Numbered from the stretch's first letter, positions 1-64,000 are shown. The stretch: DNA of 64,000 nt from Salinilacihabitans rarus (GCF_024296665.1 NZ_CP100762.1:3038001-3102000); one strand, 5' to 3'. The notes: generated from the letters alone by a model not told the origin. Made by a program: numbers and translations.

Positions 1-10
1 TCCCCGCGTC

Positions 11-208
11 ATGAACGCCGTCCTCGTCGTCGCCGGGCTGGCGGCCGTCGCCGCGGGGGTCGGGGCGCTCTACGCCGCGAAGCGGCTCCTGCCGGGGCTG
101 ACGATCTCCGAGGAGGTCCGGGCGTCGCTGCGACTGCTGGTGGCGCTGTTCGCCGGCGGGCTGATCACGGCCGGGGCGTTCGTCGTCCTGCTTGGCCTGC
201 TCGGCTGA
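11..208 (+). CDS. small two-helix membrane protein, unknown function
   Basis: A 65-residue protein starting at ATG 11. It has two hydrophobic stretches (about residues 3-25 and 40-63) separated by a short charged segment (EEVRASLR), so it is probably a membrane hairpin. No family is recognised. It lies 48 bases before gatD on the same strand and could share its transcript. The window edge is 10 bases upstream, so the promoter cannot be judged. Confidence 0.6.
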   Translation: MNAVLVVAGLAAVAAGVGALYAAKRLLPGLTISEEVRASLRLLVALFAGGLITAGAFVVLLGLLG

Positions 209-256
209 CCCCGGCAAAAGGGTGGCTTCAAGTCCGCGGACGCGCAAGCGCCACCC

Positions 257-1552
257 ATGAATCCCGGAGACCGCGTCCGCGTCGAGCGCGGCGCGCGGAC
301 CTACGAGGGCGTGTTGCTCCCCTCGAGCACCGACGACAACCTCGTCGTCAAACTCGAAGGCGGCTACAACGTCGGCGTCGACCGCGCCGCGGCCGACGTC
401 GAGGTGCTCGAACCGGACGTCTACGACGTCGGGAACGGCGACGAGGACGAGGCGAGTTCCGAAGTCGAGTTCGACGACGACCTGCCGACGATCGCCCTGA
501 TCTCGACCGGCGGGACCATCGCCTCGACGGTCGACTACCGCACCGGCGCCGTCACCGCCCAGTTCGACGCCGAGGACGTCCTGCGTGCCGTCCCGGACCT
601 CGCGGGCCGGGCGAACTACCGCGGCCGGGTCGTCGCGAACATCCTGTCGGAGAACATGGAGCCGTCCATCTGGCGGGACCTCGCCGAGGCCGTCCACGAG
701 GAGATCGCGGCCGGCGCCGACGGCGTCGTCGTCATGCACGGCACCGACACGATGCAGTACTCCGCGGCGGCGCTGGCGTTCGCGCTGGAGACGCCCGTTC
801 CGATCGTCTTCACGGGCAGCCAGCGGTCGGCCGACCGCCCGTCCTCGGACAACGTGATGAACGCGGTCTGTGCGGTCGAGGCGGCCAAGAGCGACTGCGC
901 GGAGGTGCTCGTCTGCATGCACGCAAGCGAGAGCGACGACGTCTGCGCGCTCCACCGCGGCACCCGCGTCCGGAAGAACCACACCTCCCGCCGGGACGCG
1001 TTCGAGACGGTCGGCGCGAAGCCGCTGGGCGAGGTCGACTACGAGACCGGCGAGGTGACGTTCCGGCGCGACCACCGCGAGCGCGGCGAGAGCGACCTCG
1101 CGATCGCCCCCGACCTCGAAGACGAGGTCGAACTCCTCAAGTTCACGCCCGGGATGGACCCCGCACTCCTCGACGTCGTCGAGGGCAAGGCGGGACTGGT
1201 CCTCGAAGGGACGGGGCTGGGCCACGTCCACACCGACCTGATCCCGCGGATCGAGGCGTTGGTCGACGACGGGACGACGGTCGTCATGACCAGCCAGTGT
1301 CTCGAAGGGCGGGTCTGTGACCGCGTCTACGACACCGGTCGCGACCTGCTCGACGCGGGCGTGATCGAGGCTGGCGACACCCTCCCCGGGACGGCGACGG
1401 TGAAGCTGATGTGGGCGCTCGCCAACGCCGACGACGGCGCTGAACGGAGCGCTGCTGGCGGTCGAAACGCCGGGCGTTTCGACGACGTCGAGGAGGCGAT
1501 GGGCACGTCGCTCGCGGGCGAACTGCAGGAGCGGTCGGTCCCCTGGGAGTGA
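257..1552 (+). CDS. gatD: glutamyl-tRNA(Gln) amidotransferase subunit D
   Basis: This is the amidase subunit of the archaeal GatDE complex. It hydrolyses glutamine and supplies ammonia to GatE for converting Glu-tRNA(Gln) to Gln-tRNA(Gln). The first 60 residues form the GatD-specific small domain, followed by an acidic linker (about 61-76) and an L-asparaginase-type domain with TGGTIAS at 84-90 and HGTDT at 161-165, the two catalytic threonine regions. The length of 431 is near the family norm. Near the C terminus a roughly 20-residue segment (GAERSAAGGRNAGRF) looks inserted; it is encoded partly by a 10-bp palindrome. gatE is not in the window. The last 4 bases overlap the next gene. Confidence 0.95.
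   Translation: MNPGDRVRVERGARTYEGVLLPSSTDDNLVVKLEGGYNVGVDRAAADVEVLEPDVYDVGNGDEDEASSEVEFDDDLPTIALISTGGTIASTVDYRTGAVTAQFDAEDVLRAVPDLAGRANYRGRVVANILSENMEPSIWRDLAEAVHEEIAAGADGVVVMHGTDTMQYSAAALAFALETPVPIVFTGSQRSADRPSSDNVMNAVCAVEAAKSDCAEVLVCMHASESDDVCALHRGTRVRKNHTSRRDAFETVGAKPLGEVDYETGEVTFRRDHRERGESDLAIAPDLEDEVELLKFTPGMDPALLDVVEGKAGLVLEGTGLGHVHTDLIPRIEALVDDGTTVVMTSQCLEGRVCDRVYDTGRDLLDAGVIEAGDTLPGTATVKLMWALANADDGAERSAAGGRNAGRFDDVEEAMGTSLAGELQERSVPWE
1461..1483. repeat. in-frame palindrome (10-bp stem, 3-base loop) inside gatD
   Basis: GTCGAAACGC at 1461-1470 is exactly complementary to GCGTTTCGAC at 1474-1483, with loop CGG. It encodes GRNAGRFD in a segment that is extra relative to my recollection of other haloarchaeal GatD C termini. 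It resembles the hairpins within purH (52607-52677) and at 24130-24148, which also have 3-base loops. Confidence 0.6.
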
Positions 1553-2478
1553 TCGCCGTGCCGGTCGGCATCGAAATTCGGCGCGCGAGACACGACGACT
1601 ACGAGGGCGTGAAGGCGTTCACCGAGACCCTCTGGGAGGACCGCGGCGGCGACTACATCCCCCGGATCTACCACGACTGGCTCGAAGACGAGGACGAGAC
1701 CCACAAGAAGACGTTCCTCGCCGACGCGGGCGACGACGTCGCCGGCATCGTCCAGGCCGTGATGCTCTCCGAGGACGAGGCCTGGTTCCAGGGCATGCGC
1801 GTGAACCCGGCCTACCAGCGTCAGGGGCTGAGCGGTCGGCTCAACGAGGCCTGCTTCGAGTGGGCCCGCGGGAAGGGCGCCACCGTCGGCCGGATCATGA
1901 TCTTCTCGTGGAACGCCGCCTCCCTCGGCGCGGCCCGGTCGGCCGGCTTCGAGCCGACGACGGAGTTTCGTTTCGCCCACCCCGAACCCGACCCCGACGC
2001 GACGGGGCCGGACCCGGTCGCGACCGATCCCGCGGCGGCGTGGCGCTACTGGACCCACAGCGACGCCCGCCGCCACCTGCGCGGGCTGGCGTTCGCCCCC
2101 GAGGAGACGTGGGCGATGCGCGAACTCACCCGCGGGGACTTCGAGCTGTTCGACGAGGGGACGGAGACGGCCGTTTTCGCGGTCGAACGCGACGGAACCG
2201 TCGGGGCGGCCTACCGCGTCCGCAGTTACGACCGCGAGGGCGACGACGGCGGGACCGAGACCTGGGCCGAGTACGGCGTCGCCGCCTGGGACGACGTCGA
2301 CGCGGCGCGCTCGCTGTTCGCCGCGGTCGCCCGCGACGCGGCCGAACTCGGCGCCGACCGCACGCGGGTGCTGATCCCCGAGACGCCGACGGCCGTCAGC
2401 GACGCCTCCTACGCCGGCGCCGACATCTCCGAGGAACCGGACTTCGTGCTCGGGGCCGACCTCGCCGGGCGGTACTAA
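1549..2478 (+). CDS. GNAT family N-acetyltransferase, two-part
   Basis: A 309-residue acetyltransferase of the GNAT superfamily; substrate unknown. The N-terminal half carries the acetyl-CoA binding signature (NPAYQRQGLSGRL, about residues 85-97) and a following helix with NAASLGAARSAGF typical of the fold. The C-terminal half (about 165-309) is a second, less clear domain. The GTG start at 1549 overlaps the gatD stop as GTGA, implying translational coupling; a second GTG at 1558 is also possible. The stop overlaps the convergent samp1 gene by 4 bases. Confidence 0.8.
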   Translation: MIAVPVGIEIRRARHDDYEGVKAFTETLWEDRGGDYIPRIYHDWLEDEDETHKKTFLADAGDDVAGIVQAVMLSEDEAWFQGMRVNPAYQRQGLSGRLNEACFEWARGKGATVGRIMIFSWNAASLGAARSAGFEPTTEFRFAHPEPDPDATGPDPVATDPAAAWRYWTHSDARRHLRGLAFAPEETWAMRELTRGDFELFDEGTETAVFAVERDGTVGAAYRVRSYDREGDDGGTETWAEYGVAAWDDVDAARSLFAAVARDAAELGADRTRVLIPETPTAVSDASYAGADISEEPDFVLGADLAGRY

Positions 2479-2750
2479 CCGCCGCTGACCGGCGGGAACA
2501 GCGCCAGTTCGTCGCCGTCCTCGAGTTCCGTTTCGAGGCCGCCGTCGGCGCGGACGTCGCCGCCGTTCCGGAGGACGTTGATCTCCGAGCGCAGGTCGCC
2601 GTCCTCGTCGAGCACCCGCTCGCGCAGCGCGGGCCGGTCGGCCAGCAGCGCCTCGAGGGCGTCGCCGACGGTCTCGCCCGGGCCGGCGTCGACCGACACC
2701 CGGCGGTCGCCCGCGCGCTCGGCGAGGTCGGCGAACAGCTTCCACTCCAT
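2475..2750 (-). CDS. samp1: ubiquitin-like small archaeal modifier protein (SAMP1/MoaD-like)
   Basis: A 91-residue beta-grasp protein beginning MEWKLFADLAE and ending LFPPVSGG. The C-terminal diglycine is the residue pair adenylated by the E1-like UbaA and joined to target lysines; in Haloferax SAMP1 also serves as the MoaD-type sulfur carrier for molybdopterin synthesis. The start and end closely match my memory of Haloferax volcanii SAMP1, which is 87 residues. The ATG at 2750 is preferred over an upstream ATG at 2777 because family members start with MEWK. It is a single gene, tail to tail with the acetyltransferase. Confidence 0.93.
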   Translation of the reverse strand: MEWKLFADLAERAGDRRVSVDAGPGETVGDALEALLADRPALRERVLDEDGDLRSEINVLRNGGDVRADGGLETELEDGDELALFPPVSGG

Positions 2751-2781
2751 AGGCGGCGGTATCCGCGCCGGACTCAAGTAG

Positions 2782-3984
2782 CTACCGCCCCGCCGCCCGC
2801 TCGCCCGCTTCCTCCTCGCGCGCCGGCGGGCGGTCGGCCGACGTCTCGCCCGCCCGCCGCAGTGCCTCCGGCCGCCCGAGGACGTAGCAGACGTCGCCGG
2901 CCGCGAGGCGCTCGTCGGCGTCGGGCAGCGAGACCACGGTCCCGTCGCGCTCGACGGCGAGAACGAACACGGGGAGCGAGCCGACGGGCGCTCCGGCGAG
3001 CGGGTCGTCCGCGCCGACGCGGAGCGTCGCGATCGTCTCGTCGGCCGCCCGGAGCAGGGAGACGAACTCCCGGCCGGCGTCGGGCGATCCCGGCAGGGTG
3101 ACCAGCCGGTACTCGCGTTCGGGGTCGAGCGCCGGCGCGGTGCCGGCGTCGACCGCGAGGGTGACGACGTCGCCCGCGGTCGCGCGCAGTTCGGCGCTCG
3201 CGACCCGCCTCGCGGCGCCCTCGACGGCCCACACGTCGACGGCGTCGCCCGGACTGGCGTCCGGCGCCGGGTCGCCCCGGACGGCGACCGCGACGGTGCC
3301 GGGCGCGAGCGTCGGCCCGAGCCCCGACTGGCGGCTCCCGACCGCGAGGTACTCGACGGTCCCGTCGGCCGCGAGGTCGACGTCGACGTGGCCGACCCCG
3401 TAGTCGCGTTCGAGGCGGGCGACCAGCCGCTCGCGAAGCGCCTCGGTCGAGAGCCGTCGCGGGAACAGCAGCGTCTCGCCGGCGAGTTCGGCTTTCGTCG
3501 CCGGGTCGACGGGATCGTAGCCGTCGGCGTCCCTGACGGTCTTCGGGAGGTCGACGGCGACGACCCGGCCGGCCGAGCGCAGTAGCTGGCTGACGTCGTC
3601 GATCCGGGTCGGCGTCGCGACGGTGACGTCCCGGCCCATCCGGTCGCCGAGGCGGCGGCCGGCGTCGGCGGCGATCGCGCTGACGGCGAACGCGAGGACG
3701 GTGTAGACGGCGACGGCGGGGTCGAGCAGGTCCGACTCGCCGAGGATCGCCTCCTGGAGCGTCGTCTGCGTGTTCAGCCAGATCGCGACGGCCGAGACGC
3801 CCACCAGGACGGCGACGCCGTCGGGGAGTTCCTCGTCGCCGTACCACCGGTAGAGCAGCGCCACGCCGGCGGCGACGCCGCCCGAGAGCAGGCTGAACCC
3901 GAGGATGCGGACCGCGGCCGCGAGGACCGTCTCGGCGGCCGGGACCCCCTCGGCGGCCGTCGCGACCGCGACGGGGGCGCTCAT
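2782..3984 (-). CDS. membrane protein with TrkA-C-like domain (second gene of pair)
   Basis: A 400-residue protein with about three membrane helices in the first 120 residues, then a soluble region of about 280 residues. The C-terminal portion (about 300-385; REFVSLLRAADETIATLRVG...VFVLAVERDG...LAAGDVCYVLG) resembles TrkA-C/RCK_C ligand-binding domains. It is a paralogue of the upstream gene and its start overlaps that gene's stop by 4 bases, so the two are likely one operon and may form a hetero-oligomer. A role in potassium or ligand-gated transport is inferred from the domain and the divergent K+ channel. The extreme C terminus is low-complexity and charged. Confidence 0.7.
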   Translation of the reverse strand: MSAPVAVATAAEGVPAAETVLAAAVRILGFSLLSGGVAAGVALLYRWYGDEELPDGVAVLVGVSAVAIWLNTQTTLQEAILGESDLLDPAVAVYTVLAFAVSAIAADAGRRLGDRMGRDVTVATPTRIDDVSQLLRSAGRVVAVDLPKTVRDADGYDPVDPATKAELAGETLLFPRRLSTEALRERLVARLERDYGVGHVDVDLAADGTVEYLAVGSRQSGLGPTLAPGTVAVAVRGDPAPDASPGDAVDVWAVEGAARRVASAELRATAGDVVTLAVDAGTAPALDPEREYRLVTLPGSPDAGREFVSLLRAADETIATLRVGADDPLAGAPVGSLPVFVLAVERDGTVVSLPDADERLAAGDVCYVLGRPEALRRAGETSADRPPAREEEAGERAAGR

Positions 3985-5207
3985 CGCGCGGCCTCCGTGA
4001 ACGCTTCGAGGGCGTCCTCGCTCCCCGCGACGAACGCCTCGTCGCCGGGTTCGAGCGGACGCTCGATCCCCGGGACGAACACCCAGCCGCGCCGGCGGCC
4101 GCCAGTTTCGCTCCCCCCGCGCCGGACCGCCAGGACCTGCACGCCGTCCGTCGGCGCCGCCGTCGACCCGACGGCGACCCGCCGGATCGCGTCGCCGGCC
4201 CGCCGCAGCAGCGAGAGCGCCTCGAACTCCCGGCTGGTCCCCCGCGAGCGGACGATCACGGCCGGACGGTCGGCCCCGAGCACCGTGCGCGCCTCCCGGC
4301 GGGCGACGGCGACGGTCACCCGGCCGGGGCCGCCCGCGGTGGCCGTCCCGGGCGCGCGGTCCGGCCGGACCGGCCCCTCACCCGCTTCGCCCGTCTCGTC
4401 GGGGGCGACGGGCGCGGTCGCGGCGTCGGGGCCGGCCGCGGCCCGCTCGTCGGCCTCGCCGCGGGCGCTCAGCACGGTCCCCCGGACCGTCGCGCCGTCG
4501 ACGCGGAGGTCGACCTCGTCGCCGCGGGCGAGCCCCGTCGGGACGGGCGTCGCCAGCGAGACGGCCCGCTGGCCCTCGGGGACGCGCTTCGAGAGCGCGC
4601 TGGTCGGCGGCGCGGCGGCGATCGTCGCCCGACCGCGCTCGTCGAGCGAGACCGCGACGTCCGCGAGGTCGTGGTCGGTCCGCAGGCGCTCTTCGAGGCG
4701 GGTTTCGAGTTCCGCCAGCGGGAGGTCCGCGGGCAGCCGCCAGGTGCCGGCCGCGAGCGTCGCCCGGAGGTCGGGCGACAGCGGCGGGTACCCCTCCACG
4801 TCCGCGATTCCGCCGTGGGGACGTACCGTCACGTGGCCGATCCCGCCGACCATCTCGACGACGTCCGCCGAGAGGGTCCGCTTGCGAAGCTGGGTGAGCG
4901 AGACGTGCCGCGGGAGTTCGGCGCCGAGTCTGTCCCCCTGATTGTGGGCGTACAGCGCGAGCATGAGGACGACGAGGACGGCGACGAACAGCCGCGGGGA
5001 CCGGGCGATCGTCGGCTCGACCAGTCCGAGCAGCCCGCCCTGAACGCTCGCGATCGAGAGCGCGAGGACGACGACGCCGAACGAGGGGAGGGTGACGCCG
5101 GTGACGTACCGGACGAGGAACCCGAGCGTGCCGGAGACGAACGCGGGGACGATTCCCGTCAGGAGTCCGAGGTAGATCCCGAGCAAGACCTCTACGGGGA
5201 GTGCCAT
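3981..5207 (-). CDS. membrane protein with TrkA-C-like domain (first gene of pair)
   Basis: A 408-residue protein starting MALPVEVLLGIYLGLL at ATG 5207. Three to four membrane helices lie within residues 1-95, followed by a long cytoplasmic part with an alanine/glycine-rich acidic linker (about 255-300) and a C-terminal TrkA-C-like segment (EFEALSLLRRAGDAIRRV...VFVPG...LEPGDEAFVAG). It has the same architecture as the downstream gene. The start was chosen because upstream in-frame sequence is arginine-rich, non-membrane and runs into the divergent channel promoter. The exact function is unknown; a potassium-linked regulator or transporter accessory is the best guess. Confidence 0.7.
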   Translation of the reverse strand: MALPVEVLLGIYLGLLTGIVPAFVSGTLGFLVRYVTGVTLPSFGVVVLALSIASVQGGLLGLVEPTIARSPRLFVAVLVVLMLALYAHNQGDRLGAELPRHVSLTQLRKRTLSADVVEMVGGIGHVTVRPHGGIADVEGYPPLSPDLRATLAAGTWRLPADLPLAELETRLEERLRTDHDLADVAVSLDERGRATIAAAPPTSALSKRVPEGQRAVSLATPVPTGLARGDEVDLRVDGATVRGTVLSARGEADERAAAGPDAATAPVAPDETGEAGEGPVRPDRAPGTATAGGPGRVTVAVARREARTVLGADRPAVIVRSRGTSREFEALSLLRRAGDAIRRVAVGSTAAPTDGVQVLAVRRGGSETGGRRRGWVFVPGIERPLEPGDEAFVAGSEDALEAFTEAAR

Positions 5208-5280
5208 GGCCGGGCCGTCGCGGGCGACGCGTAAAGGCGTGCCGACCCCGGCAGCCGAACCGGCGGCCGAGACGGGGACG

Positions 5281-5285
5281 TTTAT
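5281..5285 (+). promoter_or_regulatory. TATA box of the K+ channel gene
   Basis: TTTAT is centred 28 bases before the ATG at 5311, the spacing expected for a leaderless haloarchaeal transcript. This supports 5311 rather than the in-frame ATG at 5206. Confidence 0.6.
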
Positions 5286-5310
5286 GCCACCCCGTCCCGG
5301 ACGCGTGAGT

Positions 5311-6483
5311 ATGAGCGACGGGGCGGGGAGACGGCCGGACGACTGGCACCGGATTCTGTCGACGCGGGCTGCCGTCTGGCTCGCGTTGCTCGTCGCCGGG
5401 CTGTCGGTCGTCACCGGCATCGTCAACATCGAACAGCAGGCCGCCGACTTCGGCCCGCTGGCCCCGCACGTGCCGCCGATGATCCAGCAAGCGGTCGGCT
5501 TCACCGGCGCGCTGACCGGGTTCCTGATGGTCGCGGCGGCGCTCGCGTTGCGCCGCGGGCTGCGCGCAGGCTGGTACGCGACGGTGATCCTCCTGCCGGT
5601 GACGGCGATTCAGGGCGCCCTCCAGGCCAGCCGCTACTCGCTGCCGCTGATCGGTTTCTCGCTCGTCGCGCTGCCCGTCCTCCTGGTCACGCGCTCGCGG
5701 TTCGACCGGCAGGTCTCGCTGTCGACCACCCAGATCGCCGCCGGCGGCGCGCTCGTGGGCGTACTCGCCTACGGGACCGCCGGCTCGTACGCCCTCCGCG
5801 AACAGTTCGACGGGATGGAGACCGCCCTCGACGCGTTCTACTACACCCTCGTCACCGCGAGCACCGTCGGCTACGGCGACATCACCCCCACCAGCCCGGC
5901 CGCCAAACTGTTCTCGCTGTCCGTCCTCGTCCTCGGGGTCGCCAGTTTCGGTATCGCCATCGGGGTGCTCGTCGGCCCGGCCATTCAGGCGAGACTCTCG
6001 AAAGCACTCGGAAAGATGACAGACTCAGAGCTCGAACTCCTCGAAAACCACGTCCTCGTGCTCGGCTACGGGGAACTGACCGAACCGATCGTCGACGAAC
6101 TCGCCGACGGCGACGCGGCGTTCGTCGTCGTCACCGCGAACCGGGACGTCGTCCCCGACCTCGCCGATCGGGGGATTCCGGTCGTCACGGGCAACCCCAG
6201 CGACGAGGACCCGCTCCGGCGGGCCAACGTCGACCGGGCGCGGGCGGTCGTCGTCGCGACGAACCACGACGCCGAGGACGCGCTCGCGATCCTCACCGCC
6301 CGCCAGTTGCGCCCGGACGTCCGCATCGTCTCCGCGGCCACCGACCGCGAGAACATCCGCAAACTCGAACGCGCCGGCGCCGACGCCGTCATCAGCCCCG
6401 CCGTCCTCGGCGGCCACCTGCTCGTGCGCTCGGCGCTCGGCGCCGACGAGTCGGCCACCGTCGACCGCATCCTCGACGAGTAG
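5311..6483 (+). CDS. potassium channel with C-terminal RCK (TrkA-N) domain
   Basis: A 390-residue ion channel of the Kch/MthK type. About four hydrophobic helices precede the pore module; the selectivity filter TVGYGD is at residues 185-190 between two pore-lining helices. From about residue 245 a Rossmann-type RCK domain starts (HVLVLGYGELTEPIVDEL), with glycine-rich nucleotide-binding loop, and the protein ends soon after it with no clear TrkA-C domain. The extra N-terminal helices give a six-helix-like layout rather than a minimal two-helix channel. It is divergent from two TrkA-C-like membrane genes, which could supply the missing ligand-binding module. Confidence 0.9.
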   Translation: MSDGAGRRPDDWHRILSTRAAVWLALLVAGLSVVTGIVNIEQQAADFGPLAPHVPPMIQQAVGFTGALTGFLMVAAALALRRGLRAGWYATVILLPVTAIQGALQASRYSLPLIGFSLVALPVLLVTRSRFDRQVSLSTTQIAAGGALVGVLAYGTAGSYALREQFDGMETALDAFYYTLVTASTVGYGDITPTSPAAKLFSLSVLVLGVASFGIAIGVLVGPAIQARLSKALGKMTDSELELLENHVLVLGYGELTEPIVDELADGDAAFVVVTANRDVVPDLADRGIPVVTGNPSDEDPLRRANVDRARAVVVATNHDAEDALAILTARQLRPDVRIVSAATDRENIRKLERAGADAVISPAVLGGHLLVRSALGADESATVDRILDE

Positions 6484-7860
6484 TCAGTGTCGCCCCCGGT
6501 GGACGATGGCGACGTCGGCCTCTACGTCCCGCAGACGCTCGAACGTCGGCGGCGAGACGAACCGCGAGGCGCCGGAGCGATCCGTGCTCGACCCGACGAA
6601 CAGCACGTCGTACCGCGGCGAGATGCGTTCGAGGTGGTCCTCGACCGGCGCGTTCGCGACCTGCGTCTCGAAGCGGCCGTCGAACGCCTCGACGAGGTCC
6701 GACAGCGTCGACTCCGCGTCGCGCCGGCGCGACTCCCGGTCGATGCAGGTGCAGACGCCCACGAGGCCGGCCGGGGCGGTCGCCCGCAGCGCGAAGTCGA
6801 TCATCCCGTGGGCGGCGTCGGTCGCCCCTCGGACCGCGACGAGGGCCCGCCGCCAGCGCTCCGTCCCGTCCGACGGGCGGAACGCCACGGCGTCGATCTC
6901 GCCGTCGAACACTCCCTTGACGAACGAGGAGAGGCCGCCGCGGGGGTGCTCCTCGTAGGGGGTGACGATCAGGTCGCAGTTGTTCCGTCGCGCGGCATGG
7001 AGGGCGGCCCCCGAGGTGACGTGGCCGTCGACCGCGACGACCACCTCGCAGGGGACGTCGTACTCGTCGGTCAGCCGGGAGGCGACCGCGTCGAGGCGAC
7101 GCCCGGCCGCCTCGGCGCGCGCTTCGGGGTCGTCCTCGTCGTCCCCCTCGTCGACGACGTCGAACAGCACCACCTTCCCCGCGTCGTGGGCGCTCGCGAG
7201 CGTCGCCGCGAACCGGGCGGCGGTCTCCCCGCCGTCGCGCATCGGGACGAGGACGTGGTCGTCGCCTTTCGTCGTCCGGTAGAGGTACCGCGCCCGCTTC
7301 TGGTAGAACCGGTCGCGCCAGAGGACGAACGCCGCCGCGACGAACGCGCTGGAGACGGCGATCCCGAGGACGTACGCGAGTTGGGCGTTGCCGGTGACGA
7401 ACACGAGCAGCGCGGTCGAGAACGCGGTCGGTTCCTCGAGGTCGAGCGCCCACGTGACCGCGCCGGTCAGAAAGATGCCGAGCGCCGCGCCGGCGGGGCT
7501 GACGGCGCCGCCGCCGAGCGACAGGGCGTCGGCGACCGCGAGCGCCAGCCAGCCACAGAGCGCGCCGGCGGTCATCCCGCCGACGAACGTCCCCGGCGTC
7601 GAGTACGGCCCCTCGGGGTCGGCAAAGAGGGTGTACGTCCCGGAGGCAAGCGGCGGGAACACGAGGAACGAGACGACCGCGGTCGCGTTCGACAGCCACG
7701 TCACCACCGCGATCGACAGCGGGACGAACACGAGCACCGAGAGGTGCAACAGGTTGCCCGTGTGCTCGATCCAGCGCAGGAACGCGTCGAGTCCGCGCCG
7801 CTCGACGCGCCGCAGTCGCCGACCGACCGCCCGACACCGCGCCGCGACTCCCCGGAGCAT
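6484..7860 (-). CDS. HPP family membrane protein fused to two UspA-like domains
   Basis: A 458-residue fusion. Residues about 30-190 hold several membrane helices with HPP-family features (FLVFPPLASGTY, GTFVGGMTAGALCGW). The remainder holds two consecutive universal-stress-protein domains (HVLVPMRDGGETAARFA near 210 and RRALVAVRGATDAAHG near 350), each about 130 residues, probably nucleotide-binding. HPP members occur in nitrite transport and other membrane roles; the substrate here is unknown. The stop codon abuts the K+ channel stop, and the UspA and RCK content suggests this whole block responds to ionic or energy state. Confidence 0.8.
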   Translation of the reverse strand: MLRGVAARCRAVGRRLRRVERRGLDAFLRWIEHTGNLLHLSVLVFVPLSIAVVTWLSNATAVVSFLVFPPLASGTYTLFADPEGPYSTPGTFVGGMTAGALCGWLALAVADALSLGGGAVSPAGAALGIFLTGAVTWALDLEEPTAFSTALLVFVTGNAQLAYVLGIAVSSAFVAAAFVLWRDRFYQKRARYLYRTTKGDDHVLVPMRDGGETAARFAATLASAHDAGKVVLFDVVDEGDDEDDPEARAEAAGRRLDAVASRLTDEYDVPCEVVVAVDGHVTSGAALHAARRNNCDLIVTPYEEHPRGGLSSFVKGVFDGEIDAVAFRPSDGTERWRRALVAVRGATDAAHGMIDFALRATAPAGLVGVCTCIDRESRRRDAESTLSDLVEAFDGRFETQVANAPVEDHLERISPRYDVLFVGSSTDRSGASRFVSPPTFERLRDVEADVAIVHRGRH

Positions 7861-7955
7861 CGTCGATGGCGTCCGTTTAACGGGGAGCGGGGAAAGCCTT
7901 CGGCTCCGCGGTCGGCCCACCCGTGTCCGGATCGTCCGGCGGGACGGCCGAACCG

Positions 7956-8594
7956 TCAGCGCTCCGGCGCGCCGTCGAGGATCGCGACGCCGCTGGAGGC
8001 GCCGATCCGCTCCGCGCCCGCCTCGACCATCGCCACCGCCTCCTCGTAGCTGCCGATCCCGCCGCTGGCCTTGACGGGGAGGTACTCGCTCATCAGTTCG
8101 ACGTCGGCGACGGTCGCACCGCCCTCGGCGAAGCCGGTCGACGTCTTGACCATCGCGGCGTCGGCGTCGACGGCCGCCTCGCAGGCGCGGTGTTTCTCCG
8201 CCTCGGAGAGCAACGCGGTCTCGACGATCACCTTCACGGGGATCGGGACGGCCGCGACGAGTTCTTCGAGTTCGGCGGCGACGGCGTCGTCCTCGCCCGC
8301 TTTCAGCCGGCCGACGTTGATCACGACGTCGAGTTCGTCGGCGCCGGCCTTCCACGCGTTGACGCCCTCGCGGCGCTTGACCTCGCGGGCGTTCTGGCCG
8401 TGGGGGAAGCCGATCACGGTCGCGAGCGTGACGTCGGGGTACTCCGCGGCGGCCTCGCCGACGTAACACGGCGGGACGCAGGCGTTCATTCCGTACTCGT
8501 CGGCGTCCGCGAGGACGGCGCGGACGTCCGCGGGCGTCGTCTCCGGGCCGAGGACGGTGTGGTCGATCAGCGCCGCGAGGTCGCGTCGGTTCAT
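7956..8594 (-). CDS. deoC: deoxyribose-phosphate aldolase
   Basis: A 212-residue class I aldolase cleaving 2-deoxyribose-5-phosphate to acetaldehyde and glyceraldehyde-3-phosphate. Visible family motifs are LIDHTVLGP at the N terminus, [10 protein letters not shown] in the middle, VKTSTGF carrying the Schiff-base lysine, and KASGGIGS near the phosphate site. The length matches archaeal DeoC. The ATG at 8594 is 72 bases from the divergent ribose-1,5-bisphosphate isomerase, placing deoxynucleoside sugar breakdown beside ribonucleoside sugar breakdown. Confidence 0.95.
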
Positions 8595-8636
8595 GCGGAG
8601 GTCGACTCGCCGGACGGGTAAAAATCCGCCCGGTCG

Positions 8637-8643
8637 CTTTTTG
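8637..8643 (+). promoter_or_regulatory. CTTTTTG promoter box of the R15P isomerase gene
   Basis: Five T's centred 27 bases before ATG 8667. The same CTTTTTG box occurs 28 bases before the phosphorylase gene at 11994, and similar TTTTG boxes precede several other genes of the window. Confidence 0.45.
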
Positions 8644-8666
8644 CCCGCGGCGACCAACGGACGCGC

Positions 8667-9647
8667 ATGAGCGACCAGCAGCCCGCAGTCGATCCGGCCG
8701 TGACGGCCGTCGCCGACGACATCGCCGAGATGGATATCCGGGGCGCCGCGACCATCGCGGACGCCGCGGCCGGGGCGCTCGCGACGCAGGCCGAGCGCTC
8801 GGAGGCGGCCGACCCGGCGGCGTTTCGCGCCCAGCTCCGGGCCGCGGCGCGGGAGCTGTACGAGACGCGCCCGACGGCGGTCAGCCTGCCGAACGCCCTC
8901 CGGTTCGTCCTCCGGGGGATGGAGGGCGAGACGGTCGCCGACCTGCGTGCGTCGACGATCGACCGCGCCGAGCGGTTCCGCGCGGACCTCTCGCAGGCCC
9001 AGGAGAAACTCGGGCGCATCGGCGCCAACCGCCTGCGCGACGGCGACGTCGTGATGACCCACTGCCACTCGACGGACGCCCTCTCCTGTGTCGAGGCGGC
9101 CGTCGAGGACGGCAAGCACGTCGAGGCCATCGTCAAGGAGACCCGGCCGCGAAAGCAGGGCCACATCACGGCCCGGCAACTGCGCGAGTGGGACGTGCCG
9201 GTGACGCTCGTCGTCGACAACGCCACGCGGCGTTACCTCGACGACGCGGACCACGTGCTGGTCGGCGCCGACAGCATCGCCGCCGACGGCAGCGTCATCA
9301 ACAAGATCGGCACCAGCGGGCTGGCGGTCAACGCCCGCGAGCGGGGCGTCCCGGTGATGGTCGCCGCCCAGACGATCAAGCTCCACCCGGACACGATGAC
9401 CGGCCACACCGTCGAGATCGAGATGCGCGACGAGCGGGAGGTGCTCCCCGAACCGGAGCGCGCCGAGATCACCGGCGGCGACCCCGACGACGAGGGATTC
9501 GTCGTCGAGAACCCGGCGTTCGACGTCACCCCGCCGCGACACGTCGACGCCATCGTCACCGAGCACGGCCAGTACCCACCCGAGAGCATCGTCACGCTCA
9601 TGCGCGAACTGTTCGGCGCGACGACCGACGACCCGTGGAGCGTCTGA
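8667..9647 (+). CDS. ribose-1,5-bisphosphate isomerase
   Basis: A 326-residue member of the eIF2B-alpha-like family that converts ribose-1,5-bisphosphate to ribulose-1,5-bisphosphate. The catalytic cysteine (THCHS, C133) and aspartate (GADSI, D202) fall at exactly the numbers I recall for the Thermococcus kodakarensis enzyme, which separates it from true translation initiation factor subunits and from methylthioribose-1-phosphate isomerase. Family knowledge: archaeal R15P isomerases work in nucleoside/NMP degradation, feeding Rubisco in Thermococcales but not in halophiles. A nucleoside phosphorylase and PfkB kinase lie 1-3 kb downstream on the same strand. Confidence 0.92.
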
Positions 9648-9694
9648 GCCGGGCGGCTCGCGGCCCGGAACTTCGATCCACCCGCTCGGCGTTC

Positions 9695-9728
9695 AACTAA
9701 CGCCGATGCTAACCGGAAACTGTTAGTT
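9695..9728. promoter_or_regulatory. inverted repeat AACTAAC / GTTAGTT before the DUF63 gene
   Basis: AACTAAC (9695-9701) and its complement GTTAGTT (9722-9728) flank a 20-base spacer that holds a further CTAAC. The right arm lies about 27 bases before ATG 9751, where a TATA box would be. It could be an operator around a promoter or a terminator for the isomerase gene. Confidence 0.35.
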
Positions 9729-9750
9729 ACTGCCCTCTCCCTGTGTCCGT

Positions 9751-10572
9751 ATGGTGTTTCCGGAGGGGTTCGTGATGCCGCCGTGGTACGTGCTCGTACC
9801 GTTGCTCCTGCTGCTCGCAGGGGTCGTCGCGCTGCTGTGGGTGATCGACCCGCCGGTGACCGACAGGACCGTCGTCGCGTTCGCGCCGTGGATGATGCTC
9901 GGCTCGACGCTGTACGTCCTCTACCAGATCGAGGCGTACCCGCCGGCGGCCAAGGTGCTGTTCAGCGCACCGACGGTCTATCTGACGACGGCGACCGTCG
10001 CGGGGTCCGTCTGGATCCTCGGCAGCGTCCTCTACGCGGCGGGCCTCCAGCGGTCGATCGAGCGCTTCGTGGGCGTCGTCGGCGCCTTCTCCTTCGCGGC
10101 CTTCGCCGGCTTCACGTTGCTGATCCGCTGGGAACTCGAGACGTTCGACCCGTTCTGGCCCGTGATCGCCGTCGTCGTCACGGGCGTCGTCGCGGCGCTC
10201 GCCTGGATCGCGCTCAGCCTGTGGTTCACCGAGGTCGCGGCGGTCACCGGCGTCACCGGCGCGCTCGTCGTCTTCTCGCACGCTCTGGACGGCGTCTCGA
10301 CGGCCGTCGGCTACGACGTCCTCGGCGCGGTCGAGGACGTGCCGGCCTCGCAGGTCATCCTCGAAGCGGGCGAGGCGCTGCCCACCTACGAGTACATCGG
10401 CGCCGGCTGGCTGTTCGTCCTCGTCAAGGTCGCGCTCGCGCTGGTCATCGTCGGCCTGTTCACCGACTTCGTCCGCGAGGAGCCCCGCCGCGCCCGGGTC
10501 CTCCTCGGGCTGATCGCGGCGGTCGGCCTCGGCCCCGGCGTCCACAACGTGCTCCTGTTCGCCGTCGCCTAG
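9751..10572 (+). CDS. DUF63 family polytopic membrane protein
   Basis: A 273-residue protein with about seven or eight hydrophobic helices. Conserved-looking stretches are FAPWMMLGSTLYVLYQ, FSHALDGVSTAVGYDV and LGPGVHNVLLFAVA, which match the archaeal DUF63 family as I recall it. Biochemical function is not known. It lies between the isomerase and the PfkB kinase on the same strand, 46 bases before the kinase, so co-transcription with the kinase is possible. A membrane role in nucleoside or sugar uptake is only speculation from position. Confidence 0.75.
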   Translation: MVFPEGFVMPPWYVLVPLLLLLAGVVALLWVIDPPVTDRTVVAFAPWMMLGSTLYVLYQIEAYPPAAKVLFSAPTVYLTTATVAGSVWILGSVLYAAGLQRSIERFVGVVGAFSFAAFAGFTLLIRWELETFDPFWPVIAVVVTGVVAALAWIALSLWFTEVAAVTGVTGALVVFSHALDGVSTAVGYDVLGAVEDVPASQVILEAGEALPTYEYIGAGWLFVLVKVALALVIVGLFTDFVREEPRRARVLLGLIAAVGLGPGVHNVLLFAVA

Positions 10573-10618
10573 ACGGCAACGTTTTCCCGCAGGAGGTAGT
10601 TCTCTCGACTCTCTCGGT

Positions 10619-11530
10619 ATGGTCACCGTGCTCACCGCGGGTCACGTCAACTGGGACGTGACCCTCCGCGTCGATCAGTTGCCCGAACCGGACGGGGAAG
10701 CGGCGATCCGCTCACAGCGCCAGTCCGGCGGCGGGAGCGCCGCCAACGTCGCCGCCGCGCTGGCCGGCCTCGACTGCGAGAGCGAACTGATCGGCAGCGT
10801 CGGCGACGACGACAACGGCCTGCTCGCGCGGCGCGAACTGGAGGCGACGGGCGTCTCGCTCGACGGCCTCCGGATCGTCGAGGACGCCGAGACGGCCGTG
10901 AAGTACCTGCTCGTCGACGACGAGGGCGAGGTCGCGGTCCTCGGCAACGACGGCGTCAACGAGGCGGTCGAACCCGGCGACGTCGACCCGGCGCGGGTCC
11001 GCGCGGCCTCGCACGTTCACCTCACGAGCCAGCGGCCCGACACCGCCGCCCGCATCGCCCGGATCGCCGACGAGGCGGGGATTCCCGTCAGCTTCGACCC
11101 CGGCCGGCGCCTCGCCGAGCGCGACTACTCGGCGGCGCTCGAACGCGCGGACGTGATCTTCGCCACCGACCGCGAGGTCGAGGCGATGCTCGCCGACGAG
11201 TTCCCCGACTCCGACCTCGCCGACCGCACGGTGGTCGTCAAACGCGGCGAGGACGGCGCCGAGGTCCACGCGCCCGGCGGGACGTACGTCCACCCCGGCT
11301 TCGAGGTCGCGGTCGTCGACACGACCGGCGCGGGCGACGCCTTCGCCGCCGGCTACATCGCGACGAGCATCGAGACCGACGACGTCGAGCGCGCCCTGGA
11401 GTTCGCCAACGCCTGCGGCGCGCTCGCCGCGAGCGAGGAGGGCGCGCGCAGCGCCCCGACGGCGGCGGCGGTCGACGACTTTCTCGCGACGCGATACGGA
11501 CCCGAAGGTGTTTACGGACAAACGGAGTAG
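10619..11530 (+). CDS. PfkB family sugar kinase, candidate ribose-1-phosphate kinase
   Basis: A 303-residue ribokinase-fold kinase. The N-terminal substrate glycines (QSGGGSAANVAAALA, about 35-49) and the C-terminal ATP/catalytic motif DTTGAGD (234-240, with catalytic D240) are both intact. PfkB kinases phosphorylate ribose, fructose, KDG or nucleosides, and sequence alone does not settle the substrate. Context with R15P isomerase and a nucleoside phosphorylase makes ATP-dependent ribose-1-phosphate kinase the most economical inference. Adenosine or 2-keto-3-deoxygluconate kinase remain possible. Confidence 0.8.
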   Translation: MVTVLTAGHVNWDVTLRVDQLPEPDGEAAIRSQRQSGGGSAANVAAALAGLDCESELIGSVGDDDNGLLARRELEATGVSLDGLRIVEDAETAVKYLLVDDEGEVAVLGNDGVNEAVEPGDVDPARVRAASHVHLTSQRPDTAARIARIADEAGIPVSFDPGRRLAERDYSAALERADVIFATDREVEAMLADEFPDSDLADRTVVVKRGEDGAEVHAPGGTYVHPGFEVAVVDTTGAGDAFAAGYIATSIETDDVERALEFANACGALAASEEGARSAPTAAAVDDFLATRYGPEGVYGQTE

Positions 11531-11640
11531 CTGGGGGTCCCAGCGCCCGCTGAAGTTCTCAGGGGCTGGCGTCTGACGGTAGCTATATGTCAGTCGACGT
11601 TGCCTTTCGGAGTAGAGCGTCACGGCGACGTGAGAGAGAC

Positions 11641-11949
11641 ATGAGTGAACGCACGACTGGTGGGCTTGTACCCGGAAGTGGGGGGTACGGCCGACGCGTC
11701 CGATACGACCGGAGCGAGGACGAACCACCGAGCATTGCCGTCGTGGCGGCGCTCGCGGAATTCTACGGCGAAGACGTCACCGAGATGACGACGCGGCTGT
11801 ACGACTACGTCGACCCGGAGGCCCTCGACGCGCTCTTCGCGGACCGCTACACTGCCGGCCCGCGGCCGAACGGCCGGGTGCGATTCGACGTCGACGACGC
11901 GACCGTCGTCGTCCGTCCCGGGAGCGTCCGCGTCTACGCGGACGGCTGA
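11641..11949 (+). CDS. HalOD1 output-domain protein
   Basis: A 102-residue protein. The core (PPSIAVVAALAEFYGEDVTEMTTRLYDYVDPEALDALF) matches the halobacterial output domain HalOD1, a short helical module found alone or after sensor domains. The ATG at 11641 is chosen because the 18 residues encoded from the upstream ATG 11587 are arginine-rich and unlike family N termini. It lies between the sugar kinase and the nucleoside phosphorylase, so it could regulate nucleoside use, but no mechanism for HalOD1 is established. Confidence 0.7.
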   Translation: MSERTTGGLVPGSGGYGRRVRYDRSEDEPPSIAVVAALAEFYGEDVTEMTTRLYDYVDPEALDALFADRYTAGPRPNGRVRFDVDDATVVVRPGSVRVYADG

Positions 11950-11962
11950 CCGGAGACGGACC

Positions 11963-11969
11963 CTTTTTG
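11963..11969 (+). promoter_or_regulatory. CTTTTTG promoter box of the nucleoside phosphorylase gene
   Basis: Five T's centred 28 bases before ATG 11994, identical in core and nearly in spacing to the box before the R15P isomerase gene. The T-run could also end transcription of the gene upstream. Confidence 0.45.
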
Positions 11970-11993
11970 CCGTCCCCGCCGGAACCGGAGCGT

Positions 11994-12719
11994 ATGGCAA
12001 CCCAGCCCCACCTGTTGGTCGACGACGGCGACGTGACCGACCTCGCGTTGATCCCCGGCGACCCCGGTCGCGTCGACCGCATCGCCGACCACTGCGACGA
12101 GGCCGAGACGGTCGCGCGAAACCGCGAGTACAAGGTCGTCGACGCGACCTACGGCGACCGCGACCTGACGATCTGTTCGACGGGGATCGGCTGTCCGTCG
12201 GCCGCCATCGCCGTCGAGGAACTGTCGAACGTCGGCGTCGAGACGTTCGTCCGCGTCGGCACCACCGGGGCGTTGCAGTCGGACATCGAGATCGGCGACA
12301 TGGTCGTCGCGACCGGCGCGGCGAAGAACGAGGGCACCTCGAAGCGCTACGAGGCCGTCGAGTACCCCGCGGTGCCGGACTACGAGGTGCTGTCGGCGCT
12401 GGTCGACGCCGCGAGCGAGGACGAGATCGTTCACGTCGGCCCGATCGTCAGCGACGACGCCTACTACGCCGAGTCCGACGACGCCGTCGAGGACTGGGAG
12501 GCCGCCGGCCTGCTCGCTGTCGAGATGGAGGCCGCCGCGGTCTTCTCGCTCGCGCGTCGCAAGGGGCTGGGCGCCGGCGCGATCTGTACCGTCGACGGCA
12601 ACCTCGTCGAGGGCACCCAGAAGGGGACCGACACCGAGGACGACGAACTCCCCGAGAAGGCGAAGAACAACGTCGGCCGCGCCATCGACATCGCGCTCGA
12701 GGCCGCGACCCGGCTCTAG
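11994..12719 (+). CDS. udp: nucleoside phosphorylase (uridine phosphorylase type)
   Basis: A 241-residue NP-I family phosphorylase that splits a nucleoside with phosphate to give the base and ribose-1-phosphate. Visible motifs are LIPGDPGRVDRI (phosphate loop), CSTGIGCPSAAIAVEEL, RVGTTGALQ, and AVEMEAAAVFSLA whose EMEA segment contacts the ribose. It resembles uridine phosphorylases, but haloarchaeal members of this group include a guanosine phosphorylase, so the base specificity is uncertain. Its product is the substrate expected for the kinase 0.5 kb upstream. The stop shares a CTAG with the convergent gene. Confidence 0.88.
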   Translation: MATQPHLLVDDGDVTDLALIPGDPGRVDRIADHCDEAETVARNREYKVVDATYGDRDLTICSTGIGCPSAAIAVEELSNVGVETFVRVGTTGALQSDIEIGDMVVATGAAKNEGTSKRYEAVEYPAVPDYEVLSALVDAASEDEIVHVGPIVSDDAYYAESDDAVEDWEAAGLLAVEMEAAAVFSLARRKGLGAGAICTVDGNLVEGTQKGTDTEDDELPEKAKNNVGRAIDIALEAATRL

Positions 12720-13480
12720 TCCCCGACGAGCGCCTCCGCCAGCGCGGTCGTCCGTGCGGTGAGGTCCTCGGTCGTCTCCGTGCTCTCCCGGAGCGCGTCG
12801 TTTACCGCCGCGAACAGCCGATCGAACGCTATCGTCCCGTCTTCGGCCAGCCACGCGTCCGCGTCGGGACGGGCGGCGTCGCAGGCGGGACACCGGGTGG
12901 CGCCGCCGTCGAGGGGCTCGAAGCAGGCGTGACACCGGCCGAGGCCGTCGGCGGCCGTCTCGGCCAGCGCGACGAGGTCGCGCAGTTGCGCCTGCAGTCG
13001 CTCGGCGGTCGACGAGAACGCCTCGAACGCCGCCGCCACGTCCGGGCCGAGCGCCGCGGCGTCGACCGCCTCCAACCGACGGAGGTCCGCGTCGACGACG
13101 GCGATCGCTACGAGGAGTTCGCGCCGGGCGCCGGGGTAGTCCGGTTCCGGTTCGTCGTCCGCCGCGAGCGCCCCGGGCAGCGACGTCGCGAGCGAGGCGA
13201 ACGCGGCCGCGTCCGAAACCGCCTCCCCTTGCGTCCGCGTCGCCGCCCGGAGCGCCTCGAAGAGGTCGCCCCCGGTCTCGATCCCGTCCGCCCGCCCGCG
13301 GAGGCGGTCGGCGCAGTCCGCACAGACCGTGGCGAGGGCACTCTCGTGGCAGCCGTCGGCCGGCCCGTCGCCGACCGGGTACGTCCGGAGGGCGTCGCCG
13401 TCGGCCCCGCAGTGCAGACAGGCGGAGCCGTCTCGGTCGCGAACTGCGCCACGGTCGTCGCGGGACTCGGGGGAGGTCAC
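12716..13480 (-). CDS. zinc-binding protein with HNH-like N-terminal and zinc-ribbon C-terminal cysteine pairs
   Basis: A 254-residue protein from GTG 13480. Residues 13-60 hold RDRDGSACLHCG followed by a histidine (H45) and CADC (53-56), the spacing of an HNH-type zinc finger, though the catalytic residues are not convincing. The middle is helical and acidic. A second knuckle pair (CHAC...CPAC) lies about 50 residues before the C terminus. No named family is recognised. The start is uncertain; an ATG at 13540 gives 20 more residues. It shares a CTAG stop overlap with the phosphorylase gene. Confidence 0.6.
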   Translation of the reverse strand: MTSPESRDDRGAVRDRDGSACLHCGADGDALRTYPVGDGPADGCHESALATVCADCADRLRGRADGIETGGDLFEALRAATRTQGEAVSDAAAFASLATSLPGALAADDEPEPDYPGARRELLVAIAVVDADLRRLEAVDAAALGPDVAAAFEAFSSTAERLQAQLRDLVALAETAADGLGRCHACFEPLDGGATRCPACDAARPDADAWLAEDGTIAFDRLFAAVNDALRESTETTEDLTARTTALAEALVGD

Positions 13481-13572
13481 GGGACGGCGAAGGGAGCGAG
13501 CCGACAAAAACGCTCCGGCTCCCGGGGTCGCGGGCACCACCGCTTAACCCGCTCCTCGACTTACGGTGGCGC

Positions 13573-14169
13573 ATGGCAGAGACGCCGTTCGAACTCGAAC
13601 GAACCGCCGACCGCGACGAACTCGCGGCCGTCTTCGCGGAGGTCGCGGCGGCGCTCGAAGAGGGCCGCCCCGCGCGGATCGCCGCCGACGACGAAACCGT
13701 CTCGCTCGCGTTCCCGTCGCGACTCTCGCTCGAACTGGCGGTCGAGCGCGAGGGGGACCCGCCGACCGCGGGGATCGACCTCGGACTGGAGTGGGAGGAG
13801 GACTCTGCGGCGCCGACCGTCCGCGCGGGGGCGGGGGCCGAGGGGCACCCGCCGGCGGACGCGGACACGGACGCCGACGAGCCGTCCGCGACGGGTCCCG
13901 ACGACGCGGATCCGGCCGCCGCGGTGATCCCGGCCGAGGGGGTGGTCTCCGACTCCGGGGACGAGGCCGGCGGCGCGGGCGGACGCCGGAGCCGGTTCGA
14001 AATCTACCGCGACCGCGCGGGCGAGTGGCGCTGGCGGCTCGTCCACTGGAACGGGAACATCGTCGCCGACAGCGGCGAGGGCTACACCTCGCGCTCGAAC
14101 GCCGAGCGGGCGGCCCGCGGCGTGATGCGGATCGCGCCGGCGGCGCGGATCGACCGCCTCGAAGACTAG
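13573..14169 (+). CDS. amphi-Trp domain and DUF1508 (YegP/HVO_2922-like) fusion protein
   Basis: A 198-residue protein. The N-terminal part (residues 1-75: FELERTADRDELAAVFAEVA...LELAVEREG...LGLEWEE) has the pattern of the amphi-Trp domain. A long acidic, alanine-rich linker (about 85-135) follows. The C-terminal 60 residues (RFEIYRDRAGEWRWRL...GEGYTSRSNAERAARGV) match the DUF1508/HVO_2922 fold, where a paired beta-beta-beta-alpha unit is expected. Function is unknown; the domains often occur as small separate haloarchaeal proteins. Confidence 0.75.
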   Translation: MAETPFELERTADRDELAAVFAEVAAALEEGRPARIAADDETVSLAFPSRLSLELAVEREGDPPTAGIDLGLEWEEDSAAPTVRAGAGAEGHPPADADTDADEPSATGPDDADPAAAVIPAEGVVSDSGDEAGGAGGRRSRFEIYRDRAGEWRWRLVHWNGNIVADSGEGYTSRSNAERAARGVMRIAPAARIDRLED

Positions 14170-14254
14170 ACGACCCCCACGGTGGGTCCGGAACGGGACC
14201 GCGGCTTGCCATCGCGGGCGGGTACCATACGTCGCTGCGGGCCGAATCGTATCC

Positions 14255-14434
14255 GTGCCAGTCGAGTCCCTCGACGGCCGAACGAGCGAGTGTCCGCTCT
14301 GTCGCGACGCCTTCGAGCGCGAGCGCGACCTGCGGTCGCACCTCCGCGCGGACCACGACGGGGCCGAATTCGGGGCGTTGCTGCTCGCGTACGTCGACGA
14401 ACTCGACGACGTCGACCCGCCGCCGCGGCCCTAG
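14255..14434 (+). CDS. 59-residue C2H2 zinc-finger microprotein
   Basis: A short reading frame from GTG 14255 to the TAG at 14432-14434. It has one C2H2 zinc finger: C13-x2-C16, twelve residues, H29-x4-H34, with F20 and L26 in the usual hydrophobic positions, followed by an acidic tail ending PPPRP. Single-finger C2H2 microproteins are common in Halobacteria and some control biofilm or stress responses. Its TAG overlaps the convergent gene's stop in CTAG. The start could be elsewhere, but the finger geometry makes coding likely. Confidence 0.7.
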   Translation: MPVESLDGRTSECPLCRDAFERERDLRSHLRADHDGAEFGALLLAYVDELDDVDPPPRP

Positions 14435-15147
14435 CCCCGGAAGTCGCCGACGTCGACCGACCAGTCGTACTCGTCGTACTCGAGGGAGGGGGTCGCCCCC
14501 TCGGGGACCGCGTCGTACTCCCGGAGGAACTCGACGACGCCCCGCCTGCCGCCGAAGTCCCCGCGGTACCACAGGAACAGCCGGGGGACGGTCGCCACCT
14601 CGTCCGCCGGGTCGTAGGTCACGTTCTCCTCCAGGTACCACTCGGTGGCGATGTCGAGTTCCTCGTCGACGTCGACGGGCGAGTAGACCGCGATCGGCGG
14701 ACAGCTTTCGGCGCCGCGGCTCAGCGCGAAGTGGATCCGGGGGTCGACCTCCTCGAGGCGGAACGTCTGCTCGAACGACGACGGGAACGGCCGCGGCAGG
14801 TAGCCCATCCCCCACGGGTGCTTCGAACTCCGGAGCATCCCGTGTTCGATGTCGTTGAGGCTCAGCCAGACGCCGCCGACGGGCACCCGGTCTCTGACGA
14901 CGAACTTCCAGCGGCCGAGGACGCTCCCCGAAAGCGGCGACGGATCGGCCTCCAGAAGCACCTGTGCGTAGGCGTTGTAGCAGTTGAGCCAGAACGCGAG
15001 GCGCTGCTCGCGGCCCGAGAGCGCCCGCGACAGCCGCCCTCGATCGAGCCTCGCGAGTTCGTCGCGCAACTCGTCCGGATCCCCGTCGGTTTTCACCGCG
15101 TAGAGGAGATCCGCCGAGATGGAAAGCGGGTCGAGTTGCGTCGACAT
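14431..15147 (-). CDS. DUF547 domain protein
   Basis: A 238-residue protein from ATG 15147. Segments such as QRLAFWLNCYNAYAQVLLE, LSLNDIEHGMLR and DPRIHFALSRGAESCPPI are the recognisable conserved blocks of DUF547, a family with a cysteine/histidine arrangement suggestive of a transglutaminase- or papain-like fold but no proven reaction. C, H and N residues in SCPPI and RIHFAL are the likely active-site group. No signal peptide. It is divergent from the AI-2E type transporter gene. Confidence 0.85.
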   Translation of the reverse strand: MSTQLDPLSISADLLYAVKTDGDPDELRDELARLDRGRLSRALSGREQRLAFWLNCYNAYAQVLLEADPSPLSGSVLGRWKFVVRDRVPVGGVWLSLNDIEHGMLRSSKHPWGMGYLPRPFPSSFEQTFRLEEVDPRIHFALSRGAESCPPIAVYSPVDVDEELDIATEWYLEENVTYDPADEVATVPRLFLWYRGDFGGRRGVVEFLREYDAVPEGATPSLEYDEYDWSVDVGDFRG

Positions 15148-15281
15148 TCGTGGCCCTCCTACGGCCACCAGCGACTTGAAGGCGTGTGGGAGGGTGATCC
15201 GACTGTCAGCAGGTCGGACAGGTCCGTCACCGTTCCCACCCCGCCGTCGCCCGCCACGACCCGGCGGCGAACGGTGACGGA

Positions 15282-15287
15282 TTTATA
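15282..15287 (+). promoter_or_regulatory. TATA box of the AI-2E family gene
   Basis: TTTATA centred 27 bases before GTG 15312, supporting a leaderless start there rather than at the in-frame TTG 15303. Confidence 0.6.
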
Positions 15288-15311
15288 CAACCGTACATCT
15301 AATTGACACAC

Positions 15312-16331
15312 GTGAACCTCAGCAAAGGGTACCTCCTCGCCCTCGTCGCCGTGCTCGCCGTCCTCTCGGTACTGCTGGTGTTGCCGTTCCTCCAGTACGT
15401 CCTCGCGGCGGTGCTCGTCGCGTACGTGCTCTACCCCCTCCAGCGACGCCTCGAATCGGAGGTGTCGCCGACGGTGGCGGCGTTTCTCCTCCTCCTGCTC
15501 GCGATCGCCGGCATCCTCGCGCCCACCTTCCTGCTCTCGGCGGTCGTCGTCCAGGAGGCGCTGCGGGTCCTCCGGGGGTTCGACCCCGAGGCGTTTCAGC
15601 TCACGGAGATCGAAGTGCGGATCGAGGAGCGGACCGGGCTGGAAGTCGACGTCGTCGGGCAGCTCTCGGACGCCAGCCGCGAGATCGGGATGGTGGCGTT
15701 CGAGCGGACGACCGAACTGTTCTCGACGCTCACGCACGTCCTGATCGGGACCGGGGTGGCGCTCTTTCTCGTCTACTACCTGCTGAAAGACGGCGACTCG
15801 CTGCTCGCGTGGATCCACGAGCGGACGCCGCTGCCCGCGGACGTCCAGAACGACCTCTACGCCGAACTCGACGAGGTCATGCGGGCGGTGTTGCTCGGGC
15901 ACGTCCTCATCGCGATCGTTCAGGGGGTCATCGCCGGCCTCGGGCTGTTCGCGACGGGGATCCCCAACGCCGCCTTCTGGACGACCGCGATGATCGTCCT
16001 CGCGCTGATCCCGCTGGTCGGGGCGTTCCTCGTCTGGGGGCCCGCCGTCGTCTACCTCGCGCTGACCGGCGAGCCCCTCCTCGCCGTCGCGCTGTTCGTC
16101 TACAGCGCGATCGTCGTCAGCATCTCCGACGACTACCTCCGGCCGATCATCGTCGACCGCTACGCCGAACTCAGCCCCGCGGTGATCATTCTCGGCGTCC
16201 TCGGGGGGATCTACGCCTTCGGCATCATGGGCCTGTTCTACGGTCCGGTCGTCCTCGGAGCGCTCAAGGCGGTCCTCGCCGTCGTCGACGACCACTACGA
16301 CCGCCTCGGCGACGGCCGGGCCGGCACCTGA
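15312..16331 (+). CDS. AI-2E family (PerM/TqsA-like) transporter
   Basis: A 339-residue polytopic membrane protein. Two helices at the N terminus (about 5-60), a soluble central region (about 90-140), and a C-terminal bundle with ALIPLVGAFLVWGPAV and DDYLRPIIVDRYAELSPAVIILGVLGGI are the standard blocks of the AI-2E/PerM family. Members move autoinducer-2, act as Na+/H+ antiporters, or have unknown substrates; the substrate here cannot be assigned. The start is GTG 15312, fixed by the TATA box spacing and an immediately following hydrophobic helix. Confidence 0.9.
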   Translation: MNLSKGYLLALVAVLAVLSVLLVLPFLQYVLAAVLVAYVLYPLQRRLESEVSPTVAAFLLLLLAIAGILAPTFLLSAVVVQEALRVLRGFDPEAFQLTEIEVRIEERTGLEVDVVGQLSDASREIGMVAFERTTELFSTLTHVLIGTGVALFLVYYLLKDGDSLLAWIHERTPLPADVQNDLYAELDEVMRAVLLGHVLIAIVQGVIAGLGLFATGIPNAAFWTTAMIVLALIPLVGAFLVWGPAVVYLALTGEPLLAVALFVYSAIVVSISDDYLRPIIVDRYAELSPAVIILGVLGGIYAFGIMGLFYGPVVLGALKAVLAVVDDHYDRLGDGRAGT

Positions 16332-16400
16332 GCCTCGTCGCCGCCTCGACGGGGGACGATCCGTCGCCCTTTTGCCCGGCCGGGCCCGACGAGGACACGA

Positions 16401-17654
16401 ATGGCCCGGTACCACATCGAGACGTACGGCTGTACCTCCAACCGGGGTGAGAGCCGGCAGATCGAGTCTGCGCTCCGCGACGCCGGCCACTACCGCGTCG
16501 ACGGGCCGGAGGGGGCCGACGTCGCCATCATGAACACCTGTACCGTCGTCGAGAAGACGGAGCGCAACATGCTCCGCCGGGCCAAAGAACTCGAACGCGA
16601 GACCGCCGACCTCATCGTCACCGGCTGTATGGCGCTCGCACAGGGCGAGGAGTTCCGGAAGGAGGACGTCGACGCCCGGATCCTCCACTGGGACGACGTC
16701 CCCGCCGCCGTCACGAACGGCGAGTGCCCGACCCCCGGCCCGGACGTCGAACCCGTACTCGACGGCGTCGTCGGCATCCTCCCGATCGCCCGGGGCTGTA
16801 TGTCGGACTGTTCCTACTGCATCACCAAGCACGCGACGGGCAAGATCGACTCCCCGCCCGTCGAGGAGAACGTCGAGAAGGCCCGCGCGCTCGTCCACGC
16901 CGGCGCGAAGGAGATCCGGATCACCGGTCAGGACACGGGCGTCTACGGCTGGGATACGGGCGAGCGAAAGCTCCACGAACTGCTCGAGCGCATCTGTGAG
17001 ATCGACGGCGAGTTCCGCGTGCGCGTCGGGATGGCCAACCCGAAGGGCGTCCACGGCATCCGCGAGGAACTCGCCGCGGTCTTCGCCGACAACGAGAAAC
17101 TCTACGACTTCCTGCACGCGCCCGTCCAGTCGGGCAGCGACGACGTGCTCGGGGACATGCGCCGCCAGCACCAGGTCCGGGAGTTCCGCGAGGTCGTCGC
17201 GGCGTTCGACGCCCGCCTCGACTACTGGACGCTCTCGACGGACTTCATCGTCGGCTTCCCCACCGAGACCGGGGCCGACCACGAGCGGTCGCTGGCGCTC
17301 CTCCGGGAGGTCCGCCCCGAGAAGATCAACGTCACCCGCTTCTCGAAGCGGCCGGGGACCGACGCCGCCGAGATGAAGGGCCTCGGCGGGACGGTCAAGA
17401 AGGAGCGGTCGAGCGAGATGACCGACCTGAAGATGGACGTCGTCGGCGAGGCCTACGAGGCGATGGTCGGCGACGTCCGCGAGGACGTCCTCGTCGTCGA
17501 GGAGGGCACCGGCGACTCCGTGAAGTGTCGCGACTCGGCGTACCGCCAACTCGTCGTGCAGAACGCGAGCGAGCACGGCCTCGAACCCGGCGACTTCGTC
17601 GACCTCGAAGTGACGGGGCACAACACGGTGTACGCGTTCGCGGAGCCGGTCTGA
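16401..17654 (+). CDS. tRNA t6A37 methylthiotransferase (archaeal MtaB/CDKAL1 type)
   Basis: A 417-residue radical SAM enzyme that adds a methylthio group to t6A at position 37 of ANN-decoding tRNAs. The order is the UPF0004 domain with three cysteines (YGCTSN, NTCTV, TGCMA), the radical SAM cluster cysteines CMSDCSYC (C133, C137, C140), and a C-terminal TRAM domain (about 355-417) for RNA binding. The length is typical of archaeal and eukaryotic CDKAL1-like enzymes. It appears monocistronic, with a TTTTG box 29 bases before the ATG. Confidence 0.93.
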   Translation: MARYHIETYGCTSNRGESRQIESALRDAGHYRVDGPEGADVAIMNTCTVVEKTERNMLRRAKELERETADLIVTGCMALAQGEEFRKEDVDARILHWDDVPAAVTNGECPTPGPDVEPVLDGVVGILPIARGCMSDCSYCITKHATGKIDSPPVEENVEKARALVHAGAKEIRITGQDTGVYGWDTGERKLHELLERICEIDGEFRVRVGMANPKGVHGIREELAAVFADNEKLYDFLHAPVQSGSDDVLGDMRRQHQVREFREVVAAFDARLDYWTLSTDFIVGFPTETGADHERSLALLREVRPEKINVTRFSKRPGTDAAEMKGLGGTVKKERSSEMTDLKMDVVGEAYEAMVGDVREDVLVVEEGTGDSVKCRDSAYRQLVVQNASEHGLEPGDFVDLEVTGHNTVYAFAEPV

Positions 17655-17727
17655 CCGCTTCTCGCGCTGCCTCCGAGAACGAGAGCCGTGGTATTCGAGT
17701 CCGCCGGCGTCGCGGAACGTGGGACGG

Positions 17728-18267
17728 CTACTCGAAGACGACGGCGCTTCGCTCGCCGGGTACCGTCGCCCCCTCCTGGGCGGCGAACGCCTCGTGGAGG
17801 CGCTCGTAGGTGTCCGCCAGCGCCTCGACGATCACCTTCGTCTCCGAGAGCACCGGCATGAAGTTCGTGTCGCCGCGCCAGCGCGGGACGACGTGGGTGT
17901 GGAGGTGGTCGGCGACGGAGCCGCCGGCCCCTTCGCCGAGGTTCAAGCCGGCGTTGAAGCCGTCCGGCTCCATCGCGACCTCCAGCGCGTCGACGGTCCG
18001 GCGTTTCAAGCGGGCGTGGTCGAGCAGTTGATCGTCGTCGAGGTCGCGGTAGTCGCCAGTGTGTACGCGGGGGATCACCATCACGTGTCCCGGGTTGTAC
18101 GGGTAGTTGTTGAGGAGGACGAACGAGCGCTCGCTCCGGGCGACGAGCAGGTTCTCCCGGTCGTCGCCGCGTTTCGGGAGTTCGCAGAAGACACACTCCT
18201 CGACGTCGGGATTTTTCTCCTCGCGTTCGATCCACTCGATGCGCCACGGCGCGAACACCTGTTCCAT
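17728..18267 (-). CDS. HIT family nucleotide hydrolase
   Basis: A 179-residue histidine-triad protein. The triad HLHTHVVP, containing the nucleophilic histidine, follows the NYPYNPGHVMVIPRVH block; an N-terminal CVFCELP knuckle may bind zinc with a downstream histidine. It resembles Ap4A phosphorylase-like (FHIT-related) HIT proteins, which cleave dinucleoside polyphosphates or adenylylated intermediates. The gene stands alone with a TTTAGT element about 25 bases upstream of its ATG on the minus strand. Confidence 0.88.
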   Translation of the reverse strand: MEQVFAPWRIEWIEREEKNPDVEECVFCELPKRGDDRENLLVARSERSFVLLNNYPYNPGHVMVIPRVHTGDYRDLDDDQLLDHARLKRRTVDALEVAMEPDGFNAGLNLGEGAGGSVADHLHTHVVPRWRGDTNFMPVLSETKVIVEALADTYERLHEAFAAQEGATVPGERSAVVFE

Positions 18268-18508
18268 ACCCGCGTAGAGTCGAGCCCGCCACTAAACACT
18301 TCACTCCGCGATCCGGGGCCGGCCGTACCGTCTTCTGGCCGTGGTTTCCACCGGACAAGATCATGTTGAGTGGCTTCAAACACGTATTGTATTCGACGTG
18401 ATATTCGAGGAGAGAGACCGATAAACGATATCGCTCACTGAGAGTTGTTCGATCCACAACTGGTATTTAATACTGCCGCTTTCGCGGCCGAATCGCTCGA
18501 ATTGAATT

Positions 18509-18525
18509 AGGGGTTTAAGACCCCT
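18509..18525 (+). promoter_or_regulatory. TATA-like box inside a 17-bp dyad before the small zinc-ribbon gene
   Basis: AGGGGT (18509-18514) and ACCCCT (18520-18525) flank TTAAG, so the TTTAAG box centred about 29 bases before ATG 18545 is embedded in a perfect 6-bp inverted repeat. A protein bound there would block TBP. The 277-base interval 18268-18544 is otherwise A+T-rich and holds no gene that I can see. Confidence 0.45.
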
Positions 18526-18544
18526 CTACCGCGAAGATGAATCA

Positions 18545-18745
18545 ATGGCAACGACAGATAACTCGTTCAACGGGATGACTGAACACTGCGAGGCGTGCGG
18601 GCTCGAGACCCTACACGAGGTAACCGTCCAGATCCGGACGGAGAGTCTCAAAGAGGAGAACGCGCAGTTCTCGCGCGAGCCATACCGCGTCACCGAGTGC
18701 CAGCGCTGTGGGTACCGCGAGAGCCAGCGGATGAACAACGCCTGA
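18545..18745 (+). CDS. small zinc beta-ribbon protein (DUF7835-like)
   Basis: A 66-residue protein with two CxxC knuckles, CEAC (about 15-18) and CQRC (about 52-55), separated by 33 residues with a charged beta-hairpin pattern. It matches the very small haloarchaeal zinc-ribbon proteins that I recall as DUF7835. Function is unknown; nucleic-acid or protein binding is likely from the fold. It is preceded by a dyad-embedded TATA box, suggesting tight regulation. Confidence 0.75.
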   Translation: MATTDNSFNGMTEHCEACGLETLHEVTVQIRTESLKEENAQFSREPYRVTECQRCGYRESQRMNNA

Positions 18746-18784
18746 CCCGCTTCTGTTCTTCCGGCGGTCCGGTTCTCGCCGTCT

Positions 18785-19681
18785 CTACGCCGTCGTCACT
18801 TCACAGCCGTCCTCGGTGATGATGACGGTGTGTTCTTTCTGGCTGACGAGGTAGCCGTCGTCCTCCTTGAGCACCGGGTAGCCGTGGACGATGTCGTTTC
18901 GCTTCAACCGGCGCAGCGCCATCTCGGGGCGGTCGGTCTCCAGCCACCGCGTCGCGAACGGCAGGGTGCGAAACTCCTCGGTGATCTGCTCTAGGGCCTC
19001 GCGGGCCTGCCGGTTTCGCACCGCGCGCTCGGTCTGGAGCGAGAAGATCTCCTCCGCGTTCCCCTCGGTGACCTTCCCGCCGCCGTCGGTCGCGAACGGT
19101 TCGATGGCGACCACGTCGCCGACTTCGAGGGTCGTCCCCTGCGAGACCGCGCGGTTCGGGATGTTCGGGCTGGTGTGTTGTTCCCAGTGGCCGAGGCCGT
19201 GGCCGGTGAGGTTGACGACGGGGTTGAAGCCGTAGCCGTCGATCACCGACTCGATCTCGGCGCCGATGTCGCCGGTGTCGACGCCGGGTTCGACGACCTC
19301 GATGGCCGCCTCGAGCGCCTCGGCGGAGGCCTCGGCGAGTTCGTCGTGGCCCGAGAGATCGACCGTGATCGCGGTGTCGGCGAGCCAGCCGTCGACGTGG
19401 ACGCCGATGTCGAGGTTGATCATCTCCTCGCCGAACGTCGCGTCGTCGTCGATCGACGGCGTCGCGTGGGCGGCCTCCTCGTCGATGGAGATGTTGACGG
19501 GAAACGCCGGCTTCCCGCCGAGTTCGCGGATGCGCTCCTCGGCGAACTCGGCGAGTTCGAGGTGGCTGGCGCCGACCTCGACGCGGTCGGCGGTCTCCTC
19601 GCGGACCTGCGAGAGGATGCGTCCGGCCTCGCGGTGTTTCTCGTACTTCGCTGCGTCGAGGTCGACCTCGGTTTCGGCCAT
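18785..19681 (-). CDS. map: methionine aminopeptidase, type II
   Basis: A 298-residue metalloprotease removing the initiator methionine. The pita-bread fold metal ligands are visible as the aspartates of MINLDIGVHVDGWLADTAITVDLS, the histidine of TGHGLGHW, and the glutamates of VVAIEPFAT and the C-terminal SQKEHTVIITE. The roughly 60-residue helical insertion between the histidine and the last glutamate marks type II, the archaeal and eukaryotic kind. Start ATG 19681 gives MAETEVDLD; upstream frame is arginine-rich and belongs to no gene. Confidence 0.95.
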   Translation of the reverse strand: MAETEVDLDAAKYEKHREAGRILSQVREETADRVEVGASHLELAEFAEERIRELGGKPAFPVNISIDEEAAHATPSIDDDATFGEEMINLDIGVHVDGWLADTAITVDLSGHDELAEASAEALEAAIEVVEPGVDTGDIGAEIESVIDGYGFNPVVNLTGHGLGHWEQHTSPNIPNRAVSQGTTLEVGDVVAIEPFATDGGGKVTEGNAEEIFSLQTERAVRNRQAREALEQITEEFRTLPFATRWLETDRPEMALRRLKRNDIVHGYPVLKEDDGYLVSQKEHTVIITEDGCEVTTA

Positions 19682-19773
19682 GTAACCGGGTTGTATCGGT
19701 CCGCCAAAAGAGGTTGCGTCTCGCGAGGCCGGCGCGGCGCCGGTTCTCGTCGTTCGACCGGAGACGCCCGCGC

Positions 19774-20673
19774 TCACCGCTCGGCGCGGGCGGTCTGCAT
19801 CGCGGCGCTGTTGTACGCCGAGCCGACGGTCCCCCGGGCGTCGACCGCGATCACGCCGGCGGTCGACCCGGTCAGTTCCGCGAACTCCTCCATCGCGAGG
19901 TCGGCCGCCGCCTGGGCGTCGAGGCCTCGCTCGACGTGGCGGGCGACCCGCCGCGAGAGGGTGACCCGCGCGATGTCCTCGCCGGCGCCCGTCGCGCTCA
20001 CGCCGGCCGACGGACAGCAGTAAAAGCCCGACCCGACCTGCGGGACGTCGCCGACCCGGCCGGCGAGCGCGAGCCAGCGCCCGCCCGTCGAGGTCGCCGC
20101 CGCGAGCGAGTCGCCGTCGACGGCGACCGCGCCGACGGTGTCGTGGTCGTCCGGGTCGCGCTCCCGACCGCCGGGGTCGGTGCGGCCGTACTCCCCGCGG
20201 AGCCACTCGAGTTCCGCGCGGACGTCGCGCTCCCCGCCGGCGGTCGGCGCGTCGTGCTCGGCCCACTTCTCGCGGGTGCGCTCGGTCCGGAGGTCGACGC
20301 CCGTCGGGACGCCGTAGGCGTCGGCCAGCGCGACGGCGTGCTCGCCGGAGACGAAGCCGTGGGGGGTCTCCTCCATGACGACGCGGGCGACGCTCACGGC
20401 GCGCTCGACGCCGGGCATCGAGCAGGCCGCGCCGACCGAGCGGTCGTCGGTCATGACCCCCGCGTCCGTCCGGACCCGGCCGTCGCTCTGGACGGCGCCG
20501 CCGACGCCCGCGTTGAACCGGGGCGAGGCTTCGAGGACGTTCACCGCCGCCTCGACGGCGTCGACCGGCGTCTCCGCCGCCGCGCCGGTCGTTGCGGCCT
20601 CGTCCAGCACGTCGCGTCGCCGCTCGGGGTCGTCGGGCGCGCCGCCCGCGCCGCCGTGGACGATCACCTGCAT
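19774..20673 (-). CDS. isoaspartyl peptidase/L-asparaginase (Ntn hydrolase)
   Basis: A 299-residue precursor of the plant-type asparaginase family, cleaving itself before a threonine to expose the nucleophile. The N terminus IVHGGAGG and the cleavage site DHDTVGAVAVD (T179) are both intact, as is GSGFYCCPSAGVSATGAGED downstream. It hydrolyses isoaspartyl dipeptides or asparagine. Start ATG 20673 gives MQVIVHGGAGG, which matches the family. It appears monocistronic. Confidence 0.92.
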   Translation of the reverse strand: MQVIVHGGAGGAPDDPERRRDVLDEAATTGAAAETPVDAVEAAVNVLEASPRFNAGVGGAVQSDGRVRTDAGVMTDDRSVGAACSMPGVERAVSVARVVMEETPHGFVSGEHAVALADAYGVPTGVDLRTERTREKWAEHDAPTAGGERDVRAELEWLRGEYGRTDPGGRERDPDDHDTVGAVAVDGDSLAAATSTGGRWLALAGRVGDVPQVGSGFYCCPSAGVSATGAGEDIARVTLSRRVARHVERGLDAQAAADLAMEEFAELTGSTAGVIAVDARGTVGSAYNSAAMQTARAER

Positions 20674-20784
20674 ACGACACGCGTTCGGCCGTCCCCCGAT
20701 AACGTTCCCGGTTCGCGTCGAGGCCGGCGTCGTCGGTCGAAATCCACTACACTTACCACGGGCGGTCGTGTACCGATTCCGACG

Positions 20785-21036
20785 ATGACCCCGGTCGTTT
20801 TCCTCGCCGTCTTCTGTGCGACGATGGCGGCGATCGCCGCGATCCGACTCGCCCTCGCCGAGGAACGTGACCCCGCCGACGCGGGGACCGCGCTGCTGAC
20901 GGTCGCCATCGCGGCGTTTGCCACCCTCTGGCCGGCAGTCGAGGAGTCGTGGCTCTCCACGGGCGGCCTGCTCGTGCTCTCGGTCGCCGGAGCCCTCTCG
21001 GCCGCCGGCGGAATCGCCCTCCTCGCCTACGAGTAA
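20785..21036 (+). CDS. small membrane protein, unknown function
   Basis: An 83-residue protein with three hydrophobic stretches (about 3-20, 33-50, 58-80) and only one charged patch (EERDPAD). No family is recognised. It is 81 bases before icd on the same strand, but a TTTTA element in between suggests that icd has its own promoter. Confidence 0.6.
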   Translation: MTPVVFLAVFCATMAAIAAIRLALAEERDPADAGTALLTVAIAAFATLWPAVEESWLSTGGLLVLSVAGALSAAGGIALLAYE

Positions 21037-21117
21037 CCCGCCGCGCCGTCGCAATCCGTGCCGCCGTCGAGTCAAATGGTAGGTCTTTTACCCCCATCGG
21101 GGCACCGTCTAGACGAG

Positions 21118-22386
<1,269 letters not shown>

Positions 22387-22538
22387 GCTCGCGTTCGGAC
22401 GGTCGGGCCGCCTCGCGGTCCGACGCTTTCGACCCGCTCGATCGGCTCTTCTTTCGCTCCGGACGACCGGCGACGCCCCGCATCTCCGCCGCGAGAAACT
22501 CGTAACGCTCTCGTCGCCGGCGTTCGTACCCCCTCGCG

Positions 22539-23003
22539 ATGGACCAGGAACCGGACGATGCCGCGACCGGGGTAGAGGTGTGCGTCGTCGCCGACGACCG
22601 CGAACTCGAGGACGCGTTCGCGGTTCGCCACGAGGTGTTCGTCGAGGAGCAAGACGTCGACGAGGAACTCGAGTACGACGAGTACGACGACGACGCGGTT
22701 CACTTCGTCGCCTACGACGGCGACGAACCGATCGGGGTCGCCAGACTTCGCACCCTCGAGGACGACCGCGTCGCCAAGGTCGAACGGGTCGCGGTTCTGA
22801 AGCCGCGACGCGGCGAGGGGCTCGGGCGCGAACTGATGGCCGCCGTCGAGCGCGAGACCGACCGGCTGGGAATCGCCGAACTCACGATGCACGCACAGAC
22901 CCACGCCGAGGGCTTCTACGCCGACCTCGGCTACGAGCGCCGGGGGTCGACGTTCGAGGAGGCCGGCATCCCCCACGTCGAGATGTGGAAGCGCCTCGAC
23001 TGA
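22539..23003 (+). CDS. GNAT family N-acetyltransferase (YjcF/ElaA-like)
   Basis: A 154-residue acetyltransferase. The N-terminal FAVRHEVFVEEQDV block is characteristic of the YjcF/ElaA branch, the acetyl-CoA loop is PRRGEGLGRELM, and HAQTHAEGFYADLGYERRG ends the fold. The acceptor substrate is unknown. The stop is 3 bases from the convergent next gene. Confidence 0.88.
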   Translation: MDQEPDDAATGVEVCVVADDRELEDAFAVRHEVFVEEQDVDEELEYDEYDDDAVHFVAYDGDEPIGVARLRTLEDDRVAKVERVAVLKPRRGEGLGRELMAAVERETDRLGIAELTMHAQTHAEGFYADLGYERRGSTFEEAGIPHVEMWKRLD

Positions 23004-23006
23004 GGG

Positions 23007-23627
23007 TCAGTCGAGGCGGGGCAACTCCCCCGTCCGCTCCTTGCGCATCAGGTCCCGGACGAACAGCCGGACCTGCCGTTCGAGGTCGTCGACGTCCTCG
23101 TAGGCGTAGATTCGGGCCTCCCAGCGGTCGCGGACGGCCGCGATCATCGCGCTCCGGACGCCCGACTCGTGGACGAACAGGACGCGCTCGCGCCGGTGGT
23201 CGGGTTCGTCCTCGGCGTACAGCGCCTCCAGCACCGAGCCGACCTCGATGCCGACGCCGAGGTTGTCGCCCATCGCGGGGACGACGTAGACGACGGCGTT
23301 GCTCGCGCGGGCGAACGCGATGCTCTGGGTCGCCGCGTCCATCTCTTCGAGGGGGACGTCGACGTCGATCGCGAGGAAGGCGTTGACGCCCGCGGCCGTC
23401 CGCAGGCGGTCGCGGACCTCGAGCATGAGGTCGAGCGCGGCCTCCTCGCGTTCGAGGTCGCCCTCGGTGCCGACCAGCGCCCCGAAGTCGACCGACTCGG
23501 GGATCGCGTCGGGCGCGGCGGTCTCGATGGCGCGCTCGACGTCGAACGCCTTGTACGGACCCATCAGGTAGACGAGAAAGCGGGTGTGGGTGAGCTCGCC
23601 CAGTTCGTCGATCAGACGGTCGCGCAT
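23007..23627 (-). CDS. conserved haloarchaeal protein, unknown function
   Basis: A 206-residue soluble protein. It opens HTRFLVYLMGPYKAFD, then alternates acidic helices with hydrophobic strands (VNAFLAIDVDVP, SNAVVYVVPAMG, ERVLFVHESG), a Rossmann-like pattern reminiscent of nucleoside 2-deoxyribosyltransferase or TIR-type folds. That resemblance is only an impression from MGPYKA and the strand order. A TATATAAA box at 23650-23657 places its start exactly for a leaderless mRNA. It is divergent from an ArsR-type regulator, which may control it. Confidence 0.65.
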   Translation of the reverse strand: MRDRLIDELGELTHTRFLVYLMGPYKAFDVERAIETAAPDAIPESVDFGALVGTEGDLEREEAALDLMLEVRDRLRTAAGVNAFLAIDVDVPLEEMDAATQSIAFARASNAVVYVVPAMGDNLGVGIEVGSVLEALYAEDEPDHRRERVLFVHESGVRSAMIAAVRDRWEARIYAYEDVDDLERQVRLFVRDLMRKERTGELPRLD

Positions 23628-23649
23628 GGGGAGGTGTGCTCGTCGATAC

Positions 23650-23657
23650 TATATAAA
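23650..23657 (-). promoter_or_regulatory. TATA box of the gene at 23007-23627
   Basis: TATATAAA on the plus strand reads TTTATATA on the coding strand, centred 26 bases before the ATG at 23627. It is one of the clearest TATA boxes of the window. Confidence 0.65.
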
Positions 23658-23693
23658 CTGGGGTGCTTTCAGCGATCACTGACTCAGCGAACG

Positions 23694-23699
23694 CTTATG
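23694..23699 (+). promoter_or_regulatory. TATA-like box of the ArsR-type regulator gene
   Basis: CTTATG centred 27 bases before ATG 23724, fitting a leaderless transcript. It lies only about 44 bases from the oppositely directed TATA box, so one bound regulator could affect both. Confidence 0.5.
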
Positions 23700-23723
23700 C
23701 GGCTGGGGCCACGACCTAGCGAC

Positions 23724-24113
23724 ATGGCCGAGTCCGAACGGGCGGCACGGCGGTTCGGGGAGGACCTGTTGCCAGAGCACAGCGTCCTCTCGCTGGAGGA
23801 GTACCTCGACATGCAGCGGGCGATCGGCAACGAGACGCGCTTTCGCGTCCTGAACGCGCTCGTCGAGGACGGGCCACAGAGCGCGAGCGAACTCCGGGAC
23901 GCGCTGGACGTCCGCTCGAACGCCTTGCACTACCACCTCGACGAACTCGTCGACGTCGGCCTCGTCGAGAACCGGAAACGCAAGGAACCGGACGCCGACG
24001 GCCTCTACTCGTACTACCGGGCGACGTCGCTCGGCGAGGGGCTGCTCACCGAGGGCGTCCGCGAACTGATGCGCCGCGAGTGGGACGCCCTGGAGGAGTA
24101 CGGCGACTCCTGA
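23724..24113 (+). CDS. ArsR/HTH-20 type winged-helix regulator
   Basis: A 129-residue DNA-binding protein. Residues 35-105 form the winged helix: NETRFRVLNALVEDGPQSASELRDALDVRSNALHYHLDEL is the helix-turn-helix, followed by a wing (ENRKRKEPDADGLYSYYRAT). No metal-binding cysteines are visible, so it is unlikely to sense arsenic or heavy metals. It is divergent from the unknown gene at 23007 across 96 bases with two facing TATA boxes, which suggests local control. Confidence 0.82.
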   Translation: MAESERAARRFGEDLLPEHSVLSLEEYLDMQRAIGNETRFRVLNALVEDGPQSASELRDALDVRSNALHYHLDELVDVGLVENRKRKEPDADGLYSYYRATSLGEGLLTEGVRELMRREWDALEEYGDS

Positions 24114-24129
24114 ACCGGCCGTCGACCCT

Positions 24130-24148
24130 CGCGGGCGCGTCGCCCGCG
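24130..24148. repeat. perfect 8-bp hairpin with 3-base loop between convergent genes
   Basis: CGCGGGCG (24130-24137), loop CGT, CGCCCGCG (24141-24148). It lies in the 39-base gap between two convergent genes. It may act as a terminator-like element, or belong to the same class of 3-base-loop palindromes seen in gatD and purH. Confidence 0.45.
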
Positions 24149-24152
24149 CCGA

Positions 24153-24662
24153 TCACCCGAAGAAGTCCCGGAGCACCGTCCCGAAGCCGACGGCGCCGAC
24201 GACGAACGAGACGAGTCCCCCGATACCGGTCAGCGCGAGTCCCCCGTTTATCGCCGCGGCGACGAGGAGCGGTTTCGTCCACCCGTCCTCGCGGCCCACC
24301 AGCCGATACCCGATGGCCAGAAAGGCGACGGTCGCCCCGACGGCCCACCCCAGATAGGCGATCAGGGCGAGGGGGACGGCCACCAGGAGTCCGACGACGG
24401 TGACGGCGAGCAGGACGACCACCAGCCCCAGCAGCGCCAGCCCGAGGAATCCGTAGAGGAAGGACGGAACCGGGTCCTCGAAGACCGCGTCCGTCGTCCG
24501 CGCGGTGTACTCGGGGACCACCGCGAGCAAGATCGCGCCGACGACCGCGGTCGTCAGGAACGCGCCGACCGCGCCGCCGGCCAGTCGGGACGGCCCGTCG
24601 ACGTCGACCCCGGCGCCGTTTTGCAACAGGACGTCCACACCGGACAGAACGCCGTCTATCAT
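24153..24662 (-). CDS. small polytopic membrane protein, unknown function
   Basis: A 169-residue protein with four hydrophobic stretches (about 32-50, 65-100 as two adjacent helices, 103-118, 128-160). The block PVPSFLYGFLGLALLGLVVVLLAVTVVG with glycine-rich hairpins resembles haloarchaeal and bacterial small membrane proteins of the DUF8173/bactofilin-associated type, but that is only weakly supported. No signal or catalytic motif is seen. Confidence 0.65.
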   Translation of the reverse strand: MIDGVLSGVDVLLQNGAGVDVDGPSRLAGGAVGAFLTTAVVGAILLAVVPEYTARTTDAVFEDPVPSFLYGFLGLALLGLVVVLLAVTVVGLLVAVPLALIAYLGWAVGATVAFLAIGYRLVGREDGWTKPLLVAAAINGGLALTGIGGLVSFVVGAVGFGTVLRDFFG

Positions 24663-24751
24663 ACCGTACTTCGGCCGGACGAGAGCATAGCTCTACCGTC
24701 GCCGTGAGCGGGTCCGGGCGTGGACGGCCGGCGGTCGCGCGACTCGAAGGC

Positions 24752-25105
24752 CTAGTCGCTCTCGCCGTCGTCCTGCCAGCCGGGGTTCTCCCGCGGCGGG
24801 CTGAAGACGTCCACGCCCCGGACGGCCTCCTCGCCGCGGTTCTCGGCGGCGTGGGGCTGGCCGCCCGGAATCGCGTACGAGTCGCCGGGGCCGCAGACGA
24901 CCTCCTCCCCGGCGACGAGGAACGTGAGTTCGCCCTCGTAGACGAACCCCGTCTGCTCGTGGGGGTGGCTGTGCTCCTCGACGACCGCGCCGGGTTCGAT
25001 CTCGAAGTGCTGGACGTTCGTCGACTCGGCGCCCGCCAGCAACGCGAGGTGGACGCCCTCGACGGCCTCGGTGGGGTCCCGGTCCGCGAGCGAGATCCGT
25101 TCCAT
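24752..25105 (-). CDS. cupin domain protein
   Basis: A 117-residue single-domain cupin. The metal-binding motif 1 is EEHSHPHEQTGFVYEGELTF (two His, then Glu) and motif 2 is PGDSYAIPGGQPHAAEN with the final histidine, so a mononuclear metal site is likely intact. Small cupins act as isomerases, dioxygenases or sensors; the ligand is not predictable. It stands alone. Confidence 0.88.
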   Translation of the reverse strand: MERISLADRDPTEAVEGVHLALLAGAESTNVQHFEIEPGAVVEEHSHPHEQTGFVYEGELTFLVAGEEVVCGPGDSYAIPGGQPHAAENRGEEAVRGVDVFSPPRENPGWQDDGESD

Positions 25106-25182
25106 ACGCGGGACTCGCCGCGAGGGGACCTAACGGTTCGCCCGTCGATTGGCCGACGACCGCGCGAACGCGGCGAGGCCGC

Positions 25183-27126
25183 CTACGCTCCCGGCGTCCC
25201 CAGCCGCCGGTCGAGGAAGTCGTCGAGGATCCGGAACAGCCTGATCTTCTGGTCGACGTCCGAGGAGGCGTGGCCCTCCTCGCCGAGTTCGACGTACTCG
25301 AAGTCGCCGTCCTCGCCGCGCTCGTAGCCGAGGTCCGCGAGGCGGTCGCGGAACAGCCGGGCCTGCGAGACCGGCACGCGGCGGTCGTTGACGCCGTGGA
25401 CCACGAGCAGCGGGGCGTCGAGGTTCTCGGCGTGGGTGATCGGACTGCGTTGCTCGTAGCGGTCGGGGTTCTCCTCGGGGGAGCCGAGGTACTTCTCCAT
25501 CAGTTCGGTCCGGAAGTGAGGCATCGTCGTCTCGTACATCTCCACGAGGTCGGTGAGGCCGATCCACGCGATGCCCGCGTCGTAGCGGTCGGGGTACTGG
25601 ACCAGTTGCCAGTACGCCGAGTAGCCGCCGTAGGAACCGCCGAAGACGACGACGCGGTCCTCGTCGATCCAGTCGCGGGTCGCGAGGACGTGCTCGACGC
25701 CCCGGGCGACGTCGGCCTGCTCGGCCCCGCCCCAGTCGCCGTACAGTTCCTCGAGGAACGCGCGGCCGCGGCCGGTCGAACCGCGGTAGTTCACCTCCAG
25801 GACGCTGTAGCCGCGGGTGAGCAGGAACTGCGTGTAGAGGTCGAACGACCGCTGGTCGGCCCCCCGCGGCCCGCCGTGGGGCTTGACGAGCAGCGGCGAG
25901 GGCCGCTCCCCGGAGTCGTACAGCAGCGCCTCGATTTCGAGGTCGGTCGCGGGATCGAGGTCGACCGCCGCCGCCTCGGTCGCCGCGACGCCGTCGGACT
26001 CGAAGCGGAAGTACTCGGCGTCGACGAACCGGTCGGGGTCGAGGTCGCCGTACTCGGCCTCGATCAGGACGTCGTACTCGCTCTCGCTCTCGCTCTCGCT
26101 CTCGCTCTCGCGGGTCGCCGTGTCCCCCGCTCGACGTTCCGGGGCCGTCTCGGCCTCGCTCCCGAGGTCGGCGGCGAGCAGTTCGGGCCGACGGTCGGGG
26201 GTGGTGTGGCTGACGAGCACCCGGTCGTCAGCGAGGGCGGCCTCCCCGACGCGGGGGAACGAGGCGACTCCCTCGGGCAGGTCGAGTTCGCGCGAGGCGC
26301 CCGTCTCGACGTCGTAGACGACCGGCATCACCGCGGCGCGACGAGTCCGCAACGCGAGGAACCGGTCGCCGCCGGGGAGGAACTGGACGGGTTCCTCCTC
26401 GGCGTCGAGGTCGCCGAACCACGTCACCTCGTCGCGGTCGAGGTCGTAGACGCCGGCGCGGCCGAGGTCCTCGGTGTTGTCCGCGACGAGCAGGCGGTCG
26501 CCGTCGGGGCCCCAGTCGGCGACGTTCGCCTCGGCGCCGGTCTCGCCGAGTTCGAGGTTGCGCGGGTTCGAGCCGTCGGCGTCCGCGACGTAGACGTCGA
26601 CGTTCTCGTAGTCGTCCGTCTCGTTCGTCGCGTAGGCGATCCGCTCGCCGTCCGGTGAGACGGTCCCGCTCATGACGGCGCGCTCGTAGTCGGTGGCCTT
26701 CGTGGTCTCGCCGGTCGCGAGGTCGTGCCGGTAGAGGTTCATCTGGCCCCCGGCGCTCGACCCGACCAGCAGGAACTCCTCGTGGACGTCGAAGAGGATC
26801 GTCTGGCCGTCCATCTCGACGACCGGTTCGACGGCGCCGTCGCGGTCGATGGCGTAGACGTCGTTTTGCTCGTCGCCGCCGTCGTCGAGGTGGAAGTACA
26901 CCCGGTCGCCGCCGGCGTCCCACCGCAGGAACCACCGGGCGTTTCGCGGCACCTCGCCGTCGCTCACCTGCCGCATCTCGCCGGTCTCGGCGTCGACGAG
27001 GCACAACTCGTTGCGTCCGGAGCCGTCGTAGTAGACGGCCACCTCCGAGCCGTCGGGGGAGGCGGTCGGGTGGTGAAACGTCGGAAGGCTCGCCAGTTCG
27101 GAGAGGACGTCGTCCGAATCCGTCAT
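25183..27126 (-). CDS. S9 family (prolyl oligopeptidase-like) serine peptidase
   Basis: A 647-residue two-domain peptidase, cytoplasmic since no signal peptide is seen. Residues 1-380 form a beta-propeller made of WD40/TolB-like repeats (SPDGERIAYATNE and similar). The C-terminal alpha/beta hydrolase has the nucleophile in GGSYGGYS (S498), the aspartate in HGVNDRRVP and the histidine in EEGHASS. It resembles acylaminoacyl-peptidase or dipeptidyl aminopeptidases that trim peptides. An (SE)n run between the propeller and hydrolase domains is encoded by a hexanucleotide repeat and may vary in length. Confidence 0.9.
   Translation of the reverse strand: MTDSDDVLSELASLPTFHHPTASPDGSEVAVYYDGSGRNELCLVDAETGEMRQVSDGEVPRNARWFLRWDAGGDRVYFHLDDGGDEQNDVYAIDRDGAVEPVVEMDGQTILFDVHEEFLLVGSSAGGQMNLYRHDLATGETTKATDYERAVMSGTVSPDGERIAYATNETDDYENVDVYVADADGSNPRNLELGETGAEANVADWGPDGDRLLVADNTEDLGRAGVYDLDRDEVTWFGDLDAEEEPVQFLPGGDRFLALRTRRAAVMPVVYDVETGASRELDLPEGVASFPRVGEAALADDRVLVSHTTPDRRPELLAADLGSEAETAPERRAGDTATRESESESESESEYDVLIEAEYGDLDPDRFVDAEYFRFESDGVAATEAAAVDLDPATDLEIEALLYDSGERPSPLLVKPHGGPRGADQRSFDLYTQFLLTRGYSVLEVNYRGSTGRGRAFLEELYGDWGGAEQADVARGVEHVLATRDWIDEDRVVVFGGSYGGYSAYWQLVQYPDRYDAGIAWIGLTDLVEMYETTMPHFRTELMEKYLGSPEENPDRYEQRSPITHAENLDAPLLVVHGVNDRRVPVSQARLFRDRLADLGYERGEDGDFEYVELGEEGHASSDVDQKIRLFRILDDFLDRRLGTPGA
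26077..26110. repeat. CTCTCG hexanucleotide tandem repeat in the S9 peptidase gene
   Basis: Five full copies of CTCTCG (26081-26110) plus a partial copy, encoding alternating Ser-Glu on the minus strand. The unit is six bases, so changes in copy number keep the frame and only change linker length. Confidence 0.8.
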
Positions 27127-27225
27127 GGTGGCAGGGTTTCGAGTCGGCACCCATAGTCTTCTAGGTGGGCGAACACGTCGCCGCGAACGCCGGGCCTTTG
27201 GTCCCCGGTCGCGACGCTCCGCGGG

Positions 27226-27651
27226 ATGCCGTCGAACGCGCGCGACGAGCGGACGGGACTCCTCCACCACGTCGAACTGTACGCCTCGGACCTCGAAGCC
27301 TCGGTCGAGTTCTGGGGGTGGCTGCTCGGCGAACTCGGCTACGAGGAGCACCAGCGCTGGGCGGACGGGCGATCGTGGAAGCGCGGGCCGACGTACCTCG
27401 TGCTCGCGCGGGCCGACGAGCGGTTCCGGGCGGAAGGCTACCACCGGCGACACCCGGGGCTGAACCACCTCGCGTTCCACGCGGCCTCGCGCGAGCACGT
27501 CGACGACCTGACGGCCGGCCTCCGGGAGCGGGGCGCGACCGTCCGCTACGAGGACGAGCACCCGTACGCGGGCGGCCCGGACCACTACGCCGTCTACGCC
27601 GAGGACCCCGAGCGGATCAAAGTCGAGGTCGTCGCGCCGCCGGAGTCGTGA
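27226..27651 (+). CDS. VOC (glyoxalase/dioxygenase) family protein
   Basis: A 141-residue protein with the paired beta-alpha-beta-beta-beta VOC layout: GLLHHVELYASDLEASVEFWGWLLGELGY starts the first module and LNHLAFHAASREHVDDLTAGL the second. Metal-ligand positions are probably the histidine in HHVELY, the histidine in NHLAF and the glutamate in RIKVEVV. It could be a lyase, dioxygenase or antibiotic-type binding protein; the substrate is unknown. It is 55 bases before the next gene on the same strand. Confidence 0.85.
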   Translation: MPSNARDERTGLLHHVELYASDLEASVEFWGWLLGELGYEEHQRWADGRSWKRGPTYLVLARADERFRAEGYHRRHPGLNHLAFHAASREHVDDLTAGLRERGATVRYEDEHPYAGGPDHYAVYAEDPERIKVEVVAPPES

Positions 27652-27706
27652 TCACTTCCGGCCCGCTCCCCGAAGGTTGAACTACGGGAGCGACCGACTC
27701 GGTACC

Positions 27707-28231
27707 ATGTACGCGGTCGTCGGCTGTAGCGAGTGCTCGCACCTCTGGCTCATCGAGGGGCGCTCGGAGACGACGCAGTGTCCCCGCTGTGGCTCCCGCA
27801 AGAAGTACGAGAAGCGAAAGAAGTTCGTCGAGACCGACGACGCCGACCACGCACGCGAGGTGCGCGCCTCGATGCTCGCGAACCGGCAGGGCGCGGGCGA
27901 GGCGTTCGCCGAACTCGACTCCTTTGCCGACCTCGAATCGCAGGTCGAGGGCGGCGTCGTCGACGAGACGGAGTACCTCGAGGCGTCGGGCCTCGACGCC
28001 GGGGAGATCCGCGACGCGGGCGAGCGGGACCCGCGCGGGCCGGCCCGCGCCGGGAGCAAGAAGGACGTCGTCGAGCGCGCGCTGGAGGACCTCGACCGGC
28101 CGACCGAGGAGGAGGTGGTCGCCTACGCCGGCGACCACGGCGTCCCCGCGGACTACGTCGAGACGGCCCTCGAGAAACTCGTCCGCCGCGGCGAGGTCAG
28201 CGAGAGTCGCGGCCGGTACCGGAAGCTCTGA
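27707..28231 (+). CDS. DUF5817-like zinc-ribbon/winged-helix protein
   Basis: A 174-residue protein. The N terminus carries a zinc ribbon with CSEC (about 6-9) and CPRCGSRKKYEKRKKF (about 25-40), a basic nucleic-acid-binding look. After an acidic helical region, the C-terminal 60 residues (KKDVVERALEDL...VEEVVAYAGDHGVPADYVETALEKLVRRGEVSE) form a winged-helix-like module. It resembles haloarchaeal proteins annotated as DUF5817. ATG 27707 is chosen because the upstream TTG 27677 would add a non-family tail. A regulator or RNA-binding role is inferred. Confidence 0.75.
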   Translation: MYAVVGCSECSHLWLIEGRSETTQCPRCGSRKKYEKRKKFVETDDADHAREVRASMLANRQGAGEAFAELDSFADLESQVEGGVVDETEYLEASGLDAGEIRDAGERDPRGPARAGSKKDVVERALEDLDRPTEEEVVAYAGDHGVPADYVETALEKLVRRGEVSESRGRYRKL

Positions 28232-28237
28232 CCGCCC

Positions 28238-28363
28238 TCAGAGGGCGCCGGCGGCTTCCGCCAGCGAGACCGCGAGCGTGGCGATCCGCAGGAACAGTTC
28301 GACCAGCAACAGGAGCCGGTACGAGCGACGCGTCTCGGGGGCGTCGGGGCAGTCACAGCGCAT
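28238..28363 (-). CDS. 41-residue putative membrane microprotein
   Basis: A short frame MRCDCPDAPETRRSYRLLL onward: a CxC near the N terminus, a basic segment, then one hydrophobic helix of about 20 residues to the end. An in-frame ATG at 28441 would extend it by 26 arginine-rich residues. Codon pattern is compatible with coding, but no family is recognised and the frame could be chance. The 184 bases from 28364 to 28547 hold an A-rich GAAAAATACC element and no other gene. Confidence 0.4.
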   Translation of the reverse strand: MRCDCPDAPETRRSYRLLLLVELFLRIATLAVSLAEAAGAL

Positions 28364-28547
28364 GGTGGAGCGCCCGCCGGTGCTCGCCGGTCGGACGCGT
28401 CTTCGACTACCGGACGGACGGAAAAATACCATCGCCAACACCGCACGGTGAAAGTGAAAGTCGTCGCCGGAGAGAGAATCGCGGGACGCCGGGGTGCGTG
28501 CGCGAACAGAGCCCGAAAAGTCGTCTCGACGCCCGCGGCGAAACTGG

Positions 28548-29774
28548 TTATCGGCCGAGTTCGTCGTGGGCGCTCGCGAGGTGGTTCGAGGCGAGCGCGG
28601 CCAGCAGCGAGAGTTCGCCGGCCAGCGCGCCGACGGCGATCACTTCGGCCAGCGCGTCGGCGTTCGCGCCGGCGGGGTCGCCCCCGCCGCGGAGGCCGAG
28701 CACGTCGAGCGCCTCCGACTGGGTCGGGAGCTTCGTTCCGCCGCCGACGGTGCCGACTTCGAGGGAGGCCAGCGAGACGGCGGCGTAGAGGTCGGTTTCC
28801 CCGTCCTCGCGTTCGCGGGCGTCCATCGTCGTGATGGCGTTCGCGCCCTCGACGACCTGCGCCTCGTCCTGGCCGGTCGCGAGGAACGCCGCGGCGACGA
28901 CGTTCGCGGCGTGGGCGTTGAACCCGAGGCTGCCGGCCTTCGCGCTGCCGACGAGGTTCTTGCGCGTGTTCGCCTCGACGACGGCGTCCGCGGTGGTGTG
29001 CAGGCGCTCCTCGACGACCTCGCCGGGGATCACGACGTCCGCCGTCACGGAGCGGCCCCGGCCCTCGACGGCGTTGATCGCCGCCGGCTTCTTGTCCGAA
29101 CAGAGGTTGCCGGAGAGCGCGACGAGCGACGCCGGCGTCTCGGCCTCGACGACCTCGCAGGCGGCCTCGGTGGCGATGGTGGCCATGTTCATCCCCATCG
29201 CGTCCTTGGCGTCGTAGGCGAACCGGAGGTAGACGGAGTCGCCGACGACGTACGGTTCGACGCCCAGCAACTCGCCGTGGTTCGTCGTCGACTCGGCGGC
29301 CTCGCGCAGCGCGTCGAGGTTCCCCTCGACCCACTCGACGGTCTCGGCGGCCTCGGCGACGCCCGCGACGCGGAACACCGGCGCGCGGGTCATCCCGTTC
29401 TTCGTGACCCGGGCGGTCGCCCCGCCGGCGCTCCGGATCACCGAGAGCCCGCGGTTGACCGACGCGAGCAGCGCGCCCTCGGTGGTCGCGAGCGGCAGGT
29501 AGAACTCGCCGTCGGCCGCGCTGCCGTCGACCTCGGCCGGCCCGACGACGCCCATCGGCACCTGCGCCGCGCCGATCATGTTCTCGATGGCCGTCTCCGC
29601 GGTCTCGGCGGGGAACGAGTAGTCGCCGACGGTCCCGAGGTCGGCGCCGGTCTCGGCCTCGATCAGGAGACGGCGGGCCTCGGCGGCCGCGTCGGGGTCC
29701 GTGTGCTCCTCGAGTTCGTGCAGTCGGAGGTCGCCCTCGCGGACTCGCTCGGCGAGTGTCTCGGGGTCGCTCAT
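28548..29774 (-). CDS. hmgA: 3-hydroxy-3-methylglutaryl-CoA reductase (NADPH)
   Basis: A 408-residue enzyme making mevalonate for archaeal isoprenoid lipids. Visible blocks are the catalytic glutamate in PLATTEGALLASVNRG, the HMG-CoA-binding DAKDAMGMNMAT, the lysine in LCSDKKPAAIN, and the aspartate-containing end of the core followed by GTVGGGTKLPTQ and the late catalytic histidine in ASNHLASAHDELGR. It lacks membrane helices, as in archaeal class I enzymes. It is the target of statin-type inhibitors used as selection in halophiles. The start is ATG 29774. Confidence 0.96.
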   Translation of the reverse strand: MSDPETLAERVREGDLRLHELEEHTDPDAAAEARRLLIEAETGADLGTVGDYSFPAETAETAIENMIGAAQVPMGVVGPAEVDGSAADGEFYLPLATTEGALLASVNRGLSVIRSAGGATARVTKNGMTRAPVFRVAGVAEAAETVEWVEGNLDALREAAESTTNHGELLGVEPYVVGDSVYLRFAYDAKDAMGMNMATIATEAACEVVEAETPASLVALSGNLCSDKKPAAINAVEGRGRSVTADVVIPGEVVEERLHTTADAVVEANTRKNLVGSAKAGSLGFNAHAANVVAAAFLATGQDEAQVVEGANAITTMDAREREDGETDLYAAVSLASLEVGTVGGGTKLPTQSEALDVLGLRGGGDPAGANADALAEVIAVGALAGELSLLAALASNHLASAHDELGR

Positions 29775-29867
29775 GTGCTGGGGGTGGCGGCCGGGGGTGC
29801 TAAGGGTTGCCGATTCGCCGCGCCCGCTTCCCGAACGACTTTGCCGCTCGCGCGCGCGCACTCGGCC

Positions 29868-31421
29868 ATGACCGACGCCGCCGACCGCCTGCTGGTAAAC
29901 GCCGAGGTGCACACGCTCGCCGACCCGGACGAGGTCCACGAGGCCGTCGCGATCCGCGACGGCGAGGTCGTCCGCGTCGGGACGCGCTACGAGGCCGAGT
30001 TCCTCGAAGGCGTCGAGACCGACGTGATCGACTGCGGGGGCCGGGTCGTCGTCCCCGGCTTCGTCGACGCCCACACCCACGTGGAGAACCTCGGCCAGTA
30101 CCTCGTCCACGCCGACCTCTCCGCCGTCGCGGGACCGGCCGACGCCGTCGACGCCCTCCGCGAGGGGGCCGACCCCGACCGCGAGTGGGTCCTCGGGTTC
30201 GGCTACGACGAGAGCGAGTGGGCCGAGGACCGCTACCTCACCCGCGAGGACCTGGACCGGGTGAGCGAGGAGCGGCCCGTCGTCGCGATGCGCGTCGACA
30301 TGCACACCGCGTCGCTGAACTCGGTCGCGCTCGACCGACTGGTCGAGGCGATGCCCGAGGCGGACGTCGAGACCGAGGGCGGCGAGCCCACGGGGGTCGT
30401 CGTCGAGGCGGCGACCGAGGCCGTCTGGGAGGCGATCGAACCCGACTACGCCGAGACGCGCGAACTGGTGACCGCGGCGATCGAACGCGCGGTCTCGCTG
30501 GGGGTCACCTGCGTCCACGACAAGGTCCGGGACTCACACGCCCCGCGGGTCTACCGCGACCTCGACCTCGCGGGCGACCTCGACTGCCGGGTGCGGATCG
30601 ACTACTGGAGCGACCACCTCGAAAGCCTGCTCGACGCCGGGCTGGCGACGAACGCGGGCAGCGAGTTCGTCCGGGTCGGCGGGGTCAAGTCGTACACCGA
30701 CGGGAGCTTCGGCGGCCGGACGGCGAAGCTGTTCGAGCCCTACGCGGACGCCCCCGCGGGCGACGACGAAGGCGACGACGCCCGCGGCCAGTGGGTCGTC
30801 GACCCGGACGAACTCGCCGAACTCGTCGAGCGCGCCGACGGCAACGGCTACCAGATGACCGTCCACGCCATCGGCGACGAGGCGGTCGCGGAGACGGTGG
30901 CGGCGCTCGCGGCGACCGACCGCCCCGAGGCGCGCCACCGCGTCGAGCACGCCGAACTCGCGACCGACGAGGCCATCGAGCGGATGGCCGACGCGGGACT
31001 CGTCGCCTCCGTCCAGCCGAACTTCCTCCGGTGGGCCGGCGAGGGCGGCCTCTACGACCGCCGCCTCGGCGAGGAGCGCCGGAAGCGGTCGAACCGCTTC
31101 CGGACGATGCTCGACGCGGGCGTCCCGCTCGCGTTCGGGTCGGACTGTATGCCCCTCGACCCCCTCCTCGGCGTCCACCACGCGGTAAACGCCCCCGCCG
31201 AGGCCCAGCGGCTCTCGGTGACCGAGGCCCTGCGGGCGTACACGCTCGGCGGCGCCTACGCCGGCTTCGACGAGGATCGGCTGGGAACGATCGAGGTCGG
31301 CAAGAAGGCGGACCTCGTGGTGCTCGCGGACTCCCCGTGGGAGCGCCCCGACCGGATCGACGGCATCGACGTCGCGGCGACGCTCGTCGACGGCGAGGTC
31401 GTCTACGACGCGATGGCGTGA
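29868..31421 (+). CDS. YtcJ-like amidohydrolase (amidohydrolase 3 family)
   Basis: A 517-residue metal-dependent hydrolase. The TIM-barrel metal motif DAHTHVENL follows a composite beta-sandwich start (LLVNAEVHTLADPDEVHEAVAIRDGEV). Other ligands are likely in YQMTVHAIGDEAV, RHRVEHAEL and the aspartate of LAFGSDCMPLDPL. The C terminus closes the sandwich (GTIEVGKKADLVVLADSP). The family acts on formamides and other cyclic or acyl amides; the exact substrate is unknown. The short interval from hmgA holds only the two promoters. Confidence 0.88.
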   Translation: MTDAADRLLVNAEVHTLADPDEVHEAVAIRDGEVVRVGTRYEAEFLEGVETDVIDCGGRVVVPGFVDAHTHVENLGQYLVHADLSAVAGPADAVDALREGADPDREWVLGFGYDESEWAEDRYLTREDLDRVSEERPVVAMRVDMHTASLNSVALDRLVEAMPEADVETEGGEPTGVVVEAATEAVWEAIEPDYAETRELVTAAIERAVSLGVTCVHDKVRDSHAPRVYRDLDLAGDLDCRVRIDYWSDHLESLLDAGLATNAGSEFVRVGGVKSYTDGSFGGRTAKLFEPYADAPAGDDEGDDARGQWVVDPDELAELVERADGNGYQMTVHAIGDEAVAETVAALAATDRPEARHRVEHAELATDEAIERMADAGLVASVQPNFLRWAGEGGLYDRRLGEERRKRSNRFRTMLDAGVPLAFGSDCMPLDPLLGVHHAVNAPAEAQRLSVTEALRAYTLGGAYAGFDEDRLGTIEVGKKADLVVLADSPWERPDRIDGIDVAATLVDGEVVYDAMA

Positions 31422-31462
31422 GCCGACCCGCGGGGGACCGTGGCCCTCGGGACCGCGCGCCG

Positions 31463-31478
31463 GTGACGTGGCCGTCAC
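31463..31478. promoter_or_regulatory. 16-bp dyad upstream of the FAD protein gene
   Basis: GTGACG (31463-31468) and CGTCAC (31473-31478) flank TGGC. It sits about 35 bases upstream of the TATA-like TATTTG near 31505, which in turn is 27-33 bases before ATG 31539. Operator or upstream terminator are both possible. Confidence 0.35.
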
Positions 31479-31538
31479 GTGGTGTCCCGACCGTCGCTGC
31501 CGAGTATTTGTGCGTCGAGTCGTAACTGTCGTCCGCAC

Positions 31539-32138
31539 ATGACCGAAACGGACTCTGCCGACGTGATCGTGGTCGGCGGCGGCCCCGCCGGCCTGAGCGC
31601 GGCGCTTTTCACCGCGAAGAACGGCCTCGAAACGACCGTCTTCGACACGGACGAGACGTGGCTGCACAAGGCCCACCTGTTCAACTACCCCGGCATCGGC
31701 TCCGTCGGCGGCAGCGAGTTCGTCGCGACGACCCGCCAGCAGGTCGACGCCTTCGGCGTCGAGCGCCGCCAGGGCGAGGCGGTCACCGGCGTCGCGTCGG
31801 TCGAGGGCGGTTTCGCCGTCGAGACCGACGCGGGAACGTACGACGCGCGGTACGTGATCCTCGCGACGGGCGCCGACCGGGAACTCGCGGTCGACCTCGG
31901 CTGCGAGACGACCGACGAGGGCGTCGTCGACGTCGACCTCGACATGGAGACGAGCGTCGAGGGCGCCTACGCGACCGGCGCGATGGTCCGCCCCGAGAAG
32001 TGGGAGGCGGCCATCTCGGTCGGCGACGGCGCCGCGGCCGCCCTCGACGTGCTGAGCGAGGAGAGAGGCGAACGCTACCACGACTTCGACGTCCCCGCGG
32101 ACGCCGAGCGCGCGCTCGGTGCGGTGGCCGACGAGTAG
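31539..32138 (+). CDS. short FAD/NAD(P)-dependent oxidoreductase
   Basis: A 199-residue protein of the thioredoxin-reductase-like flavoprotein group. It has the FAD Rossmann motif VIVVGGGPAGLSAA at the N terminus, a middle ILATGADREL and the C-terminal SVEGAYATGAMVRPEKWEAAISVGDGAAAALDV that closes the FAD site. It lacks the NADPH-binding insert and any CxxC pair, so it is a minimal FAD domain rather than a thioredoxin reductase. Similar short proteins are common in haloarchaea without a known reaction. Confidence 0.85.
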   Translation: MTETDSADVIVVGGGPAGLSAALFTAKNGLETTVFDTDETWLHKAHLFNYPGIGSVGGSEFVATTRQQVDAFGVERRQGEAVTGVASVEGGFAVETDAGTYDARYVILATGADRELAVDLGCETTDEGVVDVDLDMETSVEGAYATGAMVRPEKWEAAISVGDGAAAALDVLSEERGERYHDFDVPADAERALGAVADE

Positions 32139-32281
32139 CGTTCGAACGATTCGTACGCCGACCGCACGACAGTCGTCTGAATCGGCACGGTCGGTCGAGG
32201 TGACGCTCGAATTTATTTTCACGAATACAAATATGTATCTCACACCAACACTTTTGTTACAGTTATACGATACGTGGGCCC

Positions 32282-34336
32282 GTGAAACGTACTACCGAGC
32301 CACACGACGGGGACCGGACCGTTCGATCGCTGTATCGGCGACGGGTTCTCCGGATCGCCGCCTCCGGAACCGCGATTGCAGGGTTGGGAGCGACTCCGGT
32401 GAGCGCGGACGAGGGGTTCGTCGAGATCGTCGGGACCGATCCGAGCACCTATCCGGAGATCGACGTGAACGTGCGCGTCGATTCGGACGCAGGACGTGAC
32501 GGGGAACTCACGGCAGACGATTTCGAGGTGTACGAAGACGGCGAACGGGTGGAGATCATCGACTTCGAGTACTCCGCGTCGTCGCTCGACCTCGTCTTCG
32601 TCTTCGACGACTCGGGTAGCATGGGTAACGAGATTTCGTCGATGAAACGGAAGGTCAAGGGGTTGACCGAGGACATCGACGAGGCGGGAATCGACGCGCG
32701 GTACGGACTCGTCTCGTTTCGTGACGACGTCGACACCGACCTGACGTTCACCGACGACGCCGATGCGTTGAAAGACGCGGTCGATTCGCTGGAGGCGTAC
32801 GGCGGCGGTGACTTCCCCGAGGACAACTTCGACGCAATCGTGACGGCACTCGAGGACGACTACCGCGACGACGCGCAGAAAATCGTCGTCGACATCACCG
32901 ACGCGACGTCTCACTACGACGGGGACGACAGCGGATTCTCGGAATACACGCTCTCGGACGTCGCCACGGCCCTGAACGAACGGGGGGCGAGTTTTGTCGC
33001 CGTCTCGCCCGGGTACGACGACCCCGACGCCAGCCTGAAGGTCCTCGCCGAGGAGACCGGCGGCCTGTGGATCGACATCGGCGACGCCGACTTCGATCGG
33101 ATTCTCGATCGGATCTCCGATCTCGTCGTCGAACTGTACGTTCTCCGATACGAGTCGGACACCGAACCGGGCGGGGTCGGCGAGGTCGGCGTCGAAGTCG
33201 AGGATCCGGATCTCGGCACCGACTCGGCCTCCGGGACGGTCTCCGTTCCGGAGGATACAGAGCCGACGGTGCCGTCGCGCTTCACCGAACTCGCGTCCGA
33301 GAAGTCGGCTCTCGCCGAGCAGGTCGACGAGAACAGCCTCGGCATCCTCGACGATACCGGACTGGTGTCGCCGGTGATCGACGCGCTGCGGTCCGCCGTG
33401 GAGTCGGGCGACGTGGCGGGCGAGACGGCGACAGCCTCTCTCGAGCGGCTTCGGGCCGGCGAGCAGGTGACGGACGCAGTACTGGCCGGCGCGGGCCCGG
33501 GTTCGTCCGAGTACAACACGGCCGACACGAACCTCGCGAAGGCGACCGCGAGGTCTGCGGTCAATCCGATGATCGAACTCCTTTTCGCGGGAATCTCCGT
33601 CGTGCGCGCCGCGCGCCATCTCCCCTTCGTCGGAGGCGCGGCGAAGCGCGCCGCACGGTACATCGCGGACCTCGTCGCCGACGCGGCCGGGAAGATTAGT
33701 TCTCGTCTCGAACGCATCATCCGCGCCCAGGGCGAGGACGCCGGCTTTGCGCTCCTCGGCGAGGTCGAGAGCCGATCCAAGAGCGCCGGGAAGCCGATCG
33801 CGGAGGACGAGTTTCGGGAGGCCCGGTCGGAACAGTCCGACGTTCTCGTCGAGGACAACGTCGACGTCCTGTTCGAGGATTACCTGTTCAACGAGGAATA
33901 CGACTGGTTCGGGAACCCGACCGAACCCCTCGACGAGTCGCTGTACACGCTCGTAGAGGGCGTAGACCCCGACACCGACTCCCCGTCACCGACGGGCGAC
34001 GACGAGGCCGCGCTCTCCGCGGCCGAAACCGCCCTCGAAGACGTCAACGACATCCAACGGACCACCGTCGAGGAAGTGTCGCAGACCGAGAGCATACTGA
34101 AGGCGGTCGGAGTGCTCTCGGGGGTCCTCGCGGCCGCGGCCCTGGTGGCGGGCGTTACGGGGATCGGGTCGCCGGTCGGAGTGGTGCTTGGAGCCGCCTC
34201 CGCTCTCCTCGGAATCGGCGTCTCCGTGCCCCTGACGATGGCCAACTGGGGGCTCGGCGTCAACGGAATGCTCGGAACCCGGTACAGACACCAGACCGCC
34301 GTCGACGAGATCCTTCATCCCGAGGGGGGTACCTGA
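32282..34336 (+). CDS. Tat-exported VWA domain protein with C-terminal membrane hairpin
   Basis: A 684-residue protein from GTG 32282. The Tat signal has RRRVLR at 19-24, a hydrophobic stretch and a likely cut after PVSA (residue 42). A von Willebrand A domain spans about 102-275 with an intact MIDAS motif DDSGS (109-113). A helical middle part follows, with an amphipathic basic segment (about 430-480), and two hydrophobic helices near the end (about 605-665) probably anchor it in the membrane. It is the first gene of an unrecognised group; the next ATG is one base after its stop. The preceding 143 bases are A+T-rich, with TTATAC at 32263. Confidence 0.8.
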   Translation: MKRTTEPHDGDRTVRSLYRRRVLRIAASGTAIAGLGATPVSADEGFVEIVGTDPSTYPEIDVNVRVDSDAGRDGELTADDFEVYEDGERVEIIDFEYSASSLDLVFVFDDSGSMGNEISSMKRKVKGLTEDIDEAGIDARYGLVSFRDDVDTDLTFTDDADALKDAVDSLEAYGGGDFPEDNFDAIVTALEDDYRDDAQKIVVDITDATSHYDGDDSGFSEYTLSDVATALNERGASFVAVSPGYDDPDASLKVLAEETGGLWIDIGDADFDRILDRISDLVVELYVLRYESDTEPGGVGEVGVEVEDPDLGTDSASGTVSVPEDTEPTVPSRFTELASEKSALAEQVDENSLGILDDTGLVSPVIDALRSAVESGDVAGETATASLERLRAGEQVTDAVLAGAGPGSSEYNTADTNLAKATARSAVNPMIELLFAGISVVRAARHLPFVGGAAKRAARYIADLVADAAGKISSRLERIIRAQGEDAGFALLGEVESRSKSAGKPIAEDEFREARSEQSDVLVEDNVDVLFEDYLFNEEYDWFGNPTEPLDESLYTLVEGVDPDTDSPSPTGDDEAALSAAETALEDVNDIQRTTVEEVSQTESILKAVGVLSGVLAAAALVAGVTGIGSPVGVVLGAASALLGIGVSVPLTMANWGLGVNGMLGTRYRHQTAVDEILHPEGGT

Positions 34337-34337
34337 A

Positions 34338-35432
34338 ATGTCGGCGAACGTCGTGGCGGTGCTCGACAGCATGGCGGGCGCGCTCGAATCGGAGGAGTAC
34401 ACCCGGTTCCGAGAGGAGCTTTCGGAACTGCTGGCCTCGTACGACGAGGGCCGGCCCGCCGAACGCGCCTTCGCCGAGCGAGCCAAAGCCATCTCGCAGG
34501 ACAGGGCCGCAGACAGGTTCGCCGCCGACCCCGACGACCTCGACTCCGTCGACCGCTACCTCTTGGAACTGGAGACGACGAACGTCAACCGCGCTGGGGC
34601 ACTGATCGGTCTCGGCGCGGGCGTGGCATCCGCCGAGACCGTCGACGACGTCGCGGAGTTCGTAACCGAACTGAAAGCCCAGGAGGAGAACCTCGCGGCA
34701 GCGCGACGTACCGCGACCTCGACGGTCGAGGCAGCTACGCTCCCCGCGCTGCCGCTCGTATACGGTATCACCGTGGACGATGACGACGATCCGCTCCCGG
34801 TCGGTGCCACGACGACGCTCTCGATCACGGTCGGTAACGCGGGTGACGACGCAGCCACCGACGTCTCGGTGGCCATCGAGACCGGTGACGACGTTACGGT
34901 CGCCGACTCGGAAAGAACGGTGTCGCTCGATCCCGGCGTGACCGAGCAGGTCTCCGCCGCGATGAGCGTCGAGGAGGCGGGAGACGTCCGTATTCGGGCG
35001 GTGCTGAGCTACGACGGGGATGAGTTCGTCGAAACGGAGTCCCTCGAGGTCCTCTCCGTCGAGGGATTCCTCGAACGCGCCGGCCGACGACTGGAGACCC
35101 TCACCGAGCGCATTGAGGGGGCGGACGCTTCGCGGGGCGCACAGCGCCGACTCCTGTCGTCCTTGGCTGCTGCGGGTGCCAGTCTCGAGCGGGCGCTGGA
35201 GGCGTGGAGTGCGGGCGATCGGCGGCGCACCGACGACCACCTCGCGACGGCGACGAAGCAACTCGGCGCGTTCCTCAACAAACTCGCCGCAGCCGAGGCT
35301 GGCCGGGGAACCGGGAACGGACCCGGCGGTGGGGCGACGGTCGAGTTCTCCGCGTGGCACCGGACGAGCTTCGAGGTCGTCGCCACGGAGGTCATCGACC
35401 ACCTGTCGCGCGTCCGTTCGGCCCGGCTGTAG
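34338..35432 (+). CDS. unknown protein with CARDB-like beta-sandwich domain
   Basis: A 364-residue acidic protein starting one base after the VWA gene stop. Residues 1-130 are helical; about 135-235 form a CARDB-like adhesion sandwich (TTTLSITVGNAGDDAATDVSV...VTEQVSAAMSVEEAGD); the remainder is again helical with a glycine-rich break (about 325-335). There is no signal peptide or membrane helix, which is odd for a CARDB domain, usually extracellular. Translational coupling to the VWA gene suggests the two proteins work together. No named family is recognised. Confidence 0.65.
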   Translation: MSANVVAVLDSMAGALESEEYTRFREELSELLASYDEGRPAERAFAERAKAISQDRAADRFAADPDDLDSVDRYLLELETTNVNRAGALIGLGAGVASAETVDDVAEFVTELKAQEENLAAARRTATSTVEAATLPALPLVYGITVDDDDDPLPVGATTTLSITVGNAGDDAATDVSVAIETGDDVTVADSERTVSLDPGVTEQVSAAMSVEEAGDVRIRAVLSYDGDEFVETESLEVLSVEGFLERAGRRLETLTERIEGADASRGAQRRLLSSLAAAGASLERALEAWSAGDRRRTDDHLATATKQLGAFLNKLAAAEAGRGTGNGPGGGATVEFSAWHRTSFEVVATEVIDHLSRVRSARL

Positions 35433-35438
35433 GACTAC

Positions 35439-35446
35439 TTTTATTA
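35439..35446 (+). promoter_or_regulatory. TATA box of the small membrane gene pair
   Basis: TTTTATTA is centred 27 bases before ATG 35469, so the last two genes of the VWA locus probably have their own leaderless promoter just after the stop of the CARDB gene. Confidence 0.55.
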
Positions 35447-35468
35447 TCTGCAACTAACATCCTAACTT

Positions 35469-35828
35469 ATGGTCGTGTCGACGGTATCTCTGGTTGGGTT
35501 GGTGTTCACCGTCCTCGTGACCGCGACCGTGTACCTCCTGGGCGTTAGACTGGGCGAGACCCCCGGAACCGCACGACCGGCCCGCGCGTTTCGTCTGGGC
35601 TTTCCCCTCGCTGGCGGCCTGATCGTTGTCGCGCTCACGGCCGTGGTCTACGCCGCCGAACACCGCTTTCCGCCGACGGCGGGCGAGACCCCGCTCGACC
35701 CGGGCTTGCTACTCGACCTCGGCCTCGCGGGGACGGTGCTCGGCTTCCTCGTGGCGGTCGCGCTGCTCGCGTGGCTCGCTCTGGCGTCGTCCCGCGACCA
35801 CGAACGCGCGACCGGGGAGGGCCGATGA
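35469..35828 (+). CDS. three-helix membrane protein, unknown function
   Basis: A 119-residue protein with three hydrophobic helices (about 4-24, 44-64, 80-104) and a short charged tail. No family is recognised. Its stop overlaps the next start (ATGA). Position directly behind the VWA and CARDB genes suggests a membrane component of the same locus, but a separate promoter makes that an inference. Confidence 0.6.
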   Translation: MVVSTVSLVGLVFTVLVTATVYLLGVRLGETPGTARPARAFRLGFPLAGGLIVVALTAVVYAAEHRFPPTAGETPLDPGLLLDLGLAGTVLGFLVAVALLAWLALASSRDHERATGEGR

Positions 35829-36067
35829 CCGGGGCCGTACCGTCGGTCCTCGATCGGGTGCTCGGACTCCTCGCGCTCGCGTGCCTGGGCGTCGGCGTTG
35901 TCGGGCTGGTACTGCTGCCGACGGCGCACGTCAGCCCGGACCACTCCCTGCTCGGCGTGCTCGGCTACAGCGGGTCGGTGTGGCGACTCCGCGAACTGAC
36001 GGCCGCCGGCTGGCTGGTGGGACTCGGCCTCCTGGCCCTGCTCCGCGGGCTGGATCGGCGCCCGTAG
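35825..36067 (+). CDS. two-to-three-helix membrane protein, unknown function
   Basis: An 80-residue protein from ATG 35825, overlapping the previous gene by 4 bases. Hydrophobic stretches at about 10-30 and 55-72 flank a short loop (PTAHVSPDHSLLG). No family is recognised. It ends the VWA locus, 27 bases before the convergent sugar dehydrogenase gene. Confidence 0.6.
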   Translation: MTGAVPSVLDRVLGLLALACLGVGVVGLVLLPTAHVSPDHSLLGVLGYSGSVWRLRELTAAGWLVGLGLLALLRGLDRRP

Positions 36068-36094
36068 TCGCGGGTGGAGACGGTCGACGAGTAG

Positions 36095-37162
36095 CTACAG
36101 ACGCACCCGCTCGCCGGCCTCGGCGGCGTCGTAGGCCCTCTCGATCACGTCGAGGTCCACCACGCCGTCCTCGCCGTCGGGTTCGGGGTCGGTCCCCGTC
36201 AGGACGCAGTAGCCGAAGTAGTCGAACTCCTCGCGGACCTCGTCGACCGGCGGCCCGGTGTACTCCGTGCGGACGTCGCCGCTCTCGGCGACGATCTCGT
36301 GGGGGACGATGCCGCCGAACGGCGAGGCGATCCGGATCTTCCCCTCGGTGCCCACCAGTTCGAGTTGGCTGGCCGCGTGCGCGTCGAAACTCGCCGTACA
36401 CGAGGCCGTCGCGCCCGTCGGGAAGGCGAGCTGGAAGGCGACGTGTTCGTCGACCGCGTCGAACGGCTCGCCGCTGGAGTGGGTGTCGGCGTAGACGGCG
36501 ACGGGATCGCAGTCGAGGACGTAGCGGGCCGTGTTCAGCGGGTAGATGCCGAGGTCGATCAGCGCGCCGCCGCCGGCGAGGCCGGGGTCGAGCCGCCACG
36601 TGTCCGGGCCCGCGTACTCCAGCAGCGGGTGCGAGAAGCTGCCGTGGAGCTGGACGACCTCGCCGATCGCCCCGCCGTCGACGAGGTCGTGGGTGCGACG
36701 GACCGCCGGCTCGACCTGTAGCCGGTAGGCGGTCATCAGCGTCACGCCCGCGTCGTCGCAGGCGTCGACGATCCGCCGGGCGCGCTCGGCGGTCGTCTCG
36801 AGGGGCTTCTCGCAGATGACGTCTTTCCCCCGCTCGGCGGCGGCGATCGCGTACTCGCCGTGGAGGGCGTTCGGCGTCGCGACGTAGACCGCGTCGTAGG
36901 CGTCGGCGGCCTCGCCGTCGAGGAAGGCGTCGTAGCCGAGTACGTGCTCGATCCCGAACTCGTCGGCGGTCGCCCGCGCCCGTTCGGTCGAACTGCTGAC
37001 GAGGACCGTCGTCTCGCAGTACGTTCCGTCGGCGATGCCGGGCAGCGCCCGCTGGCGGGCGAACCCCCCGACGCCGACCACGGCGAGGCGGACGGTGCCG
37101 TCGACCGACTCCCACTCCCAGTCGCGGCGCGTGTAGCGGGCGAAGGCGTCCTCGATCTCCAT
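36095..37162 (-). CDS. Gfo/Idh/MocA family dehydrogenase, D-xylose 1-dehydrogenase-like
   Basis: A 355-residue NAD(P)-dependent sugar dehydrogenase. The Rossmann start is VRLAVVGVGGFARQRALPGI, the signature lysine lies in CEKPLE, and the C-terminal domain has LIDLGIYPLNTARYVL. Several blocks (RRDWEWES near the start, CETTVLVSS, DAYDAVYVATPNALH, MTAYRLQVEPAVRR) match my memory of the Haloferax D-xylose dehydrogenase, so oxidation of xylose or a related aldose to the lactone is likely. Other xylose-pathway genes are absent here, so glucose-fructose oxidoreductase-like roles stay open. Confidence 0.85.
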   Translation of the reverse strand: MEIEDAFARYTRRDWEWESVDGTVRLAVVGVGGFARQRALPGIADGTYCETTVLVSSSTERARATADEFGIEHVLGYDAFLDGEAADAYDAVYVATPNALHGEYAIAAAERGKDVICEKPLETTAERARRIVDACDDAGVTLMTAYRLQVEPAVRRTHDLVDGGAIGEVVQLHGSFSHPLLEYAGPDTWRLDPGLAGGGALIDLGIYPLNTARYVLDCDPVAVYADTHSSGEPFDAVDEHVAFQLAFPTGATASCTASFDAHAASQLELVGTEGKIRIASPFGGIVPHEIVAESGDVRTEYTGPPVDEVREEFDYFGYCVLTGTDPEPDGEDGVVDLDVIERAYDAAEAGERVRL

Positions 37163-37233
37163 ACGGTCGCTACGGGTCGCGGCGAAAAGGCTCCTGTTCA
37201 GCGACGCCTGACCGTCACGCGCCCCGACGGTTC

Positions 37234-38274
37234 TTACCCCTTCCAGTCGATATCTTCGCCGCGGCCGGACTCCCGGAGGATGAACGGGCCGATGGCGAGG
37301 GTCCGTTTCGCCACCGTCGCGATCCGCAGGACGAACGAGATCAACAGCAGGAACGGCACGACGGTGACCGTCGTCGCCAGCGCGACGATCCAGATCAGGG
37401 CGTCGATCCCGAGGAACGACCCGGTCGCCGTCCCCGCGTCGAAGAAGAGCGTCATCGACGTCGCCACCACCAGCGCCGGCACCGAGACGTACATCATCGC
37501 CCGCGAGAGGTTGATCAGCTCCCACTGGAAGTACAGCGTCTTGAAGTGCTCGCGTGCGAGGCCGAACAGTTCGAGCGTCCTGAGCAGGTCGTCGTAGGCC
37601 GCCCGCGCCTCGTCGGAGAACGAGTCGGCGTGGACGTTCTCGATCCGGCGCGCGCGGAAAATCTTCCAGGAGTAGTTGTAGTCGAGCGCGGACTCGATGA
37701 CGTCGTACGTGCCGAACTGGGCGTCTTCGAGGTCCCCGCGGATCGTCTCCGCGTGGGCGGTGAGGTTGTCGACGAAGTCGTCGACGCGCTCGCGCAGGTC
37801 CTCGTCGCGGCTCCCCGAGACGGCCTCGCGGAACGCCTCGGCGTGCTCGCCCGAGGCGGCGACGAGCGCCCGGAGGAACGAGGCGGGTTCGGGCGGGCCG
37901 ATCGGCGCGTCGATCGCCTCCTCGACGTCCTCGCGGAACTCCATCGAGCCGCTGAACCGCTCGCGCTGGTCGGAGACGGCGCCGAGTTCCTGCGAGAGCA
38001 CCAGCTGATTGATCGTCACGACGAGCGTGACGCCGGTGATGAGCGCGGTCGTCAGCGACTGGAACAGGTAGCGGGTGGGCTGGTCGGTCGCCACGAGTTG
38101 ACGGAAGGAGACGGGGCTGAACTCGCCGAGGAGGACGAGGGCGACGAAGACGAACGCGACGAGCGCGGCGGTGACGACCCAGCGGCTGGCGTTCAACAGG
38201 AGCCACAGCTTCCAGGCGGGGTCCTCGCTGCGCTCGATCATCGTGTCGTCCGGTTCGGACCCGTCGGCGCCCAT
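37234..38274 (-). CDS. conserved membrane protein, unknown function
   Basis: A 346-residue protein with two helices near the N terminus (about 32-52, 73-92) and two near the C terminus (about 253-275, 285-315). The central 160 residues are soluble, acidic and helical. The arrangement resembles bestrophin-like or other anion-channel-like haloarchaeal proteins only loosely. No motif settles its role. It is followed by a small winged-helix gene in the opposite gap and lies alone in its transcription unit. Confidence 0.65.
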   Translation of the reverse strand: MGADGSEPDDTMIERSEDPAWKLWLLLNASRWVVTAALVAFVFVALVLLGEFSPVSFRQLVATDQPTRYLFQSLTTALITGVTLVVTINQLVLSQELGAVSDQRERFSGSMEFREDVEEAIDAPIGPPEPASFLRALVAASGEHAEAFREAVSGSRDEDLRERVDDFVDNLTAHAETIRGDLEDAQFGTYDVIESALDYNYSWKIFRARRIENVHADSFSDEARAAYDDLLRTLELFGLAREHFKTLYFQWELINLSRAMMYVSVPALVVATSMTLFFDAGTATGSFLGIDALIWIVALATTVTVVPFLLLISFVLRIATVAKRTLAIGPFILRESGRGEDIDWKG

Positions 38275-38330
38275 CGGTCGACGGGGCTACCACGACCCCA
38301 CGGAAATAGCTACGGCAGGGGGTCGGGGCC

Positions 38331-38642
38331 TCACCCGTCTTCGAGTACCGCGTCGGGGTCGACGGCCGGTTCGTAGAACGGCCGGCCCTTCCCGACCGGC
38401 GACCGCGACTCGGGGGGAATCTCCGTCACGAGGTCCCGCGATTCGAGGCGGTACAGCGAGCGCAGCACGTCGGCCTCCGAGACGGTCCCGACGGCGTCGC
38501 GCTCCTCGGCGCGCTCCTTGCAGGCGCGGCGCACCTCGTGGGTCTGGGCCGGCGTCCGCTCTCGCCGGGCCAGTTCCGCGAGCCGTTCGAGGACGAACCG
38601 CTCGACGGCCGGGAGGGAATCGAGTTCTCGGTCGTCCGTCAC
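38331..38642 (-). CDS. small winged-helix-like protein
   Basis: A 103-residue protein from GTG 38642. It reads as a basic-acidic helical bundle: AVERFVLERLAELARRE, THEVRRACKERAEE, SEADVLRSLYRLESRDLVTEIP, then a wing-like RSPVGKGRPFYEPAV. That order suits a winged helix that senses or binds DNA. No family name is recognised. It lies between the membrane protein and pspA genes, all on the minus strand but with separate gaps. Confidence 0.6.
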   Translation of the reverse strand: MTDDRELDSLPAVERFVLERLAELARRERTPAQTHEVRRACKERAEERDAVGTVSEADVLRSLYRLESRDLVTEIPPESRSPVGKGRPFYEPAVDPDAVLEDG

Positions 38643-38708
38643 GTGACGACGTTCGACGAGCGTCGTAGTAACCGTTGCCCCCGGTTCGGAGAATCGAGAA
38701 CGGGTCGT

Positions 38709-39515
38709 TCAGCTCTCGTCTTCCTGTAGCTCTGCGAGTTCGGCGTCGACGTCCTCGTCGGCGACCTCCGACTCGAGGTCCTCGAGGTCGGCCGCCTCGC
38801 CCTCCTCGGGTTCGGTCTCCTCGCCCATCTCGGCTTTCAGCGTCTCGAGTTCGGCCTCGACGCCGCTGTCGGCCGACATCGCCTCGAGTTCGCGGTCGAT
38901 GCTGTCCTTGTCGGAGATGACGTCCTCGAAAGCGCCGCTCTCGTGGAGTTCGTCGAGGGCGGCCGCGCGCGCCTCCATGTCCTCGGTCTTCTCCTCGGCG
39001 CGCTCGATGGCGCGGCCGACGTCCTCGAACTCCTCGCCCGTCGCCGTCATGGCCTCCGAGACGGTCGAACTCGCTTCGGCGGCCTCGTAGCGCGCTTTCA
39101 TCGTCTCCTTTTTCGTGCGGAACTCCTCGATGCGCGTCTGGAGTTCGTCTTTCTGCTCGATGAGCCGGTTCTGCTGGCTCTGTAGCTCGCCGATCTGGCG
39201 CTCTAGGTCCTCGATCTGGTTCATCTTCGTCTTCTTCTTCTCGAGGGCCCGGCGCGCGAGGTCCTCGCGGCCCTGCTGGACCGCCGTGCGCGCCTGCTCG
39301 TTGTGCTTGTCGACGTTCTCCTCGAGGCGCCGTTTCTGCATCTCGAGGCGTTTCTTCTGGGTCGTGAGATCCGCGATGCCGCGTTTGACCTGCTGGAGCT
39401 GGTCGCGCATCTGCTCGTAGGAGTAGTCCAGCGTCTCGGTCGGGTCCTCTGCCCTGTTGAGAATCGAGTTGATCTTCGACCGGATGACGTACGAGGTCCG
39501 AGAGAGGATGCCCAT
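38709..39515 (-). CDS. pspA: PspA/IM30 (ESCRT-III-like) membrane stress protein
   Basis: A 268-residue coiled-coil protein of the PspA/Vipp1 family, which forms rings or rods that protect the cytoplasmic membrane. The N-terminal amphipathic helix (MGILSRTSYVIRSKINSIL) is typical, followed by DPTETLDYSYEQMRDQLQQVKRG and a long coiled coil to about residue 195, then an acidic tail that is longer than in bacteria. A TTTTTAA box 29 bases upstream supports ATG 39515 and a leaderless mRNA. No pspF-like regulator is nearby. Confidence 0.9.
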   Translation of the reverse strand: MGILSRTSYVIRSKINSILNRAEDPTETLDYSYEQMRDQLQQVKRGIADLTTQKKRLEMQKRRLEENVDKHNEQARTAVQQGREDLARRALEKKKTKMNQIEDLERQIGELQSQQNRLIEQKDELQTRIEEFRTKKETMKARYEAAEASSTVSEAMTATGEEFEDVGRAIERAEEKTEDMEARAAALDELHESGAFEDVISDKDSIDRELEAMSADSGVEAELETLKAEMGEETEPEEGEAADLEDLESEVADEDVDAELAELQEDES

Positions 39516-39540
39516 ATACCATACGTGTGGCCGGCGGCTC

Positions 39541-39547
39541 TTAAAAA
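39541..39547 (-). promoter_or_regulatory. TATA box of pspA
   Basis: TTAAAAA on the plus strand is TTTTTAA in the gene direction, centred 29 bases before the pspA ATG. Confidence 0.5.
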
Positions 39548-39631
39548 CTTCACTCGGACAACAGTCCGGCCCGCGTCGGGGTGGCGACGGAATCGTGCAC
39601 GTTCAAGCCGTCGCGGTGCGAACCGCCGCCC

Positions 39632-40228
39632 GTGACGGACGTACTCGTCCCCGGCGCCCGAGACGTCAGGGGAACGCTCGATGAACCGGACGGCGTCGAC
39701 GCCGACGCGATCGTGGTTGCCTGCCCGCCCCACCCCCAGCACGGCGGCCACCGCGGCGACCCCCGCCTCGTGGCCGTCGGCGACGCGCTGGGAGAGCGGG
39801 GAATCGCCTGTCTGCGGTTCGACTACGGCCCGTGGGACGAGGGCTACGGCGAGCGCGAGGACGTCCGGAACGCGATCCGGTGGGCGCACGACCGGTACGA
39901 CCGCGTCGGCGTCTTCGGCTTCAGCTTCGGCGCCTCGCTGGCGTTGCTGGCGAGCGCGGACGAGAAACCGGCGGCCGTCTCCGCGCTCGCGCCGACCGCC
40001 CGCCTCGCCGCCGATCTGGAGGTCGTGCCCGCGCTCGACTCGCTCTCGATTCCGGTGCAGGTGCTCTACGGGAGCCGCGACGCGACCGTCGACTGGGAAC
40101 CCGTGGTCGAACGCGCGCGCGAACGCGGCGACGACGTCGTCGAGTGCTCCGCCGACCACTTCTTCGTCGGCCAGTACGAGAAGGTCGCGACGGCGGTTGC
40201 GGAGTTTCTCGCGCCGCGACTCGGCTGA
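39632..40228 (+). CDS. alpha/beta hydrolase
   Basis: A 198-residue hydrolase from GTG 39632 (an upstream ATG at 39581 would add 17 unrelated residues). The nucleophile elbow is GFSFGASLA; the start of the fold is [19 protein letters not shown], and the acid and histidine are probably in YGSRDATVD and SADHFFVG. It resembles the small dienelactone-hydrolase-like or prolyl-oligopeptidase-related esterases common in archaea. The substrate is unknown. Confidence 0.82.
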
Positions 40229-40323
40229 ACGGGACGAGGGAGCTGTCACGTCCCAGACTGACACCCTCTGTCGCGGTCGCACGCTCCCGAAATCGTTTTC
40301 AACCGCTCCCGCGGACACTCGGT

Positions 40324-41988
40324 ATGCCGACGGAACCGGACACCCATTACGACCCCTCGCTGGGGAACAAGTTCATTTTCGTCACCGGCGGGGTGATGTC
40401 GGGGCTCGGCAAGGGGATCACGGCCGCGAGCACCGGCCGTCTCCTCAAGAACGCCGGCTTCGACGTGACGGCGGTGAAGATCGACCCCTACCTGAACGTC
40501 GACGCGGGGACGATGAACCCCTACCAGCACGGCGAGGTCTACGTGCTGAAAGACGGAGGCGAGGTCGACCTCGACCTGGGGAACTACGAGCGGTTCCTCG
40601 ACGAGGACATGACCTCGGACCACAACATCACCACGGGGAAGACCTACCAGCACGTCATCGAGAAGGAGCGCGCGGGCGACTACCTCGGGAAGACGGTCCA
40701 GATCATCCCGCACGTCACGGACGACATCAAACGGCGCGTCCGGGAGGCCGCCGCGGGGACCGACGTCTGCATCGTCGAGGTCGGCGGCACGGTCGGCGAC
40801 ATCGAGGGGATGCCCTACCTCGAAGCGCTGCGCCAGTTCGCCCACGAGGAACCCGAGGAGAACGTGCTGTTCGTCCACGTCACGCTGGTGCCGTACTCGA
40901 AGAACGGCGAGCAGAAGACCAAGCCGACCCAGCACTCGGTCAAGGAGGTGCGCTCGATCGGCCTCCAGCCCGACGTGATCGTCGGCCGCTGTGACGACCC
41001 GCTCGAACGGACGACCAAGGAGAAGATCGCCCTGTTCTGTGACATTCCCACGGAGGCGGTGTTCTCGAACCCCGACGTCGAGGACGTCTACCACGTCCCG
41101 CTTGTCGTCGAGGACGAGGGCCTCGACCAGTACGTGCTCGAACACTTCGGGCTCGACGGGGAGGCCCTGCCGGAGGGCGAGCGCGCCAACGACTGGCGCC
41201 GCATCGTCACCACCGAGAAAGAAGGCGAGGTCGAGGTCGCGCTCGTGGGCAAGTACGATCTGGAGGACGCCTACATGTCGATCCACGAGTCGCTCAAACA
41301 CGCCGGCTTCGAACTCGGCGTCGACGTGAACGTCCACTGGGTCGACGCGGACGAGATGGCCGACTACCACGCCGAGCGCCTGCGCGGATCGGACGGCGTG
41401 ATCGTCCCCGGCGGCTTCGGGATGCGCGGCACCGAGGGCAAACTCGAGGCCGTCCGCTACGCCCGCGAGAACGGCATCCCCTTCCTCGGGCTCTGTCTGG
41501 GCTTCCAGATGGCCGTCGTCGAGTACGCCCGGAACGTACTCGGTCTGGAGGGCGCTCACTCCGCGGAGATGGACCCCGAGACGCCCCACCCGGTCATCGA
41601 CATCCTCCCCGAGCAGTACGAGGTCGAGGACATGGGTGGGACGATGCGCCTTGGCGCCCACGAGACCGAGATCGAACCCGACACGCTCGCCCACGAACTC
41701 TACGGCGACACCTCCTGTACCGAGCGCCACCGCCACCGCTACGAGGTCAACCCCGAGTACTTCGACGCGTTCGCGGACGAACCGCTCGTCTTCTCCGGCA
41801 CCGCGGGCAACCGGATGGAGGTTCTCGAACTCGAGGGCCACCCGTACTTCCTCGGGACGCAGTTCCACCCCGAGTACAAGTCCCGGCCCGGCCGGCCGAG
41901 TCCGCCGTTCGTGGGGCTGCTGGAGGCGATCATCGACCGCACGGACGCCGACGCGGGCGACCGCGCCGAGACGGAGGTGACCCACTGA
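40324..41988 (+). CDS. pyrG: CTP synthase
   Basis: A 554-residue enzyme making CTP from UTP, ATP and glutamine. The N-terminal synthetase domain begins [21 protein letters not shown] with the nucleotide loop and contains [21 protein letters not shown]. The C-terminal glutaminase has the nucleophile in GLCLGFQ (C391) and closing [15 protein letters not shown]. The length is standard. Its stop overlaps the guaAb start by one base, and TTTT at 40296-40299 lies 27 bases before the ATG as promoter. The pyrG-guaAb-small protein order joins CTP and GMP amidotransfer reactions. Confidence 0.97.
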
Positions 41989-42905
41989 TGGTCGACGTCG
42001 AGACGTTCGTCCCCGAGGCGATCGCCGAGATCGAAGCCGAGGTCGGCGACGCCGACGCCGTCATCGCCCTCTCGGGGGGTGTCGACTCCTCGGTCGCCGC
42101 CGCGCTGGCCTACGAGGCCATCGGCGACCGCCTGACGCCGGTCTACGTCGACACCGGGTTGATGCGGAAAGGCGAGACCGAGCAGATCCGCGAGACCTTC
42201 TCCTACATGGAGAGCCTGCGGATCGTCGACGCCGAAGACCGGTTCCTCGACGCCCTCGAAGGCGTCACCGACCCCGAGGAGAAGCGGGCGGTGATCGGCG
42301 AGCAGTTCATCCGCGAGTTCGAGCGGGAGGCCACGGACGCGGACGCCGACTACCTCGTCCAGGGGACGATCTACCCCGACCGGATCGAGAGCGAGGGGGG
42401 CATCAAGTCCCACCACAACGTCGGCGGCCTCCCCGAGGTCGTCGACTTCGACGGCATCGTCGAACCCGTCCGGGACCTCTACAAGGACGAAGTGCGGGAG
42501 GTCGCCCGCCACCTCGGCCTCGACGAACTCGTCGCCGAGCGGATGCCGTTCCCCGGCCCCGGCCTCGCCGTGCGCGTGATCGGCGAGGTCACCGAGGAGA
42601 AACTCGAAGTGGCCCGCGAGGCCTGCCACGTCGTCGAGGAGGAACTCGAGGAGTACGACCCGTGGCAGGCACTCGCCGCGGTGATCGGCAAGGCCACGGG
42701 CGTCAAGGGCGACAACCGCGTCCACGGCTGGGTCGTCGCCGTCCGCTCGGTCGACTCCCGGGACGGCATGACCGCCCGCGCACAGGAGATCGACTGGGAG
42801 ACGCTCCAGCGCATCCAGTCCCGCATCACGGGCCAGAACGAGAACGTCGCTCGCGTCGTCTACGACGTGACGCACAAACCCCCCGCGACCATCGAGTACG
42901 AGTGA
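41988..42905 (+). CDS. guaAb: GMP synthase (glutamine-hydrolysing) subunit B
   Basis: A 305-residue ATP-pyrophosphatase plus dimerisation domain that aminates XMP to GMP. The PP-loop is SGGVDSS (29-35), with [23 protein letters not shown] and the closing [17 protein letters not shown] typical of GuaA. The glutaminase is a separate subunit in archaea (GuaAa) and is not in this window. It starts within the pyrG stop codon and ends within the next gene's start, so all three are coupled. Confidence 0.97.
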
Positions 42906-43225
42906 TGAGAGCGATCGTCGCCGGACCGGACGAGGACGGCATCGCCGACGCGCTCGCCGACGAGGGCGTCGACGTCACCCGAATCGAAGGCGTCGCCTCC
43001 CGGCCCGTCCTCGAGGAGGCGGGCGTGCTCGAGGCCGACCTGTACGTGCTGACGGACGTCTCGCAGGCGACCTCGATCCCCATCGCGATCGACCTCAACG
43101 ACGACCTGCGGACGGTCGTCTACGACCGGGACACAATCCCGGAGTTCGTCCGCGGCCAACTCGACCTCTCGGTCGACCCGCGGCTGGTCGACGCGTCGGT
43201 CGTCGCCGAGGAACTGACCGACTGA
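42905..43225 (+). CDS. small conserved haloarchaeal protein after guaAb (DUF7126-like)
   Basis: A 106-residue protein whose ATG overlaps the guaAb stop (TGATG). It alternates strands and helices ([24 protein letters not shown]...DLYVLTDVSQATSIPIAIDLN), suggesting a small Rossmann-like or CheY-like domain. I recall similar proteins next to GMP synthase in other haloarchaea. Function unknown; coupling suggests a link to GMP synthesis. Confidence 0.75.
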   Translation: MRAIVAGPDEDGIADALADEGVDVTRIEGVASRPVLEEAGVLEADLYVLTDVSQATSIPIAIDLNDDLRTVVYDRDTIPEFVRGQLDLSVDPRLVDASVVAEELTD

Positions 43226-43402
43226 CCGCCACACCCGCGCCGTTCACCGTCCGATCGCCGGAATTATCGGAAAAACGGATAGTAAACTTTCTCGAACCCG
43301 ATTTCGAGGGATTAAATTCGAGCAAAACTCGGCGGAACTCGGGCTAAGAACGGCTTACGGTCGCCACCCTTCAAGTGGTACCTCCCGGAAGAAGCGGGTG
43401 GA

Positions 43403-43450
43403 GGTCGACGGGCGCACCACAGGTGCAGGCACTTCGTGCCTCGTCGATCC
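43403..43450. ncRNA. candidate RNA three-way junction
   Basis: An outer stem pairs GGTCGACG (43403-43410) with CGTCGATC (43442-43449, one G-T pair). Inside are two adjacent perfect hairpins: GCACC-ACA-GGTGC (43414-43426) and AGGCAC-TTC-GTGCCT (43427-43441). Only three bases are unpaired at the junction. The fold works on either strand; transcription is not shown. Confidence 0.4.
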
Positions 43451-43506
43451 CGTGACTTCCAGCAACCCCACCACAGCACCCTTCCCCACCACCGCTGCAA
43501 CCGTCG

Positions 43507-43559
43507 TCGACGCGGGCCACCCAACCCACACCCACACCCACCCTACCGGCCCGCGTCGA
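43507..43559 (-). other. G-quadruplex motif in the loop of a 12-bp stem
   Basis: TCGACGCGGGCC (43507-43518) and GGCCCGCGTCGA (43548-43559) are exact complements. The 29-base loop between them carries, on the minus strand, five GGG runs separated by 1, 3, 3 and 2 bases, which satisfies the usual intramolecular G-quadruplex rule. The plus strand is correspondingly CCC-rich. Confidence 0.6.
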
Positions 43560-43615
43560 ACCCTGCAGCTTTCGTGAATACCTCGCCTCGCAGCGACGGC
43601 GACGCGCCGTCTCCG

Positions 43616-44329
43616 TCACCCGTCGGCCGAGCGGAGCGTCCGCAAGACCGGAATCTCGGCGAGTCGCTTCTCGCCCAGCAGGTCCCAGTCGATCCCGTCG
43701 GGTTTCGACTGCTCGCCTCCGGCCTCGATCGTCCGCTCGGACGTGACGACCAGGTCCATCGGGACGTCGTGGGCGCCGGTCTCGACGGGGTCGTCGATCA
43801 CCTGTCGCTCGTGGACCGTCGTCGCGACGGGCGTCGCGTCGTCGACGAGCCCCAGTTCGCGCAGGACGGCGAACTCGAGGTCGCTGTAGCCCTCTCCTTT
43901 CCCGATCCGGGCGCCGTCCTCGGTGACCGCGACGCTCCCGGAGACGATCAGGTCGATTCCCTCGACCTCGTCGGGGCCGACCCGAACGCCGTGGTCGGCC
44001 GACCCCGAGACGGTCGTCGCGGCGTCGTAGTCGTCGAGTTCGGCCGGGTCGAGTTTCAGGAAGCACTGCTCGTCCGCGAGCCGCGGTACCGCCATGTAGA
44101 CCGTCTTGCCGTCCCGCAGCGCCCGCCGTCGGACGGGCAACTGCGGCGCGTCGGGGTTTGCCTTGATCGCCCCCGCGGCCGTCCACTCGGGCCGGTCGGC
44201 CAGTCGCTCGGCGGCCGCCGCCGCGCCCGCGACGTTCGGAATCCGGCCGTGGGGCGGGAACGGGAACCGGGCGACGCCGCTCTCTTCGAGGTCGTCCCAG
44301 ACGCGCTCGCGAATCGCCTGTTTCTCCAT
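43616..44329 (-). CDS. 5-formyltetrahydrofolate cyclo-ligase family protein
   Basis: A 237-residue protein of the 5-FTHF cyclo-ligase (MTHFS) family, which converts 5-formyl-THF to methenyl-THF with ATP. The start MEKQAIRERVWDDLEESGVARFPFPPHGRIPN and the nucleotide loop IGKGEGYSDLEFAVLRELG are the recognisable parts. Haloarchaeal members are longer than bacterial ones and their exact pterin is not proven. ATG 44329 is used; a GTG two codons upstream is possible. Confidence 0.85.
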   Translation of the reverse strand: MEKQAIRERVWDDLEESGVARFPFPPHGRIPNVAGAAAAAERLADRPEWTAAGAIKANPDAPQLPVRRRALRDGKTVYMAVPRLADEQCFLKLDPAELDDYDAATTVSGSADHGVRVGPDEVEGIDLIVSGSVAVTEDGARIGKGEGYSDLEFAVLRELGLVDDATPVATTVHERQVIDDPVETGAHDVPMDLVVTSERTIEAGGEQSKPDGIDWDLLGEKRLAEIPVLRTLRSADG

Positions 44330-44409
44330 CGTCACCCGCCCGCTTCGGCCGGGGGACGGTTAGGCGTTCGTCCTCGCGAGCGCGGGTCGGCGATCGACCC
44401 GGTGCGGGG

Positions 44410-45000
44410 TCAGGCGCTCTCGTCGTCCCCGTCCTCGTCGCCGTCGCCGTCGCCGTCCCCGTTCGCCAGCGTCGCCAGCCGCGGTGCCTCCGGGACGACG
44501 ATCTCCTCGCAGGCGAGCCGCGCGGTCTCGGCGTCGTACGGGAGACAGAAGACCGCGACGCCGTCGGCGACGCCGCCGAGCGCGCGGCGTGTGACGACGC
44601 CGGTGCCGATCTCCTCGTAGGAGAGCCAGTGGAACAGGCCGACGAAGGCGGGGAGGTCCTTGTCGAGCAGCGGCCGGACGGCTTCGAGGGTCACGTCCGT
44701 GGGTTCGACGCCGGTCCCGCCGACCGTGACGACGACGTCGACGTCGCGGCGGTCGACCAGCCGCGACACCTTCGACTGGACGTTGTCGTGGTCCTTCGCG
44801 ATGAGTTCGCGCGTCGACACCGCGTGGCCGCCGTCCTCGAACGCCGCGACGACGTCGTCGCCCGCGGGGTCCTCGTCGAGTGAGCCGTTGGCGGTGATCG
44901 TGACGACCGCCGCCCGGACCGTCTCGGGCGGTCGGTCCTCCCGGTCCTCGTCTCCGTCCTCGTCCCCGTTTACGCCCCCTTCCGTCGACCGATCGGCCAT
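44410..45000 (-). CDS. moaB: molybdenum cofactor biosynthesis protein MoaB/MogA family
   Basis: A 196-residue protein that adenylylates molybdopterin or is otherwise involved in molybdenum cofactor assembly. The core has AAVVTITANGSLDEDPAG, the signature VTVGGTGVEPTDVTLEAV and a FCLPYDAETARLACEEIVVPE end. It carries an acidic N-terminal extension (GDEDGDEDRED) and a Gly-Asp-rich tail that are absent from bacterial MoaB and probably reflect salt adaptation. The start is ATG 45000. Confidence 0.92.
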   Translation of the reverse strand: MADRSTEGGVNGDEDGDEDREDRPPETVRAAVVTITANGSLDEDPAGDDVVAAFEDGGHAVSTRELIAKDHDNVQSKVSRLVDRRDVDVVVTVGGTGVEPTDVTLEAVRPLLDKDLPAFVGLFHWLSYEEIGTGVVTRRALGGVADGVAVFCLPYDAETARLACEEIVVPEAPRLATLANGDGDGDGDEDGDDESA

Positions 45001-45101
45001 GCCGGCCCTTGGTCGGCGGGGCCGAAAAGGTGTCGGCCTTCGATTGTGACGGGGTGACACGGCGCCCGAGGATTGATCCTGCGCGGCCGGGACGGACGAC
45101 C

Positions 45102-45938
45102 ATGAGCGACGATCCGTTCGCGGCGCTCGACCCGCGACGGTACTACGACGAGTACGGCCGCGAGGAGTGGGAGCGCCTCGAAGCGACCCTCGGCGGCCGC
45201 CTCGAGTTCTCGGGTACCGCCGACTACCTCCGGCGGTACCTCCCCGACGCGGGCCGCGTTCTCGACGCCGGCGGGGGCGCCGGGCGGTACGCGGTCCACC
45301 TCGCCGAGCGGGGCTACGACGTGACGCTGGTCGACCTGAGCGCGCGCCAGTGCGATATCGCCCGCGAGAAGGTGGCGGAGCGCGACCTCGAGGCGCGGGT
45401 CTCGGTCGGGCGCGGCGACCTCCGCGCGCTGCCCGTCGAAACGGACGCGTTCGACGCGGTCTGCTGTACGGGCGGTCCGCTCTCGCACGTGGTCGACCCC
45501 GACGAGCGCGAGGCCGCCCTCGCGGAACTCCGGCGCGCGGCGCGGCCGGAGGCCCCCGTCTTCGTCTCGGTGATGGGACGGCTCGCGGTCCTGCAGAACC
45601 TCGTGCGGAACCCGGAGTACGCCGCCGGGATGGCCGAACTCGCCGCGACCGGCGCGTACACCCCGGAGTTCGCCCGCGAGCACGCCGACGAGCCCGGATT
45701 CACGGCCTGTCACTTCTTCCGCGCCGCGGAACTGGAGGCGGCGCTCGAACGGGCCGGCTTCGCCGTCGAGGCGCTCGTCGGCCTCGAAGGGGTCGCCGCC
45801 AACGTCGGCGAGCGGCTGTCGACGGACGGCCTCGACCCGGAGACGGTCCGCGAGGTCGAACGCGCCGTCGGGAGGCTGCGGACCGACCCCGCGGTCGTCG
45901 ACTGGTCGAACCACATCCTCGCGGTTGCCCGGGCCTGA
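45102..45938 (+). CDS. class I SAM-dependent methyltransferase
   Basis: A 278-residue Rossmann-fold methyltransferase. Motif I is VLDAGGGAGRYAVHLAERGYDVTLVDLS at about 50-77, with the acidic post-I residue D75 region; motif IV is near DAVCCTGGPLSHV. The substrate is unknown; the UbiE/Coq5-like N-terminal half and a long C-terminal helical region (about 150-278) are not diagnostic. It is followed by a zinc dehydrogenase on the same strand after 51 bases with its own TTTT box. Confidence 0.85.
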   Translation: MSDDPFAALDPRRYYDEYGREEWERLEATLGGRLEFSGTADYLRRYLPDAGRVLDAGGGAGRYAVHLAERGYDVTLVDLSARQCDIAREKVAERDLEARVSVGRGDLRALPVETDAFDAVCCTGGPLSHVVDPDEREAALAELRRAARPEAPVFVSVMGRLAVLQNLVRNPEYAAGMAELAATGAYTPEFAREHADEPGFTACHFFRAAELEAALERAGFAVEALVGLEGVAANVGERLSTDGLDPETVREVERAVGRLRTDPAVVDWSNHILAVARA

Positions 45939-45989
45939 GCGTCACGGTCTTCCAGCATCGTTTTGTGCCGTCTCGTCGTGGCCCCGCGT

Positions 45990-47033
45990 ATGCAGGCCGT
46001 CAAGATCACCGGACACGGCGACACGGACGTCATCGAGTACGGCGAGTACCCCGACCCCGAGGTCGGCCCCGACGAGGTGCTCGTGGACGTGAAAGCCGGC
46101 GCGCTCAACCACCTCGACGTCTGGGTCCGCCGGGGGCTGCCGGGCGTCGACCTCGAGATGCCCCACGTGCCCGGCAGCGACGCGGCGGGCGTCGTCCGCG
46201 AGGTCGGCGCGGACGTCGACCGCTTCGAGGCGGGCGACCGCGTGGCCGTCGCCGCCGGCGTCTACTGCGGGGAGTGCGAGTTCTGTCGCGACGGCGACTA
46301 CCCGCTGTGTGTCAACTACCACATCATCGGCGAGCACGTCCCGGGCGTCCACGCCGAGTACGCCGCGGTCCCCGCGGAGAACCTGATCCCCGTTCCGGAG
46401 GGCGTCGACTGGGTGACCGCCGGGTCGAGCACGCTCGTCTTCCAGACGGCGTGGCGGATGCTGATCGACCGCGCGGACCTCGAAGCGGGCGAGTCCGTGC
46501 TCGTCCTCGGGGCCAGCGGCGGCGTCGGGCACGCGGCGCTGCAGATCGCCGACTACGCCGGCGCGGAGGTGTTCGCCACCGGCAGCAGCGAGGAGAAACT
46601 CCGCTACGCCGAGGACCACGGCGCCGACCACGTCGTCAACTACGAGGCGGAGAACTTCGCCGACTGGGTGCGCGCGGAGACCGGCAAGCGCGGCGTCGAC
46701 GTCGTCGTCGACTACGTCGGCGCCGGCACGTGGCGCGACTCGATCAAGAGCCTCGCGAAGGGCGGTCGGCTGGTCACCTGCGGGGGCACCGCGGGCGGCA
46801 GCCCCGAGACGGACATCCCGCGGATCTTCTGGAATCAGCTGTCGATCCTCGGTTCGACGATGGCGACGCCCGGCCAGATCGACGACGTGATGGAACTGGT
46901 CTGGGACGGCACCTTCGAGCCCGCGATCCGCGAGGTGCTGCCGATGAGCGAGACGGCCCGCGCCCACGACCTGATCGAGAACCGGGAGGGCTTCGGCAAG
47001 GTGGTCGTCCGGCCCGACGGCGAACTCGACTGA
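45990..47033 (+). CDS. zinc-dependent medium-chain alcohol dehydrogenase / quinone oxidoreductase-like
   Basis: A 347-residue MDR-superfamily enzyme. The structural zinc cysteines are all present (CGECEFCRDGDYPLC, about 93-107), the catalytic zone has NHLDVWVRRGLPG and GSDAAGVV, and the cofactor Rossmann is VLVLGASGGVGHAALQIADYAG. The zinc lobe separates it from plain quinone reductases. The alcohol or aldehyde substrate is unknown. ATG 45990 fits a TTTTG box 28 bases upstream. Confidence 0.9.
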   Translation: MQAVKITGHGDTDVIEYGEYPDPEVGPDEVLVDVKAGALNHLDVWVRRGLPGVDLEMPHVPGSDAAGVVREVGADVDRFEAGDRVAVAAGVYCGECEFCRDGDYPLCVNYHIIGEHVPGVHAEYAAVPAENLIPVPEGVDWVTAGSSTLVFQTAWRMLIDRADLEAGESVLVLGASGGVGHAALQIADYAGAEVFATGSSEEKLRYAEDHGADHVVNYEAENFADWVRAETGKRGVDVVVDYVGAGTWRDSIKSLAKGGRLVTCGGTAGGSPETDIPRIFWNQLSILGSTMATPGQIDDVMELVWDGTFEPAIREVLPMSETARAHDLIENREGFGKVVVRPDGELD

Positions 47034-47049
47034 TCGCTCCGGGCGAACC

Positions 47050-47397
47050 GTGAGCGCTTTGACGGCCGAGTCCCAACTCTCGAAAGTGACTTCGAGCGAC
47101 GACGGCGGTTACGTTCACGACCCGTCGAGTTTCGACGCGGACGGCCGGCGTTCGCCGGAGGAAGCGGACGCCGACGAGGGGAGCGTCGAGGGGACCCACC
47201 CCGACGCGGTCGACCGCGAGTTCGACTGGCGCGGCTGGACGCTGGTCGGCGTCATCGTCTTCACGTTCGTCGTCAGCCCGCTCGCGATCCTGCTGTGGCC
47301 GCCGAACCTCCACTACTTCGTCGCGCTGTTGATCCTGCCGTTGCTCCCGGCGGTGCTGCTCGCGGTGACCGCCGTGTGGGCGACGACTCGCCCCTAG
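47050..47397 (+). CDS. small membrane protein with acidic N terminus
   Basis: A 115-residue protein from GTG 47050, 16 bases after the dehydrogenase gene. The first 58 residues are strongly acidic and disordered; two hydrophobic helices follow (about 65-83 and 88-110). No family is recognised. It may be cotranscribed with the dehydrogenase. Its TAG stop lies in a CTAG shared with the convergent gene. Confidence 0.6.
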   Translation: MSALTAESQLSKVTSSDDGGYVHDPSSFDADGRRSPEEADADEGSVEGTHPDAVDREFDWRGWTLVGVIVFTFVVSPLAILLWPPNLHYFVALLILPLLPAVLLAVTAVWATTRP

Positions 47398-47696
47398 TCG
47401 AGAACCGCCTCCAGTCGGTCGGCGACCGCCGTCGCGTGGGCGGCGTCGCGCTCCGGAATCCCCTCGCGGTCGGCGTAGGTAGTTACGGCTTCGTGGAGGT
47501 CGCGGGCGCGTCGGATCGTGAACGTCTCCTCGCCGGCCTCGATCGTCTCGAAGAGGTCGACGACCCACTCGGGGGGCGTCTCGCCGTTCTCGATCTCCTC
47601 GTCCGCTCGCGTCGTCAGGACGTGGTGGGTGACCCACCGCTCCTCGCGCGAGAGTTCGACGTCGCACGTCTCGGTTTCCGGTGGCGGGGAACTCAT
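47394..47696 (-). CDS. small conserved haloarchaeal protein, unknown function
   Basis: A 100-residue acidic helical protein beginning MSSPPPETETCDVELSREERWVTHHVLTTRADEE. I recall similar haloarchaeal proteins but cannot give a family with confidence. No membrane helix, cysteine motif or catalytic signature. The gap 47697-47841 contains an A+T-rich CCTAATAAACATTG that is likely its promoter. Confidence 0.65.
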   Translation of the reverse strand: MSSPPPETETCDVELSREERWVTHHVLTTRADEEIENGETPPEWVVDLFETIEAGEETFTIRRARDLHEAVTTYADREGIPERDAAHATAVADRLEAVLD

Positions 47697-47841
47697 TTCG
47701 TCACACTGGGCCGGGGTTTTTCGTCGGCCCTCGGGGGACACTACGGAGAGGCCCCTAATAAACATTGTCGCTTGTTAGCACACGTTATTCGAGTGACGTG
47801 ACCGTCCGCGCGGGCGACCGGTCGGCCCGCGACCGCGCCCG

Positions 47842-48402
47842 TCAGCGCACGTCCCGACGCACCGCGATCTCGAACCACGGACAGAGCCGTAGCTGTCGGT
47901 ACCACTCGGGGTTGCGGTGGAGGCGCTCGTAGGGGACCCACATCAGTCCCGCCACCTCCTCCTCGTTCGGGTCGAGCGTCGCGTCGTTCAGCGTCAGCTT
48001 CAACACGGCACAGACCTCGTGTTCGACGCCCGCGTTCTCGAAGTAGCGTTTGTACTCGAAGCGGTCGGTCAGGCGGAGGTCGTCGTACTGGTCGGGCGCG
48101 ATCCCGAGTTCCTCCTCGAGGCGCTGTCGGGTCGCCTCCTCCTGGCTCTGGCCGACGGCGGGGTGGGAGGCGACGGTGCCGTCCCAGTAGGTCCCCCAGA
48201 GGCGCTTGCGCGGCGACCGCTGGGCGAGCAGGACGTTACCGTCGTGGTCGAAGACCAGCGCGGTGAACGCCCGGTGGCGGATGCCGTCGCCGGTGTGGGC
48301 TTCGAGGCGGTTGACGGCTTCGAGTTCCTCGTCGTCGGCGTCGACCGCGATCACCTCCTGTTCGGCGTTCTCGTGTGCGGAGTCGTCCCGGGGTGCGGAC
48401 AT
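47842..48402 (-). CDS. idi: isopentenyl-diphosphate delta-isomerase type 1 (Nudix)
   Basis: A 186-residue Nudix-fold isomerase interconverting IPP and DMAPP for isoprenoid lipids. Catalytic features are FDHDGNVLLAQRSPRKRLWG, the TYWDGTVASHPAVGQ loop with cysteine-position replacement seen in some archaea to be checked, QEEATRQRLEEELGI of the Nudix box, and CAVLKLTLND...EEVAGLMWVPYE. An acidic N-terminal tail precedes the fold. Context with the lipid kinase next door fits membrane lipid synthesis. Confidence 0.9.
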   Translation of the reverse strand: MSAPRDDSAHENAEQEVIAVDADDEELEAVNRLEAHTGDGIRHRAFTALVFDHDGNVLLAQRSPRKRLWGTYWDGTVASHPAVGQSQEEATRQRLEEELGIAPDQYDDLRLTDRFEYKRYFENAGVEHEVCAVLKLTLNDATLDPNEEEVAGLMWVPYERLHRNPEWYRQLRLCPWFEIAVRRDVR

Positions 48403-48449
48403 GTTCCCACCAACGGAGAGGTCCGTGAAACCAGTGTCGCCTACCCACG

Positions 48450-49415
48450 TCAGCCGTCGGCCGCGTCCGGGTCGGGGTCGTACCCCTCGCCGACGGCGAC
48501 GGTCAGCGCCCCCGGCCGGGTCGCCATCGACAGCCGCGGGGCCGCGAGCATCTCGCCGTCGAGGCTGTACTCGACCGCCCCGTCCCCGCGGTGCTCGACG
48601 GTCACCGACGGCGCGCGCCGGCGGACGATGTTCTCCGCCTGCCGGCCGACGGTCGCCTCCAGCGCCGCCTCGCCGACGAGGTCGATCGCGTTCGCCCGCT
48701 CGACGATCGTCACCTCGAACAGTCCATCCTCGACGTTCGCCTGCGCCGCCCGCGCGGTCGTAAACCGGCGGCAGTTGCCCACGAGGACGAAGACCGCCTC
48801 CCCCTCCCACGGGTCGGCGCCGTCGCCGCGGGTCTCGACGCGCAGCGGGATCGAGTCGAACTCCGAGACGCGTTCGAGGGTCGCCTTGACGTACGCGAGG
48901 ACGCCGAACTGGCTCTTGCTCTCCGGCGAGGTGGCGCCGCTGGCTTCGGCGGTGACCCCGCCGACACAGGAGTTGACGAACGCCCGCTCGTTGGTGACCC
49001 CGAGGTCGACGTCGCGGCGCTCGCCGCCCTCGATCACCTCGAACGCGTGGTCGACGCCCTCGATGCCGACGTTCGTCGCGAAGTTGTTCCCCGTCCCCGC
49101 CGGGATCACCCCGAGGGCCGTCCGGTCGAGGGCGTCGGCCGCGAGCAGGCCGTTGACCACCTCGTTGACCGTGCCGTCGCCGCCGGCGGCCGCGACGAGG
49201 TCCGCACCCGCGGCGGCCGCCTCGCGGGCCAACTCCGCCGCGTGGCCCTCGCGCTCGCTCCGTCGCACGTCGAAGCCGCGCTCGCGGCCGAGCATCGTGA
49301 CCCGGGCTACGTGGTCCTCGCCCCCGCTCTTGGGGTTCACCACGATGGTCCGGCCCTCGTCGCCCGCCGGGGCGCCGGTCGTCGGCGCCCGCTCGGTGCC
49401 GTCGGTTGGAGCCAT
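48450..49415 (-). CDS. diacylglycerol/lipid kinase family protein
   Basis: A 321-residue lipid kinase of the DagK/YegS family. The nucleotide-binding motif GGDGTVNEVVNGLL and the substrate-site PAGTGNNFA are intact, followed by the second domain with a beta-sandwich (VTVEHRGDGAVEYSLDGE). It may phosphorylate an archaeal lipid alcohol such as archaeol-type diacylglycerol analogue or undecaprenol-like carrier; the substrate is not shown. It is 47 bases downstream of idi on the same strand, suggesting joint expression. Confidence 0.88.
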   Translation of the reverse strand: MAPTDGTERAPTTGAPAGDEGRTIVVNPKSGGEDHVARVTMLGRERGFDVRRSEREGHAAELAREAAAAGADLVAAAGGDGTVNEVVNGLLAADALDRTALGVIPAGTGNNFATNVGIEGVDHAFEVIEGGERRDVDLGVTNERAFVNSCVGGVTAEASGATSPESKSQFGVLAYVKATLERVSEFDSIPLRVETRGDGADPWEGEAVFVLVGNCRRFTTARAAQANVEDGLFEVTIVERANAIDLVGEAALEATVGRQAENIVRRRAPSVTVEHRGDGAVEYSLDGEMLAAPRLSMATRPGALTVAVGEGYDPDPDAADG

Positions 49416-49458
49416 ACCCCTCGTACCGTGGGCAAGAGCAAAAGGCCCGGGCGTGGTG

Positions 49459-50208
49459 GTGCAACGCGTGTTCGCCGTCGATCTCCACGCCCACACGCGC
49501 TTCTTCCACGGCCGCCGCGCCCTGGGGGACCTGTACGACCCCGTCGGCTTCCGGCTGCTGGCGGCCGCCGCCGGGAGCCGCGGTCTCGACGCCGTCGCCA
49601 CCACCAACCACGACTACTACACGCCGTTTCCCGAACCGCGGGCGCTCGCGGCGCTGCCGGGCGTCGACCGCGTGACGCCCATCCCGGGCATCGAGATCAC
49701 CACCACGCGCGGACACGTGCTCGTCGTCGGGCCGGACCCGCCCCGCGAGACGCGACCGGAGGCGCTGACCCCCGCCGAGGCGGTGGCGCTCGCCCACGAC
49801 CGCGACTGCGCGGCCATCGTCGCCCACCCGTATCGCAACAGCACCGTCCGCGAGGTCGAGGACGTCCCCTTCGACGCCATCGAGGTCAACGGCAAGCACC
49901 CGCGGACCCGCGAGGTCGTCGAACGACTCGCCGCGGCGCGTGATCTGCCGCTTGTCGGCGGCAGCGACGCCCACTACCCGATCGAGGTCGGCCGGGCGTA
50001 CACGCTGGTCGACGCCGACGAGCTAACCCCCGAGGCGGTCGTCGACGCCATCCGCGACGGCGCCGTCGAGGCCCGGATCGACCGGCGCTGGTACCACGAG
50101 GGCGCCCAGCGACTCTACCGGACGATCCACGGCCGGAAGGGCTGGCTGGACGAGGTCCCCGCGCCGACGCCCGGCGTCGGCAAACCGCCCGGCGAGGGCG
50201 GCGCCTGA
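49459..50208 (+). CDS. PHP domain metal-dependent phosphoesterase
   Basis: A 249-residue PHP protein. The metal ligands are recognisable in DLHAHTRFFHG, TTNHDYYTPF, PGIEITTTRGHVLV, AHPYRNSTV and GGSDAHYPIEVG. PHP proteins hydrolyse phosphodiesters, histidinol phosphate or nucleotide derivatives; the substrate is open. Several in-frame GTG codons (49453, 49456, 49459, 49468) could be the start; 49459 gives MQRVFAVDLHAHT. It is convergent with lrp. Confidence 0.85.
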   Translation: MQRVFAVDLHAHTRFFHGRRALGDLYDPVGFRLLAAAAGSRGLDAVATTNHDYYTPFPEPRALAALPGVDRVTPIPGIEITTTRGHVLVVGPDPPRETRPEALTPAEAVALAHDRDCAAIVAHPYRNSTVREVEDVPFDAIEVNGKHPRTREVVERLAAARDLPLVGGSDAHYPIEVGRAYTLVDADELTPEAVVDAIRDGAVEARIDRRWYHEGAQRLYRTIHGRKGWLDEVPAPTPGVGKPPGEGGA

Positions 50209-50214
50209 GGCCGG

Positions 50215-50628
50215 TCAGCCGAGTTGCTCGTCGAGGATCAGGCGGGTCTTCGTGCTCACGACCTCGTCTTGCTCGCGCGCCTGCGTGATGAGGCCGTTTA
50301 CCCCCCGGGTGTCGGCGGCGTCGACGACGAGCACGATGTCCTGTTCGCCCGAGACCTGCCAGACGAAGTCGACCTCCTCCCACTCGGCCATCCGCTGGGA
50401 GACCTCGTGGGTGTCGACGTCGACGGCGACGCTGATCTCGATCATCGCCTTCACGTTGCCGGTGCGGGTCGTCACGGTGAACCGCTCGATGACCCCGTCG
50501 TCGATCATCCGCTCGACGCGGTTGCGGACGGTCCCCTCGCTGGTCTCGACTTCGTCCGCGATCTCGGTGTACGGCGTGCGGGCGTCTCGTCGGAGGACGC
50601 TGAGGATCTGTCGGTCCAGTTCGTCCAT
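50215..50628 (-). CDS. Lrp/AsnC family transcriptional regulator
   Basis: A 137-residue regulator. Residues 1-50 are the winged helix (DELDRQILSVLRRDARTPYTEIADEVETSEGTVRNRVERM), and 65-135 the RAM ligand-binding domain (EISVAVDVDTHEVSQ...VWQVSGEQDIVLVVDA). Lrp proteins bind short palindromes as dimers and higher oligomers and respond to amino acids, often regulating themselves. A perfect 15-bp palindrome overlaps this gene's promoter and a related one covers the carA start, making carA a likely target. Confidence 0.92.
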   Translation of the reverse strand: MDELDRQILSVLRRDARTPYTEIADEVETSEGTVRNRVERMIDDGVIERFTVTTRTGNVKAMIEISVAVDVDTHEVSQRMAEWEEVDFVWQVSGEQDIVLVVDAADTRGVNGLITQAREQDEVVSTKTRLILDEQLG

Positions 50629-50664
50629 AGAGAGTCGACCGTTCGGGCGACGCGCACTTGACGA

Positions 50665-50679
50665 TTACGAATTTCGTAA
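50665..50679. promoter_or_regulatory. Lrp-type operator 1 between lrp and carA
   Basis: TTACGAATTTCGTAA is a perfect 15-bp palindrome around a single central T. It lies 37-51 bases before the lrp ATG and about 30 bases upstream of the carA TATA box, so a bound dimer could repress lrp and activate or repress carA. Confidence 0.65.
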
Positions 50680-50698
50680 CTCAGCTTCGAAGGCAACA

Positions 50699-50704
50699 CT
50701 TATG
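50699..50704 (+). promoter_or_regulatory. TATA-like box of carA
   Basis: CTTATG centred about 29 bases before ATG 50731, fitting a leaderless or nearly leaderless carA mRNA, between the two palindromes. Confidence 0.5.
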
Positions 50705-50716
50705 ACGGTGGGTGCG

Positions 50717-50731
50717 ATACGCATCTCGTAA
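50717..50731. promoter_or_regulatory. Lrp-type operator 2 overlapping the carA start
   Basis: ATACGCATCTCGTAA matches operator 1 at 12 of 15 positions and keeps the TACG/CGTA arms. Its centre is 52 bases from the centre of operator 1, about five helical turns, and it covers the expected transcription start and first base of carA. Confidence 0.55.
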
Positions 50732-51807
50732 TGAACCCGGCCTACGTAGCGCTGGAGAGCGGCCACGTGATCGAGGGGCGTGGTCGCGCTCCGGGCACGG
50801 CTCGTGGGGAACTGGTTTTCACGACGGCGTACACGGGCTACGAGGAGAGCCTGACCGACCCCTCCTACGAGGAGCAGGTGCTGACGTTCTCGTACCCGCT
50901 GATCGGCAACTACGGCGTCCGCGAGGAGCGCTTCGAGTCCGATCGCGTCCACCCCCGAGCCGTGCTGGCCCGCGAGCTGACCGACGAGGTCGCCGACTGG
51001 CTCGCGAGCGAGGGCGTTCCGGCCGTCGACCACCTCGACACCCGCGAGGTCGTCACCGACGTCCGCGAGGGCGGCGCGATGAAGTGCGGCGTCGCCGTCG
51101 GCGCGAACGCGACGCCCGACGACGCCGTCGCCGAACTGGAGCGCTGCGAGGCGATGAGCGACCACACCGAGATCGGCGCGCAGGTCAGCGTCGACGACCC
51201 GGTCGTCCGCGGCGCCGGCAACGACGGTCCCGAGGTCGCGCTGGTCGACTGCGGCGCGAAGGGCTCGATCGTCGACTCCCTGCTCGCCCGCGAGGCGACC
51301 GTCCACGTCCTCCCGCACGACGCCGCCCCCGGCGACGTCGCGGCCGTCGACCCCGACCTCCTGTTCGTCTCGAACGGCCCCGGCGACCCGGCCAACTACG
51401 AGGCGGCGATCGACCTCGTCCGGGAGTTCGTCGCGGACACGCCCGTCGCCGGCATCTGTCTGGGCCAGCAGATCGTCGCCGAGGCACTCGGCGGCACCAC
51501 CGAGAAGATGACCTTCGGCCACCGCGGCGTCAACCAGCCCGTCCTCGACCTCGACTCGGGTCAGGTCGTCATGACCACCCAGAACCACGGCTACACCGTC
51601 GCCGACCCCGGCGACCACCTCGAAGTGACGCAGGTCAACGTCAACGACGACACTCCCGAGGGCCTCGACGGCATCGAGTACGACGTCATCACCCGCCAGT
51701 ACCACCCCGAAGCCAACCCCGGCCCGGAGGACACCCTCGACTTCTTCGACGACGTGCTCGCGATGTCCAGCGCCGACGCCCCGCGAGCCGTCGTCGCCGA
51801 CGACTGA
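50731..51807 (+). CDS. carA: carbamoyl-phosphate synthase small (glutaminase) subunit
   Basis: A 358-residue glutaminase that supplies ammonia to CarB for carbamoyl phosphate, used in arginine and pyrimidine synthesis. The N-terminal CarA domain (YVALESGHVIEGRG, ELVFTTAYTGYEESLTDPSY) precedes the class I amidotransferase with nucleophile GICLGQQ (C243) and HPEANPGPEDT with the catalytic histidine and glutamate. carB is not in the window. The promoter carries two Lrp-type palindromes. Confidence 0.96.
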   Translation: MNPAYVALESGHVIEGRGRAPGTARGELVFTTAYTGYEESLTDPSYEEQVLTFSYPLIGNYGVREERFESDRVHPRAVLARELTDEVADWLASEGVPAVDHLDTREVVTDVREGGAMKCGVAVGANATPDDAVAELERCEAMSDHTEIGAQVSVDDPVVRGAGNDGPEVALVDCGAKGSIVDSLLAREATVHVLPHDAAPGDVAAVDPDLLFVSNGPGDPANYEAAIDLVREFVADTPVAGICLGQQIVAEALGGTTEKMTFGHRGVNQPVLDLDSGQVVMTTQNHGYTVADPGDHLEVTQVNVNDDTPEGLDGIEYDVITRQYHPEANPGPEDTLDFFDDVLAMSSADAPRAVVADD

Positions 51808-51826
51808 GCGGCCGACCCGCGCCGAC

Positions 51827-51990
51827 TCAGCCGGCGACTTCGTAGACGACGGTGACCGTCGCCGTCACGCTCACCGGGCCGGAGTCGACGTCGGTGCCCG
51901 AATCCGCCGCGTCGATGACCTCGCCGACGCGGTCGATGTCGTCGATTTCGACCTCGAAGGTGTGCGTTCGGTGGGTTGCCCGACAAACAT
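51827..51990 (-). pseudogene. possible frameshifted small gene between carA and purH
   Basis: On the minus strand ATG 51990 starts MFVGQPTERT, but a +2 shift at the ACAC of CGCACACC is needed to enter the coding-looking frame TFEVEIDDIDRVGEVI and onward to VYEVAG with stop at 51827-51829. The longer frame has the acidic, alternating composition of real haloarchaeal proteins and no start codon of its own. The repeated dinucleotide AC is a plausible slippage or sequencing-error site. No family is assigned. The rest of 51808-52088 shows no gene. Confidence 0.35.
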
Positions 51991-52088
51991 CACTATTCCA
52001 AGGTAAAACGCCTCTTTGAGTTTCGGCCGGATCGGACGCCGCTCCCGCGAAGATCGAACGAAACAGCCGCTCGTGCCCCGGTTTCGGC

Positions 52089-53807
52089 TCAGTCGTGCCG
52101 GAACGACCGCTGGCCGGTAAACGCCATCGCCACGTCGTGTTCGTCCGCGGCCGCGATCACGTCCTCGTCGTTGACCGAGCCGCCGGGCTGGACGACCGCC
52201 TCGATGCCCGCCTTCGCGGCCTCCTCGATGCCGTCGGGGAACGGGAAGAACGCGTCCGAGGCCATCACGGCCCCCTCGGCGTCCTTGCCTTCCGCGTGCT
52301 CGTCGGCTTTCATCGCCGCCAGCCGGACGGCGTCGACGCGGGAGACCTGTCCCATGCCGATGCCGACCGTCTCGGTTCCCGTCGCGAAGAGGATGCCGTT
52401 CGACTTGACGTGCTTGAGCGTCTGCCACGCGAAGACCATCGTCTCCAGTTGCTCGTCGGTGGGTTCGCGCTCGGTGACGACTTCCAGGTCCTCGACCGAG
52501 AGCGACTGCAGGTCGCGCTCCTGGACGAGGCGGCCGCCGACGATCGGCTTCTCGGTGAATCGCTCCGTCGGTTCGCCGAGTGCTCGCGGCTGGTCGCCGT
52601 CGTCTCGCGGCTCCGCCGCTCGACTGTCCGCGGAACTCCGTTCCGCGCTACTCGCGTCCGAGGCGCTACGCGCCTCGCGACCGACGTCGAGTACCCGCAG
52701 GTTCTCCTTCTCGCACAGCACGTCCAGCGCCTCGTCGGTGTAGCCGGGCGCGACGACGACCTCCTTGAACGAGTCGGTGATCTGTGCGGCCGTCTCGGCG
52801 TCGCACTCGCGGTTCAGCGCGACGATGCCGCCGAAGGCGCTCATCGGGTCCGTCGAGAGCGCCCTCTCGTAGGCCTCGGCGACGGTGTCGGCGGTCGCAC
52901 AGCCCGCGGGGTTGGTGTGCTTGATCACCGCGGCCGCGGGGTCGTCGAACTCCTTGACGAGGTTCAAGGCGCCGTCGGCGTCGTTGTAGTTGTTGTACGA
53001 CAGGGCCTTCGCCCCCTCGTTCAACTGGTCGGCGTGGACGACCGAGGCCTCCTCGCAGGTGTAGTCGGCGTAGACGGCGGCGTTCTGGTGGGGGTTCTCG
53101 CCGTAGCGGAGGGCATCGAGGCGGTCGCTGGAGACCAGCCGGCGTGCAGGGAGGCCGTCGTCGGCCGCGGCGTCGGCGTCGACGGTCACCTCGCCCGCGT
53201 CCAAATCGACGTCGACGGCGCCCTCGGCGAACCACGTCACCGCACGCGGGTACGCGCGGAACTCGCCCTCGTAGAGGACCCGCTCTTTCAGCGTCTCCGT
53301 ATCGTCGCCCTCGTAGACGGGCACCGGCTCCTGGGTGACGATCGGACCGGCGTCGACCTCCTCCTCGATCACGGTCCCGTCGTCGTCGGTCGCGTCCGTG
53401 ACGACGTGGACCGTACAGCCGGTGACGGAGACGCCGGCCGCCAGCGCGTCGCCCCACGCGTCCGTCCCGGGGAACGCGGGCAGCAGCGACGGGTGGACGT
53501 TCAGCGTCGTCGGCGCGGCGTCGAGGAAGGTATCCGAGAGGATGCGCATGTAGCCGTCGAGGCAGACGAGGTCGAACTCGTACCCGTCGAGGGCCGCGAG
53601 CACGCGCTCCTCGTGCTCGCGGCGGTCCGCCCCGTCGCCGAGGGGGACGACCTCGGTCGGAATCCCGCGGTCGGCGGCGGCTTCGAGGACGGGGGCGTCC
53701 TCGCGGTTGGTCAGCACGACCGCGAGTTCCGCCCCGCCCGGCGCGCGGTCGGCGATGTTCAGCAGGTTGCGCCCTCGGTTGCCGGCCAGCCCGGCGATTC
53801 TCGTCAT
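52089..53807 (-). CDS. purH: PurN-like GAR transformylase fused to AICAR transformylase (PurH)
   Basis: A 572-residue fusion for two folate-dependent formyl transfers of purine synthesis. Residues 1-190 are a PurN-type domain (IAGLAGNRGRNLLNIAD, the HPSLLPAFPG motif with its catalytic histidine, and a final DAGPIVTQEPVPV). From about 200 it is the AICAR transformylase part of PurH (LRYGENPHQNAAVYAD, IKHTNPAGCA, SDAFFPFPDGIEEAA, VQPGGSVNDEDVI). The IMP cyclohydrolase part is absent, since archaea use PurO. A low-complexity insert of about 40 residues (about 390-430) with three DNA hairpins interrupts the transformylase. Confidence 0.92.
   Translation of the reverse strand: MTRIAGLAGNRGRNLLNIADRAPGGAELAVVLTNREDAPVLEAAADRGIPTEVVPLGDGADRREHEERVLAALDGYEFDLVCLDGYMRILSDTFLDAAPTTLNVHPSLLPAFPGTDAWGDALAAGVSVTGCTVHVVTDATDDDGTVIEEEVDAGPIVTQEPVPVYEGDDTETLKERVLYEGEFRAYPRAVTWFAEGAVDVDLDAGEVTVDADAAADDGLPARRLVSSDRLDALRYGENPHQNAAVYADYTCEEASVVHADQLNEGAKALSYNNYNDADGALNLVKEFDDPAAAVIKHTNPAGCATADTVAEAYERALSTDPMSAFGGIVALNRECDAETAAQITDSFKEVVVAPGYTDEALDVLCEKENLRVLDVGREARSASDASSAERSSADSRAAEPRDDGDQPRALGEPTERFTEKPIVGGRLVQERDLQSLSVEDLEVVTEREPTDEQLETMVFAWQTLKHVKSNGILFATGTETVGIGMGQVSRVDAVRLAAMKADEHAEGKDAEGAVMASDAFFPFPDGIEEAAKAGIEAVVQPGGSVNDEDVIAAADEHDVAMAFTGQRSFRHD
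52607..52677. repeat. three 3-base-loop palindromes forming an insert in purH
   Basis: GCGGC-TCC-GCCGC (52607-52619), CGCGGAAC-TCC-GTTCCGCG (52629-52647) and CGAGGCGC-TAC-GCGCCTCG (52659-52677) lie in succession. They encode the Ser/Ala/Arg-rich insert of the PurH domain and keep the reading frame. Confidence 0.6.
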
Positions 53808-53877
53808 GGATGAGAGCGCGCCCGCGAGGGGCAAAGGAGTTGCGGTCTCCCGCGCCGAATTATACACGTACGTGGGT

Positions 53878-53917
53878 CATAATCGGCCACATTCGCCGCG
53901 ATTCCGCGACGATTATG
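53878..53917. promoter_or_regulatory. divergent dyad CATAATCG...CGATTATG between purH and purB
   Basis: CATAATCG (53878-53885) is the exact complement of CGATTATG (53910-53917). On each strand CGATTATG is followed within 3-4 bases by CACGT, so each gene has the same oriented element. A TATAATT (minus, 53858-53864) 20 bases beyond serves purH, and CTTTTG (53946-53951) 27 bases before the ATG serves purB. A shared purine-responsive operator is the simplest reading. Confidence 0.5.
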
Positions 53918-53975
53918 CACACACGTGGCGTCCGGATCCGACACGCTTTTGGACGGCCCCGGAGCAGGGTCGACC

Positions 53976-55361
53976 ATGACCGACGCCGACGCGCTGTACG
54001 CCGTCTCGCCGCTCGACGGCCGGTACGGGAGCCGAACCGCGCCGCTGTCGCCGTACGCGAGCGAGGCGGCGCTGATGCGCGCCCGCGTTCGCGTCGAGGT
54101 CGAGTACCTGATCGCGCTCGCCGACCTCGAGGCGACGCCGCTCGAACTCGACCTCGAGGAGCGCGAGCGCCTGCGCGACTGCTACCGGGCGTTCGCCGAG
54201 GAGGACGCCGAACTGATCAAGAAACTCGAAACCGAGGGCCACGGGGAGTTCGAGGCGACGAATCACGACGTGAAGGCCGTCGAGTACTTCGTCCGCCACC
54301 GTCTGCCCGAGGACGGCGACGCCTCGCCGTGGATCCACTTCGGGCTGACGAGCGAGGACGTCAACAACCTCGCCCACCGACTGCTCGTCCGCGGCGCCGT
54401 CGAGGAGGTGCTCCTGCCGGCGCTGTACGAGGTGCGCGACGCGCTCGCCGACATGGCCCGCGAGCACCGCGACGTGGCGATGCTCGCGCGCACCCACGGC
54501 CAGCCCGCGACCCCGACGACGTTCGGCAAGGAGATGGCGGTCTACGCCGCCCGCCTCGGCCGCGCGACGGGCCGGATCCGCGAGGCGACCGACGGCCTGC
54601 GGGGGAAACTCGGCGGCGCCTCCGGCACCTACGCGGCCCACGTCGCGGCCTACCCCGAGGTCGACTGGCCGGCGTTCGCCCGCGAGTTCGTGGCAGGGCT
54701 GGGGCTGGGGTTCGAACCCCTCACCACGCAGGTAAACCCCTGCGACGACCTCGCGGTGCTGTTCGACGCGTTCCGCGGCGCCAACGACGTCCTGCTGGAC
54801 CTCGACCGCGACGTCTGGCTCTACGTCTCCGACCGCTACCTCGGCCAGGAGGCCGTCGAGGGCGAGACGGGGTCGTCGACGATGCCCCACAAGGTCAACC
54901 CGATCGACTTCGAGAACAGCGAGGGCAACCTCTCGAAGGCCAACTCCGATCTGACCTTCCTCGCCGACTACGTCACCACCTCGCGGCTCCAGCGCGACCT
55001 CTCCGACTCGACGGTCAAACGGAACGTCGGGGCGGCGTTCGCTCACTGCCTGATCGGCTACACGAAGACCGCCGCGGGTCTCGAGACGGTCGTCCCGAAC
55101 GAGGCCGTCATGCGCGACGACCTCGAGAACACCCCCGAGATCATCGGCGAGGCCGTCCAGACGATCCTTCGCCGCGAGGGCCACGAGGACGCCTACGAGC
55201 GCGTGAAGGCGCTGAGCCGCGGTCGGGACGTCACCCTCGCGGACTTCCGCGACCTGTTCGACGACCTCGACGTCCCCGAGGACGTACGCGAGGAACTGCG
55301 CGCGCTCGCCCCCGGGACGTACACCGGCGTCGCCGGCGCGCTGGTCGACGAACTGGAGTGA
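53976..55361 (+). CDS. purB: adenylosuccinate lyase
   Basis: A 461-residue lyase acting twice in purine synthesis, releasing fumarate from SAICAR and adenylosuccinate. The superfamily signature is GSSTMPHKVNP (299-309), with the catalytic histidine region in ARTHGQPATPTTFGKE and the early YAVSPLDGRYGSRT. Length and order match the bacterial/archaeal enzyme. ATG 53976 is selected by the CTTTTG box; upstream in-frame ATG 53925 lies in promoter DNA. It is divergent from purH, with a shared dyad. Confidence 0.96.
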   Translation: MTDADALYAVSPLDGRYGSRTAPLSPYASEAALMRARVRVEVEYLIALADLEATPLELDLEERERLRDCYRAFAEEDAELIKKLETEGHGEFEATNHDVKAVEYFVRHRLPEDGDASPWIHFGLTSEDVNNLAHRLLVRGAVEEVLLPALYEVRDALADMAREHRDVAMLARTHGQPATPTTFGKEMAVYAARLGRATGRIREATDGLRGKLGGASGTYAAHVAAYPEVDWPAFAREFVAGLGLGFEPLTTQVNPCDDLAVLFDAFRGANDVLLDLDRDVWLYVSDRYLGQEAVEGETGSSTMPHKVNPIDFENSEGNLSKANSDLTFLADYVTTSRLQRDLSDSTVKRNVGAAFAHCLIGYTKTAAGLETVVPNEAVMRDDLENTPEIIGEAVQTILRREGHEDAYERVKALSRGRDVTLADFRDLFDDLDVPEDVREELRALAPGTYTGVAGALVDELE

Positions 55362-55409
55362 GCCCGCGACCACCGACACTTATTATCGTTCGCTGAAGAG
55401 TTACCGGCG

Positions 55410-55637
55410 ATGAGCCCTGACGAGTCCCTCCACGACGAGCACGGCTGCCCGAAGTGCGGCCACGAGGAGACCGAGACCGACAGCATCGCCACCTCCGGCA
55501 CCGGTCTGACGAAGTTCATGGACGTCCAGAACCGGAAGTTCACGGTCGTCACCTGCACCAACTGCGGCTACTCGGAGCTGTACCGCGAGACCGGGTCGGC
55601 CGCGAGCGACGTCGCGGACTTCTTCCTCGGCGGCTGA
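55410..55637 (+). CDS. small zinc-ribbon nucleic-acid-binding protein (COG3478-like)
   Basis: A 75-residue protein with two CxxC knuckles, CPKC (about 13-16) and CTNC (about 49-52), separated by a block (TSGTGLTKFMDVQNRKFTVV) I recall from the YpzJ/COG3478 group. The acidic tail ends DFFLGG. Function unknown. It lies 48 bases after purB on the same strand, with TTATTATCG at 55381-55389 as a likely own promoter. Confidence 0.85.
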   Translation: MSPDESLHDEHGCPKCGHEETETDSIATSGTGLTKFMDVQNRKFTVVTCTNCGYSELYRETGSAASDVADFFLGG

Positions 55638-55655
55638 TCGGGGTCGCCGCCGGAC

Positions 55656-56786
55656 TCACTCCCGACCGACGAGCGCCGACAGCGACTCCGCCAGCGCCGC
55701 GGCCGCCCGTTCGACGTCCCCGGTCCGGACGTACTCCCGCGGCGCGTGGGCCACGGCGCCCTCCTCGTCGGCCAGCACGCCGGGCCCGAAGACGACCGTC
55801 GGCGCGTGTGCCGCGAAGTACGACGCCTCCGTCGCCGCGGCGAACGGCCGGATCTCGCCGCTCGACGCCGCGGCGAGGGTCCGCGCCAGCGGGTCGTCGG
55901 CGTCGGTTTCCCACGCTTCGAGGAACGGCGTCGGCCGCTCGGCGAACGAGAACGCGACGTCGACGTCCCCGGGGACCGCCTCGCGGAGGTGCTCGCGCAG
56001 CGACGCGCGGAAGCCGTCGGCGGTCTCCGGCGGGACGCTCCGGCGGTCGATCGTCAGCCGACAGTCGGCGGGCACCTGGTTCGTCGCCGTCCCGCCCTCG
56101 ACGACCGTCGGCGTGAGCGTCGCCGCGCCGAGGTCGGAGTGGGCGGGCGGCGCGTCGGGGCGGTCATCGAACGTCTTCAACGCGGCGAGGACGTCCCCGA
56201 GCGCCGCGACCGCGTTCGTCCCCGACGCCGGCGCCGCGGCGTGGGCGTTCGCCCCGGTGAGGGTGATCGTCCCCTCGAACCGCCCCTTCGCGGCCGCGCA
56301 GACGTCGAGGCCGGTCGGCTCGCCGACGATCACGCCGTCGGCGTCCCGCACGGGCGAGTCGGGGTCCGAGACGAGCGCGTGGGCGCCGGTCGAGAGTAAC
56401 TCCTCGTCGGGGGTGACCGCGAGCGTCAGCCGTCCCGCGCCGGGATCGACCGCGAGAAACGCCGCGAGCAACGCGGCCAGCGGCCCCTTCGCGTCGCAGG
56501 CGCCCCGGCCGCGGATCACGTCGCCGTCGCGCTCGAACGGGACGTGCGGGGAGACGGTGTCGACGTGGGTGTTCAACACGACGTGACCTCCCTCGGGATC
56601 GGCGGCGCCGCGGCTCGCGAGGACGTTCCCCGCCTCGTCCACGCGGGCCGCGACGCCGCGGGCTTCGAGCGTTTCGCGAAGGTACGCCCGCATCGGCTCG
56701 ACCTCCTCGTTCGAGGCGCGGCGGACGGCCTCTTCGAGGAACGCGATCGGATCGAAGCCGTCCGGGGAGCGGGACGCACCCGTCAC
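55656..56786 (-). CDS. dapE: succinyl-diaminopimelate desuccinylase (M20 family)
   Basis: A 376-residue zinc hydrolase that removes succinate from N-succinyl-LL-diaminopimelate. The metal motif is LNTHVDTVSPHVPF, then RGACDAKGPLAALLAAFLA and TPDEELLSTGA, and the lid domain contains NAHAAAPASGTNAVAAL. M20 members also include ArgE and carboxypeptidase G2, but the position as last gene of a complete DAP operon fixes the function. The GTG start at 56786 overlaps the dapF stop by 4 bases. Confidence 0.9.
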   Translation of the reverse strand: MTGASRSPDGFDPIAFLEEAVRRASNEEVEPMRAYLRETLEARGVAARVDEAGNVLASRGAADPEGGHVVLNTHVDTVSPHVPFERDGDVIRGRGACDAKGPLAALLAAFLAVDPGAGRLTLAVTPDEELLSTGAHALVSDPDSPVRDADGVIVGEPTGLDVCAAAKGRFEGTITLTGANAHAAAPASGTNAVAALGDVLAALKTFDDRPDAPPAHSDLGAATLTPTVVEGGTATNQVPADCRLTIDRRSVPPETADGFRASLREHLREAVPGDVDVAFSFAERPTPFLEAWETDADDPLARTLAAASSGEIRPFAAATEASYFAAHAPTVVFGPGVLADEEGAVAHAPREYVRTGDVERAAAALAESLSALVGRE

Positions 56787-57652
56787 GGCTCCCTCGTCCC
56801 CGACCCCGCACTCGCGGGCGCCAGTTCGCCGTCGAACTCGCGCTCGACGGCGCCCGACAGCCACACCTCGCCGTCGCCCTCGCCCTCGCGCCCGCCGTCG
56901 ACGAACCGGATCGCGAGGTCGCCGCCGGGCGGCCGGACCGAAATCGCGTCGGCGTCGGTCAGCCCCAGACGGCGCGCGACGGCGGCGACGGCGACCGCGC
57001 CGGTGCCGCAGGCATCGGTCTCGCCCTCGACGCCGCGCTCGAACGTCCGCTGGCGGAAGCCGTCGCCGTCGGGACTCGCGAGCGTCACGTTCGTCCCCCG
57101 CGGGAAGGCGTCGGCGCGACGCACCGGCGGCGCGACGGCTCCGAGGGCGACCGCGTCCACGTCCTCGACGAACGCGACCGCGTGCGGGACGCCCGTGTTC
57201 AGGGCCGTGACCTCCAGCCCCGCTATCTCCCGCTCGACCACCGGTTCGGCGGCGTCGACTGGCACCTCCCGCGGAGCGAACGTCGGTGCGCCCATCTCGA
57301 CGGCGACCCCCTCGTCCGTCCGGCGCGCGCGTCGCGCACCGGCCTCGGTGTCGACGACGACCTCGTCGCCCCCCGTCCGCTCCATCGCCCACGCGGCGGC
57401 ACAGCGCGCGCCGTTGCCGCACATCGGCGCCGTCCCGCCGTCGGGCTGGACGAGGGTCATTCCGACACGCGGCGTTCCGTCGCCCGCCGGGTCGAGGTCG
57501 AGAAACAGGATCCCGTCGGCGCCGACGCCCGACTCCGGGTCGCACTCGCGGACCGCGAGCGCCGACCGGTCGCCGACGGCCGCCGCGGCGTCGACGAGCA
57601 GGAAGTCGTTGCCGGTCCCGTGGTACTTCTCGAAGGGGACGGTCGCGGTCAT
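56783..57652 (-). CDS. dapF: diaminopimelate epimerase
   Basis: A 289-residue epimerase converting LL- to meso-diaminopimelate. The two catalytic cysteines are visible in APMCGNGARCAAAW and TDACGTGAVAVAAVA, each in one half of the pseudo-symmetric fold; FEKYHGTGNDFLLVD opens the first half. A charged EGEGDGE loop near the end is haloarchaeal. It overlaps lysA and dapE by 4 bases on either side. Confidence 0.95.
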   Translation of the reverse strand: MTATVPFEKYHGTGNDFLLVDAAAAVGDRSALAVRECDPESGVGADGILFLDLDPAGDGTPRVGMTLVQPDGGTAPMCGNGARCAAAWAMERTGGDEVVVDTEAGARRARRTDEGVAVEMGAPTFAPREVPVDAAEPVVEREIAGLEVTALNTGVPHAVAFVEDVDAVALGAVAPPVRRADAFPRGTNVTLASPDGDGFRQRTFERGVEGETDACGTGAVAVAAVARRLGLTDADAISVRPPGGDLAIRFVDGGREGEGDGEVWLSGAVEREFDGELAPASAGSGTREP

Positions 57653-58944
57653 CGGGGCACCTCCCCGTACGGGTCGGCCGGGTCGGCGTCGGCCTCCCGC
57701 TCGACGCGTGTCACGTCCGCGACCGTCTCGCGGCGCCGCGAGAGCCGCGCCTCGCCGCCGTCGACGACCGCTGACGCCGGCCGCGGCCGGGAGTTGTACC
57801 GGCTGGCCATCTCGTAGCCGTAGGCCCCGGCGTTGCCCAGCGCGAGGACGTCCCCGCGCTCGCTCGCCGGAAGGTCGCGGTCCTCGCAGAAGACGTCCGA
57901 ACTCTCGCAGATGGGGCCCGCGACGGTCTGGGCGCGCTCGGCGCGGCCGTCGGCGTCGGCCGCGAGATTTCGAATCGGATGGTAGGCGTCGTACATCGCC
58001 GGCCGGAGCAGGGTCGTCATCCCCGCGTCGACGCCGACGACGGTCGTTCCGGACGCTTCCTTGACGGTGTTGACCCGGGTGAGGAGGACCCCCGCGTCGG
58101 CGACGAGGTAGCGGCCGGGTTCGATCGTCAGGCGGGCGTCGACCTCGCCCAGCGCCTCCCGGGTCGCCGCCCCGACCGCCGCGAGGTCGAGCGGCGCCTC
58201 GTCCTCGCGGTAGGGGACGCCGAAGCCGCCGCCGACGTCGACGAACTCGAGGGGGCCGACGGCCGCCGTCGCGCGTCCGGCGAGGTCGCCCATCCGCGCG
58301 AGGAACTCGCGGTGGGCGTCGAGGTCGTCGGCCGAGACGCCGGAGCCGACGTGGGCGTGGATCCCGACGATGTCGAAGCCACGGTCGGCGGCGGCTTCCA
58401 GGGTCGCGACGGCCCGCTCGGCGGGGACGCCGAACTTCGCGTCGGCGCCCGTGCGGACCTTCTCGTGGTGGCCCGCGCCGACGCCGGGGTTCACCCGCAG
58501 GCAGAGTCGGCCGTCGTAGCCGCGGGCCGCGAGGCGGTCGACCGTGTCGGCCGACCCCGCGGTGACGGTCAGCCCGGGGTGGTCGGCCCACGCCTCGACG
58601 ATCCAGTCGAGGTCCGCCGCGGGCGGGTTGACCGGCGTGTACTGCACCCGGTCGCCGCCGGCACCGGCCGCGAGCGCGCGGCCGACCTCGCCGGCGGCGG
58701 CGCACTCGATCCCCGCGCCCTCGTCGAGCAGCGTTTCGAGGACGTCCCCCAGCGCGTTCGCCTTCGCGGCGTACGCGATTTCTGCGTCGGGGAAGGCGGC
58801 GGCGAGGCGGCGGTAGTTCTCGCGGACGCGGTCGAGGTCGAGGACGTACAGCGGCGTCCCGTACTCGGCCGCGAGGTCGCGGAGCGCGGCCGCGTCCCAG
58901 TCGGCGAGGCGGCGGACGGGCGAGTTCCCCGGGTCGACGCTCAC
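57649..58944 (-). CDS. lysA: diaminopimelate decarboxylase
   Basis: A 431-residue PLP enzyme of fold type III giving lysine from meso-DAP. PLP binds the lysine of AYAAKANALG (K61); IHAHVGSGV, DVGGGFGVPY and the substrate region GPICESSDVFCED (with the second active-site cysteine from a neighbouring subunit) are all intact. It sits between dapD and dapF rather than at the operon end, with 4-base overlaps. Confidence 0.96.
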   Translation of the reverse strand: MSVDPGNSPVRRLADWDAAALRDLAAEYGTPLYVLDLDRVRENYRRLAAAFPDAEIAYAAKANALGDVLETLLDEGAGIECAAAGEVGRALAAGAGGDRVQYTPVNPPAADLDWIVEAWADHPGLTVTAGSADTVDRLAARGYDGRLCLRVNPGVGAGHHEKVRTGADAKFGVPAERAVATLEAAADRGFDIVGIHAHVGSGVSADDLDAHREFLARMGDLAGRATAAVGPLEFVDVGGGFGVPYREDEAPLDLAAVGAATREALGEVDARLTIEPGRYLVADAGVLLTRVNTVKEASGTTVVGVDAGMTTLLRPAMYDAYHPIRNLAADADGRAERAQTVAGPICESSDVFCEDRDLPASERGDVLALGNAGAYGYEMASRYNSRPRPASAVVDGGEARLSRRRETVADVTRVEREADADPADPYGEVPR

Positions 58945-59777
58945 TCCCTGAGCACCTCCTCGCGCTCGGTCGCGTCGAGGGTGCGGTCCTCGAGGGCGGT
59001 GGCGACGACGGCGGGCTTGTACGCGCCGCCGTCGAAGAGGTCGTGGTCGCCGACCGAGGACTCGACGAACCGGGTGAACGCCCGCCGCTCCGGCGGCAGG
59101 CGGCCGTAGCGCACCTCCTCGTCGACGAGGTCGTAGACGGGGATGCGCGGGGTCAGCAGGGTGTTCTCGCCGACGACGCTGTCCTCGCCGACGACGAACC
59201 CCGAGGTGACGCGACAGCCCGCGCCGAGCGAGACGCCGTCCTCGATCACGACCGGGGCGTCCTCGACGGGTTCGAGCACGCCGCCGATCAGCGTGTTGGC
59301 CCCCAGTTTGACGTTCTCGCCGATCTGGGCACAGGAGCCGACGGTGTCACAGGAGTCGACGAGCGTCCCGTCGCCGACGTGGGCGCCGACGTTGACGAAC
59401 GCGGGGCTCATCAGGATGCAGTTCGCGCCGACGTGTGCGCCGCGGCGGACGACGGTGCCGTCGGGCGTGTTCCGCGTGCCGCGTTCGCCCCAGTCGCCCG
59501 TCGCCGCCAGCGGGAGCACGTCGTTGTACGCGACGCCGCCGTACTCGCGGGTCTCGGCCCGCCGGAGGCCGAAGTTCAGGAGGATGCCCCGCTTGACCCA
59601 CTCGTTTGCGACCCACTCGCCGCCCTCGCGCTCGGCCGCACGGACCGCGCCGGCTTCGAGCGCGTCGAGGAACGCGTCGAGGGTCGCGCGCTCGGCCTCG
59701 CCGGCCGAGTCGGCGTCGACCTCGTCGTTCTCGTAGCGACGCCACAGTTCCGTCACGTCCCGTTCGAGCGCGGTCAC
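58941..59777 (-). CDS. dapD: tetrahydrodipicolinate N-succinyltransferase
   Basis: A 278-residue acyltransferase of the left-handed beta-helix fold. The helical N terminus (about 1-100) precedes hexapeptide repeats visible as VGAHVGDGTLVDSCDTVGSCAQIGEN and IEDGVSLGAGCRVTSGF. Family members use succinyl-CoA; some archaeal homologues use acetyl-CoA, but the co-located dapE supports succinyl here. Both ends overlap neighbours by 4 bases. Confidence 0.94.
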   Translation of the reverse strand: MTALERDVTELWRRYENDEVDADSAGEAERATLDAFLDALEAGAVRAAEREGGEWVANEWVKRGILLNFGLRRAETREYGGVAYNDVLPLAATGDWGERGTRNTPDGTVVRRGAHVGANCILMSPAFVNVGAHVGDGTLVDSCDTVGSCAQIGENVKLGANTLIGGVLEPVEDAPVVIEDGVSLGAGCRVTSGFVVGEDSVVGENTLLTPRIPVYDLVDEEVRYGRLPPERRAFTRFVESSVGDHDLFDGGAYKPAVVATALEDRTLDATEREEVLRE

Positions 59778-60538
59778 GCGATCACCTCCGCGAAGTCGTA
59801 CCGGCCGGGCGTCCGTCCCGCGATCCAGACCGCCGCGTCGACCGCGCCGGCGGCGAAGACGCCGCGGTCCTCGGCGCGGTGGGCGAGTCGCACCTCCTCG
59901 TGGTTGCCCGCGATGCGCACCTCGTGTTCGCCGGTGACGTCGCCCGCGCGCAGCGCGTGGACGCCGATCTCGCCGGCCTCGCGGGGCCGGTCGCCCTCGC
60001 GGCCGTGGGTCCGGCCCGCGAACTCCCCGCTGGCCTCGATCTCTTCCAGCAGGCGGTTCGCCGTCCCGCTCGGGGCGTCGCGCTTCCGGGCGTGGTGGGC
60101 CTCGACGAGTTCGACGTCGTAGCCCGGTAGCTGTCGAACCGCGTCGCCGACGACGTTCACGAGCGCCTGCACTCCGCGAGCGAAGTTCGGCGCGTGCAAC
60201 ACCGGCACCCGCTCGCTCGCCTCGCGGAGTCGGGCCCGCTCGTCCTCGTCGAAGCCGGTCGTCCCGGTGACGAACGCGACGCCCGCGTTCGCGCAGGCGT
60301 CGGCGTACTCGACGGCCGAGGACGGCCCCGTGAAGTCGATCACGGCGTCCGGGTCGCGCTCGTCGAGCAGCGGGCCGAACTCGGGGGCGGACTCGATCGC
60401 GACGCCCGCGACCGCCTCCTCGTCGGGGTCGCGGTTTACCGCGACGACGACCTCACAGTCCGCTCGCTCGCGTGCGGTCGCGAGGACGTCCCGGCCCATC
60501 CGGCCGGTCGCGCCGGTGACGCCGAGGCGGACCGTCAT
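59774..60538 (-). CDS. dapB: 4-hydroxy-tetrahydrodipicolinate reductase
   Basis: A 254-residue NAD(P)H reductase. The nucleotide loop is GVTGATGRMG at the N terminus, and the substrate/catalytic motif EAHHARKRDAPSGTA is complete. GTTGFDEDERARL and FARGVQALVNVV are the other usual blocks. Overlaps dapA and dapD by 4 bases. Confidence 0.96.
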   Translation of the reverse strand: MTVRLGVTGATGRMGRDVLATARERADCEVVVAVNRDPDEEAVAGVAIESAPEFGPLLDERDPDAVIDFTGPSSAVEYADACANAGVAFVTGTTGFDEDERARLREASERVPVLHAPNFARGVQALVNVVGDAVRQLPGYDVELVEAHHARKRDAPSGTANRLLEEIEASGEFAGRTHGREGDRPREAGEIGVHALRAGDVTGEHEVRIAGNHEEVRLAHRAEDRGVFAAGAVDAAVWIAGRTPGRYDFAEVIA

Positions 60539-61452
60539 CGGTCCACCTCCGCTCCGGGTACCGAGTCGGCGTCGAGGGCGGCCAGCACCGCTTCGAGGTC
60601 CTCGCGGTAGTCCTCGGAGAGGCGGGTCAGCGGCGGGCGGAGCCGCGCCGGGCCGTAGCCGCGGATCGCCATCGCCTCCTTGACCGGGATCGGGTTGGTC
60701 TCGACGAACAGCGCCCGGAAGAGGGGGCCGAGTTCGCGGTGGATCGCGCGGGCGCGCTCGTAGTCGCCTTCGAGGGCCGCGCCGACCATGGCGACGGTGC
60801 GCTCGGGTTCGACGTTGGCGGCGACGCTGATCGTCCCCGTCCCGCCGACGGCGAGGACCGGGAGGGTGAGCGCGTCGTCGCCCGAGAGCACCGCGAACTC
60901 GCGGTCGGCGGTGCGCTCGACGATCTCGCCGATGGCGCCGAGGTCGCCCTCGGCGGCCTTGTAGCCGGCGACGTTGGGGTGGGCGGCGAGTTCGACGGCG
61001 GTGTCGGGGTCGATCGACCGGCCGGTGCGGGACGGGACGTTGTAGACGATCTGGGGCAGGTCGACGGCGTCCGCGATCGTCCGGTAGTGTTCGAGCAGGC
61101 CCCGCTGTTCGGGCTTGTTGTAGTACGGCGAGATGAGCAGCAGGCCGTCGGCGCCGGCGTCGGCCGCGCGCTCGGAGAGTTCGAGCGCCTCGCGGGTGTT
61201 GTTCGAGCCGGTGCCGGCGATCACGGGGACGTCGGAGACGGCGTCGACGACCGTCTCGACGACGCGAACGTGTTCGTCGTGGGTGAGCGTCGCGGACTCG
61301 CCGGTGGAGCCGACGGGGACGAGGCCGTCGACGCCCGCGGCTTCGAGGCGGCGGGCGTCGGCGCGGAGCGTTTCGAAGTCGATGCGTTCGTCGGCGTCGA
61401 ACGGCGTACAGATCGCCGGGAAGACGCCGGTCAGGTCGATCGCTGGTGTCAT
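60535..61452 (-). CDS. dapA: 4-hydroxy-tetrahydrodipicolinate synthase
   Basis: A 305-residue class I aldolase condensing pyruvate with aspartate semialdehyde, first enzyme committed to lysine. The Schiff-base lysine is in VAGYKAAEGD (K165) and the catalytic tyrosine in IVYNVPSRTG (Y137); GSTGESATLTHDEH is the usual loop. It is the first gene of the dapA-B-D-lysA-F-E operon. No feedback-site judgement is possible by eye. A 313-base leader with strong hairpins precedes it. Confidence 0.96.
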   Translation of the reverse strand: MTPAIDLTGVFPAICTPFDADERIDFETLRADARRLEAAGVDGLVPVGSTGESATLTHDEHVRVVETVVDAVSDVPVIAGTGSNNTREALELSERAADAGADGLLLISPYYNKPEQRGLLEHYRTIADAVDLPQIVYNVPSRTGRSIDPDTAVELAAHPNVAGYKAAEGDLGAIGEIVERTADREFAVLSGDDALTLPVLAVGGTGTISVAANVEPERTVAMVGAALEGDYERARAIHRELGPLFRALFVETNPIPVKEAMAIRGYGPARLRPPLTRLSEDYREDLEAVLAALDADSVPGAEVDR

Positions 61453-61473
61453 GTCGTGTGGTGGGGTGGAGCC

Positions 61474-61497
61474 GTCGCCGGGGTCTCGGCCGGCGAC
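61474..61497 (-). promoter_or_regulatory. proximal hairpin of the dapA leader
   Basis: GTCGCCGG (61474-61481) pairs with CCGGCGAC (61490-61497) around an 8-base loop, 22-45 bases before the dapA ATG. It could mask or expose the start region. Confidence 0.4.
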
Positions 61498-61599
61498 TCG
61501 TCGGTAGTCGGCGCGCGTGCGGTCCGGACCGCGCCCGCGACGGGGGTGCCACTCCCGCCGCGAGCGCTCTCACGCGCGTTTTTTGGGAAAACGAGGGGT

Positions 61600-61641
61600 C
61601 GCGTCGCTCCCGGCGGCCCGAACCCGGACGGGAGCGACGCG
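61600..61641 (-). promoter_or_regulatory. 13-bp hairpin of the dapA leader or upstream terminator
   Basis: CGCGTCGCTCCCG (61600-61612) is exactly complementary to CGGGAGCGACGCG (61629-61641), loop 16 bases. In the dapA direction it is followed by an A/T block (61577-61593) that can itself form CGTTTT/AAAACG. Attenuator, riboswitch platform, or bidirectional terminator are all possible. Confidence 0.5.
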
Positions 61642-61732
61642 GCGCATACGGTGGACACCGACCCGGGCCGACTTAGCGGTTGCGTCCGCCGCCATTCCTG
61701 CCGGTCGGTCGCCTCGCGGTACACTCCGGGCG

Positions 61733-61739
61733 TTTTATA
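61733..61739 (+). promoter_or_regulatory. TATA box of htpX
   Basis: TTTTATA centred 30 bases before ATG 61766, supporting that start rather than the in-frame upstream ATG 61517. Confidence 0.6.
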
Positions 61740-61765
61740 CTTCTCTATCGCCACCCGGCGGATAC

Positions 61766-62590
61766 ATGGCAGACCTCGGACTGCGACTCCGGATGCTGGT
61801 CGTCGGATCGATCCTGGCGGCGTTTTACCTGTTCGTCGGGATCGTCGGCCTGACGATCCTCGGCCCCGGTTCCTGGCCGCTGGTGGTGGTGCTCATGCTC
61901 ACCTTCCCGGTGGTACAGTACAAGATCGGCACGTGGAGCGCCACCCGGGGGGCCGAGGAGATGCCGGAGACCGGACCGTACGGCGAGATCCACCGCGCGA
62001 CCGAGTCCCTGAGCCGCGACATGGGAATCGAGAAACCCCGGCTGCTGGTCACGCGGATGGGCGTGCCGAACGCGTTCGCGACCGGCCGCCGCGGCGACGG
62101 CGTCGTCGTCGTCTCCGAGGAACTCGTCGCCCTCCTCGACCGCGACGAACTGGAGGGGGTCGTCGCCCACGAACTCGCACACATCAAGAACCGCGACGTC
62201 CTGCTGATGACCCTCGGGAGTTCCATCGGGATGATGGTCGGCTGGGCGGTCTACTTCGTGTACGCGTTCGCCGGCGACGAGAACCCCGGCGGCTTCCTCG
62301 CCGGCTACGCGCTCTCGGTCGTCGCGCAACTGCTCGTGACGGTCTTCGTGATGGCCATCTCGCGGTACCGCGAGTACGTCGCCGACGCCGACGCCCGGCG
62401 GGCGATCGGGGGCGGCGAGCCGCTGGCGCGGGCGCTCGAAAAGATCGCCCGCGGCGCCGAGGGCCGCGAGTCCCGCGTCGACGACAGCGTGAGCGCGCTC
62501 TGTATCTTCAACGCCGACCGGGGACTGTTGCAGACGCTGTTCGCGACCCACCCGCCGACCGAGAAGCGAATCGAGCGCCTGCGTCGCTGA
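61766..62590 (+). CDS. htpX: M48 family membrane metalloprotease HtpX
   Basis: A 274-residue membrane protease for quality control of membrane proteins. Two helices at the N terminus (about 8-52) are followed by the zinc motif HELAHIKNRD and a second helix pair after it (about 150-205); the third zinc ligand is the glutamate of SRYREYVADADA. Length and topology match HtpX. The gene is alone and divergent from the dap operon. Confidence 0.93.
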   Translation: MADLGLRLRMLVVGSILAAFYLFVGIVGLTILGPGSWPLVVVLMLTFPVVQYKIGTWSATRGAEEMPETGPYGEIHRATESLSRDMGIEKPRLLVTRMGVPNAFATGRRGDGVVVVSEELVALLDRDELEGVVAHELAHIKNRDVLLMTLGSSIGMMVGWAVYFVYAFAGDENPGGFLAGYALSVVAQLLVTVFVMAISRYREYVADADARRAIGGGEPLARALEKIARGAEGRESRVDDSVSALCIFNADRGLLQTLFATHPPTEKRIERLRR

Positions 62591-62648
62591 TCGGTGCGGC
62601 GAGCGCGGGAGGGAAGCGGTTTTGCCCCTCGCCCGCACACCGTTTCCT

Positions 62649-63146
62649 ATGACGAACGTCCACCCGGGTCAGCGCGTCGCGATGCTCGTCGACGCGCAGA
62701 ACCTCTATCACACCGCGCAGAGCATCTACACTCGTAACATCGACTACTCCTCGCTGCTCGAGGAGGGCGTCGGCGACCGCCAGCTAACCCGGGCGATCGC
62801 CTACGTCATCCGCGCGGACTCCCCCGAGGAGGAGAGCTTCTTCGACGCGCTGGTCGACATCGGCTTCGAGACCAAGATCAAGGACATCAAGCGCTTCTCG
62901 GACGGGACGAAGAAGGCAGACTGGGACGTCGGGATGAGCCTCGACGCGGTCACGCTCGCGAACCACGTCGACACGATCATCCTCTGCACGGGCGACGGCG
63001 ACTTCTCGCGGCTGTGCTCGCACCTGCGCCACGAGGGCGTCCGCGTGGAGGTGATGGCGTTCGGGTCGTCGACCGCGGAGGAACTGATCGAGGCGGCCGA
63101 CGACTTCGTCGACCTCGCCGACCGCCACGAGACGTTCCTGCTCTAG
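62649..63146 (+). CDS. NYN domain (LabA/PIN-like) protein
   Basis: A 165-residue NYN-domain protein with conserved acidic residues of the PIN-like nuclease fold: MLVDAQNLYHTAQ, KADWDVGMSLDAV, LCTGDGDFSRLCSHLRHEG. Archaeal relatives act as RNA-processing or DNA/RNA-binding proteins; LabA in cyanobacteria is tied to the clock. The acidic triad looks intact, so nuclease activity is plausible. ATG 62649 fits a TTTTG box 27 bases upstream. Confidence 0.9.
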   Translation: MTNVHPGQRVAMLVDAQNLYHTAQSIYTRNIDYSSLLEEGVGDRQLTRAIAYVIRADSPEEESFFDALVDIGFETKIKDIKRFSDGTKKADWDVGMSLDAVTLANHVDTIILCTGDGDFSRLCSHLRHEGVRVEVMAFGSSTAEELIEAADDFVDLADRHETFLL

Positions 63147-63322
63147 CCGGCGAGCGCCCGGTTCCGGGCGACCCCGACGAACAGCGCCGCGCCGGCGACG
63201 GCGACCGCCGCGAGCGCGAACAGCGAGACCGAGAGTGTCGAGTCGAGGACCGACGGGCTGACGAACGTCACCGCGCCGACCGCGACCAGCGCCAGCCCGA
63301 GCGAGACCTGCGTGACGTCCAT
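63143..63322 (-). CDS. 59-residue two-helix membrane protein
   Basis: Two hydrophobic stretches (about 6-22 and 32-52) with almost no charge, ending RNRALAG. No family is recognised. A GCTATACG element 27 bases upstream supports ATG 63322 over the ATG at 63334. It is convergent with the NYN gene through a shared CTAG. Confidence 0.6.
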   Translation of the reverse strand: MDVTQVSLGLALVAVGAVTFVSPSVLDSTLSVSLFALAAVAVAGAALFVGVARNRALAG

Positions 63323-63369
63323 ACTGAGACTCACTAGCGAAGGGGATCGTATAGCTTTCCCTATTCACG

Positions 63370-63404
63370 CGCCGATGACACGTGGTGGCGTGTCACTATC
63401 GGCG
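63370..63404. promoter_or_regulatory. long bulged hairpin between divergent genes
   Basis: CGCCGA (63370-63375) and TGACACG (63376-63382) pair with CGTGTCA (63389-63395) and TCGGCG (63399-63404), giving 13 base pairs with a 6-base loop and a 3-base bulge. It lies between the promoters of the small membrane gene and the PUA gene. Confidence 0.45.
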
Positions 63405-63456
63405 GGCGCGAACGCCGGTCGAAGGGCTTTCGATCCGCCGCCGCCAACGCCGGCCA

Positions 63457-63951
63457 ATGAGCGAGTCAGCCGACGGGAGCGCGGACCTCCCGACCATGCG
63501 GACCATCGCGGACTACCAGTTCGGCGCGGGCGCCGGCGCGGCGCTGTTTCCCCCCGACGAGCGCGCGGCGATCACGATCAAGCGGACGACGTCGGGCCGG
63601 CCCCAGCAGGTCCACGCCGACGACGGCCGGATCGTCTCGTTCGGCACCGACGGCCGGTTCACCCTCGGGCTGGAGGGCGGCCGGCGGCTGGCGGCGGCGC
63701 TCGACCCGCCGGCGTACCGCGTGGTCGTCGACGACGAGAGCGAACCGTTCGTCCGCGACGGCAAGAACGTCTTCGCGAAGTTCGTCCGCGGGGTCGACCC
63801 CGCGGTGCGGCCGGGCGACGAGGTGCTCGTCGTCCACGAGCGCGGCGACCTGCTCGCGGTCGGCCGCGCGGAACTCGACGCGGGCGCGATCGAGGACTTC
63901 GAGACGGGGATGGCGGTGTCGGTCCGGGAGGCCGCGCCCGCCGACGACTGA
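63457..63951 (+). CDS. PUA domain protein
   Basis: A 164-residue RNA-binding-type protein. A short N-terminal segment (MRTIADYQFGAGAGAALFP) leads into a PUA fold (KRTTSGRPQQVHADDGRIVSFGTDGRFTLGLEGG, FVRDGKNVFAKFV, RPGDEVLVVHERGDLLAVGRAEL). The block resembles the C-terminal part of archaeosine tRNA-guanine transglycosylase-related proteins, so a role in tRNA modification is likely but unproven. The last 49 bases of the window after its stop show no gene start. Confidence 0.85.
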   Translation: MSESADGSADLPTMRTIADYQFGAGAGAALFPPDERAAITIKRTTSGRPQQVHADDGRIVSFGTDGRFTLGLEGGRRLAAALDPPAYRVVVDDESEPFVRDGKNVFAKFVRGVDPAVRPGDEVLVVHERGDLLAVGRAELDAGAIEDFETGMAVSVREAAPADD

Positions 63952-64000
63952 CCGCCGTTACCGGATCGCGCGCGAGACCGCAGGGTAAAAGGTCGCGCGT

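Follow-up and report, generated by a model that had tools for sequence, protein, structure and literature searches.

An unnamed, head-swapping two-gene module of haloarchaea with a proposed role in surface display

Two adjacent genes of Salinilacihabitans rarus, here called A and B, form an unnamed, head-swapping and obligate two-gene module of haloarchaea, proposed to act at the cell surface. They lie in the window, the 64,000-nucleotide stretch of DNA that was analysed, which covers positions 3038001-3102000 of a 3.62 Mb haloarchaeal chromosome. Gene A encodes a Tat-exported protein that joins an exchangeable N-terminal head to a conserved C-terminal domain (A-CT), and gene B encodes a partner without a signal peptide (Table 1). 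The original prediction had placed these genes in an unrecognised four-gene locus with two small membrane-protein genes, C and D, and had described A and B as coupled and envelope-related. All four open reading frames were found where it had put them, and a single base separates the stop of A (34336) from the ATG of B (34338), as described. The coupling of A and B stands: each of the 30 intact B genes found follows directly after A, and no named system was matched.

Table 1. Features of the A-B locus, with positions counted from the first nucleotide of the window
Feature	Position	Strand	Basis or remark
Gene A: Tat-exported protein, 684 aa, GTG start; signal, VWA head and conserved C-terminal domain	32282..34336	+	
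Twin-arginine signal peptide of A (YRRRVLRI...), likely cleaved after PVSA, residue 42	32282..32407	+	cleavage site judged by eye
VWA head of A, integrin-beta-type MIDAS (D109, S111, S113, E180, D207)	32588..33061	+	PF00092 1.6e-15, PF00362 4.2e-6
A-CT: helical conserved C-terminal domain, residues 320-684	33239..34333	+	alignment, class search, co-divergence with B
Mid-domain hydrophobic helix of A-CT, residues 426-444, moderately hydrophobic, basic flank after	33557..33613	+	
C-terminal hydrophobic segments of A, residues 605-653, candidate tail anchor	34094..34240	+	
Gene B: partner without signal, 364 aa	34338..35432	+	
N-terminal helical domain of B, co-diverges with A-CT (Mantel r 0.84)	34338..34742	+	single-sequence model, low confidence here
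CARDB/Ig-like sandwich of B, residues 140-238	34755..35051	+	PF07705 1.3e-5; strands in model
C-terminal helical tail of B; docking-type or hydrophobic tails instead in other members	35058..35420	+	

Relatives were searched separately with A and with B, and both searches converged on one locus in G013 (G-numbers denote other genomes). Inspection of loci gave the same arrangement in G058, G042 and G015. A profile built from five B proteins and run over 391 genomes of the class gave about 30 places where the match goes further than the generic CARDB domain. From the surrounding DNA, 30 B genes were read as intact, and they belong to 28 of the 391 sampled haloarchaeal genomes. All 30 lie directly 3' of an A-type gene in the same orientation, with a gap of -17 to +31 nt; A is split across frames at two of these loci (G343 and G161). 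B also occurs without an intact A in G207 and G138, where it is itself truncated or interrupted. An independent run of an A-CT profile over the 391 genomes gave 23 strong matches in 21 genomes, every one at an A-B locus. A and B are not scattered or unlinked in other genomes. When the best five candidates per genome were scored in a 393-genome sample of the phylum, strong profile matches were confined to the same order. No relatives were found in viral contigs scanned with B and with A-CT, a plasmid collection searched with B gave no match, and a literature search found no publication describing the pair. The third-position G+C content of A (0.836) and B (0.832) lies clearly below the mean of 53 window genes (0.938, sd 0.027). 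This agrees with the acquired look that had been attributed to these genes and makes a recent acquisition plausible. An empty-site test for insertion yielded no informative site; the genes flanking A-B are not adjacent in other genera.

The genes C and D are a separate unit and an unrelated neighbour of A-B. They overlap as ATGA (35825-35828), as had been noted. Both genes recur together in G039 and G322, and in a third genome, G281, only C was recognised. Elsewhere C-D is never beside A-B, and the idea of a single four-gene locus is given up for this scattered, unlinked pair. The T-rich stretch acttttattatc about 25-30 nt before C is a candidate promoter element, and the sequence is consistent with C-D being transcribed separately from A-B.

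The N-terminus of A is of Tat type, as predicted (YRRRVLRIAASG...PVSA followed by DE), and the RR motif of an RRxxL-type Tat signal is found in 28 of 28 complete A proteins. The predicted VWA domain is present at residues 103-260 of the window protein (PF00092, E 1.6e-15), and the same head matches Integrin_beta (PF00362, E 4.2e-6). Its metal site is complete, as had been claimed, and its type is refined to the integrin-beta form instead of the usual threonine form. The site comprises D109-x-S111-x-S113, then GGGDFPEDNFDAI (DFPE) with E180, and then DITD with D207, the roles of these residues being presumed from known integrin MIDAS sites. A VWA fold with a complete integrin-beta-type metal site occurs in the window and in G015 and is not general to the family. 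The acidobacterial VWFA model TIGR03436 also matches the window head, at 55.6 bits and below its cut-off of 81.25. The likeness of VWA adhesins, integrin beta I-like domains and TIGR03436 proteins to the window protein is restricted to the head (PF00092, PF00362, TIGR03436), and they have no counterpart of A-CT or B.

The heads of other family members are of many kinds. VWA heads are present in the window, G015 and G124, a laminin-G/ConA-like head in G013 (with weak matches in G058 and G224), PQQ beta-propellers in G283, G251, G189 and G088, an FG-GAP head in G141, and a DUF285 repeat head in G283. Other members have PKD stalks, on which heads often sit, or CarboxypepD_reg domains. Genome-contig matches to full-length A were mostly VWA heads in Acidobacteria and proved misleading because the head is not what makes the family. 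A locus in G009 that was reached by a head search encodes an unrelated Tat protein with a VWA domain and without B, and it was rejected.

A-CT occupies 300-400 residues C-terminal to the head across the family and looks helical. It matched no Pfam family, a sequence comparison with solved structures gave nothing convincing, and its single-sequence structure model (mean pLDDT 44) is not usable. The domain is acidic and contains two conserved hydrophobic stretches, with locally basic residues after each. The helix in the middle of the domain has moderate hydrophobicity only, with a family mean of about 1.3. A segment near the C-terminus reaches a mean hydropathy of at least 1.6 in 24 of the 28 A proteins and is weaker in the other four. 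The C-terminal membrane hairpin proposed for the window protein is retained in part: hydrophobic segments are present at residues 605-653, and they may form either a single helix or a hairpin.

Comparison of loci shows that the head is exchanged while A-CT and B stay together. The A-CT domains of G141 and the G283c locus are 83% identical and their B proteins 51%, with unrelated heads (FG-GAP versus PQQ propeller). The window and G273 share 45% identity in A-CT and also have unrelated heads. In the opposite direction, the heads of the window and G015 are 56% identical and their A-CT domains just 18%, which is no higher than between unrelated members. A Mantel test over 19 A-B pairs relates A-CT similarity to B similarity (r 0.83, p 2e-4), and the partial r is 0.83 with heads held constant. 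The N-domain of B alone gives r 0.84 against A-CT, and the partial r of heads against B is 0.14. Because A-CT tracks B and the heads do not, A-CT is probably the site at which B binds, and contact with the B N-domain is the simplest reading of these sequence comparisons. Linked inheritance would also give a correlation; yet the heads, although encoded together with A-CT in gene A, do not follow B. The suggestion that the VWA domain and its MIDAS bind B or define the system is not upheld, as this head is replaced by unrelated domains.

The CARDB domain predicted in B is present (PF07705, E 1.3e-5), and the sole match to solved structures by sequence is likewise a CARDB domain (2l0d, 5e-5). The single-sequence model of B has a mean pLDDT of 60, the sandwich and the C-terminal helices being better modelled and the N-domain poorly, and a Foldseek search with this model gave generic Ig-like matches only. 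B is not a membrane protein. No enzymatic or signalling domain was found in B, and no cofactor-binding family in A or B. The protein had been described as extracellular-looking by domain yet without a signal, and this holds: the window has no start codon between the upstream in-frame stop and the B ATG. An in-frame stop lies 1-34 codons upstream of B in 27 of 30 cases, and 21 of 30 have no upstream start codon whatsoever, which makes a classical signal peptide on any B unlikely.

The tails of the 30 B proteins, classed by eye, are docking-type in 16, about half of the family, helical in 12, and hydrophobic or PGF-like in two (G017 and G222). PGF-CTERM was seen in B only in G222, below threshold. 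A FIMAH identity for the helical tail was rejected, the matches being sub-threshold and equally common in control genomes. The tail of the G141 protein is a Dockerin_1 domain (PF00404, 2.5e-8), the only dockerin among the B proteins; the window B is negative. In G124 the tail module of B also ends a 1325-aa protein and a third protein nearby (shuffle z 16-24). The 1325-aa protein carries a haloarchaeal surface-glycoprotein signal (TIGR04207, 1.8e-11), and its gene adjoins an S-layer-glycoprotein-like gene with PGF-CTERM. In G283 further proteins of the cluster end in related tails, and a Tat signal is present on at least one of these proteins. Nine genomes share one tail type, and in each of them the product of the gene 3' of B has an apparent signal peptide; several of these products have Ig/DUF11/cadherin-like domains and a PGF-CTERM-like end; five of the nine genomes are close relatives, so that they represent about four independent lineages. 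Haloarchaeal S-layer glycoprotein and PGF-CTERM (ArtA) genes adjoin several A-B loci, one of them sharing its tail with the B of G124. Unlike such surface proteins, A is exported by Tat and has no recognised PGF-CTERM. The arrangement resembles cellulosome-type dockerin/cohesin assembly in the Dockerin_1 domain of G141, in the other B tails that look like docking repeats, and in the signal-bearing surface protein encoded directly after B at some loci. It differs in that no cohesin domain was present among the scanned neighbours of A-B and the window B has no dockerin.

These neighbours also bear on a reading as antagonism, in which A would be a secreted toxin and B its immunity protein; the exchangeable head of A would bind receptors, and its helical C-terminus would insert into membranes. 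The patchy distribution and atypical base composition of the pair would suit this, and so would the layout of A, since pore-forming bacteriocins likewise combine a variable head with a conserved hydrophobic helical domain. Polymorphic toxins have the reverse order, with a conserved N-terminal delivery part and a variable C-terminal toxin, whereas A has a variable N-terminal head and a conserved C-terminus. Surface-docking tails and surface-protein genes nearby are unsuited to an immunity protein, B is not membrane-embedded, and no toxin or defence family was matched, so that antagonism is very improbable. The defence-like machine that had been considered is not borne out either: PADLOC gave one marginal match, to hydrophobic residues 599-649 (E 0.014).

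The docking-type tails speak for a location outside the cytoplasmic membrane for about half of the B proteins, but composition does not. The composition of the window B is cytoplasmic-like (P secreted 0.06, from a weak classifier with a balanced accuracy of 0.76). The window A-CT is also low (0.19 with the same classifier), and the test therefore says little on helical domains. The window B would be placed outside the cell, and the main rival is a cytoplasmic B. In that case A would be a transmembrane receptor and B its cytosolic adaptor: the mid-domain and C-terminal segments would cross the membrane, leaving the intervening 150-200 aa in the cytoplasm to bind B, and B, which would stay inside, would relay ligand binding by the head. 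The two conserved hydrophobic segments, each followed by basic residues in the acidic A-CT, agree with this, as do the missing signal peptide and the composition of window-type B proteins. It is nevertheless unlikely, given a mid-domain helix of only moderate hydrophobicity, a B without any enzymatic or signalling domain, and docking tails on 16 of 30 B proteins, one a Pfam dockerin and one common to a signal-bearing surface protein.

The obligate pairing, the co-divergence with A-CT and the missing signal would also be expected if B were a dedicated export chaperone. It would then bind A-CT inside the cell, cover the hydrophobic helices of that domain up to the moment of Tat export, and let go afterwards. 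Neither a CARDB domain nor a docking tail is something that a chaperone needs, and for a soluble cytosolic protein the ends seen in G017 and G222, hydrophobic or PGF-like, would be odd; this role is improbable.

The preferred reading, which is given an even chance, is hitch-hiker export: A and B would make up a surface-display complex that leaves by Tat, with B carried along by A. A would leave the cell folded via the Tat translocase, and the hydrophobic segments of A-CT would keep it at the membrane. The head would face outward and recognise or adhere to a putative ligand; in the window it is a VWA domain of integrin-beta-like kind with a metal site. Heads have been exchanged between lineages. 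The signal-less B would bind A-CT in the cytoplasm and leave together with A; outside, its CARDB domain and tail would attach the complex to other envelope proteins. For a protein that has no signal, is believed to lie outside and always accompanies a Tat-exported partner, hitch-hiker export is the known mechanism that fits. Several observations count against hitch-hiking. The window B tail is helical and not docking-type, and the mid-domain helix with its basic flank also fits a membrane-spanning A with B at a cytoplasmic loop. The strong C-terminal hydrophobic segment is missing in 4 of 28 A proteins, and the known hitch-hiker partners are redox subunits, while A-B has no cofactor domain.

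Known Tat hitch-hikers with a tail-anchored subunit are the E. coli hydrogenase-2 HybO/HybC and the formate dehydrogenases (PMC10924467). The search in that study did not directly identify signal-less tail-anchored proteins that leave with a Tat partner. These enzymes resemble A-B in having a twin-arginine signal on one subunit alone, a linked signal-less partner and a C-terminal hydrophobic anchor on one subunit. In contrast to A-B, they are redox enzymes with cofactors, and they lack the interchangeable adhesive or recognition heads of A-B, whose co-export is predicted. A three-part example is the E. coli aldehyde oxidoreductase PaoABC, in which signal-less partners leave with the Tat-signal subunit (PMC4273604). 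PaoABC is again a redox complex, unlike A-B, and a relation in sequence is not expected.

Haloarchaea export unusually many of their proteins folded, via Tat. Work on the route to the surface taken by subunits without a signal has been almost confined to redox enzymes. It is possible, with a likelihood somewhat short of even, that A-B represents the first family of Tat hitch-hikers outside redox enzymes and a general-purpose archaeal surface-display chassis, in which swappable heads leave the cell folded on A-CT, together with a docking partner that has no signal and connects the complex to the envelope. If so, a module that keeps A-CT and B while propellers, lectin-like folds, VWA domains and repeat heads change would offer a testable case of non-redox co-export. 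Further partners of this kind could be found by searching for signal-less genes that overlap Tat genes. Co-export would also explain proteins that are extracellular by domain yet cytoplasmic by signal, and the family would supply candidates for adhesins or receptors on the surface of archaeal cells.

The small membrane proteins C (119 aa) and D (80 aa) of the window have 51-54% identity to the pair in genome G039. The pair is present in G039 and G322 apart from A-B, the genes for the Tat-exported protein A and its signal-less CARDB partner B, and C is likewise recognised apart from A-B in G281. GC3 is low for C and D too (0.84, 0.89).

At two loci, the product of a third gene after B seems to have a signal peptide and contains a transmembrane segment as well as DUF11-like and PKD domains; it ends in a DUF7577-like zinc ribbon. 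It is possibly a connection between the surface complex and the cytoplasm.

Loci of A-B neighbours, related clusters and remnants
Feature	Genome	Locus	Coordinates
Third gene 3' of B		L039	9587-11086
Third gene 3' of B		L079	7897-9216
C-D, small membrane proteins	S. rarus	window	35469-36067
C-D		L042	7487-8088
C-D		L167	
A-B with surface-protein genes	G124	L144	11431-19555
Tat-signal protein cluster	G009	L041	7251-14087
Cluster beside one A-B pair	G283	L143	4881-13154
Degraded B	G207	L082	7050-8135
Degraded B	G138	L085	7478-8038

In G207 and G138, B is decayed and intact A is absent from these loci; the remnants are traces of A-B module loss.

G124: A-B adjoins genes for an S-layer-glycoprotein-like protein and a 1325-aa surface protein. 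One tail module is common to three proteins of the cluster and may dock to the S-layer.

G009: The clustered Tat-signal proteins resemble one another at their N-termini, with what we take to be a TasA/camelysin-like look. One carries a VWA domain related to the head of the window's A, and B is absent from the cluster.

G283: One A-B pair adjoins the gene for a Tat protein with GLUG repeats, separate from A, which overlaps by 4 nt the gene for a signal-less CARDB-type protein having the same docking tail as B, without the helical N-domain. Additional proteins, one of them Tat-signal-bearing, end in related tails. The GLUG protein and its CARDB-type neighbour possibly follow the A-B export logic on a different C-terminal domain.
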